A DNA stretch of 34,881 nt from Acidobacteriota bacterium (GTDB taxonomy: Bacteria > Acidobacteriota > Thermoanaerobaculia > UBA5066 > Gp7-AA6): positions 1-34,881 of the forward strand of contig QHVV01000006.1 in NCBI GenBank assembly GCA_003222385.1. The letters are read 5' to 3'. A model generated the notes under the pieces. That model searched no databases. It was not told the origin of the DNA and saw only the letters and a program-made list of their open reading frames with translations. The first letter of the stretch is position 1. Each line of letters starts with the position of its first letter. This document shows positions 1-34,881 of this stretch, one piece after another. The position numbers and the translations under genes are program-made.

Positions 1-1
1 G

Positions 2-631
2 TATTTCGAGCGGATGTCGCTCCTCGAAACGGGCCCGACGGCCGCCGACATGAAGGCGATCACGGCCGCCTCTCCGGACGCGGCCGCGTTGAAGCGGCTG
101 TCGGAGTCGCCTTACGCCAACGCGCTCCTCCGCACGACGTGCGTCGCGACGAGGCTGGACGCGGGCCATGCCAACAACGCGCTGCCCCAGAGAGCGCGCG
201 CGCTGGTCAACTGTCGCGTCCTGCCGGGTCGCGATCCGGAGAAGGTCCGCAAAACTCTCGCGGGGGTCGTCGGCGACGAGAAGATCGCCGTCGTCGGTCC
301 GGTTGCGGACTGGGACCGGCCCGGCCAGAGCGCGATCGCGCCCCCCGCCCGCCTCGAGCCGGAGCTCGTGCGCGCCGTCGAGAAGGTCGGCTCGGAGATG
401 TGGCCGGGAGTGCCGGTCGTTCCGACGATGGAGACCGGAGGAAGCGACGGGTACTACCTCCGTCCCGCCGGGATCCCGACGTTCGGAGTCTCCGGAGTCT
501 TCATCGACATGGACGACGTGCGGGCCCACGGAAAGGACGAGCGGGTCGGCGTGGAGTCGTTCCATGAAGGCGTCGAATTCCACTATCGGCTGATGAAAGT
601 CCTCTCGTCGGCGCCGCGCGGCGGCGCCTGA
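2..631 (+). CDS. M20-family metallopeptidase, C-terminal part (5' truncated)
   Basis: The frame is open from base 2, before the first ATG at 14, so the gene begins outside the window. The visible part holds the end of the M20 dimerisation domain (residues around NALPQRARALVNCRVLPGRD) and the C-terminal catalytic segment, with METGGSDGYYLRPAGIP followed by an AHGKDERVGVESF stretch whose His is the usual last zinc ligand of M20/M25/M40 peptidases. The family hydrolyses peptides or N-acyl amino acids with two zinc ions. Substrate and N-terminal signal cannot be judged. A GTG-started glyoxalase-like gene follows 19 nt later, so they may be co-transcribed. Confidence 0.85.
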   Translation, partial: YFERMSLLETGPTAADMKAITAASPDAAALKRLSESPYANALLRTTCVATRLDAGHANNALPQRARALVNCRVLPGRDPEKVRKTLAGVVGDEKIAVVGPVADWDRPGQSAIAPPARLEPELVRAVEKVGSEMWPGVPVVPTMETGGSDGYYLRPAGIPTFGVSGVFIDMDDVRAHGKDERVGVESFHEGVEFHYRLMKVLSSAPRGGA

Positions 632-650
632 ACCCGCCGAAGGCTCGTCG

Positions 651-1391
651 GTGGAAGAGGAGACCTCGACTCGCCGTAACTGGCTCCGGATGGGCGCCGC
701 GGCCGGCGCCTCCGCAATTTTCGTGAGCCGCCGGGCGAACCCCGGCCGTCTCGTCCCGGCGGCGACGGCCGTCGATCACCTGCTTCTCGGAGTCGGCGAT
801 CTCGATCGCGGAATCGAGTGGCTGCGGAAGACCACGGGCGTCAAGGCGGTCGCCGGAGGAAGCCATCCCGGCGTCGGCACCCGGAACGCCCTCGTTTCCC
901 TGGGGGGCCGGCGTTATCTCGAGATCCTCGCGCCCGACCCGGAGCAGGCGGAGTACGAGTTCCGGATCGACGTGCGGAAGCTCGAAGACCCGCGGCTCAT
1001 CACGTGGGCCGCCGGGAGCGACCACGTCGACGCCGTCGCGAAGAGGGCCCGGGATGCCGGCTGCGAAATCTTCGGGCCGCAGGAGGGCTCGCGCGCGCGC
1101 CCGGATGGAAAGCTCCTGCGGTGGAAGACCGTGGCCGTGAAGAACGACCTCGGGGCGGCGGGTGTCGAGCCGATCCCGTTCTTCATCGAATGGGCTCGCG
1201 ACTCGATGCATCCCTCGCGGGATTCTCCCCGGGGTTGCGCGCTGGCCGCGCTGCAGATCGAGCACCCGAATCCCGGCGCCGTGGCCGATCTCCTCGCGAA
1301 GCTCGGGATCGAAGCGACGGTCGAGCGCGGCGACGAAGTCCGACTGAAGGCAGCATTGCGGACGCCAAAGGGCGATCTGCGGCTCGACTGA
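651..1391 (+). CDS. Tat-type exported glyoxalase-like (VOC) protein
   Basis: The 246-aa product starts at GTG. Residues 7-25 (TRRNWLRMGAAAGASAIF) look like a twin-arginine signal with a short hydrophobic stretch, implying export in folded form. From residue 40 (VDHLLLGVGDLDRGIEWL) the pattern is that of the Glyoxalase_3 type of vicinal-oxygen-chelate fold, a metal-binding family that includes dioxygenases and lyases. The second half (ALAALQIEHPNPGAVADLLAKLGI) repeats the betaalphabetabetabeta module. No reaction can be assigned. It sits between a peptidase and a membrane protein on the same strand with short gaps, which suggests but does not prove an operon. Confidence 0.7.
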   Translation: MEEETSTRRNWLRMGAAAGASAIFVSRRANPGRLVPAATAVDHLLLGVGDLDRGIEWLRKTTGVKAVAGGSHPGVGTRNALVSLGGRRYLEILAPDPEQAEYEFRIDVRKLEDPRLITWAAGSDHVDAVAKRARDAGCEIFGPQEGSRARPDGKLLRWKTVAVKNDLGAAGVEPIPFFIEWARDSMHPSRDSPRGCALAALQIEHPNPGAVADLLAKLGIEATVERGDEVRLKAALRTPKGDLRLD

Positions 1392-1416
1392 GTCCGCGGA
1401 CGCGATCGCGACGACC

Positions 1417-1950
1417 GTGGCCTCGATCCTTTCTCATCCGGCGGTTCCTCTCGCGCTCGCGGCGGCCCTGGGTCCATCCCGGGTTCCGACCGCGCTCGCC
1501 GCCGTCGGCTGCGCCGCGAGCGTCCTTCCGGACGTCGACTCGCTGGGCTTCGCGGCCGGAGTGCCCTATGGACATCCTTTCGGCCACCGGGGCTTCACCC
1601 ATTCGTTCTTTTTCGCGGCAATGGTCGCCTTGCTTTGCGTGCCGCTGGCGCGTCGGCTGGGCGCCTCGCCGCTCCTGACGTTTGCGTTCGTCTTCGTCAG
1701 CATCGCTTCACACGGGCTTCTGGACGCGATGACCACGGGCGGCCTCGGGGTCGCGTTCTGGAGCCCCTTCTCGAACGAGCGCTTCTTCCTGCCGTGGCGC
1801 CGGATCCTCGTGTCCCCAATTGGCGTGGGCCCGTTCCTGTCGGGCCGCGGCCTGCGCGTCCTCGCGTCCGAGCTCCTCTGGATCTGGGCGCCGTGCGGGT
1901 TCGTCGCGCTGCTCGGGACGGCCGTCCGGCGGATCGCGGGAAGCTCCTGA
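1417..1950 (+). CDS. YdjM/DUF457-type inner-membrane metal-dependent hydrolase
   Basis: The 177-aa protein starts at GTG, 26 nt after the preceding stop. It has several hydrophobic segments and the conserved polar signature of the DUF457/YdjM family: DVDSLGF near residue 40, GHRGFTHSFFF near residue 56, and SHGLLDAMTTGG near residue 92. The His and Asp residues of these motifs are the presumed metal ligands. Members are annotated as membrane-bound metal-dependent hydrolases; some are LexA-controlled in enterobacteria. The physiological substrate is unknown. No LexA-type operator is visible upstream. Confidence 0.8.
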   Translation: MASILSHPAVPLALAAALGPSRVPTALAAVGCAASVLPDVDSLGFAAGVPYGHPFGHRGFTHSFFFAAMVALLCVPLARRLGASPLLTFAFVFVSIASHGLLDAMTTGGLGVAFWSPFSNERFFLPWRRILVSPIGVGPFLSGRGLRVLASELLWIWAPCGFVALLGTAVRRIAGSS

Positions 1951-2017
1951 TCTCCCGTTTCGGACCGCAATTTGCATTCCGAAGAATTCTGGTTCGAGCG
2001 ATCAAGGAGGAATGACG

Positions 2018-2215
2018 ATGCCGAGATACGGAAAGAAGGCTTCCCAGAAGGTCGAGAAGGCGATGCACGAGAAAAAGAGGGGAACTCTCAAGAGCGGAAG
2101 GTCCGGCAAGAAGGTCACGAGCCGCAAGCAGGCAATCGCGATCGGTCTGTCCGAGGCGCGCCGCGCGGGAGGCAAGGTGCCCCGCAAGAAGTCTTCGTCG
2201 TCCAAGAAGAAGTAG
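2018..2215 (+). CDS. DUF6496-like small basic protein
   Basis: This 65-aa, lysine-rich protein matches the pattern of small proteins with a KKVTSRKQAIAIGLSEARRAG core and a Ser/Lys tail (SSSSKKK). There are two possible ATG codons, at 2012 and 2018. The Shine-Dalgarno AAGGAGG at 2004-2010 lies 7 nt from the second but only 1 nt from the first, so 2018 is preferred. The composition suggests nucleic-acid binding, which is inference. A longer open frame runs upstream from 1820, but it is antisense-like GC-rich sequence without family similarity. Confidence 0.8.
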   Translation: MPRYGKKASQKVEKAMHEKKRGTLKSGRSGKKVTSRKQAIAIGLSEARRAGGKVPRKKSSSSKKK

Positions 2216-2254
2216 CCCTCGCCGGCTCGCCGGGCTTTCGCAGGTCAAAACCGA

Positions 2255-2260
2255 TATCGT
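2255..2260 (+). promoter_or_regulatory. -10-like hexamer (leaderless start)
   Basis: TATCGT fits a TANNNT -10 box and ends 6 nt before the GTG of the molybdopterin oxidoreductase at 2267, which has no Shine-Dalgarno. Transcription would then begin at or next to the start codon. Inferred from spacing only. Confidence 0.3.
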
Positions 2261-2266
2261 AGCGGC

Positions 2267-3871
2267 GTGAGGAAGCCCGGCGCCGCGGTCGGGGGACTCG
2301 TCGGGGCCCTCGTCACCGCGCCGCTCATCGCGGTTTTCTATCTGGCATGGAAGCTGGCCGAGCTGCCTTTCGTGCCGTTCAATCTCTTCGACTGGATCGC
2401 CCGGATCCTGCCGGGGCGCGTCCTGACCTTCGGCATCGACTCGATGGTGAAGGCGATCCGTGCGCTGCGCGTCGCCGACACGTCTTCCGCAGCCAAGGCC
2501 GCCGAGCAGACCATGGCGGTTGCGGTCTTCCTCGTTGCCGGCATGGTCGCCGGAGCGCTCCTGTTCGCCGTCCTTCGCGTGACGCAGGCGCGGCGCACGG
2601 TCTTCCCCGGCGTCGTCCTGGGGCTGGCGGCGGGCATCGCGGCCGTCCTGGCGACCCGCAGCCTGGGAAGGGCCGAGAGCCTCCCGCCCGGCGTCGGAGC
2701 GCTCTGGACCGTGGCGGCGTTCGCCGTGTGGGGCGCAGCGCTCGGACGCGCGAACCGCCGGTTGACTCTGGAAACGCCGGCGGCGGCCGGCTCCGCCGAC
2801 GTCGTGCGGGTGAATCGGCGGCGGTTCCTGGTCAGCCTGGGCGGCGCGGCGGCGACGATCACGGTCGCGGGAGCGGTCGTCGGCGCGATCGCCGGTTCGA
2901 AGCGGCGGCGCGAAATCGCCACCGGAAAGCGGTGGTCATCGGGCCACGCGCTGCCCAATTCGGGCGCGGACGTGCGGCCCGCTCCCGGCACGCGGCCGGA
3001 GTACACGCCGCTCGAGGACCACTACCGCATCGACATCACCACGATCCCTCCGGTCGTCGACGGACCGAACTGGCGCTTGAAGATCGGCGGCCTCGTCGAG
3101 AGACCTCTCGAGTGGAACCTCGACCAGATCCGGAAATACGAGCCTCTCCACCAGTTCGTCACGCTCGCATGCATCTCGAATCCCGTGGGCGGCAGCCTGA
3201 TCGGCACCACGCGGTGGACCGGCGCCAGCTTGCAGCGCATCCTGCCGGACCTGCGATTGAAGCCGAACGCGACGCACCTGAAGCTCTCCTCGGTCGACGG
3301 CTTCTACGAGGTGGTCGCGCTCGAGACGATCCGGAACGAGCCTCGCGCGATGCTGGCCTACGACTGGGACGGAGTCCCGCTCACGACCAAGCACGGCTTC
3401 CCGCTCCGGACGTACATTCCCGACCTGTACGGGATGAAGCAGCCGAAATGGCTCCAGTCGATCGAGGCGATGGACCACTGGGAGCCGGGCTACTGGGTCA
3501 AGCGCGGGTGGGACCAGACGGCGCGGATGAAAGCGACTTCGGTCATCGACACGGTGTCCGTCGACATGATGCTCTCGCAGGCGAACCGCACCACTCGGAT
3601 CCCGGTCGGGGGCATCGCGCACGCCGGGGCGCGGGGCATTTCGAAAGTCGAGGTGCGGGTCGACGACGGCGCGTGGAACGAAGCGCGCCTGCGCGCCCCG
3701 CTGTCCGGCCTGACCTGGGTGATCTGGCGATACGACTGGCCCTTCCAGCCGGGAGAGCACACGCTGACGGTGCGCTGCACCGATGGAAAGGGCGCTCTTC
3801 AGATCGCCGAAATGGCGGCTCCCCATCCCTCCGGCGCGTCGGGCCTGCACTCCAAGAGCGTGATGCTCTGA
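2267..3871 (+). CDS. Membrane-anchored sulfite-oxidase-family molybdopterin oxidoreductase
   Basis: The 534-aa protein begins with four hydrophobic segments (about residues 10-30, 84-105, 112-130, 143-161) and a fifth at 187-210 preceded by the Tat-like RRRFLVS at 184-190. The rest is periplasmic in this model. Residues about 235-420 form the sulfite oxidase/YedY Moco domain: C302 in the LACISNP motif is the predicted molybdenum ligand, and KHGFPLRTYIPDLYGMKQPKW follows the family pattern. Residues about 430-534 resemble the Ig-like dimerisation domain. The electron acceptor and substrate are unknown. No haem motif is present. The start is GTG without a ribosome site. Confidence 0.85.
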   Translation: MRKPGAAVGGLVGALVTAPLIAVFYLAWKLAELPFVPFNLFDWIARILPGRVLTFGIDSMVKAIRALRVADTSSAAKAAEQTMAVAVFLVAGMVAGALLFAVLRVTQARRTVFPGVVLGLAAGIAAVLATRSLGRAESLPPGVGALWTVAAFAVWGAALGRANRRLTLETPAAAGSADVVRVNRRRFLVSLGGAAATITVAGAVVGAIAGSKRRREIATGKRWSSGHALPNSGADVRPAPGTRPEYTPLEDHYRIDITTIPPVVDGPNWRLKIGGLVERPLEWNLDQIRKYEPLHQFVTLACISNPVGGSLIGTTRWTGASLQRILPDLRLKPNATHLKLSSVDGFYEVVALETIRNEPRAMLAYDWDGVPLTTKHGFPLRTYIPDLYGMKQPKWLQSIEAMDHWEPGYWVKRGWDQTARMKATSVIDTVSVDMMLSQANRTTRIPVGGIAHAGARGISKVEVRVDDGAWNEARLRAPLSGLTWVIWRYDWPFQPGEHTLTVRCTDGKGALQIAEMAAPHPSGASGLHSKSVML

Positions 3872-3882
3872 AGGAGGAAACG

Positions 3883-4341
3883 ATGAACCATCTCCTCCTG
3901 GCACTCCTCCTGCTGTCGACCGTCAACGTCCCGCGCGTCCATGCGCAGTTGTCGCGGGAGCGCGATCCCGAAGCCGCCATTCTGTTGAAGCTCGAAGACT
4001 CCTGGGCCGTCGCCCTCGTGCGGCGCGACGGGACGACGTTTCGCCGGCTGCTCGCGGACGGATTCGTGTACACCGAAAACGACCGCACCTCGACTCGGGA
4101 CGAAGTCCTGCGCGAAGCGGAGGCCGGAGCCGACCGGGTCGAGGCGGCGCACAACGAAGACATGCGGGTCCACCGCTTCGGCGCGACGGCGGCGGTGACC
4201 GGATGGCTCGTCGTGCGCGGCCGCGGCGCGGACGGCCCGTTCGATCGCCGGTATCGGTTCACCGACACGTGGATCCACCGGGGAGGGCGCTGGCAGATCG
4301 TTGCGGCGCACGACTACCTGGCTCCCGCCGCGCGGCGCTAG
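3883..4341 (+). CDS. Secreted DUF4440/NTF2-like protein
   Basis: The start ATG follows AAGGAGG (3871-3877) by 5 nt, and the gene lies 11 nt after the oxidoreductase stop, so the two are probably co-transcribed. The 152-aa product has a cleavable signal peptide (hydrophobic residues 3-12, likely cleavage after VHA-Q). It then has a single SnoaL/NTF2-type fold of the DUF4440 kind: LEDSWAVALVRRDGTTFRRLLADGFVYTENDRTSTRDEVL, ending in FTDTWIHRGGRWQIVAAH. Such domains bind small hydrophobic ligands or act as accessory subunits; no catalytic residues can be named. Confidence 0.8.
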   Translation: MNHLLLALLLLSTVNVPRVHAQLSRERDPEAAILLKLEDSWAVALVRRDGTTFRRLLADGFVYTENDRTSTRDEVLREAEAGADRVEAAHNEDMRVHRFGATAAVTGWLVVRGRGADGPFDRRYRFTDTWIHRGGRWQIVAAHDYLAPAARR

Positions 4342-4377
4342 CTGCCGGCCGAATTCCGGTAACGCGACCTTCTCGGG

Positions 4378-5223
4378 ATGACTGAGCTCCTCCTCGAAGA
4401 GAGCCGATGGCCGGCCGGTCTGCCGGCAGCGCATCGCGACCTGCTGCGGAGCATTCTCGAAGGAGCCCGGAAAGCGACCGGGGTCGTGGGCCTCGCCGCG
4501 GGAGGCTCTTTCGCCTCCGGGAAGATGGACGAGTTCTCCGACATCGATCTCGTGGTCGCCGTCGAGCCGTCGGCGGAGGTCGCCCGCCCGGAGAGCCGCC
4601 GCGCGTTCGCCGGATCGCTTGGCCCGCTCCTCGCAGCGTTCCCCGGAGACCACGTCGGCGAGCCCCGTCTGCTGATCTGTCTCTATGGACCGCCGCCCGT
4701 GCACGTGGACTTCAAGTTCGTTACGCTACAGGAGCTCGCGCGCCGCGTCGAAGACCCCGTGGTCCTCTGGGAGCACGACGGCCGCCTGCGGGAGGCGCTC
4801 GGCGCCGGCGCCGCCGCGTATCCCGAGCCCGACCTCCAGTGGAGCGAGGACCGCTTCTGGGTGTGGGTGCACTACGCGGCGGCCAAGATCGGCCGCGGCG
4901 AGCTCTTCGAGGCGCTCGATCTCCTCGCGTTCCTCCGAAGCCGCGTGCTCGGACCGCTCTCGCTTGCGGAGGCGTCGGCCCGACCGAACGGTTTGCGGCG
5001 CCTCGAGGAAGCCGCGCCGCCCCGCGCCGGTGAGATGCGGGAAACAGTCGCCCGGCACGATCCGAAGGACTGCATCCGCGCCCTTCGCGCCGCGATCGCG
5101 ATGTACCGCGACCTGCGCGATCGCGGGGGCGCGGCGCATATCCGGGTCAACGCGGGAGCGGAAAGAGCCGCGGTCGACCACCTCGATTCCTTCGAAGCCG
5201 TGCTCGAACCGACGCGCGATTAG
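4378..5223 (+). CDS. Nucleotidyltransferase-domain protein (MNT/aminoglycoside adenylyltransferase-like)
   Basis: The N-terminal third carries the polymerase-beta-type nucleotidyltransferase signature: G43-S44 in AAGGSFASGKMDEFSDIDLVV, metal-binding D55 and D57, and a third acidic residue D111 in PVHVDFKF. Residues about 150-281 are helical, like the substrate domain of streptomycin adenylyltransferase-type enzymes. The 281-aa length fits that group. It could modify an antibiotic or another small molecule; there is no neighbouring resistance gene or HEPN partner to decide. No Shine-Dalgarno precedes the ATG. It converges with the DUF2911 gene, the stops overlapping by 4 nt. Confidence 0.75.
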   Translation: MTELLLEESRWPAGLPAAHRDLLRSILEGARKATGVVGLAAGGSFASGKMDEFSDIDLVVAVEPSAEVARPESRRAFAGSLGPLLAAFPGDHVGEPRLLICLYGPPPVHVDFKFVTLQELARRVEDPVVLWEHDGRLREALGAGAAAYPEPDLQWSEDRFWVWVHYAAAKIGRGELFEALDLLAFLRSRVLGPLSLAEASARPNGLRRLEEAAPPRAGEMRETVARHDPKDCIRALRAAIAMYRDLRDRGGAAHIRVNAGAERAAVDHLDSFEAVLEPTRD

Positions 5224-6107
5224 CTTTTCTTCTCGCTCCAGGTCTTCTTGACGTTCCGAATCTCTTCCACCAGGGGGGCCGGAGTCGTCGGCGTCGCCGC
5301 GGCGAGCGCCCTGTCCAGCTCCCCGATCGCTTCCGCCGTCTTGCCCTGGACGTCGAGGAACCGCGCTTTGGCGTAATGCGTCTGAGGGGTCGGGCTAATC
5401 GCGATCGCCTTGTCCAGCCACGCTCCGGCGTCGTCCAAGTACAGTCGGTTCTGGGTCAGGTAGTTCCCCGCGCGGTAATACGTCTGCCAGTCGCCGGGTT
5501 TTGCCTTCGCGACGCTTTCCCGCAGCATCGCGACGGCGCGCACGTTGGTGTCGGTCTGGTTCTTGACGGTGAAGGGCACCTGCAGGTTCTCCCAGACGAG
5601 CACGGCGCGGGCGGAGTTCACGGTCGGATCTTCGAATCGAAACTGCATCCACTCTTCCGGCCCGCCCGCGACCGGAGTGACCTTCACCCGCAGCGCGTCT
5701 TTTGCGGGGTCGTAGCTGTAGGAACCCCACTGGTTCGCATCCTTGTTCAGGATGAGCGTCCACTCCTTCTCGCCCGGAATAGTGTGGAGCGAGTACGTCC
5801 CGGCGGCGAGCGGCTGGCCTTCGACGAGCACGTCCTCGGTGAACTGGATCGTGGTGGCGGAGTTGGCCCCGGTCCTCCAGACGGTCCCGTAGGGGACGAG
5901 GCCGCCCCAGATCTTCCGACCCTTCACACCCGGGCGGCTGTAGGTGATGGTGACGTCGTTCAGCCCGATCGTCTGCTTGACGACCGCGCCGGGGCTCGCC
6001 TGCGGCAGGCGCATCGGCTGTTGAGCGATCGCGATCGCCGCCACGAGCGCGCTTCCCAGCACGGCGAAAACGGCTTTCGATCTTGGGATTCGGAGCGGAT
6101 TCGACAT
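5220..6107 (-). CDS. Secreted DUF2911 protein with C-terminal TPR-like region
   Basis: The start is the ATG at 6107, which has GGAGGA a few nt upstream on the minus strand; the longer open frame to 6227 has no ribosome site. Residues about 8-27 form a signal peptide ending AIAIAQQ. Residues about 30-175 form a DUF2911 domain (DVTITYSRPGVKGRKIWGGL, WRTGANSATTIQF, AGTYSLHTIPGEKEWTLILN), a beta-sandwich of unknown function common in Acidobacteriota and Bacteroidota. The C-terminal 110 residues are helical with TPR-like spacing (YRAGNYLTQNRLYLDDAGAWLDKAI, HYAKARFLDVQGKTAEAIGELDRAL). The role is unknown. Confidence 0.85.
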   Translation of the reverse strand: MSNPLRIPRSKAVFAVLGSALVAAIAIAQQPMRLPQASPGAVVKQTIGLNDVTITYSRPGVKGRKIWGGLVPYGTVWRTGANSATTIQFTEDVLVEGQPLAAGTYSLHTIPGEKEWTLILNKDANQWGSYSYDPAKDALRVKVTPVAGGPEEWMQFRFEDPTVNSARAVLVWENLQVPFTVKNQTDTNVRAVAMLRESVAKAKPGDWQTYYRAGNYLTQNRLYLDDAGAWLDKAIAISPTPQTHYAKARFLDVQGKTAEAIGELDRALAAATPTTPAPLVEEIRNVKKTWSEKKS

Positions 6108-6163
6108 TCGGTCCTCCGTTCGATTTCGGATCGAATTCTGAAGTTCGAAAGGATATCGCCCGC

Positions 6164-6625
6164 TCAGCCTTCGCGATAGAGCCAGGCGCCGACGAGCACG
6201 GCAACCATGACCTCGGCGAGAGACCACGCTGCGGCGGCAACCATGAGCCGCACCGGAAAGATCGTGAGGCTCGCCATCGCGATCGAGAATGTCACCGTGG
6301 TGAACGCCCAGACGGCGAGCGCCGCACGGACCGCGGTCGCCCGGCCGGCTCCGTAACGCGGCCGGATCGCGGCATAGAGCCAGACCGCCAGGATGCCGAC
6401 GGCGAAGCTCCAGGCAACCGGAAGAAGAAGCGCCGGTCTCGTTTCCAGGCGGATGCCGCGAGCGCGCATCGCGGCTTGGTAGTCGTCCTGCAGCAGAAAC
6501 CCGAGCAGGGCTTCACCGAGGTTGACGAGTATCGCGGCGACGATCCCGCCGAGCACGACCCGCTTCAGGTTGATGGGGGTCAGGTCTCCGTTTGCCACAT
6601 TGAGGGTCAGTTTGCCACGTGGCAT
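6164..6625 (-). CDS. Small four-helix membrane protein with repeat-derived N-terminus
   Basis: The body of the protein (from LKRVVLGGIVAAILVNLGEALL to AEVMVAVLVGAWLYREG) has four hydrophobic helices and resembles small uncharacterised membrane proteins of about 130-140 aa. Such proteins normally start just before the LKR motif. Here the 5' end is occupied by the palindromic repeat at 6577-6640, and the annotated ATG at 6625 lies inside it, giving residues MPRGKLTLNVANGDLTP from repeat sequence. A GTG at 6598 is an alternative start and the frame is open to 6703. No Shine-Dalgarno is seen. The function is unknown and the start is uncertain. Confidence 0.6.
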   Translation of the reverse strand: MPRGKLTLNVANGDLTPINLKRVVLGGIVAAILVNLGEALLGFLLQDDYQAAMRARGIRLETRPALLLPVAWSFAVGILAVWLYAAIRPRYGAGRATAVRAALAVWAFTTVTFSIAMASLTIFPVRLMVAAAAWSLAEVMVAVLVGAWLYREG

Positions 6626-6640
6626 TTGGAGACCTGACCC
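6577..6640. repeat. REP-like palindromic repeat (family 1)
   Basis: Perfect 13-bp inverted arms GGGTCAGGTCTCC (6577-6589) and GGAGACCTGACCC (6628-6640) enclose a unit TTTGCCACATTGA and a perfect 12-bp palindrome TGCCACGTGGCA (6613-6624). The first 27 bases match 8383-8409 with two differences and resemble 19458-19484. It overlaps the 5' end of the small membrane protein on the minus strand. It resembles REP elements mobilised by REP-associated tyrosine transposases; no such gene is in the window. Confidence 0.8.
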
Positions 6641-6705
6641 AGTCGAAGCCGGGACTACGCGGTCCGGGCAGGACGCGTCCCCGCAGTTAGAATCCTGCGG
6701 CATCC

Positions 6706-6948
6706 GTGGACTTCGAGGAGCGTCGGCTGGGCGCCGTGACCGTGAGGATCGACCGCACCACCTGCATCGGTACGGCCAACTGCGCGAAGATCGCGCCGGA
6801 CCTGTTCGTGCTGGACGACGAAAAGATCATCACGTTTCGCGAGCCGTCCCCGGAGATCGAACCGGATCGCGCCGTCGAGGCGTGCCGGGTCTGCCCCGTG
6901 GACGCGCTTGCCGCATTCGACGCCGATGGACGACCGATCGTCCCCTGA
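6706..6948 (+). CDS. Small [3Fe-4S]/[4Fe-4S] ferredoxin
   Basis: The 80-aa product starts at GTG; a later GTG at about 6736 (MTVRID) would fit the usual ferredoxin start equally well. Cysteines are C20, C26, C60 and C63: C-I-G-T-A-N-C has Thr where the fourth ligand of a [4Fe-4S] cluster would be, and C63 is followed by Pro. This is the pattern of monocluster [3Fe-4S] ferredoxins that feed cytochromes P450 and similar enzymes. No P450 is visible nearby. The 3' end overlaps the GNAT gene by 23 nt, so the two are probably co-transcribed. A TAGAAT hexamer lies at 6688-6693. Confidence 0.85.
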   Translation: MDFEERRLGAVTVRIDRTTCIGTANCAKIAPDLFVLDDEKIITFREPSPEIEPDRAVEACRVCPVDALAAFDADGRPIVP

Positions 6949-7450
6949 GCGCGTCGTCCGCCCGACCGTCCGCGTGCGGCTCGGTGTCGCGGCCGACGTC
7001 GCGGGCGTCTGGCGGGTCCACAACACGTCGATCCGACAGCTGTGCCGGGCGCGTTACGCGCCGGAGGAGATCGAGGCGTGGATCGCATTTCGCCCGCCCG
7101 AGGCCTACCTTGCCTCGATCGCCTCCGAGGCCCTCTTCGTCGCGGAACAGCAGTGTGCGGTCGTCGGTTTCGGCCAGCTCGATCCGGCGCGGGGCGAGAT
7201 CGCGGCCTGTTATGTCGCGCCGGAAGCCGTCGGGTCGGGCATCGGATCGGCGCTGCTCGCGCGCATGGAGGAGGAAGCGCGGCGTCGCGGACATCGGATC
7301 GTGCGCCTCAACTCGACGCTGAACGCCGAGACGTTCTACGCGAGTCGGGGATATCGCCGGCTGGGCCGCGCGGCGCACCGCGTGAGTGGGAACGTCGATC
7401 TCCCCTGCGTCCGGATGGAGAAAGCCCTGTCGCCGACCGGAAGCGAATGA
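6926..7450 (+). CDS. GNAT-family N-acetyltransferase
   Basis: The 174-aa product has the GNAT fold: an N-terminal strand and helix (RVRLGVAADVAGVWRVHNTSI), strands around FVAEQQCAVVGFGQLDPARGEIAACYV, and the acetyl-CoA pyrophosphate loop AVGSGIGSALLARMEEEARRRG (R/Q-x-x-G-x-G/A type). The C-terminal half FYASRGYRRLGRAAH is also typical. The ATG at 6926 is inside the ferredoxin gene; an upstream in-frame ATG at 6908 is also possible. The stop overlaps the next start (ATGA), so translation is probably coupled to the threonine dehydratase. The acceptor is unknown. Confidence 0.85.
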   Translation: MDDRSSPERVVRPTVRVRLGVAADVAGVWRVHNTSIRQLCRARYAPEEIEAWIAFRPPEAYLASIASEALFVAEQQCAVVGFGQLDPARGEIAACYVAPEAVGSGIGSALLARMEEEARRRGHRIVRLNSTLNAETFYASRGYRRLGRAAHRVSGNVDLPCVRMEKALSPTGSE

Positions 7451-8409
7451 TCCCTCTCTCGAGGATTCGGGAGGCAGCCGGACGGATCGCCGGAAAGGTT
7501 CATCGCACGCCGCTTCTTTCGGCGACCGGGATCGGCCGGCCGTTCGGCGCGCGCTTGTCTCTCAAGTGCGAGAACTTCCAGAAGACCGGATCGTTCAAGC
7601 CGCGCGGGGCACTGAACAAGGTCCTGTCTCTCCCTCCGGAAGAGCGCGCGCGCGGTCTGGTGACGGTTTCGGCCGGAAACCACGCGCAGGCGCTTGCGTG
7701 GGCCGCACGCATCGCGGGCGCGGCGTGCACGGTGGTGATGCCGACCGGCGCGCCGCAGTCGAAGATCGAGGCGACCCGCGACTACGGGGCGGAGATCGTG
7801 CTGCACGACGACCGCGCCACGCTCTTCGACAGGCTCGCGGAGGTCCGTGACGCGCGCGGTCTCGTCTTCGTCCATCCTTTCGACGATCCCGAGATCATGG
7901 CAGGCGCCGGGACGACCGGCCTGGAGATCCTCGAGGACCTTCCCGATGCGGACGTCGTCCTGGTGCCGGTCGGCGGGGGAGGAATTCTCGGCGGCATCGC
8001 GTCGGCGGTGAAGCAGCTCCATCCGAAAACGAAGGTCGTCGGCGTCGAGCTCGCGGAGGGACCGGGGCTCGCCCCGGCGCTCGCGGTGGGAAAGCCGGTC
8101 ACGGTGAACCGGCCGTGGGGAACGCTCGCTGACGGGATGACGCCGCCCTTCGTGGGCGCCCTCCCTCTGGAGATCGCGAAGGAGGCGGTGGACGAAGTGG
8201 TCGTCGTCTCCGAGGCTGGAATCGTCGAGGCGATGAAGCTCCTGATGACTCGCGCGAAGCTCTACGTGGAAGGCGCCGGCGCGGCGTCGACCGCGGCGCT
8301 CCTCGAGGGGAAGGTGCGCTTTCCGTCGGAAACGAAGGTAGTCGCCCTTGTCTCCGGCGGCAACGTCGATCTCTCCCGGATAGGGTCAGGTCTCCACTTG
8401 CCACATTGA
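7447..8409 (+). CDS. Threonine/serine dehydratase (PLP fold type II)
   Basis: The 320-aa enzyme has the fold-type II PLP signature: the Schiff-base lysine K51 in KTGSFKPRGA, the substrate loop TVSAGNHAQ, and the phosphate-binding glycine loop VPVGGGGILGG. This pattern and length fit the catabolic threonine ammonia-lyase/serine racemase group without an ACT domain. It would convert L-threonine to 2-oxobutyrate and ammonia. Overlap with the GNAT stop suggests coupling. The last residues (IGSGLHLPH) and the TGA stop are encoded by the family-1 repeat at 8383-8409, so the natural C-terminus after GGNVDLSR has been replaced. Confidence 0.87.
   Translation: MIPLSRIREAAGRIAGKVHRTPLLSATGIGRPFGARLSLKCENFQKTGSFKPRGALNKVLSLPPEERARGLVTVSAGNHAQALAWAARIAGAACTVVMPTGAPQSKIEATRDYGAEIVLHDDRATLFDRLAEVRDARGLVFVHPFDDPEIMAGAGTTGLEILEDLPDADVVLVPVGGGGILGGIASAVKQLHPKTKVVGVELAEGPGLAPALAVGKPVTVNRPWGTLADGMTPPFVGALPLEIAKEAVDEVVVVSEAGIVEAMKLLMTRAKLYVEGAGAASTAALLEGKVRFPSETKVVALVSGGNVDLSRIGSGLHLPH
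8383..8409. repeat. REP-like repeat half-unit (family 1)
   Basis: GGGTCAGGTCTCC followed by ACTTGCCACATTGA differs at two positions from the first 27 bases of the repeat at 6577. No opposing arm is visible downstream. It lies at the very 3' end of the threonine dehydratase and supplies its stop codon. Confidence 0.75.
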
Positions 8410-8571
8410 TCGTGCCTTGCTGCGGCGTTTCTTCCCGCGCTTCTGTGTCGTGAAATCGCACTGCGCCATTCCGCCGCGCGCACCGGGGGAACTGTTTTGG
8501 CGTCCGCCGATTTTTCCAAAACCAAATCCGCTCCGGTCCGTCTCACCTCCTGAGAAGACAAAGGAGGTCTC

Positions 8572-9027
8572 ATGACTCACCGGATCATCACGGGTCTAGC
8601 CGCGGTCGCGTGCGCGAGCCTCGTCGCGTGCTCGACGGTGGCCACGCTCGGAACCGACTCGAACACCGCGTTGAAGGAATTGACGGCCGTGCGCCAGACT
8701 CGAGACCAGCTCTACGCGAGCAAGGACCTCGCCGGGCTCTCCCGGTACCACGCGTCGAATCTGACGGCGAAGCTCGCCGACGGAACGCGCCTGGACCGCG
8801 CCGGGTACGAGGCTCTCCTGCAGAAGGAGATGGAGTCCGGCGTCAACACCCCTTCCCGCATCACTCAGCTTTCCCAGGAAGAGAGCGGTTACGTCGCGGT
8901 CGTCGAGGGATCGGGCGTCGCGGAGCGCGAGACCTGGAAGAAGACGGGCGGCGGCTGGAAGTTGAAGTCGGTCGAGGAAATTTCGGACCGCTCCGCGATC
9001 GCGTCGAAGAACCACAAGCAGAGCTGA
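8572..9027 (+). CDS. Lipoprotein with DUF4440/NTF2-like domain
   Basis: A strong AAGGAGG at 8561-8567 precedes the ATG by 4 nt. The 151-aa product has a signal peptide with lipobox LVAC, making C20 the predicted lipidated residue. The mature part follows the DUF4440 plan: ALKELTAVRQTRDQLYASKDLAGLSRYHASNLTAKL, RLDRAGYEALL, and a terminal RETWKKTGGGWKLKSVEEI strand pair. It is presumably membrane-anchored in the periplasm. The 162-bp region upstream contains no recognisable gene. Its 3' end converges on the DUF885 gene, with a hairpin between. Confidence 0.8.
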   Translation: MTHRIITGLAAVACASLVACSTVATLGTDSNTALKELTAVRQTRDQLYASKDLAGLSRYHASNLTAKLADGTRLDRAGYEALLQKEMESGVNTPSRITQLSQEESGYVAVVEGSGVAERETWKKTGGGWKLKSVEEISDRSAIASKNHKQS

Positions 9028-9040
9028 CGGAGTTTCGGGG

Positions 9041-9062
9041 TCTGATCCCCTACGGGGTCAGA
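9041..9062. terminator. Hairpin between convergent genes
   Basis: TCTGA-T-CCCC TAC GGGG-TCAGA forms a nine-pair stem with one bulged T and a 3-nt loop, 13 nt after the stop of the + strand lipoprotein and 24 nt from the stop of the - strand DUF885 gene. There is no T-tract, so termination activity is inferred. The sequence resembles a compact member of the GGGGTCAGRTCC repeat group. Confidence 0.5.
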
Positions 9063-9086
9063 TCCCGGCGGTCCCCGGTCGCTTCG

Positions 9087-10415
9087 TCACGTCAGCTGCG
9101 AAGGAAGCCTCGGCGACGACAGTAGCATCTCGAACACTTCCCAGCGCTTCTCCGGCTGATCCGGCGTACCGCCGTGTGACTCGACGAACCTTCGGACGAG
9201 GTCCTTGCCCAGGTTGTAGTTGATCACGTAGCTGCGATACTGATCGATGAACCGCACCCGCTGCTCGGCGCGGTCGCGCGGGTATAGGGCGTACTCCGCG
9301 AGCCAGCGCGCGGCCCCCCCGGCGTCGATCTCTCCGTTGATGTAACGGCGCGCCGCTTCGTTGCCGGCGTACGCCAGCCGGTCCACGATCTGCCGGACGT
9401 GGTCGAATTCCTCCGCCCGCGCCGGGTCGAGCCCGGCGAGCGGATAGAGCTTCGCCCTCTCGAATTCGACGCGCTCGCCGCCGGGGAAGGCCATCTCGAT
9501 CCCGAAGTTCGCGCTGCCTTCGGCGATCAGCGACTGAGGCGAAAAGAGCGGATAGACGCTGTACTCGATCCACCCGCGGTCACGCACCAGGTTCTTCTCG
9601 AGCAGCGTGTTGTACACGTGGTGGCCCGGGTATCCCTCGTGGCACGCGAGGTCGATCGCGCGGTCGATCGTGATCGGCAGGTCGGTGTTGACCTGGATCA
9701 GGCTCTTGTAGGTACCCTGGTACCAGTTGTAGCCGCTCCACGACTTGCCGGTGACGTCCTCGACCGTGAAGCTCTCGCCCGGCGGGAGCGGGATGTGGCG
9801 GATGGTCCGGTCGCGGCATTCCGCGATCGCCGCCCGGAAGACGCCGTCCACCCTGTCTCTCGGGATCGTGAAGTCCTTCCGGAACGCTTCGTAGCGCTCG
9901 AGGAGGGTCGCGGAGCCGCCTCGCCCGGGGAGCGCGCGGTCCAGCTCGTCGCGGACTTGCCGGAAGTGCTCTTCCGTGTTCACCGGCGCGACGGCGTCGT
10001 AGAGCTGACGGGATTCCTCGTCGAACGAGAGCCGCTTCCCGCCCAGCATCGCGACGCGCGTCGAGAGCGCCCGGAGCTGCCGCGTCAGGTAGGCGCGCCG
10101 CAGCCGGAGCATTTCGTCGGCGGGCTCCGGGATCGCTTCGAGCCGGGCGATCAGCGCCGACGCCTCCGAGGCGATCTCGGGGAGCGGCCGTTTCGACGCC
10201 TCTGCTTCGCGCTTCCATTCGGCCGGCCCGTAAAACGCGTCGACGTAGTCCTTGTCGTGCTGCCCGACCGCCAGGACGAGCTTCACGTACGCCGGCGCGA
10301 TGTCGTTCATTTGCGAGGGAAGAATAGATTCTTCCGTGGGGTCCGAAATGCGAGTTGCGCAAGAAGCGAGAAGGCAAACCGCGACGAGAACACCGAGATA
10401 ACGCAACGTTCGCAC
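9087..10415 (-). CDS. DUF885-type metallohydrolase lipoprotein
   Basis: The GTG at 10415 starts a clear lipoprotein signal (VRTLRYLGVLVAVCLLASC, lipidation at C19); the longer frame to 10508 overlaps the divergent gene and adds no signal. The 442-aa product carries the DUF885 signature HEGYPGHHVYN at about residues 258-268, a zincin-like metal site, followed about 30 residues later by EGSANFGIEMAFPGG, whose Glu is a likely third ligand. The family is annotated as putative metallopeptidase/hydrolase of the cell envelope; substrate unknown. It is divergent from the quinone oxidoreductase with only 23 nt between starts. Confidence 0.85.
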   Translation of the reverse strand: MRTLRYLGVLVAVCLLASCATRISDPTEESILPSQMNDIAPAYVKLVLAVGQHDKDYVDAFYGPAEWKREAEASKRPLPEIASEASALIARLEAIPEPADEMLRLRRAYLTRQLRALSTRVAMLGGKRLSFDEESRQLYDAVAPVNTEEHFRQVRDELDRALPGRGGSATLLERYEAFRKDFTIPRDRVDGVFRAAIAECRDRTIRHIPLPPGESFTVEDVTGKSWSGYNWYQGTYKSLIQVNTDLPITIDRAIDLACHEGYPGHHVYNTLLEKNLVRDRGWIEYSVYPLFSPQSLIAEGSANFGIEMAFPGGERVEFERAKLYPLAGLDPARAEEFDHVRQIVDRLAYAGNEAARRYINGEIDAGGAARWLAEYALYPRDRAEQRVRFIDQYRSYVINYNLGKDLVRRFVESHGGTPDQPEKRWEVFEMLLSSPRLPSQLT

Positions 10416-10438
10416 GGGCGAAGGATAATGCGGCCGCG

Positions 10439-11410
10439 ATGAAAGCGATCCGGGTCGACGCACCCGGCGGTCCGGAAGTAATGCGCCTCGTGGACGTGCC
10501 GGATCCAAAGCCGGGGGAAGGCGAAGCGCTCGTTCGCATCGAGGCGGCCGGCGTCAACTTCATCGACGTCTACCACCGCACCGGAGCGTACGCGCTACCG
10601 TTCCCGCTCGTTCCGGGGCAGGAGGGAGCCGGCACGGTCGCCGCCGTGGGCGGGGGAGTGACGGAGTTTGCCGCGGGCGACCGGGTGGCGTTCGCCGCCG
10701 GATCCGGAACCTATGCCGAGCTCGCCTCGGTCCCTGCGGCGCGACTCGTGCAAATTCCATCGGCGGTTTCGACGAAGCAGGCCGCGGCCGCGATGCTCCA
10801 GGGAATGACGGCGCACTACCTTGCGACGTCCACTTATCCCTTGAAACCGGGGGACACCTGCCTCGTGCACGCCGCGGCCGGAGGCGTGGGCCAGCTTCTC
10901 ACGCAGATCGCGAAGCTTCGCGGCGCCCGCGTCCTCGGGACGGTTTCCTCGGAAGACAAGGCGAAACTGGCGCGGGAAGCGGGAGCCGAGACGATCCTCT
11001 ACACGAAGGAGGATTTCGCCGCCGCGGTCCGGCGGATGACCGGTGGCGCCGGCGTCCAGGTCGTCTACGACGGCGTCGGGCGCGACACGTTCGAAAAGAG
11101 CCTCGACTCTCTGGCGGTCCGCGGGACGATGGTCCTGTTCGGGCAGGCGAGCGGCGCCGTGCCCCCGATCGACCCGCAGATCCTGAACCAGAAGGGTTCT
11201 CTCTACCTGACGCGGCCCACTCTCGCTCATTACACGCGCACGCGCGGGGAGCTCCTGTCGCGGGCCGGCGAGGTCCTCGGCTGGATCGCGTCGGGGAAGC
11301 TGAACGTGCGCGTCTTCCGCGAGCTGCCGCTCTCCGAGGCGGCGGAGGCACACCGACTGCTCGAATCGCGTCGGACGACCGGGAAGCTGTTGCTGATACC
11401 GGGGATCTGA
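10439..11410 (+). CDS. Zinc-independent quinone oxidoreductase (MDR family)
   Basis: The 323-aa product starts MKAIRVDAPGGPEVM and shows the medium-chain dehydrogenase/reductase plan: an N-terminal GroES-like domain (GVNFIDVYHRTGAYALPFPLVPGQEGAGTV) without the zinc cysteine clusters of alcohol dehydrogenases, then a Rossmann domain with the AAAGGVGQ dinucleotide loop. It probably uses NADPH to reduce quinones or enones. A GATAAT hexamer at 10424-10429 lies 9 nt before the ATG and there is no Shine-Dalgarno, so the leader would be very short. The stop codon falls in the hairpin at 11406-11428. Confidence 0.9.
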   Translation: MKAIRVDAPGGPEVMRLVDVPDPKPGEGEALVRIEAAGVNFIDVYHRTGAYALPFPLVPGQEGAGTVAAVGGGVTEFAAGDRVAFAAGSGTYAELASVPAARLVQIPSAVSTKQAAAAMLQGMTAHYLATSTYPLKPGDTCLVHAAAGGVGQLLTQIAKLRGARVLGTVSSEDKAKLAREAGAETILYTKEDFAAAVRRMTGGAGVQVVYDGVGRDTFEKSLDSLAVRGTMVLFGQASGAVPPIDPQILNQKGSLYLTRPTLAHYTRTRGELLSRAGEVLGWIASGKLNVRVFRELPLSEAAEAHRLLESRRTTGKLLLIPGI

Positions 11411-11428
11411 CCTCCTTTGGAGATCAGA
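11406..11428. terminator. Hairpin between convergent genes, containing the qor stop codon
   Basis: TCTGACCTCC (11406-11415) pairs with GGAGATCAGA (11419-11428) with one mismatch around a 3-nt loop. The TGA of the quinone oxidoreductase is in the left arm, and the rhodanese stop lies 8 nt beyond the right arm. Possible bidirectional terminator. It shares the TCTGA/TCAGA-CC core with the hairpin at 9041. Confidence 0.45.
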
Positions 11429-11436
11429 CCTCACGA

Positions 11437-11805
11437 CTATTGCTCTGTGGGGTACCCGAGCGCCTTCCAGCGCTTCCAGCCGCCGTCCATCGAGATGACG
11501 TTGCGATAGCCCATCTTCATGAGCGTGTCGGCCGCGAGGGCCGAGCGATACCCTCCGCCGCAGTAGAGAACGATCTCCTCGTTCCGGTTGGGGATGGCGC
11601 GCTCGATGTCTCTTTCGATGACCCCTTTGCCCATGTGCAGGGCGCCGAGCGCGCGCCCGCGCTCCCACTCGTTGTCTTCGCGGACGTCGACCAGGTGAAA
11701 GCGGTCGCCCGTCTCCTGCCGACGCCGGACCTCTTCCGGCGTCGTCTCCCGGACGCGACTCTTCGCGTCTTTGACGATCTCGAGAAAGCCTTTCGAGTGT
11801 TCCAT
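11437..11805 (-). CDS. Single-domain rhodanese-like sulfurtransferase
   Basis: The ATG at 11805 follows a GGGAGGA site on the minus strand and gives a 122-aa protein; the open frame to 11877 runs into the GAPDH gene and is not needed. The rhodanese pattern is complete: FHLVDVREDNEWERG (CH2A-type motif), the active-site loop YCGGGYRSALAA with catalytic C82, and ISMDGGWKRWKALGYP at the end. The C-x-x-x-x-R-S loop fits a thiosulfate/persulfide sulfurtransferase. It is cytoplasmic with no signal. It is the last gene of a minus-strand operon, 11 nt after the GAPDH stop. Confidence 0.88.
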   Translation of the reverse strand: MEHSKGFLEIVKDAKSRVRETTPEEVRRRQETGDRFHLVDVREDNEWERGRALGALHMGKGVIERDIERAIPNRNEEIVLYCGGGYRSALAADTLMKMGYRNVISMDGGWKRWKALGYPTEQ

Positions 11806-11816
11806 GCGTCCTCCCG

Positions 11817-12824
11817 TCAGTCCCCGAGCGCTGCCAGCCGGACGATGAGATCCACCACGCGGTTCGAGTATCCCCACTCGTTGTCATACCACGAGAGGAC
11901 CTTCACGTAGCCGTCCCCTGCGGCCCGGGTCGAGAGCGCGTCGAAGATCGAAGAGTTGGGATTGCCGATGATGTCGCTCGACACCAGAGGAACCTCGCTG
12001 TACTCGAGGATGCCGCGCAGACGGCCCTCCGCGGCGCGCCGCATCACGTCGTTCACTTCTTCCGCCGTCGGCTTCCTTTTCAACCGGCAGGACAGATCGA
12101 CGACCGACCCATCCGGGACAGGCACGCGCATCGCCATCCCGTCCAGCTTTCCCTGGAGCTGCGGCAGGACCTTGCCGACGGCACGGGCCGCCCCGGTCGT
12201 CGTCGGGATGATGTTCTCGGCGGCCGCCCGGCTGCGCCGGAGGTCCTCGTGCGGCACGTCGGCGAGCCGCTGGTCGTTCGTGTAGGCGTGGACGGTCGTC
12301 ATGAAACCTTCCTCGATGCCGAACTCCTCGTCGAGAATCATCGCGATCGGCGCGAGGCAGTTCGTGGTGCAGGACGCGTTCGACACGATCCGGTGCTCCG
12401 GGGAGAGCGTGCGGTCGTTGACCCCGACCACGATCATCGCGTCGACGTCGCCCTTCGGCGGGACGGTCAGGATGACCCGCCTCGCGCCGGCCGACAGGTG
12501 CTTTGCGAGCTTTTCCCGCGTCAGCAGGACGCCGGTGGATTCGACCACGATCTCGACCCCGAGCTTCTTCCACGGGATCCGCGCGGGGTCCTTCTCCGCG
12601 GTCATGACGACCTTTCGGCCGTCGACGAACATCGCGTCCGCGTCCGCCGAGACCTGCCGGTCGAAGACCCGCATCACGGTGTCGTACTTGAGGAGGTAAG
12701 CGAGGTGCGCGTTGTCGAAGAGATCGTTCACCGCGACGACTTCCATGTCGTCGCGGTCCGAGAGGATCCGGAACACGGAGCGTCCGATCCGGCCGAATCC
12801 GTTGATGCCGACCCGGATCATCAT
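11817..12824 (-). CDS. gap: Type I glyceraldehyde-3-phosphate dehydrogenase (canonical)
   Basis: The 335-aa enzyme converts glyceraldehyde 3-phosphate, NAD and phosphate to 1,3-bisphosphoglycerate. The Rossmann motif INGFGRIGR is at residues 7-15. The catalytic loop SNASCTTNC places the nucleophile at C152, with base H179 in TTVHAYTND. The TTTGAAR phosphate loop, the substrate Arg in AMRVPVPDGS and the terminal SWYDNEWGYSNR are all present. An Asp in VNDLFD suggests NAD preference. Two adjacent ATG codons (12824, 12821) are possible; the first overlaps the upstream paralogue's stop (ATGA), so translation is coupled. No phosphoglycerate kinase is adjacent. Confidence 0.93.
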   Translation of the reverse strand: MMIRVGINGFGRIGRSVFRILSDRDDMEVVAVNDLFDNAHLAYLLKYDTVMRVFDRQVSADADAMFVDGRKVVMTAEKDPARIPWKKLGVEIVVESTGVLLTREKLAKHLSAGARRVILTVPPKGDVDAMIVVGVNDRTLSPEHRIVSNASCTTNCLAPIAMILDEEFGIEEGFMTTVHAYTNDQRLADVPHEDLRRSRAAAENIIPTTTGAARAVGKVLPQLQGKLDGMAMRVPVPDGSVVDLSCRLKRKPTAEEVNDVMRRAAEGRLRGILEYSEVPLVSSDIIGNPNSSIFDALSTRAAGDGYVKVLSWYDNEWGYSNRVVDLIVRLAALGD

Positions 12825-13849
12825 CGCGCCGCGGCGACCTTTCGATCGAGCTCGGCGAAGCGATCCAGCAGCTCCACCGCCCGGTGCGCGTACCCGAAAC
12901 CGGAGTCGTACCAGGAGACGGTCTTGGAAACCCTTTCGCCGAGCACCATCGTGGCCAGCGAGTCGAAGGTGCTCGACCAGGACGACCGGGCGACGTCGCT
13001 CGAAACGATCGGGTCGGCCTCGAACTTGAGGACGTTCCTCCACCGCTCGGTCGCCGCCGCGGTCCGCACGACCTCGTTGACCGCGACCGGCGTCACCGGA
13101 CGGGAGTGCCAGCAGACAAGGTCGACCGCCGAGCCGTTTCGCACCGGGACCGCGACGGCGGAACCCGTCACGCGGCCGGCCAGGGACGGAACGACCTCCA
13201 TCACCATCGCGGGGGAGCGGGACTCCTGCGGAATGATGTTCTCCGCCGCCGCGCGGCCGCGGCGCATCTCTTCGGCCGGCACGTCGGCGAGCCGGTGCTG
13301 GCTCGTGTACGAGTGGACGGTGGTGTAGAGCGCCCGTTCGATGCCGAACGCGTCGTGGAGGATCTTCGCGATCGGCGCGAGGCAGTGGACGGTGGAAGAG
13401 GCGTTCGAGACGATCCGCTGGCGGCTGTCGAGCTCGCCGTCGTTGACTCCCCGGACGACCGTGATGTCCGGAGGCTCGAGCGGCGGAGCGCATGCGATGA
13501 CCCGCTGCGCCCCCGCGCGCAGGTGACTTTCGAGCTCGGAACGCGTGCGCCCGCGCGAGGTCGCCTCCAGCACGGTGTGCACGCCGAGCGCGCCCCAGTC
13601 GACCGGGCCCTGGTCCTTCCCCGTGATCATGCGGATCTGCCTGCCGGCGACGTACAGGTTCCCCTCCCGGATCGAGACTTCGTCGGGGAAGCGCCCGAGA
13701 AGGGTGTCGAATTTGAGCAGGTACTCGAGCGGTTCCGGCGCGTTCCAGTCGCTGATGGCCGCGATCGAGACGTCGTCCCGATCGTAGAGGAGCCGGAAGA
13801 GATTCCGCCCGATCCTCCCGAACCCGAAGAGCCCGACAACCGTCGTCAC
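12821..13849 (-). CDS. GAPDH paralogue lacking the catalytic cysteine (probable pseudoenzyme)
   Basis: The 342-aa product aligns along its whole length with the downstream GAPDH. It keeps the nucleotide-binding loop LFGFGRIGRN and H179 in TTVHSYTSQHRLADV. The catalytic loop reads SNASSTVHC: Ser152 replaces the nucleophilic Cys (codon TCC against TGC). The phosphate loop TTTGAAR is replaced by QESRSPA, the substrate-binding Arg of AMRVP is Ala (AVAVP), and SWYDNEWGY has become SWYDSGFGY. Ordinary phosphorylating activity is therefore unlikely. It may bind NAD, form mixed tetramers with the neighbour or have a regulatory role. The GTG start overlaps the hydrolase stop (GTGA). The frame is intact, so it is not a decayed gene. 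Confidence 0.9.
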   Translation of the reverse strand: MTTVVGLFGFGRIGRNLFRLLYDRDDVSIAAISDWNAPEPLEYLLKFDTLLGRFPDEVSIREGNLYVAGRQIRMITGKDQGPVDWGALGVHTVLEATSRGRTRSELESHLRAGAQRVIACAPPLEPPDITVVRGVNDGELDSRQRIVSNASSTVHCLAPIAKILHDAFGIERALYTTVHSYTSQHRLADVPAEEMRRGRAAAENIIPQESRSPAMVMEVVPSLAGRVTGSAVAVPVRNGSAVDLVCWHSRPVTPVAVNEVVRTAAATERWRNVLKFEADPIVSSDVARSSWSSTFDSLATMVLGERVSKTVSWYDSGFGYAHRAVELLDRFAELDRKVAAAR

Positions 13850-14637
13850 AGGTGAGAATTTATCGCGTCGAGGAAGCGCCGCCAGACGGCCAGATACTTC
13901 TCTCCGCCGACGACGTACGCGTCGTTGTGGCCCGCGCCCGGGACGACGAGAAGCTCCTTCGGAGACCTCGCGAGATCGAAGAGCCGCCGCGCGTGAGCGG
14001 GAGGGGCGACGTCGTCCTGCGCCGCCGCCACGAACAGTTTGGGCTGCGCGACCCGGGCGATCTTCTTCTCGGTGTCGTAACGGGATCGGACCAGGAAGCC
14101 GGGCACGAAGGGATAGTGAACGCGGGCGAGCGCCGGCACCGAGAGAAACGGGGTCTCGAGCGCGACTCCCGCGGGCCCTTTTGCGGGGGACCTCGCGGTC
14201 CCCCGATCCCCCTGCCTTGCGAGTGCGACCTCGACGGCGACCGCGCAGCCGAGCGATTCGCCGAGCAGGATGATCCGTTCCGGCGCGAAGCCGCGGTCGC
14301 GTGCCGCGTCGTAAATCGCGAAACCGTCGCGATACAGACCCGATTCGGAGGGCCGTCCTTCCGACAGGCCGTAGCCGCGATAGTCGACGAGGAAGAGATC
14401 GACGTCGAGGCGATCCACGAAGAGCTTGGCGCGGTCCAGGCGATGGCTGACGTTTCCGGCGTTTCCTTGGAAGAGCAGGACGACCCGGCGGCCGCCGCCC
14501 TTGATCCACCAACCCTTCAGCCGAACGCCGTCCGAGGCGACCGGCGAGAGGTCCTCCGAGCGCAGGCCGTAGTCGGCGGGCAGGGCGTCGAGCCGGCGGA
14601 GCGGGAAGTAGAGGAAGCGGTCTTCGAGCCGGCTCAT
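13846..14637 (-). CDS. Alpha/beta hydrolase (S33/ABHD17-like)
   Basis: The 263-aa protein shows the YqkD/ABHD-type hydrolase pattern: LLFQGNAGNVSHR (oxyanion region), FLVDYRGYGLSEG, nucleophile elbow GESLGCA with S128, an acid at D208 or D209 in AAQDDVAPP, and H237 in PGAGHNDAY. An N-terminal hydrophobic anchor is weak or absent. Residues about 142-157 (QGDRGTARSPAKGPA region) are an insertion encoded partly by a perfect DNA palindrome at 14185-14204. It is the first gene of the four-gene operon and divergent from the thioredoxin-like selenoprotein gene, 30 nt away. The substrate, perhaps an acyl ester or thioester, is unknown. Confidence 0.85.
   Translation of the reverse strand: MSRLEDRFLYFPLRRLDALPADYGLRSEDLSPVASDGVRLKGWWIKGGGRRVVLLFQGNAGNVSHRLDRAKLFVDRLDVDLFLVDYRGYGLSEGRPSESGLYRDGFAIYDAARDRGFAPERIILLGESLGCAVAVEVALARQGDRGTARSPAKGPAGVALETPFLSVPALARVHYPFVPGFLVRSRYDTEKKIARVAQPKLFVAAAQDDVAPPAHARRLFDLARSPKELLVVPGAGHNDAYVVGGEKYLAVWRRFLDAINSHL
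14185..14204. repeat. Perfect palindrome inside the hydrolase coding region
   Basis: GGGGGACC (14185-14192), loop TCGC, GGTCCCCC (14197-14204). It lies where the hydrolase has an extra loop between the helix after the nucleophile and the next strand. It keeps the reading frame. It looks like a mobile palindromic insertion within a gene. Confidence 0.6.
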
Positions 14638-14667
14638 GCGCTAGGCTGTGGCGGGAGGAAAACGCGC

Positions 14668-15033
14668 ATGAAGATCGTTCGAGCGATCGCGTTCGCCGCC
14701 GCCGCGCTCTCGGTGGTTGTCGCCGCGGAAGGTTCCAGCTCCGCCAAGTCGAAGTCGATGCAGGTCACTTACTACTACCTTCCCGGCTGAATGATCTGCG
14801 CGAAATTGAAGCCCGCCGTGAGCGGTCTCGAAAAAGAGTTTCCCGGAGTCCGTGCGAAGAACGTGGATGCGACGACCGCCGGAGGGAAGGCGGCCATCCG
14901 GAACCTCGGATTCGAGTCCCACGGGATCGTCATCCGGTCCGCCGGCGGCAAAGTGCTGTGGAAACAGCCGGACCATACCGTGAAGATGGAAGACGTCCGA
15001 GCCGAGCTCGCGCGCCGGACCGGGCGGCGCTGA
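14668..15033 (+). CDS. Exported thioredoxin-like selenoprotein (Sec41, UxxC motif)
   Basis: The ATG at 14668 is 9 nt after GGGAGG. The frame is open to 15033 except for one TGA at 14788-14790. With TGA read as selenocysteine the product is 121 aa: signal peptide (residues 1-20, AFAAAALSVVVAAEG), first strand MQVTYYYLPG, then U41-M-I-C44 at the start of helix AKLKPAVSGLEKEFPG. Strand VRAKNVDATT, helix GGKAAIRNLGF, hairpin HGIVIRSAGGKVLWKQPD and a final helix follow. This is the thioredoxin order with Sec at the first redox position. The usual cis-Pro before the hairpin is absent (ESHGIVI). A hairpin at 14806-14832 fits a bacterial SECIS. It is divergent from the hydrolase-GAPDH operon. The alternative, a nonsense mutation, is less likely. 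Confidence 0.8.
14806..14832 (+). promoter_or_regulatory. SECIS-like stem-loop downstream of the in-frame TGA
   Basis: CCGC (14813-14816) pairs with GCGG (14822-14825) around the loop CGTGA, with G as second loop base. Below one C-U mismatch, G14811-C14827 and A14810-U14828 extend the stem; after a two-base mismatch U14807-A14831 and U14806-A14832 also pair. The loop starts 26 nt after the TGA, within the window known for bacterial SECIS elements (about 16-37 nt), which also have G in the first loop positions. Hand folded. Confidence 0.6.
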
Positions 15034-15038
15034 AGGGA

Positions 15039-16535
15039 TCAATTCTTCGGGGGATCCCAGCCGGTTCTCTCGCGAAACCACTTCCGGGGCCCGAAGATTC
15101 GCACGCTCGGCGTGCCCTCCGAGATACCGGCGCCGACCGACAGGAGGCCGGCGTCCAATAGGAATGTCCCGTTCGTCGAGCGGCCTTTCGCGCGGTACTC
15201 GCCGTCGATCTGCAGCTTTCCGGTGTGAGCGCTCAGCCGCCGCACCTCGACGAGCGCTCGACCGATCCGGATCGACGCCCGGGCCTCGAGCGCGTCGTCG
15301 AGATCCAGGAGCTTCTGCGTCCAGGCAGGAGGGTTGACCCGGACGACCTGGAGCAGCGGCACGGCGTTGCGGGCGTGGACCGCCGCCGTCGTCGTGAAGA
15401 GCGCCTCGCTCTTCGGTCGGAACTCGCCTCGCGCGAAGTCCATTCGCCCCCACCATGGATGGCTCCTGCCTTTGCGGTCGACCACCGTCGCGCCCGCGAG
15501 TCTCACGTGCCCTGCGTCCAGGCGTCCGCCTCCCCAGTTCTCGATGCGGACTCCCGAGAGCCGCATCCGTCCGTCGAAGCGGCCGCGCATCGCCACGTCC
15601 AGGAAGCGCAGCGCGAGGTCACGGGACGCGTAGTCGATGTCGCCTTGCGCGACCCCGCTCTCGACCGTCGCGCGCACGTTCATGCGTCCGCTGCCTTTTT
15701 CGAGCTTCGTGCCGGGCGGCTCGCCGAGCAGCCGGTCGAGGAGCTCCGCGGTCGAGAGCCGCGCACTCAGTTCAGCTTTGCCCGAGACGATGCGGAGCAC
15801 CCGGTTCCCCCGAAGCTGCTGCACGTCCCAGGAGGGAAATCGCGCCTCGAGTTTCGCGGTCAGGTCGTCGGCGAGGACCTGGTTGCCGGACCGGATCATG
15901 CCCGTCCGCGTACGGAGCGTCGCCGGAAAGACTTCGGCTCGCTCTTTCGGCCGGAGGAAGAATCCTCCCGTCAAACGCGCGTCGCCGACATACCGGTACC
16001 CGTCGATCCAGATTTCCCGGACCGAATCGACTTCCAGGTTCTCGACCAGGATGTCCCACAGCTTCCCGGTCGGGGGAGGCTTGGGCGCCGGAGGGTAGAG
16101 GAGCGGCGGATCCGGGAAACCGGCGATCGGAGGAATCCGGCGCAGCACCGCGGCGGTCGCTTCGGCGCGGGTCAGGCGGTTCCGCGCGTGAAAGACGAGC
16201 CCTCTGCCCGTGGCTCGGGTCACGTGGAAGCGCCTTTGGAGGAGATCGACGAGGGAATAGGTCAGGTCCGCCTCCGAAAGCTCCCAGGCCCACTCGGCTT
16301 TCGGATCGCGGTCGCGGAAACGCAGGTTCTTCACGTGGATCGTTCCGGGCCACTTCGAGGAAGCGGAGTCGTAGTCGAGGATGCCGCTCTCGGGGTCCCC
16401 TCCGATCTGGGAGCGGATGTAATTCGACTTCAACATCCGGTCGGGAACGACCAGGACCAGCACGAACAGAAGGACGACGACGGAGAGCAGCCCGATCGCG
16501 ATCCCGAAGACGAGGCGGTTCCGGCGTCCTTTCAC
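15039..16535 (-). CDS. AsmA-like membrane-anchored periplasmic protein
   Basis: The start is taken at GTG 16535, giving MKGRRNRLVFGIAIGLLSVVVLLFVLVLVV, a typical signal anchor; the open frame to 16622 would overlap the ABC ATPase start. After the single transmembrane helix the 498-aa protein is rich in beta-strand patterns (TIHVKNLRFRDRD, AWELSEADLTYSLVDLLQRRFHVTRATGRGLVFH, MRLSGVRIENWGGGRLDAGHVRLAG). These resemble the long beta-groove repeats of AsmA/YhdP/TamB-type proteins that carry or regulate lipids across the envelope. Family assignment is by pattern only. It converges with the selenoprotein gene with a 5-nt gap. Confidence 0.6.
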   Translation of the reverse strand: MKGRRNRLVFGIAIGLLSVVVLLFVLVLVVPDRMLKSNYIRSQIGGDPESGILDYDSASSKWPGTIHVKNLRFRDRDPKAEWAWELSEADLTYSLVDLLQRRFHVTRATGRGLVFHARNRLTRAEATAAVLRRIPPIAGFPDPPLLYPPAPKPPPTGKLWDILVENLEVDSVREIWIDGYRYVGDARLTGGFFLRPKERAEVFPATLRTRTGMIRSGNQVLADDLTAKLEARFPSWDVQQLRGNRVLRIVSGKAELSARLSTAELLDRLLGEPPGTKLEKGSGRMNVRATVESGVAQGDIDYASRDLALRFLDVAMRGRFDGRMRLSGVRIENWGGGRLDAGHVRLAGATVVDRKGRSHPWWGRMDFARGEFRPKSEALFTTTAAVHARNAVPLLQVVRVNPPAWTQKLLDLDDALEARASIRIGRALVEVRRLSAHTGKLQIDGEYRAKGRSTNGTFLLDAGLLSVGAGISEGTPSVRIFGPRKWFRERTGWDPPKN

Positions 16536-16612
16536 GACGCCGCTCTCCGCAAGGGACGGGCCAGAAGGGCCGAAACGACGAACTTCTTCGGCCCGGTTTC
16601 GTTTAACGAATC

Positions 16613-17560
16613 GTGGAAACACCCGTCATCGAGGCGGAAGGCCTTTCGAAGATCTACACCTCCCGTTTCGGGACGCGAAACGTCCGCGCGCTCGACGGAA
16701 TCGACCTTTCCGTCGGCCCTGGCGAGGTTTTCGGCCTGCTCGGGCCGAACGGCGCCGGTAAGACGACGGCCGTCAAGATCCTGCTCGGCCTGACGCGGCC
16801 GACCGGCGGGAGCGCGCATCTCTTCGGAATCCCGGTGGCCGATCCGAAGAGCCGCCAGCGCGTCGGCTATCTCCCGGAGGGGCATCGCTTTCCGGGTTAC
16901 CTCACAGCGCGTCAAACCCTTTCGATCTTCGGCCGGATGTCGGGAATGTCGCGGTCCGACCTGAACGCCCGGATCCCCGAGCTGCTCGCGCGCGTGGGGC
17001 TCTCCGACTGGCTGGACGTCAAAGTGAAGAAGTTCTCGAAAGGCATGACGCAGCGGCTGGGCCTCGCCTCCGCGCTCGTCCACGATCCCGAGGTCCTGCT
17101 CTTGGACGAGCCGACGGACGGCGTAGACCCGGTCGGCCGGAGGGAGATCCGTGACCTGCTGCGCGGCGAGGCCTCTCGCGGACGCGCGATCCTCCTGAAC
17201 TCGCATCTGCTCTCGGAGATCGAGCTCACGTGCGATCGCGTCGCCGTGCTGCGAAAGGGGAGGGTCGCGGCGCAGGGCTCGATCGCGGACCTGACCGCGC
17301 AGGGTTCCCGCTACCGCATGGCCGTCTCGCCCTCGGACGAAACGATGATCGCGGCCTTCCGCGCGAGCGGCGCCTCCGTCGAGCGCCGGAACGGCCATCT
17401 CCTCCTGACGACGCGGGATCTCGAGCACCTGAATGCGCTGGTCGACACGGCGCGGGCGAGGGGAGGAGTCCTCTCGGAGCTCTCGCCGGTCCGCTCGAGC
17501 CTCGAGGACGTCTTCGTGGATCTCGTCCGCACCGGCGAAGAAGAGGACAAAGTCCAGTGA
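16613..17560 (+). CDS. ABC transporter ATP-binding protein (ABC-2/Nod-type)
   Basis: The 315-aa protein has Walker A GPNGAGKTT at residues 44-52, a Q-loop-region GYLPEGHRFPGYLTA, signature FSKGMTQRL near 141 and Walker B LLLDEPTDGVDP near 162. A further 90 residues (MAVSPSDETMIAAF..LEDVFVDLV) form the usual C-terminal domain of ABC-2 exporters, such as those for copper/nitrous oxide accessory or antibiotic export. The start is GTG with no Shine-Dalgarno; a TTTAAC hexamer lies 5 nt before it. The stop overlaps the permease start (GTGA), so the two are translationally coupled. The transported substrate is unknown. Confidence 0.92.
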   Translation: METPVIEAEGLSKIYTSRFGTRNVRALDGIDLSVGPGEVFGLLGPNGAGKTTAVKILLGLTRPTGGSAHLFGIPVADPKSRQRVGYLPEGHRFPGYLTARQTLSIFGRMSGMSRSDLNARIPELLARVGLSDWLDVKVKKFSKGMTQRLGLASALVHDPEVLLLDEPTDGVDPVGRREIRDLLRGEASRGRAILLNSHLLSEIELTCDRVAVLRKGRVAAQGSIADLTAQGSRYRMAVSPSDETMIAAFRASGASVERRNGHLLLTTRDLEHLNALVDTARARGGVLSELSPVRSSLEDVFVDLVRTGEEEDKVQ

Positions 17561-18411
17561 AAGCGTGGGCCGCCAGCGTCGAGGAAGTCTTCCGCGAGGC
17601 ATCGGCGCGGTGGACGCTGCTCGCCTATTTCGCGCTGTCGTCGCTCTTCATCCTGTTGTTTGCGCTCGCCGTCAACCTCGACATCGTCAACGGCGCGCTG
17701 GCCGGAGCGAGGCTCTTCGGACGGGCGGTCGATCTCGGAGGAGAAAAAATCGACATGGACCGGCTCGTGCTCGGATTCGAGACCGGCTTCTCCGGCTTCC
17801 TCTACATGCTCGGCACCTTCCTGGCGCTCTTCGCGACGGCGCACCTCGTGCCGCGCCTGCAGGAAAAGGGGACGGTCGACCTCTACCTCTCGCGGCCGAT
17901 CGGACGGACAAAGCTCCTGCTGTCCCGCTACAGCGGAGGATTGCTGCTGGCCGCCGCGAACCTCCTCTATCTCATGGGGTCGATCTGGGCGATCGTCCTC
18001 TGGAAGACGGGCGTCGCGCACCCGCGCTTTCTCCTGGGCGGCGTCGTGATCCTCTTCGGAACCGCCTGTCTGCTCGCGCTCGCCTTCCTGATCGGCGTCG
18101 CAACCTCTTCGACGGCGGTGTCGCTCATGGGCACGTACGCGGTGTTCTTCTTCGCGGCGATCCTCTCGGCTCACGACAAGATCGCGGCGGCAGTCTCCTC
18201 CGAGTGGAGCGCGGGCCTCGTCCGCGCGCTCTACTGGATCTTTCCGAAGACGGCCGAGCTCGGCCGGGCGACCGTCGCGCTCGTCTCGGGCGGAGAGACG
18301 TTCCGCCACATCGGTCAGATCGATCGGCTCGCCGTCTTCGGTTCCACCGGCCTCTTCGGACTCGTCGCGCTCGGCCTCGCGGCCTGGCTCTTCTCGAGAA
18401 AGGACTTTTGA
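17557..18411 (+). CDS. ABC-2 family permease
   Basis: The 284-aa protein has about six hydrophobic segments: LLAYFALSSLFILLFALAV, FSGFLYMLGTFLALFATAHLV, GGLLLAAANLLYLMGSIWAI, FLLGGVVILFGTACLLALAFLIG, VSLMGTYAVFFFAAIL and VFGSTGLFGLVALGLAAWLF. The conserved cytoplasmic stretch RLQEKGTVDLYLSRPIGRTKLLLSRY between the second and third is typical of ABC-2/NosY-like permeases and is the presumed coupling contact with the ATPase. It partners the overlapping ATPase gene. Confidence 0.88.
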   Translation: MKAWAASVEEVFREASARWTLLAYFALSSLFILLFALAVNLDIVNGALAGARLFGRAVDLGGEKIDMDRLVLGFETGFSGFLYMLGTFLALFATAHLVPRLQEKGTVDLYLSRPIGRTKLLLSRYSGGLLLAAANLLYLMGSIWAIVLWKTGVAHPRFLLGGVVILFGTACLLALAFLIGVATSSTAVSLMGTYAVFFFAAILSAHDKIAAAVSSEWSAGLVRALYWIFPKTAELGRATVALVSGGETFRHIGQIDRLAVFGSTGLFGLVALGLAAWLFSRKDF

Positions 18412-18413
18412 AA

Positions 18414-19412
18414 ATGAGACTCGTGCGAAATTTCCCGCTTCCGATCGCGGCCGTCGCCCTGGGTTTACTCCTGACCTCGACTCCGGCCCGAGCCGGCGGA
18501 TCCGACGAGGCTCTTTCGCTCGTTCCTGCGGACGCCGTATCGGTGGGAGTCGTCCATTTCGACTCTTTGCGGGCGAGCGCTCTGGCCGGGAAACTCTTCG
18601 CCGAAACGGACGAAATGACGGTGGACGGTGAAGCCGCAAGGTTTTTGAACGAAACCGGTCTGCGCCCGAAACAGGACGTGGACCTCCTGGCGTTCGCGGC
18701 GCTCGCCTCTCCCAACGGACGGCCGGGATCGGATGCCCTCGTCATCTTCGAGGGGCGGTTCGACGCGGCGCGGCTCGAGGCGGCGATGATCGCGCGCGGC
18801 GGCGTGCGCAAGGAAACCCCGAGCGGGAGCTATCTGCTCGTCGGCGGCCGGCAGAGCCCGGGCAATCCCGCCGCGATCGCGTTCGTGGGCCGGCGGATCG
18901 CGGTCGCCGGGCGGCCGGCTTTGGTTGGGCGCGCTCTCGAGGATCACGCGGCCGGCGGAACCGGATTCCTGCGCGGAGAGGGCCTGGGCCGGCAGATGCA
19001 CCGAGTGCCCGCCGACGCCTCGGCCTGGGCGATCGTCGACGCCACCCGCGCTCCCTTTGCGACGCGAGGCTCCGGGAACAACCACGGCGGCGATGCGGCA
19101 GATGCGCTCGTCGGCGCGATGAAGTCGGTCACGCTCTTCGTCTTCCACGCCACGGCGCGCGGCGACGCGGTCGAGCTCTCCGCCACGGGCCTCTCGCCCG
19201 ACGAAGAGACCCGCGCCCTGCTCGAAGACGCGCTCCGCGGCGTCGTGGCGATGTGGCGGCTCGCGATCCACGAGAAGGCTCCGGAAATGGTGCCGATCCT
19301 GCGGCGGTTCGACATCGAGAGAGACGGCGAGGGCGTGAGCATTACGGGCACGCTCCCGGGGAGCTTCGTGCGCAAGCTCGTGGAAGAGGGCGATCGAAGG
19401 GCGCATCGGTAA
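18414..19412 (+). CDS. Secreted protein of unknown function, linked to the ABC exporter
   Basis: I do not recognise the family with confidence; it resembles DUF3352-type envelope proteins. The ATG lies 2 nt after the permease stop, so it is almost certainly in the same operon. The 332-aa product has a signal peptide (LPIAAVALGLLLTSTPARA-G). A mixed alpha/beta body follows with two similar halves (LSLVPADAVSVGVVHFDSLRASALAGKL and MHRVPADASAWAIVDATRAPFATR), each pairing a VPADA motif with a strand. No metal or catalytic motif is evident. The linkage suggests a periplasmic accessory protein or cargo of the exporter. The stop abuts the composite repeat at 19415. Confidence 0.7.
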   Translation: MRLVRNFPLPIAAVALGLLLTSTPARAGGSDEALSLVPADAVSVGVVHFDSLRASALAGKLFAETDEMTVDGEAARFLNETGLRPKQDVDLLAFAALASPNGRPGSDALVIFEGRFDAARLEAAMIARGGVRKETPSGSYLLVGGRQSPGNPAAIAFVGRRIAVAGRPALVGRALEDHAAGGTGFLRGEGLGRQMHRVPADASAWAIVDATRAPFATRGSGNNHGGDAADALVGAMKSVTLFVFHATARGDAVELSATGLSPDEETRALLEDALRGVVAMWRLAIHEKAPEMVPILRRFDIERDGEGVSITGTLPGSFVRKLVEEGDRRAHR

Positions 19413-19414
19413 AT

Positions 19415-19557
19415 GGGGTCAGGTCGAGCCGGGAGACGGGATCACTTGCCACATTGAGGGTCAGGTCTTCACTTGCCACATTGGGTGGCTCAAAACAGGA
19501 TCAGGTCTCGGCACGATGAACTTTCGTCGCCGATAGTCACATTCCATACCTGACCCC
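19415..19557. repeat. Composite REP-like element (family 1, several units)
   Basis: The outer arms GGGGTCAGGT (19415-19424) and ACCTGACCCC (19548-19557) are inverted. Inside are two direct copies of CACTTGCCACATTG (19443-19456 and 19470-19483), one GGGTCAGGTCTTC (19458-19470) and a further GGATCAGGTCTCG (19498-19510). It begins 2 nt after a stop codon and ends 33 nt before the Gre-type gene. It fills the whole intergenic space. Confidence 0.8.
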
Positions 19558-19577
19558 GACTGCGGCGTAACGTCCGC

Positions 19578-19583
19578 TAAGAT
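19578..19583 (+). promoter_or_regulatory. -10-like hexamer (leaderless start)
   Basis: TAAGAT fits TANNNT and ends 7 nt before the GTG at 19591, which has no Shine-Dalgarno. It lies just beyond the composite repeat, so the promoter's -35 region would fall next to or in the right arm of that repeat. Confidence 0.3.
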
Positions 19584-19590
19584 CGCGGCG

Positions 19591-21684
19591 GTGTCCGCTC
19601 AGGCTCCCCTCCCGGCCGAGGTCGCTTCGCTCATCGAGCAGAAGCGGCTCTCGGACCTCGAAGACGTCTGGACCCGGCGGATGGAGCAGGACCCGTCCGA
19701 CCTTCCCTTCTTTTTCGCGGTCGCGGCGGCCGTCAAGAAGAAGGCGGGCGTCGAAGGCGCCGAGCACGCCGCCGCCTGGCTCCGATTTCTCGCGGACTAC
19801 CAGGAGGAGCGGCGGGACGGCGACGCCCGCATCGAGGTTCTTTCGGAGATCGTCCGAATGAACCCGGCGGATTCCGCGGCGCGCGCGGACCTGGAGTCGG
19901 CCCTGCGCGAGCGCTTCGGCGGGCATCCCGCATTCGCCGCCGTCCTCGCGCAAAATCCGATCGCGACCGGAGCCGACCCTTCCGAGGCCGCGCGGCGGGT
20001 CGCTCGCTGGCTCAAGTTCCTCCCCGGAGAGGCGTACTACCTGGCCGGTCGCGGAGCCGGGCGGATCGCCGAGATGAACCCGGCGCTGGACGTCATCCGA
20101 CTCGAAGTCGGAGGCGCGAAGGTGCCGCTCTCTCTCGTCTCCGCCGAGAAGAACCTGGAGCGCCTGCCGGAAGGGCACTTCCTGCGGCGGAAGGTCGAAG
20201 ACCCGGACACGCTCGCCTCTCTCGCGGTGAAGGAGCCGGCGGAGTCGGTGCACCGCCTTCTCGAGAGCTTCGGGCGGCCGCTCACCGTGGCCGAGGTGCG
20301 CGAGCACTTTTCCGGAATCGTTGCCGAGGAGCGGTGGAGCTCGTTCTGGACGTCGGCTCGCCGCCATCCGCAGCTCCTCGTGGGCGGAGCCGCCAAGACT
20401 TCGCCGGTCTCGTGGAGCGCCAGCGCCGACGCGGCGGAGGAAACGCTGCGCCGCGAGTTCACCGCCGCCGACCCGCACCACAAGCTCGACCTCGCCCGCA
20501 AACATGCGAAACGCTCCCGGGAGCTCGCGCGGTTTTTTGCCGAGTCGCTCTCTTCCGAGGCCCGGAAGGCGGCGGCGGAAGAGAACGCGGCGCTCGCCTG
20601 GGAGCTCTCGCAATCGGCGGTCCGCCTGGCGCCGGACGAGCCCGAGGCGTTCCCGGCCGAGTCGCTCGTCGCTTCGGGCGACCTCGGTGCCGTGCTCGAC
20701 CGCATCCGGGACTACACCGCGCGGGAGAAGGCTTTGGACGAGATCCGGGCGCGGCGGGACGACTGGGAGGCGATCTTCCTGGCTCGCTTCGTCGAGGAAG
20801 AAGACGCGCGCGTGCTCTCCGCCATTTACGACGCGCTCGGGAAACGGCCCGAGAAGCGGGACGAGCTCGTCCGGCGCGTGATGCGGTCTCCCCGGATCGG
20901 CCCGCGCGCGTTCGTCTGGCTTTCTGAACGCATGGAGAAAGAGGAGGAGCCCGCCTCCGCGCCGCCGCCGTCGGCGCTCTTCCACGCTCTGCTCGACGCG
21001 CTCCGGCAGGACGAGTTCGCCGCGGTTCGCGCCCGCGTCAAGGCGTTCTTCGAGCCGGGAGGCCTGGCCGTCGCGCTCGTCCGCCGGGCGGCGACCGAAG
21101 CGGAGGCGCGGGAGCTCCTGACGGCTCTTGCGCGGGCCGGCGGGCTCGAGGAGCACCGCCGCGGCACGGTGCGCGAAGCGCTCCTGATGAAGTTTCCGGC
21201 GCTCCGCGCTCCAGCCGCGAACTTTCTCTATGCCACGCCGGAGGCGATCGATGCCCGGCGCGCGGAACTCGCGCAGTTGAAGCAGGTCGAGCTGCCCGCC
21301 AACGCCGAGGCCATGCGGGCGGCGAAAGAGCACGGCGACCTTTCCGAGAACTTCGAGTATCACGCGGCGCGCCAGAAGCACGAATATCTTTCGGCGCGCG
21401 TCGCATCGCTCGCCGACGAGCTCTCCCGAACGCGCGCGCTCGACGCCTCTCGCATCGACACTTCCGAAGTTCGCGTCGGGACGCGTGTCCGGCTGAAGGA
21501 ACTGGAGAGCGGCCGCGAGGTCGCGGCGACGATCCTAGGGCCCTGGGACTCCCGGCCGGAAGACGGGATCTACTCCTACGAATCCGAGTTCGCCCGGCAC
21601 CTCCTCGGGAAGAAGACCGGCGAAGGCGCGCGGACGCCGGACGGCCAGGCTGCGGAGATCGCGGGAATCGATCCCTGGCGATGA
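19591..21684 (+). CDS. GreA-type transcript cleavage factor with long N-terminal helical extension
   Basis: The 697-aa protein ends in a GreA-like module from about residue 545: a coiled-coil hairpin (ATPEAIDARRAELAQLKQ) whose tip GDLSENFEYHAARQ holds the Asp and Glu that bring the catalytic magnesium into RNA polymerase, then the FKBP-like C-terminal domain (VRVGTRVRLKEL..ATILGPWD). GreA itself is about 158 aa. The first 540 residues are helical and repeat-like, with TPR-like segments. Large GreA forms of about 700-900 aa are known in Chlamydia and spirochaetes. It should rescue backtracked polymerase; the extension may bind another partner. The start is GTG. Confidence 0.85.
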   Translation: MSAQAPLPAEVASLIEQKRLSDLEDVWTRRMEQDPSDLPFFFAVAAAVKKKAGVEGAEHAAAWLRFLADYQEERRDGDARIEVLSEIVRMNPADSAARADLESALRERFGGHPAFAAVLAQNPIATGADPSEAARRVARWLKFLPGEAYYLAGRGAGRIAEMNPALDVIRLEVGGAKVPLSLVSAEKNLERLPEGHFLRRKVEDPDTLASLAVKEPAESVHRLLESFGRPLTVAEVREHFSGIVAEERWSSFWTSARRHPQLLVGGAAKTSPVSWSASADAAEETLRREFTAADPHHKLDLARKHAKRSRELARFFAESLSSEARKAAAEENAALAWELSQSAVRLAPDEPEAFPAESLVASGDLGAVLDRIRDYTAREKALDEIRARRDDWEAIFLARFVEEEDARVLSAIYDALGKRPEKRDELVRRVMRSPRIGPRAFVWLSERMEKEEEPASAPPPSALFHALLDALRQDEFAAVRARVKAFFEPGGLAVALVRRAATEAEARELLTALARAGGLEEHRRGTVREALLMKFPALRAPAANFLYATPEAIDARRAELAQLKQVELPANAEAMRAAKEHGDLSENFEYHAARQKHEYLSARVASLADELSRTRALDASRIDTSEVRVGTRVRLKELESGREVAATILGPWDSRPEDGIYSYESEFARHLLGKKTGEGARTPDGQAAEIAGIDPWR

Positions 21685-21724
21685 TGAGAGACCGAACGGC
21701 GAAAACTCAGGTAAGGAGGCTCCC

Positions 21725-22303
21725 ATGAGAAAGAGGTCCGCTCTCGGAATCTTCGTCCTCGGGCTCGCGGTGGGTTCGACGGTCGCCCTCGCGCAACCTG
21801 CTGCCGCGCCGGCGATGTCCGGGCTGCGCGCCGAAGTGGTCAACGAGCTCTCGAGCGTGGAGAAGCAGATCGTGAGCCTGGCCGAAGCCATCCCCGCCGA
21901 GAAGTACGCGTGGCGGCCGTCCGAGGGAATCCGTTCCGTCGGCGAGGTCTACGTGCACATCGCGGCCGGCAACTACCTCCTCGGATCGATGCTCGGGGTC
22001 AAGCGCCCCGAGAACACCGGTCCCGACATGGAGAAGAAGATCACGGACAAGGCGAAGATCATCCCCGGCCTGAAGGCGTCTTTCGACTATGCGCGCAAGG
22101 CCGTGGAAGGCCTCTCCGATGCCGACCTCGAGAAGAAGGTCGACTTCTTCGGTCGCTCCGTGACGGAACGGTCGATATTGCTGCGGCTGCTCGACCACGC
22201 GCACGAGCACCTCGGGCAGTCGATCGCCTACGCGAGGATGAACGGCATCACGCCGCCGTGGTCCGAGGCCCCGGCGGCGGAGAAGAAGGCCGCGTCGAGG
22301 TAA
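21725..22303 (+). CDS. Secreted DinB-superfamily protein
   Basis: AAGGAGG at about 21713-21719 precedes the ATG. The 192-aa product has a signal peptide (LGIFVLGLAVGSTVALA-Q) and a four-helix DinB/YfiT-like bundle: SGLRAEVVNELSSVEKQIVSLAEAIPAEKYAWRP, VGEVYVHIAAGNYLLG with H78, and LLRLLDHAHEHLGQSIAYAR with H158 and H162. H78, H158 and H162 would form the usual three-His metal site. The family includes thiol-dependent metalloenzymes; an exported form is common in Acidobacteriota. No substrate can be named. Confidence 0.87.
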   Translation: MRKRSALGIFVLGLAVGSTVALAQPAAAPAMSGLRAEVVNELSSVEKQIVSLAEAIPAEKYAWRPSEGIRSVGEVYVHIAAGNYLLGSMLGVKRPENTGPDMEKKITDKAKIIPGLKASFDYARKAVEGLSDADLEKKVDFFGRSVTERSILLRLLDHAHEHLGQSIAYARMNGITPPWSEAPAAEKKAASR

Positions 22304-22340
22304 TGCGGATCCCGGCGATATCCTTGCTTCGGAGGACGCC

Positions 22341-22490
22341 ATGATCCGAAAGCTCGCGTCGGGCGGATACCGGCTCTACTCGCGCAAGAAGGATGCGAAG
22401 ACCGGAAAGCGGAAGAACCTCGGCACCTTCAAGAGCCTCGCGGCCGCGAAGAAGCACGAGAAGGCGGTGCAGTTCTTCAAGAGGCATTAG
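22341..22490 (+). CDS. 49-residue basic protein (MIRKL...KRH family)
   Basis: The ATG at 22341 has GGAGGA at 22331-22336 (4 nt spacer). The product is 49 aa: an MIRKLASGGYRLYSRKKD start, a TGKRKNLGTF turn and a helical SLAAAKKHEKAVQFFKRH end. This matches a recurring family of very short basic proteins that I have seen next to unrelated genes in Proteobacteria and Acidobacteriota. The charge pattern suggests nucleic-acid binding, perhaps with an integrase-arm-like beta-hairpin; this is inference. Confidence 0.75.
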   Translation: MIRKLASGGYRLYSRKKDAKTGKRKNLGTFKSLAAAKKHEKAVQFFKRH

Positions 22491-22530
22491 CGGCTGAGGC
22501 GCCCTCTTCGGTAAGAGGTTGCCTCACCCG

Positions 22531-23079
22531 TCATTGCAATCCGGCGTTCGGGTCGACCTGCCCGCGGTGGCAGGTCGTGCAGTTGACGAACTTCTCCTCC
22601 GGCTTTCCTTCCAGGTTCTGCAGGCTCCTCAGGCGATCGTTGATCGTCTTGTTCATCGCGATCATCTCGCGGGCCGCCCTCTTCTGCCGCTTGTCATCAC
22701 TCGAGTAGTCGTGCGAGACGTGGCAGTGGTAGCAGGAGACGCCGAGCGCGCGGCTGTAGCCCATGTTCATGATCCGGACCAGCCGTCCTGCCGCCGTTCC
22801 CTTGAGCGACTGGATGTTGCGGAAGACCTGCTCCGCCGGCTCGTTCTCGCGGCCCGCGATCCGGTCGGCGATCGCGGTCGCGACGCGGTCGTTGAACTCC
22901 TGGTTCGGATTCTGGAGCAAGGCGGCGCGGGGCGCGACCGGGGCTGCGACTTGCGCGTCCGGCGCGACGGAAGTCGGAGTGGTCGCGGGCGCCGCCGAAG
23001 CGGCCGCCGTTCGCGGGGGCGGCGCGCTGCCGCTGCATCCGAGCAGGAGCGCGAGACCGGAAACGAGAGCGAGTCTCAT
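22531..23079 (-). CDS. Dihaem cytochrome c lipoprotein (reaction-centre cytochrome-like)
   Basis: The 182-aa protein has a lipoprotein signal (ALVSGLALLLGCSG, lipidation at C15), then an Ala/Pro-rich linker to about residue 55. The globular part has two haem c sites, C116-Y-H-C119-H120 and C167-T-T-C170-H171. A Met in RIMNMGYSRALGVSCYHCH sits in the position of an axial ligand as in the photosynthetic reaction-centre cytochrome subunit family (CytC_RC). Such half-size, two-haem versions are common in non-phototrophic Acidobacteriota. It should carry electrons at the outer face of the membrane. It lies 1 nt after the VOC stop, so they are co-transcribed. Confidence 0.88.
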   Translation of the reverse strand: MRLALVSGLALLLGCSGSAPPPRTAAASAAPATTPTSVAPDAQVAAPVAPRAALLQNPNQEFNDRVATAIADRIAGRENEPAEQVFRNIQSLKGTAAGRLVRIMNMGYSRALGVSCYHCHVSHDYSSDDKRQKRAAREMIAMNKTINDRLRSLQNLEGKPEEKFVNCTTCHRGQVDPNAGLQ

Positions 23080-23080
23080 T

Positions 23081-23437
23081 TCAGCCTCCTTCCTCTTCGT
23101 AGAACTGCAGGCAGACCCCCGACGGCACGATCATGTGGAACTCGCGTCGACCCCACGGTTTTCGCTCGAGAGGGCCGACCTTGGCCGGGACCCGCCGATA
23201 TTGCTCGTACAGCGCCTCGAGGTCGGAGACGGCGATGCTGAAGCTCGAGTTGTCGGCCCACGCGCGGTCGTCGTTCCGGACGAGGTTGAAGGAGACTCCG
23301 TCGCGCCGGATCCCCGCCATCTCCGGGCTTTGCCAGACGACGGAGAAGCCCAGGTGCTCCGTGTAGAAGGCGAGCGCCGCGGCCAGGCTGTCGCCGGTCG
23401 GAATCATCGGAGTCACCGAGCGGAAAGACGATTTCAT
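23081..23437 (-). CDS. VOC-fold protein (glyoxalase/bleomycin-resistance type)
   Basis: The ATG at 23437 follows GGGGAGG on the minus strand. The 118-aa product is one vicinal-oxygen-chelate module pair: TPMIPTGDSLAAALAFYTEHLGFSVVW, FNLVRNDD, FSIAVSDLEALYEQYR, and the terminal REFHMIVPSGVCLQFYEE, whose Glu is a usual metal ligand. The typical first His is not obvious (VTPMIPTGD), so it may be a binding protein rather than an enzyme. It lies directly upstream of the cytochrome gene. Confidence 0.8.
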   Translation of the reverse strand: MKSSFRSVTPMIPTGDSLAAALAFYTEHLGFSVVWQSPEMAGIRRDGVSFNLVRNDDRAWADNSSFSIAVSDLEALYEQYRRVPAKVGPLERKPWGRREFHMIVPSGVCLQFYEEEGG

Positions 23438-23509
23438 CGCAACCTCCCCGAAGGCGGTGTCCGGCGGGAGAGGTTACAGGAGAAGAGAGCGGTCCGCGGG
23501 GCGGCCCCC

Positions 23510-24088
23510 CTACCCGGAGCTCGAGGGATCGTGAACGCGCTTCCGATTCGACTCGAGCCGCCGGATCGCCTCCTTCAGGCGGCGTCCCCGGGTCTCTGGC
23601 TTCTTCGCTTCGGTGATCCAGCGCAGGTAGTCGCGGCGGTAGGTCGGCGCGAGCGCCGCGAAGTTCCTCCGCGCGACCGGGTGGGCGTCGAGCGCCCGGC
23701 GGATGAACGCCGGGGTCTTCGCGCCGGCCGGAAGCCTCCGACGAGGCTCGGGCACGTCGGCGGGAAGCTTTGCGCGGCCGGCGTCGGTCATCCGGCCTTC
23801 TTCGACCATGCGCCGAAAACGCTCGCGGTTCAGCTTCGACCAGTTGCGGGTGTTCGTCCGCGGCGTGAAGCGTTGGACGTAATGGTCGGCGTCCAGGCGG
23901 TTAACCGTGGTGTCGATCCAGCCGAAGCAGAGAGCTTCCTCGACCGCTTCTGCATAGCGCACGCTCGGCTTTCCGGTGTGCTTTTTCGCGTACACGAGCC
24001 AGATTTCCGGCTCGGTCGCGTGGTGCCGCTCCAGCCAGGCTCGCCACTCTTCGCGGTCGCGCGCGCGAAATCGTTTTGGCCGGCTCAA
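23510..24088 (-). CDS. YdeI/OmpD-associated family protein
   Basis: The body matches the YdeI (bacteriocin-protection) family: REEWRAWLERHHATEPEIWLVYAKKHTGKPSV, EALCFGWIDTTVNRLDADHYVQRFTPR, NWSKLNRERFRRMVEEGRMTDAG, and a C-terminal DUF1905-like tail (RNFAALAPTYRRDYLRWITEAKKPETRGRRL). The frame is open to 24349 but overlaps the divergent dipeptidase gene. Family members start about ten residues before the first helix, so the TTG at 24088 (MSRPKRF) is chosen; it has no clear ribosome site. The function is unknown. Confidence 0.8.
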   Translation of the reverse strand: MSRPKRFRARDREEWRAWLERHHATEPEIWLVYAKKHTGKPSVRYAEAVEEALCFGWIDTTVNRLDADHYVQRFTPRTNTRNWSKLNRERFRRMVEEGRMTDAGRAKLPADVPEPRRRLPAGAKTPAFIRRALDAHPVARRNFAALAPTYRRDYLRWITEAKKPETRGRRLKEAIRRLESNRKRVHDPSSSG

Positions 24089-24176
24089 GGGAGCGCTCGC
24101 ATCACCGACTCCATTCCGGACTTTCTTGCGCGTCCGGGCGACTGGTGAAAGAGTCTGGCACGCGTTCGGAGGAAAA

Positions 24177-24876
24177 ATGCGCGCCCGGTCGTCCTGCAAG
24201 CGGGGCCTCGCCGCCGCGTCGATCGCGGCCCTCGTGGCCATCGCGGCGTGCGCGACGGCGCCGTCCGGGCCGCCGAGAGAGGCCGGCCCGTTCCGCGCCG
24301 CCGATCTCGTCGAGATCGTGAAGCTCGATCCCACGATCCTCCTGGACATCCGCTACGCGACTTCGAACAATTTCACGGGCCGTCCGGTCTACCGGCAGGC
24401 CCGCGCCTTCCTCCAGCGTCCGGCGGCCGAAGCCCTCGTCCGCGTCAACCGCTCGCTCCACGCGAAAGGATATGGGCTGCTCGTTTTCGACGGCTACCGG
24501 CCCTGGTCGGTCACGAAGCTCTTCTGGGACGTCACCGCGCCGGACAAGCGGGAAAAAGGGTTCGTCGCGAACCCGGCGAAAGGGTCGAAGCACAACCGCG
24601 GCGCGGCCGCGGATCTCTCGATGTATGACCTCTCGACCGGCCGGGAAGTCGGAGTTCTCCGACCGCGCCGGTCCCGACTACAAGGGCGGGACGGACGACG
24701 AGCGCGCGCGGCGGAATCTGCTGCGCGCGGAAATGGAGAAGGAGGGCTTCACCGTGGATCCGGGCGAGTGGTGGCATTTCAACTATCGGGGCTGGGAGCG
24801 CTACCCGATCCTGGACATCCCGTTCGAGAAGATCCGGGGACAGACCACGGTTTCCAGAGACTCTGTCGCCCGATGA
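24177..24876 (+). pseudogene. Frameshifted D-alanyl-D-alanine dipeptidase (VanX/DdpX-like) lipoprotein
   Basis: The ATG follows GGAGGAAAA. The signal has lipobox AIAAC. The first frame encodes the VanX fold through GYRPWSVTKLFW and the zinc motif SKHNRGAAADL, ending at LSTGREV (24648-24650). The rest of the fold, EFSDRAGPDYKGG and the zinc/catalytic EWWHFNY, lies in another frame (from 24652), ending at 24876. About seven residues expected between these blocks (xMPSGYD type) are missing, so a deletion of roughly 20 nt explains the shift. The two halves of the zinc site cannot be joined in one chain, so it should be inactive unless a sequencing error or recoding is involved. The C-terminal end runs into a repeat. 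Confidence 0.75.
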
Positions 24877-24906
24877 CGACGGTCGCGAAAACCGTGGTCT
24901 GTCCCC
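24836..24906. repeat. Long inverted repeat (family 2) at the VanX/GH172 junction
   Basis: GGGGACAGACCACGGTTT (24836-24853) and AAACCGTGGTCTGTCCCC (24889-24906) are a perfect 18-bp inverted repeat around a 35-nt loop. The loop carries the overlapping stop and start codons (ATGA, 24873-24876). The left arm encodes the end of the dipeptidase frame and the right arm encodes signal-peptide residues of the next gene. Sequences of this type are known near REP-associated transposases. Confidence 0.85.
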
Positions 24907-26951
24907 TATTTGCGCTCCTCTGGGCGGCCTCGGCGTCGGCGCAGCAGCCCGTGGATCTTTCGCGCCTCCCGGAGCCCAAGAACTTCACGGCTCTGCGGTC
25001 TTCCTCGAACAATCCGGACCCGGATTCCAACGACGACAGCAAGCGCCCGATCCCGGGCGAGACGATCACGCTCGCGGATCTGACCGGCCCGGGCGTCGTG
25101 ACCCACATCTGGCTGACCGTCGCGGACAACGAGTACGGTTGGCCGCGCCTCCTGCGCCTGCGGATCTACTACGACGGCAGCCGCGTCGCCTCGGTCGATG
25201 CCCCGGTGGGGGACTTCTTCGCGGTCGGGCACGGCTTCGAGCGGCCCGTCGATTCGCTCGTCATTCGCGACAGCTCGGAAGGCCGGTCGCGCAACAGCTA
25301 CTGGCCGATGCCGTTCCGCAGCTCCTGCCGCATCACGGTGACCAACGAGGGGCGCCGGCGGACGTCGAACCTCTACTACCACGTGGACTGGAAGAAGGTC
25401 CCGTCGCTGCCGCCGGACACGGCGTACTTCCATGCCCGCTATCGCCAGGCGCTTCCGGCGTCGGGTGGCGCGCCTTACGAAGTCCTTTTAGTCCGCGGGC
25501 GCGGGCATTACGTCGGAACGGTGCTGTCGGTCGTCCAGGCGGAGGCCGGCTGGTTCGGGGAGGGCGACGACTTCTTCTTCGTCGACGGCGAGAAGAAGCC
25601 GTCGATCGAGGGCACCGGCACCGAGGATTACTTCAACGACGCCTGGGGCCTGCGCGTGGACAGCGGACCCTACGCGGGCGCTTCGGTCGCCGAAGGCACG
25701 GGCCTGGGGTCGCGGATGACCGCGTTCCGGTGGCACCTGGCCGATCCGATTCCGTTCCGCCGGTCGCTCCGCTTCGTCTTCGAGCACAAGGGCTGGACGT
25801 TCAACGCGGACGGGTCGGTCAAGTCCGCATCGGGTGACCGCACGGACCTGATGTCATCGGTCGCCTACTGGTACCAGTTCGGGATCGCGGCCGATCAGCC
25901 GGAGCCGCCTTATGGCGCGGCGCGGCTGCCGCAGGGCAACGCGCGGCAGATCGAGGTCGAGGCCGCGCTCGCGCACGCAAGGGCGCTGAAAGGGAAGGTC
26001 TCGATCTCGAAGGATCTCTTCTGGTCGAAGGACGTCCTCTTCCTTCAGGCGGAGGGGCCCGGCTCGCGGCTCGACGTCCCTTTCGAAGTCGAGGAAGACG
26101 GTGAGTACGAGCTCGTGACCGAGGTCGCGCAGAGCTACGACTACGGGATCTACTCGACGCTCCTCGACGGCAAGGCGGTCCAGTCGGCGGAGCTCGAGCA
26201 CGAGCCAGGCGCCGACGTCCTCCCGACCGGGCAGCTCGACGGATACAAGCCCGAGACCTACGTCGGGCTGGCTCTGTTGCTCGGCTGGCCGCACCTCACG
26301 AAGGGCCGGCACGTCGTGACGTTCGTGTGCACCGGCAAGGCCGAGGCGTCGCGCGGCTACAACCTGGGAGTGGACGACCTGATCCTGTCGCGCGTCGGAG
26401 CGGGAGCGTGGAAGGCAGCGGTCGAGCGTCAGCGCGCGGCCGACGCCGTCCGCGCCTCGACCGATTCGAACGCGTGGAAGCGCGCTCTCGGGAGTGCCGA
26501 TCCGCTGGTTCGCGAGGCCGGGGCGCAACAGATCGGCCTCACGCGGGACCGCGCGCTCGCCGCGGTGTCCGAGCTCTCGAAGGCCCTTTCGGACGACGAC
26601 GACCCGGTCGTGCGAGGCCTGGCGGCGCTCGGCCTGCGCGCCGCGGGGACCGCGGCGCTTCCGACGGTGGATCGGCTGATCGCGCGATTGAAGGACCCGG
26701 ATCCGAACGTCCGACTGATGTCCGCGAACGCGATCGGGGCGCTCGGGCCGAAGGCGGCGCGCGCCGTTCCGGCGCTGACCGAGGCGTGCCGCGCACCGGA
26801 CGAGCACGTGCACGTCCTGCGGAGCGCGGCGTCGGCCCTGGGCGAGATCGGACCCTCCGCGGCTGCCGCGATTCCGGCGCTGGAAGATCTCAGGAAATTG
26901 CCGCGGGCGCGCTGGGCGGCGGAGGAGGCGATCCGGAAGATCCGGAGCTGA
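24873..26951 (+). CDS. DUF2961/GH172-like secreted protein with HEAT-repeat tail
   Basis: The 692-aa product has a signal peptide (VCPLFALLWAASASA-Q), part of which (KTVVCPL) is encoded by the family-2 repeat. Residues about 30-390 form a DUF2961 domain (LTGPGVVTHIWLTVADNE, VDAPVGDFFAVGHGF, IEGTGTEDYFNDAWG, MTAFRWHLADPIPF). This domain is now classed as GH172, which includes alpha-D-fructofuranosidase and alpha-D-arabinofuranosidase activities; the Glu of GTGTEDYF is a likely active-site residue. A beta-rich carbohydrate-binding-like segment follows. The last 140 residues are HEAT-type repeats (DDPVVRGLAALGLRAAG, DPNVRLMSANAIGALGPKA, HVHVLRSAASALGEIG). The tail is unusual for a glycosidase. 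Confidence 0.8.
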   Translation: MTTVAKTVVCPLFALLWAASASAQQPVDLSRLPEPKNFTALRSSSNNPDPDSNDDSKRPIPGETITLADLTGPGVVTHIWLTVADNEYGWPRLLRLRIYYDGSRVASVDAPVGDFFAVGHGFERPVDSLVIRDSSEGRSRNSYWPMPFRSSCRITVTNEGRRRTSNLYYHVDWKKVPSLPPDTAYFHARYRQALPASGGAPYEVLLVRGRGHYVGTVLSVVQAEAGWFGEGDDFFFVDGEKKPSIEGTGTEDYFNDAWGLRVDSGPYAGASVAEGTGLGSRMTAFRWHLADPIPFRRSLRFVFEHKGWTFNADGSVKSASGDRTDLMSSVAYWYQFGIAADQPEPPYGAARLPQGNARQIEVEAALAHARALKGKVSISKDLFWSKDVLFLQAEGPGSRLDVPFEVEEDGEYELVTEVAQSYDYGIYSTLLDGKAVQSAELEHEPGADVLPTGQLDGYKPETYVGLALLLGWPHLTKGRHVVTFVCTGKAEASRGYNLGVDDLILSRVGAGAWKAAVERQRAADAVRASTDSNAWKRALGSADPLVREAGAQQIGLTRDRALAAVSELSKALSDDDDPVVRGLAALGLRAAGTAALPTVDRLIARLKDPDPNVRLMSANAIGALGPKAARAVPALTEACRAPDEHVHVLRSAASALGEIGPSAAAAIPALEDLRKLPRARWAAEEAIRKIRS

Positions 26952-27672
26952 TCGCCCGCGCGATTTCGTCGCGGACCTGTTCCGCCAGCCGCGGCGCGTC
27001 TTCGACCGTCAACCCGCGCGTCGAGATCGGCGGCAGCACCGTGACCGTCGCTTTCGTCTCGCGGAACGCGATCGATCCTTTCGGGAGAGACTCGGCGGTG
27101 CCCGACACGGCGAGAGGAACGACGTCGACTCCGGCCTCGATCGCGAGCCGGAACGCGCCTTCCCGGAACTCTCCCACCGAGCCGTCGGGGCTGCGCGTCC
27201 CCTGCGGGAAGAGGAGGACCGAGAGCTTGCGGTCGAGCCGCTCGCGGAGCTCCTCCATCGCCTTTCGGGCGCTCTCCTTGTTGCCGCGCTCGACCTCGAC
27301 GTCTCCGGCGACCCGCATCTGCCAGCCGAGCAGCGGAATGTCGAAGATGGACTTCTTCGACAGCCACTTCATTTCCCAGGGCAGCATGGCGACCAGGAAC
27401 GGGTCGGCGTTCGAAGCGTGGTTCGCGACGAAGACGTACGGCCGGCGGGGGTCGGGGTGCACGTCGTCGATGACGCGGAAGTCCCAGAACCGATTCAGCC
27501 GCGCCGCGACGACCGCGATGCGATGGAAGAGATATCCGACGCGATAGCGATCGGGGTCCGAGCGGAACGTGGCGAGGCGGTAGAAGGCGATGAGCGGCGT
27601 CCAGAGAAGGACGAGAAGGACGCACGTCGCCCAGAAGAGGAGCGACAGGGGAGCCGCGAGCCACCGGGGCAT
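26890..27672 (-). CDS. 1-acyl-sn-glycerol-3-phosphate acyltransferase (PlsC-like)
   Basis: The ATG at 27672 begins MPRWLAAPLSLLFWATCVLLVLLW, an N-terminal membrane anchor; the open frame to 27816 adds no homologous sequence. The 260-aa enzyme has the acyltransferase blocks NHASNAD (H85 to D90), a glycerol-3-phosphate-binding FPQGTRSPDGSVGEFREGA and a final VPLAVSGTAE. It should transfer acyl chains to lysophosphatidate at the cytoplasmic membrane. The last 20 residues are a Ser/Pro-rich tail encoded antisense to the 3' end of the GH172 gene (62-nt overlap). Confidence 0.9.
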   Translation of the reverse strand: MPRWLAAPLSLLFWATCVLLVLLWTPLIAFYRLATFRSDPDRYRVGYLFHRIAVVAARLNRFWDFRVIDDVHPDPRRPYVFVANHASNADPFLVAMLPWEMKWLSKKSIFDIPLLGWQMRVAGDVEVERGNKESARKAMEELRERLDRKLSVLLFPQGTRSPDGSVGEFREGAFRLAIEAGVDVVPLAVSGTAESLPKGSIAFRETKATVTVLPPISTRGLTVEDAPRLAEQVRDEIARAISSGSSGSPPPPPSAPAAIS

Positions 27673-27814
27673 TTCCGGAAGTGTACCGGCGCGCCGTTCC
27701 GCAGACCCCGTTACCCAAGCGCGAAGTCCGGCTGAGAGATTGGTTAGGGTTTCCTGATCGAAATCCGATTTGTTCCGCGTCCGGCAGGAGCGTATGAAAT
27801 GAACGGAGGTCGTC

Positions 27815-28357
27815 ATGAAAAACAGACTGCTTCTCGCCGGCGCCTTCCTCTCCCTCTTCGCGTTCGGTTGCGATGACCATCACAACTTGGTGGCGGGTCC
27901 GCCGGTTTCTCCGGCCGCCACGCCCACGCCGTCGTCCTCGAACACGAACATGTGGACGGTCGTCGTGACGATCGAGTCGATCACCGGAGACGCGTGCGCG
28001 AGCATCGGGCTCAACGCCAGCTACGTCCCGACGCCTGGAGCGCCCTGGGACGTCCTTCGGAGCGGCGGCTCGATCGTGCTCCGCTATCTGCCGGGAAACT
28101 ATCCGACCGACAGCACCGATTACACGGGCGCGCTGAACGGCCGATCCTTCGCGGCCTCGCGGATGGACGCCTTCCCGCCCCGCAGCTGGACCTGCTCGGG
28201 CGGCCGGACAGTGCGAGACCCGGTGGAGACCGAGCAGCTCTCTGGAACCTTCGCCGCCGACGATCGCAGCTTCGACGCCGAAGAGATCGAGTCGTGGCGG
28301 CTGCCGTCCGGAGAGCAAGCGACCATCCGCCGACACTGGATCGGTACTCGGTTGTAA
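27815..28357 (+). CDS. Lipoprotein of unknown function
   Basis: GGAGG precedes the ATG. The 180-aa product has a lipoprotein signal (RLLLAGAFLSLFAFGC, lipidation at C19), then a Pro/Thr/Ser linker to about residue 45. A roughly 130-residue domain with two cysteines (GDACASIG and SWTCSGG) could form a disulfide. The strands WTVVVTIESITG and GSIVLRYLPG suggest a beta-sandwich. I do not recognise the family. It is divergent from the acyltransferase gene across 142 bp that contain no gene. Confidence 0.7.
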   Translation: MKNRLLLAGAFLSLFAFGCDDHHNLVAGPPVSPAATPTPSSSNTNMWTVVVTIESITGDACASIGLNASYVPTPGAPWDVLRSGGSIVLRYLPGNYPTDSTDYTGALNGRSFAASRMDAFPPRSWTCSGGRTVRDPVETEQLSGTFAADDRSFDAEEIESWRLPSGEQATIRRHWIGTRL

Positions 28358-28480
28358 GAAATCGTCCGTTCGCTTCGCGATCGTCTTCCCGCGGACCGTG
28401 GATCACCGGACCGGGAACCCGAAGCTACAGATCGCCCGCGCCGCGCCGTCGGCGACTCGCAAAACCCGCGGCATCCGCGC

Positions 28481-28486
28481 TATAAC
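28481..28486 (+). promoter_or_regulatory. -10-like hexamer upstream of metH
   Basis: TATAAC ends 6 nt before the ATG at 28493 and no Shine-Dalgarno is present, so transcription would begin at the start codon. The 135 bp between the preceding gene and metH show no cobalamin riboswitch features that I can recognise. Confidence 0.35.
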
Positions 28487-28492
28487 TGGTCA

Positions 28493-31400
28493 ATGGCGAC
28501 GGTCGAAATCCCCAGGCAGACGGGCGCGCTGGCCGCCGAGCGCACGGAAGAGCTCCTGACCGTCCTCGCCGAGCGCGTCCTGGTGATGGACGGAGCGACC
28601 GGGACGGGCTTCCAGGCGCGCAACCTGACCGCCGCGGATTTCGGCGGGCCCGATTACGAGGGGTGCAACGAGAACCTCGTCCGGACGAGGCCCGACGTCG
28701 TCCGCGACCTCCACGCCTCGTTCTTCGAGACGGGCGCGGACATGGTCGAGACCGACACGTTCGGCGGGACCCCGCTCGTCCTCGCGGAATACGGCCTGGC
28801 GGGAAAAGCGCTCGAGCTGAACCGCGAGGCCGCCCGGATCGCGCGGGAGGTCGCCGAGCGATTCCGGACGCCGGGCCGTCCGCGTTTCGTCGCGGGCTCG
28901 ATGGGTCCGACGACCAAATCGATCACGGTGACGGGCGGCGTGACGTTCGACGAAATGATCCGCCACTACCGGATCCAGGCGACAGGACTGCTGGAAGGGG
29001 GCGCCGACGTCCTCACGCTGGAGACCACGCAGGACACGCGCAACGTCAAGGCGGGACTGATCGGCGTCGAACAGGCGTTCGCGGAGGTCGGCTGGAGGGT
29101 CCCGGTGATGGTCTCCGCCACGATCGAAGCGATGGGGACGATGCTGGCCGGCCAGTCGATCGAAGCCTTCTACGCGTCGGTCGCGCACGCGCCGCTCCTG
29201 TCGGTCGGCCTGAACTGCGGCACGGGGCCGGAGTTCATGACGAGCCACCTGCGCAGCCTCTCGGCCCTCGCGCGGACGCGCGTGTCGTGCTACCCGAACG
29301 CGGGCCTGCCCGACGAGGACGGCCGCTACAGCGAGACGCCGGAGAAGCTCGCGGCCGCGATGTCGCGCTTCCTGGATCAGGGGCTGGTCGACATCGTGGG
29401 AGGCTGCTGCGGTACGACCCCCGCCCACATCCGGGCGCTCGCCGCGGCCGCCGCGGGCCGCAAACCCCGCCGGATCCCGGAAGGCCGCCGGACGCTCGTC
29501 TCCGGCATCGAGATGCTCGAGGTCACCGAGGACAACCGGCCGGTGCTCGTGGGCGAGCGCACGAACGTGCTCGGCAGCCGCAAGTTCAAGCGTCTCGTGG
29601 CCGCGGGCGACTTCGAGGCGGCGGCCGAGATCGCGCGGGCGCAGGTGAAGAACGGCGCGCAGGTCATCGACGTCTGCCTCCAGGACCCGGACCGCGACGA
29701 GCCGGGCGACGCCAACGCGTTCCTCGAGCGCGCGACCCGGATGGTCAAAGTGCCGCTGATGCTCGACTCGACCGACGCGAACGTCCTCGAGATCGGGCTC
29801 ACCTGGAGTCAGGGCAAGTCGATCATCAACTCGGTCAACCTGGAGGACGGCGAGGAGCGTTTCAAATCAGTCGTGCCGCTCGCGCAGAAGTACGGCGCGG
29901 CTCTCGTCGTCGGGACGATCGACGAAGACCCGGTGCACGGCATGGGCGTATCCCGCGAGCGCAAGCTCGAGATCGCGCGGAGGAGCTACACGCTGCTGAC
30001 CGAGAAGTACGGCGTTCCGGCCGAGGACCTGATCTTCGATCCGCTCGTCTTTCCGTGCGGCACCGGCGACGAGAAATACGTCGGCAGCGCAGCCGAGACG
30101 ATCGAAGGGATCCGCGCGATCAAGTCGGCCTTCCCGGAGTGCAAGACGATCCTCGGCATCTCGAACGTCAGCTTCGGCTTGCCCGAATCCGGGCGCGAGG
30201 TCCTGAACTCGGTCTTCCTCTATCACTGCGTGAAGGCGGGCCTCGACCTCGCGATCGTGAACTCCGAAAAGCAGATGCGCTATCCGTCGATCCCGGAGGA
30301 GGAGCGGCGCCTCTCCGAAGACCTGCTGTTCAACCGGGGCGACGATCCGGTCGGCGCGTTCGCCGCCCACTTTAAGGCGAAAGGATCGAAGCCGAAGGAG
30401 AAGGTCATGCGCGCGGGAACGCCGCTGGAAAGGCTCCCGCGGTACATCGTCGAGGGTTCAAAAGATGGTCTGCTTGTTGACCTGGAAGCGGTGCGGCAGT
30501 CGGGAAGGGCGCCGCTCGAGATCATCAACGGACCTCTGATGGACGGCATGCGCGAGGTGGGCCGGCTCTTCAACGACAACGAGCTGATCGTCGCCGAGGT
30601 CCTCCAGTCCGCGGAAGCGATGAAAGCCGCCGTTGGACATCTCCAGCAGTTCATGGAGAAGACGACCGACTCGCTCAAGGGAAAGATCGTGCTCGCGACC
30701 GTCCGGGGAGACGTTCACGACATCGGCAAGAACCTGGTCGAGATCATCCTCGCGAACAACGGCTACGAGGTCGTGAACCTGGGCATCAAGGTCGCCTCGG
30801 AGAAGTTGATCGAAAGCTGGCGGGAGCACCGGCCCGACGCGATCGGGCTTTCGGGTCTGCTCGTCAAGAGCGCGCAGCAGATGGTGACGACCGCGCAGGA
30901 CCTGACCGCCGCCGGCGTCACGGCTCCGCTGCTCGTCGGCGGCGCGGCGCTCTCCCAGCGGTTCACCGACAACCGGATCGCCCCGGCGTACGGCGGCCTC
31001 GTCGTGTACGCCGAGGACGCGATGCGCGGGCTGGCTCTCGCCGACCGCGTGCTCTCCGGAGAGAACGCGCGGGCCGCGCTCGCCGCCGAGTCGGAGGAGC
31101 GCCGCCGCTCGCGGCCGGCCGCGGCCGAGCGCGAAGTCAACCCGCTCGCCGCGCCGGCGGTCCGCAACGCCTCGATCGAAATCCTGCCGCCGGTCCGGGC
31201 GCCCGACTTCGAAGAGCACGTTCACGCGCCGCTCGATCCGGAATCGGTTTGGCCCTACGTCAATCCGCACATGCTGTACGCGAAGCATCTCGGGCTGCGC
31301 GGCAGCTACTGGAAGCTCAAGGAAGCGGCGGATCCCAAGCTCGCGGAGCTCGAAGAGGTCATCGGCCGCATCCGGCGGTCCGGCTGGGTCCGTCCGCGCG

Positions 31401-31966
31401 CGATGTTCCGTTTTTTCGAGGCGTACTCCGAAGGAAACTCCGTCCACCTCGTCGAACACGGCCGGGAGGCCGCGACGTTCTCCTTCCCGCGTCAGCCGAC
31501 GGGCGAGCGGCTGTGCCTCGCCGACTTCGTCCGCCCGCGGTCGGACGGTCTGCCTCTCGACACGGTCGCGCTGCTGCTCACGACGGCGGGCGAAGGCGTC
31601 CGCGCGCGAGCCGAGAACCTGAAGCGCGAAGGGGAGTACCTCCTCTGTCACGCGCTGCAGGCGCTCGCCGTCGAGGCCGCCGAAGGCGCGGCCGAGCGGA
31701 TCCACCAGGTAATCCGCGAGCGCTGGGGTTTCCCGGACCCGCCGGAGACGACGATGATGGACCGGTTCCAGGCGCGCTACCGGGGCAAGCGGTACAGCGC
31801 GGGCTATCCGGCCTGGCCCGAGCTCGCCGACCAGGTCACGTTCTTCCGGCTCCTGCCGGGCGGAAAAATCGGCGTCGAGCTGACCGAGGGATTCATGATG
31901 GATCCCGAGGCCTCCGTGTCGGCGCTCGTCGTGCACCATCCCCAGGCGCGCTACTTCGCGGCATGA
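28493..31966 (+). CDS. metH: Cobalamin-dependent methionine synthase
   Basis: The 1157-aa protein transfers methyl from methyltetrahydrofolate via cobalamin to homocysteine. The domains in order are: homocysteine-binding (about 20-330) with zinc cysteines in LNCGTG and [11 protein letters not shown]; pterin-binding (about 345-620, [16 protein letters not shown]); B12 cap (about 650-730); B12-binding Rossmann (about 730-880) with the DVHDIGKN motif whose His is the lower cobalt ligand; and the AdoMet reactivation domain (about 900-1157) ending [29 protein letters not shown]. The full-length form means it can be reactivated by reduction. The start lacks a Shine-Dalgarno. It stands alone; no metF or B12 genes are adjacent. 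Confidence 0.97.
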
Positions 31967-31988
31967 AAACTTTCCTTTACGGCTTGCC

Positions 31989-33035
31989 CTAGATCGGCTG
32001 TCCGCTCTCCACACACCAGCGGATCGCCCGGCGCGTCCCTTCTTCCAGCTCGATCTTCGGGTCGTATCCGAGGTCGCGCTCCGCCGCCTCGATCGAGCAG
32101 GCGCTCGACGACTGCAGATGCGCGAGGGCATGGATCCGCGGGTCCGCGACTCCGAACCGCTGCAAGAGCGCATCGGCCGCGGAGGCGATCCGCCCGAGAA
32201 CGCGGGGCAACCGGATGCGGCGATGCGCGACGGGAAGCCCGAACTCGCTCTCGAGCAGCTTCTCGGTGGTCTCGAGGACCTCCTCGACCGTGTAGGGACG
32301 GCGGTCGGCGATCCAGTACGTCCGACCTGCGGCTTGCCGCGTTCGCTCCGCGAGCAGCATGGCCTGGCAGGTGTTGTCGAGGTACGACATCGACCAGCGG
32401 GTCTCGCCGCGGCCGAAGATCGGCATGCGGCCCTCCCGGATCATCCGGAAGACGCGCGTGCGGGTGCCGGGCTGACCCGGCCCATAGAAACGGCATGCCC
32501 GCAGGATCACCGTGTCCAGCCGGCCCGCCGCGAAGGCGTCGTTCACGACGTCTTCCATGAGCGCCTTCGACCACCCGTAGGGGAGCCGGGGGTTTCGCGG
32601 GGACCGCTCGTCGAACAGATGCCCGGAATCTCGGTTCGGTCCGGCGACCGTATTCGACGAGATCGCAATCAGGCGCGCGGCCCCGGCGTTCGCCGCCGCG
32701 TCGAGGACGTTCCGGGTTCCCGAAACGTTCACGTCGAAGAGGTCGTGCAGGCGCGGAGGATCGATGAGGCCGCAGAGGTGGAACACCGTCGCGCCTTCCG
32801 CGCCCCGGAAGAATTCGCGCAGCGCCGCCCGATCCCGGACGTCCCCCTCGATCCACTCGACGTCCGGCGGGAGCGTCCGGAACGCCGCGGACGCCTTCCG
32901 AGGCAGGGTGAGGCAGCGGACCTTCCGCGGCGGACCGGAGACCGGGAGTTCCGGCAGGCCGTCGCGGAGGACCTCGATCAGGCGTGATCCGAGCCAGCCG
33001 GGAGCGCCGGTCACGAGACAGAGAGGCGTGCTCAC
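31989..33035 (-). CDS. NAD(P)-dependent epimerase/dehydratase (extended SDR)
   Basis: The 348-aa enzyme starts at GTG (overlapping the phosphodiesterase stop as GTGA). The nucleotide loop GAPGWLG is at residues 10-16, the second strand boundary at GDVRDRAAL, and the catalytic pair Y153/K157 in YGWSKALM. ACRFYGPGQPGTRTR, SMSYLDNTCQAMLLA and YWIADRRPYTVEEV fit nucleotide-sugar epimerases and 3beta-hydroxysteroid dehydrogenase-type SDRs. The neighbours (Gfo/Idh/MocA, phosphodiesterase) favour a surface polysaccharide or glycolipid role. It converges with metH, 22 nt apart. Confidence 0.87.
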   Translation of the reverse strand: MSTPLCLVTGAPGWLGSRLIEVLRDGLPELPVSGPPRKVRCLTLPRKASAAFRTLPPDVEWIEGDVRDRAALREFFRGAEGATVFHLCGLIDPPRLHDLFDVNVSGTRNVLDAAANAGAARLIAISSNTVAGPNRDSGHLFDERSPRNPRLPYGWSKALMEDVVNDAFAAGRLDTVILRACRFYGPGQPGTRTRVFRMIREGRMPIFGRGETRWSMSYLDNTCQAMLLAERTRQAAGRTYWIADRRPYTVEEVLETTEKLLESEFGLPVAHRRIRLPRVLGRIASAADALLQRFGVADPRIHALAHLQSSSACSIEAAERDLGYDPKIELEEGTRRAIRWCVESGQPI

Positions 33036-34489
33036 TCGAGCGCGCCGCGGACCAGGCGCGCCAGGTCCCGGCCCTCCGAAAGCTCCGGAAGGCCCGGGGG
33101 CAGGGACAGGACGCAGAACCCGTCGCGGCGGTGGTTTCCGCTGCGGCCCGTCGAGGGAAGAGCGGCGACCGGACCGATCCGATCCGACTCGACGCGCGAG
33201 ACGGGAGCAGCCCCGGACCACATGACCACCATGTCCGGCAGGTGGTCGACGCGGCGTCCCGGAAATCTCTCGCGTGTCACTTGGACGTCTTCCACGAGGC
33301 GCTCGCCGGAGCCCGCGATCGTCAGGCTCGTGAAGCACTCGCGGACCCAGGCGTTGTAGCGGTCGAACGTCTCGCTTTCAATTTCCAGGATCCCGTCCCT
33401 CTCGCGCCCGCGCAGGTTCCAGCGGAGATATCCGTTGAGATCCGAGAGCAGGTCGAAGCCCACCGTCGTCGACCAGTCGTGACCGGCCACGATCGACCGG
33501 TTCACGACCGCATCTCGCACGGAGACCGGCACCGCTTGCGCGATCCGGTTCTGGATCCGGGCGGGCACGCGCTCGCGCAGCCGCCGGACGATCGCCGGAG
33601 GCGGCCGACTCCTGGAGGCGCCCGCGCCCGGACTCCGGCGTCCGGAGAAGCTCTCGTTGACCCGGTCCATCACCTGCGGCACGAAGTGCTCCTGGGAGGT
33701 ATTCGGTCCCATGCCGTGCAGCGAGAAAACGATCACGCCGGCGTCGGCGAGCGCCGGCGCGTCCAGGATCTCGCCGAGCGCTTCGTCCACCGCGCGGTAG
33801 ACATCGAGGAGAGCGTCTGCGGGAATTGCATGATCGCCGCCGCCGGGCCAGAGGATGTGCCCGCCGCGGTGAGTTTCCCCGAACGCTGCGATGAAGAGAT
33901 CGAACGGCTCGCGATCCAGCAGGAAGCGCACGAGACGGCCCTTGAGCCGCGCTCCGCGCACCAGCGCGTCGCGGATTTCCCGGAGCTCCGCCGCCGACTT
34001 GCCGACCGGAATCTCGCATCCCATCGGATGGGCGCCGAACCGGCGCCGGATCTCGCCTTCGAGAGAACGCGGTTGGCAGGCGAAGGGTCCGAGCGTGTCG
34101 TGCGAGCCCCAGTTCAGGACTTCCACCCCGCGCGGCGACCGGGCGGAGAGGAGGAGCGGCACGTCGAGCGCGACGACTCGGCGACCGCGCCGCGCGAGCT
34201 CGGACCAGAACGGCTCGCAGTCGAGCCAGTCGGAGGTCACGCGGCGCAGCCGCATGGACGCGGCGTCCCACTGCAGGTGGTGGTAGATGCCGTGATCGCC
34301 GGGAGACGACGCCGTGTAGAACGTGGGCCAGACCGATCCCGCCAGGACGTCGGCGGGGGAGCGCAGCGTCGAGAGCGGGCCGCTCGCGAGGACGCGGGAG
34401 AGGTTGGGCAGCCTGCCCGACCACGACCGGATGCTTCCGAGATCGGCCGCGTCGAGCCCGATCATCGCGATCCGCTTCGGCGGCGTCAC
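33032..34489 (-). CDS. Alkaline-phosphatase-superfamily phosphodiesterase with altered metal site
   Basis: The start is GTG 34489, which overlaps the preceding stop as GTGA. The 485-aa product begins KRIAMIGLDAADLGSI, where the first Asp is a metal ligand of the AlkP fold. SVWPTFYTASSPGDHGIYHH carries the expected Thr/Ser nucleophile. AAFGETHRGGHILW takes the place of the D-x-x-x-H ligand pair, with Glu for Asp. The usual SDHG reads S-L-H-G in VFSLHGMGPNT, so one metal-ligand Asp is Leu. It may use a changed metal site or be a phosphotransferase variant. It lacks a signal peptide. It lies in an operon with the epimerase and oxidoreductase. Confidence 0.78.
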   Translation of the reverse strand: MTPPKRIAMIGLDAADLGSIRSWSGRLPNLSRVLASGPLSTLRSPADVLAGSVWPTFYTASSPGDHGIYHHLQWDAASMRLRRVTSDWLDCEPFWSELARRGRRVVALDVPLLLSARSPRGVEVLNWGSHDTLGPFACQPRSLEGEIRRRFGAHPMGCEIPVGKSAAELREIRDALVRGARLKGRLVRFLLDREPFDLFIAAFGETHRGGHILWPGGGDHAIPADALLDVYRAVDEALGEILDAPALADAGVIVFSLHGMGPNTSQEHFVPQVMDRVNESFSGRRSPGAGASRSRPPPAIVRRLRERVPARIQNRIAQAVPVSVRDAVVNRSIVAGHDWSTTVGFDLLSDLNGYLRWNLRGRERDGILEIESETFDRYNAWVRECFTSLTIAGSGERLVEDVQVTRERFPGRRVDHLPDMVVMWSGAAPVSRVESDRIGPVAALPSTGRSGNHRRDGFCVLSLPPGLPELSEGRDLARLVRGALE

Positions 34490-34881
34490 GCTGGACGCAT
34501 CGCACGTCCGCCCGAGGCGGCCGACCGCGCGGCCGCCTCGACCCAGAGGGCGTTCACGACGGCGTCTTCGAAGCCCGGACAAAACGGAGTTCCTTTACGC
34601 AGCGCCTCGACGAACGAAGAGAGAGCCCGTCGGATCGAGGAGCGCGACATACTCCGGTTCCGGCGGAGGGCGCGGTATCCGAAGACCGCGCCGTCCACGC
34701 ACCATGAAGCGAGGCGGCCGCGCCCGTTTCGCGAGACGTGGATCGCCATGTTCGGGTCCGCGAGGTGAAGCCGCGCCCGGGGACCCCCGATCGAAATGCG
34801 CTCGCGGGTCCGTCCGGCGTAGGCGAGGTCGCTTCGGAAGACCGACCCGTCCGCGAACCGGAGGGCGATCCGGACGGACTC
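34486..34881 (-). CDS. Gfo/Idh/MocA-family oxidoreductase, C-terminal part (truncated by window end)
   Basis: The frame is open through the right edge, so the N-terminal Rossmann domain is outside the window; an internal ATG at 34749 is not the true start. The visible 131 residues begin with the beta-sheet domain of the family (ESVRIALRFADGSVFRSDLAY, RISIGGPRARLHLADP). They end with the typical helix-turn SSIRRALSSFVEALRKGTPFCPGFEDAVVNALWVEAAARSA. Members oxidise or reduce sugars, cyclitols or sugar nucleotides with NAD(P). The stop overlaps the next GTG (GTGA), making a coupled cluster with the phosphodiesterase and epimerase. Confidence 0.82.
   Translation of the reverse strand, partial: ESVRIALRFADGSVFRSDLAYAGRTRERISIGGPRARLHLADPNMAIHVSRNGRGRLASWCVDGAVFGYRALRRNRSMSRSSIRRALSSFVEALRKGTPFCPGFEDAVVNALWVEAAARSAASGGRAMRPA

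Follow-up and report, generated by a model that had tools for sequence, protein, structure and literature searches.

The comparative analyses described here establish that the in-frame TGA codon at positions 14788-14790 of the window (the whole stretch of acidobacterial DNA that was analysed, 34,881 nucleotides in length) is a selenocysteine (Sec) codon. We consider it highly probable that the gene containing it encodes an exported thioredoxin-fold selenoprotein, into which Sec is inserted at residue 41 in a SelB-dependent manner and in which U41 would attack and C44 resolve. Within the limits of our searches, the protein appears to represent a selenoprotein family that had not been described before, most likely a Sec-only family of extracytoplasmic selenol/thiol oxidoreductases. 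The gene is laid out as follows.

14654-14659, + strand: Shine-Dalgarno sequence GGAGGA, 8 nt before the ATG (read directly)
14668-15033, + strand: coding sequence of the selenoprotein, 121 codons and a stop, with codon 41 for Sec (same reading in 15 relatives)
14668, + strand: ATG start codon of the selenoprotein gene (read directly)
14668-14730, + strand: predicted N-terminal signal peptide, end approximate (VVVAA/EGS), from the sequence
14788-14790, + strand: UGA codon for selenocysteine (U41), TGA in 16/16 members
14797-14799, + strand: Cys44 codon TGC, resolving Cys of the UxxC motif, invariant in 16 members
14811-14827, + strand: predicted SECIS hairpin of bacterial type, with CGTGA as its loop (14817-14821; covariation and frozen synonymous codons)
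14920-14925, + strand: invariant His85-Gly86, where thioredoxin has the cis-Pro (Gly86) and its preceding residue (His85) (alignment with 6bkv and family alignment)
15031-15033, + strand: stop codon TGA of the selenoprotein gene (read directly)

Re-reading of the DNA confirmed the Shine-Dalgarno sequence and reproduced exactly the coordinates that the original prediction had given for the start, the splitting of the frame by a single TGA and the final stop. Translating the first TGA as Sec yields a conceptual product of 121 residues that starts MKIVRAIAFAAAALSVVVAAEGSSSAKSKSMQVTYYYLPG-U-MICAKLKPAVSGLEKEFPG, and U41 and C44 of its U41-x-x-C44 motif do fall on the CxxC site, as had been proposed. 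Since both neighbouring genes (an alpha/beta-hydrolase-like ORF upstream and a large ORF downstream) lie on the opposite strand, the selenoprotein gene stands alone.

Relatives were sought in the genome's own family and class, in a second class, in 396 genomes of the phylum (by profile) and in a genome collection. The family, window protein included, comprises 16 distinct members from 13 genera and 10 families of one phylum, Acidobacteriota (as taken from those records that bear names), and the 15 relatives share 30-56% identity with the window protein. All 16 members have the TGA in the equivalent position, followed three residues downstream by Cys, which in independent genomes is far beyond chance; TGA at position 41 in 16 separate genomes also excludes the sequencing error that had been raised as an explanation at the outset. 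Invariant throughout are Y35, P39, G40, U41, C44, V51, L54, G81, F82, H85, G86, G94, H103 and R111. In the profile search of the 396 genomes, 13 of the 14 true members were recovered at E <=1.4e-39 and ordinary thioredoxin domains at 4e-5 and worse. Scanning the genome collection with alignment-derived patterns yielded four Acidobacteria loci; patterns taken from the single protein yielded no relative there (one demanded Cys, and the rest were overly specific), nor was any relative found in the viral contigs and plasmids searched. Among the rejected candidates, L021 (a TonB receptor, in a shadow frame) and L050 were chance matches, and L046-L049 proved to be ordinary Cys thioredoxin domains within larger proteins, with the usual cis-Pro, and not orthologues. 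Resolution of the gene tree is poor, and the class to which the window belongs does not emerge from it as a clade. The most diverged member of the family (L045:1378-1794; 30% identity, very long branch) retains U, C, GF and HG, together with a re-paired SECIS stem (GGCCAT/ATGGCC). Across the 16 genomes the gene neighbourhood contained no operon partner and no conserved neighbour pointing to a substrate, the shared neighbours being abundant kinase/TPR-type families, shadow ORFs or genes limited to near relatives.

In general, a bacterial SECIS element is a stem-loop that immediately follows the UGA and has a guanosine in its small apical loop (PMC1088965); the predicted hairpin at 14811-14827 agrees with this description. 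The hairpin begins 20 nt after the TGA (alignment columns 24-40), with the loop beginning at the 27th nt, and the apical loop reads CGTGA in the members, or CGTGG in one. In the alignment of 16 sequences 92.7% of cells are paired, four of the six pairs show two-sided changes that preserve pairing (for example C-G to A-U, U-A or G-C), and one of 500 shuffles, but none of the slid registers, attained the covariation score. The codons for Pro-Ala-Val-Ser across the hairpin are almost fixed (CCC 13/13, GCC 15/15, GTG 16/16, AGC 13/14); synonymous codons outside it, including those of the downstream invariant residues, are mostly near expectation. The window hairpin taken alone is weak (z +0.91, one outer pair mismatched), and the case for the hairpin is a comparative one. 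Rfam gave no match within the window.

The window's own genome, in an assembly that is 95% complete, contains all four of the genes for which the original prediction had asked a search: selA (462 bits), selB (324 bits, a 633-aa ORF), the tRNA-Sec gene selC (anticodon TCA, on a contig that also holds tRNA-Ala) and selD. The last has an in-frame TGA of its own at the catalytic position, SSAG-U-ACKIG (L023/L024, C76:2899-3829), and is split over two reading frames downstream of it; a Sec-SelD plus an assembly frameshift is the probable interpretation. Sec use seems common in Acidobacteriota, with selA above cut-off in 250 of the 396 genomes of the even phylum sample, as against all 14 member genomes within it (hypergeometric P = 0.0014, a value that ignores relatedness). 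The assembly also holds a second, strongly diverged UCA tRNA (L011:1497-1597, on the 3.7-kb contig C72), which scores 72.5 bits as tRNA-Sec. As the other ORFs of that contig look actinobacterial in our own judgement, this second tRNA-Sec is probably a contamination of the assembly.

Conservation through the TGA demands read-through as such, and with a second UCA tRNA in the assembly it might be supposed that an amino acid other than Sec is inserted, either by that tRNA or by a near-cognate one. We regard this as very improbable: selA, selB and selD are present, the position and covariation of the SECIS hairpin fit SelB, the second tRNA itself scores as tRNA-Sec and probably does not belong to the organism, and of the window's 22 ORFs that were counted as genes 17 end in TGA, which is thus not reassigned. 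In the window the TGA directly precedes an ATG, an arrangement that would suit a pair of distinct ORFs, of which the second begins at this ATG, if not a pseudogene or an assembly error. The codon after the TGA, however, is ATG in seven members and CCC, CCG, TCG, GCG or CAG in the other nine, and this variation excludes both re-initiation at the next ATG and assembly error; moreover, protein conservation continues on both sides of the TGA in the family alignment, which draws on 16 independent assemblies. Comparison of the 16 members thus refutes this group of explanations, whose probability we put at practically nil.

The thioredoxin-like fold proposed for the Sec-containing product was borne out by an AlphaFold2 model built from five aligned members, in which residues 31-118 form a b-a-b-a-b-b-a arrangement, pLDDT is about 90-96 over residues 31-120 and residues 1-25 are of low confidence. 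The best solved structural matches are all thioredoxins (Foldseek 1.9e-5 and weaker; Z 11-13, up to 13.3, rmsd 1.6 over 86 residues), and within the predicted fold the two redox residues, U41 and C44, are spaced xx. The original prediction was also right that the classical cis-Pro is missing, the position being occupied by Gly86, preceded by invariant His85, in the alignment with 6bkv and in that of the family. In thioredoxin folds the cis-proline is likely to aid substrate binding and may keep metals from binding to CxxC, and peroxiredoxins carry Arg at this position (PMC2757866). Because the cis-proline is lost, the mechanism of thioredoxin is not directly transferable to the window protein. 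Export, which had likewise been proposed, agrees with an N-terminus that looks like a signal peptide; all 16 members appear to be exported, seven of them with lipobox signal peptides by pattern, and from these N-termini we infer that the U41 site is extracytoplasmic.

Considering these features, we suggest that SelB carrying Sec-tRNA-Sec would bind the hairpin after the UGA and insert selenocysteine at residue 41, a step to which the conserved sequence and structure point. The selenoprotein would then be exported across the inner membrane; in certain species it may be anchored as a lipoprotein. In the cell envelope U41 may attack a disulfide or another oxidized substrate, and C44 would resolve the resulting selenenyl-sulfide, as in other UxxC redoxins. 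The presence of His-Gly in place of the cis-proline may imply a substrate or ligand unlike that of ordinary thioredoxin.

The window protein stays below the cut-off of every Pfam and NCBIfam model (the latter including many known UxxC families); against PF00085 it scores 13.7 bits, the Pfam cut-off being 23.5. Weak matches occur in 14 of the 16 members to PF00085 (best 1.2e-4) and in 14 to NCBIfam TrxA (best 8.3e-7), so that 'poorly described', as the family had tentatively been called, is apt, and the literature that we searched contained no description of this Acidobacteriota selenoprotein family. UxxC thioredoxin-like selenoproteins are in themselves a known kind, several being listed in an inventory of May 2026 (PMC13188914). 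From the Sec-containing thioredoxin of that inventory (PF00085, UxxC; representative WP_010956703.1; PMC13188914) the window family differs in its invariant His-Gly instead of cis-Pro, in lacking a WCGPC-like motif, in being apparently exported or a lipoprotein and in having no Cys orthologue that we could find. Sec-containing glutaredoxin and Grx-like proteins (PF00462, TIGR02187, UXX-star) are likewise small redoxins, U occupying the first position of the active site, whereas the window family appears exported, has thioredoxins as its nearest solved folds and gives weak Pfam matches (best 1.2e-3). The VPGUxxT family thioredoxin-like selenoprotein (OS_HP5, NF041383) shares Pro-Gly directly before Sec, but the window family has UxxC rather than UxxT, and NF041383 matches none of the 16 members at E 1. 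SaoT (NF040730) and the HUIPC-motif selenoproteins (NF047660) are also thioredoxin-like UxxC selenoproteins; SaoT matches one member at E 0.039 and NF047660 none of the 16, and the window family, unlike these, has no conserved gene neighbourhood. DsbG-like, DsbA-like and TlpA-like Sec redoxins are also thiol oxidoreductases of the extracytoplasmic space, Sec being part of a UxxC or UGC motif. They differ from the window family in retaining the cis-Pro and having insertions, and Thioredoxin_4 gives no more than weak matches in four of our members (best 0.012).

Given the shared fold and the weak PF00085 and TrxA matches in 14 of 16 members each, the window protein might be counted as a diverged sequence within the known family of Sec-containing thioredoxins (PF00085, UxxC), and not as one of a separate family. 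We hold this to be possible but doubtful, in view of the sub-threshold score of the window protein, the signal peptide, the missing WCGPC-like motif and cis-Pro, and the wide gap by which the family's own profile separates its members from ordinary thioredoxin domains. The invariant His-Gly invites a different suggestion, namely that the task of the Sec site is not disulfide exchange but the binding of a metal or metalloid or the reduction of a peroxide, U41, C44 and His85 forming a ligand set that would be exposed without the cis-proline. The roles ascribed to that position, in keeping metal from CxxC and, as Arg, in peroxiredoxins (PMC2757866), lend this some force, and invariant H103 and R111 are further candidate residues; yet the overall fold and the nearest solved structures are those of plain thioredoxins, and no metal-related genes were seen among the neighbours read. 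It is in our view unlikely, and selenol/thiol oxidoreduction is the activity that we favour.

Cys had been expected at the TGA position in some homologues, and in this respect the family departs from the original prediction. No Cys form at position 41 was found by profile search in the 396 Acidobacteriota genomes, nor was one found in plasmids, and the peptide [TI]YY[YF]LPGC revealed no relative with Cys in a collection of 84,980 species, where short patterns of this kind would miss diverged forms; phyla other than Acidobacteriota were covered by pattern scan alone. Lacking any relative with Cys at this position, the family appears, as far as searched, to be Sec-only. One may go further and propose that it arose within Acidobacteriota as an obligately Sec-dependent family, in which, with His-Gly in place of the cis-Pro, selenol, thiol and His would form an extracytoplasmic metal, metalloid or peroxide site; a Cys form could not replace such a site, and no Cys orthologue would then exist. 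We offer this as a speculative and rather improbable extension. Much of bacterial selenoprotein discovery depends on Cys/TGA pairs. The authors of deep-Sep state that their own method may miss selenoproteins without Cys homologues (PMC12013277), and the present family falls in this blind spot; ordinary gene callers, for their part, would give the gene as fragments or miss it entirely. Spread as it is over many Acidobacteriota lineages, the family is well suited to the question of what would keep a redoxin from ever reverting to Cys.

Elsewhere in the window, two tandem GAPDH-like genes lie on the - strand (ORFs 11817-13493 and 12821-14512). In the upstream one the catalytic motif, expected as SNASCTTNC, reads SNASSTVHC, with Ser replacing the active-site Cys; this gene is possibly a non-catalytic paralogue.
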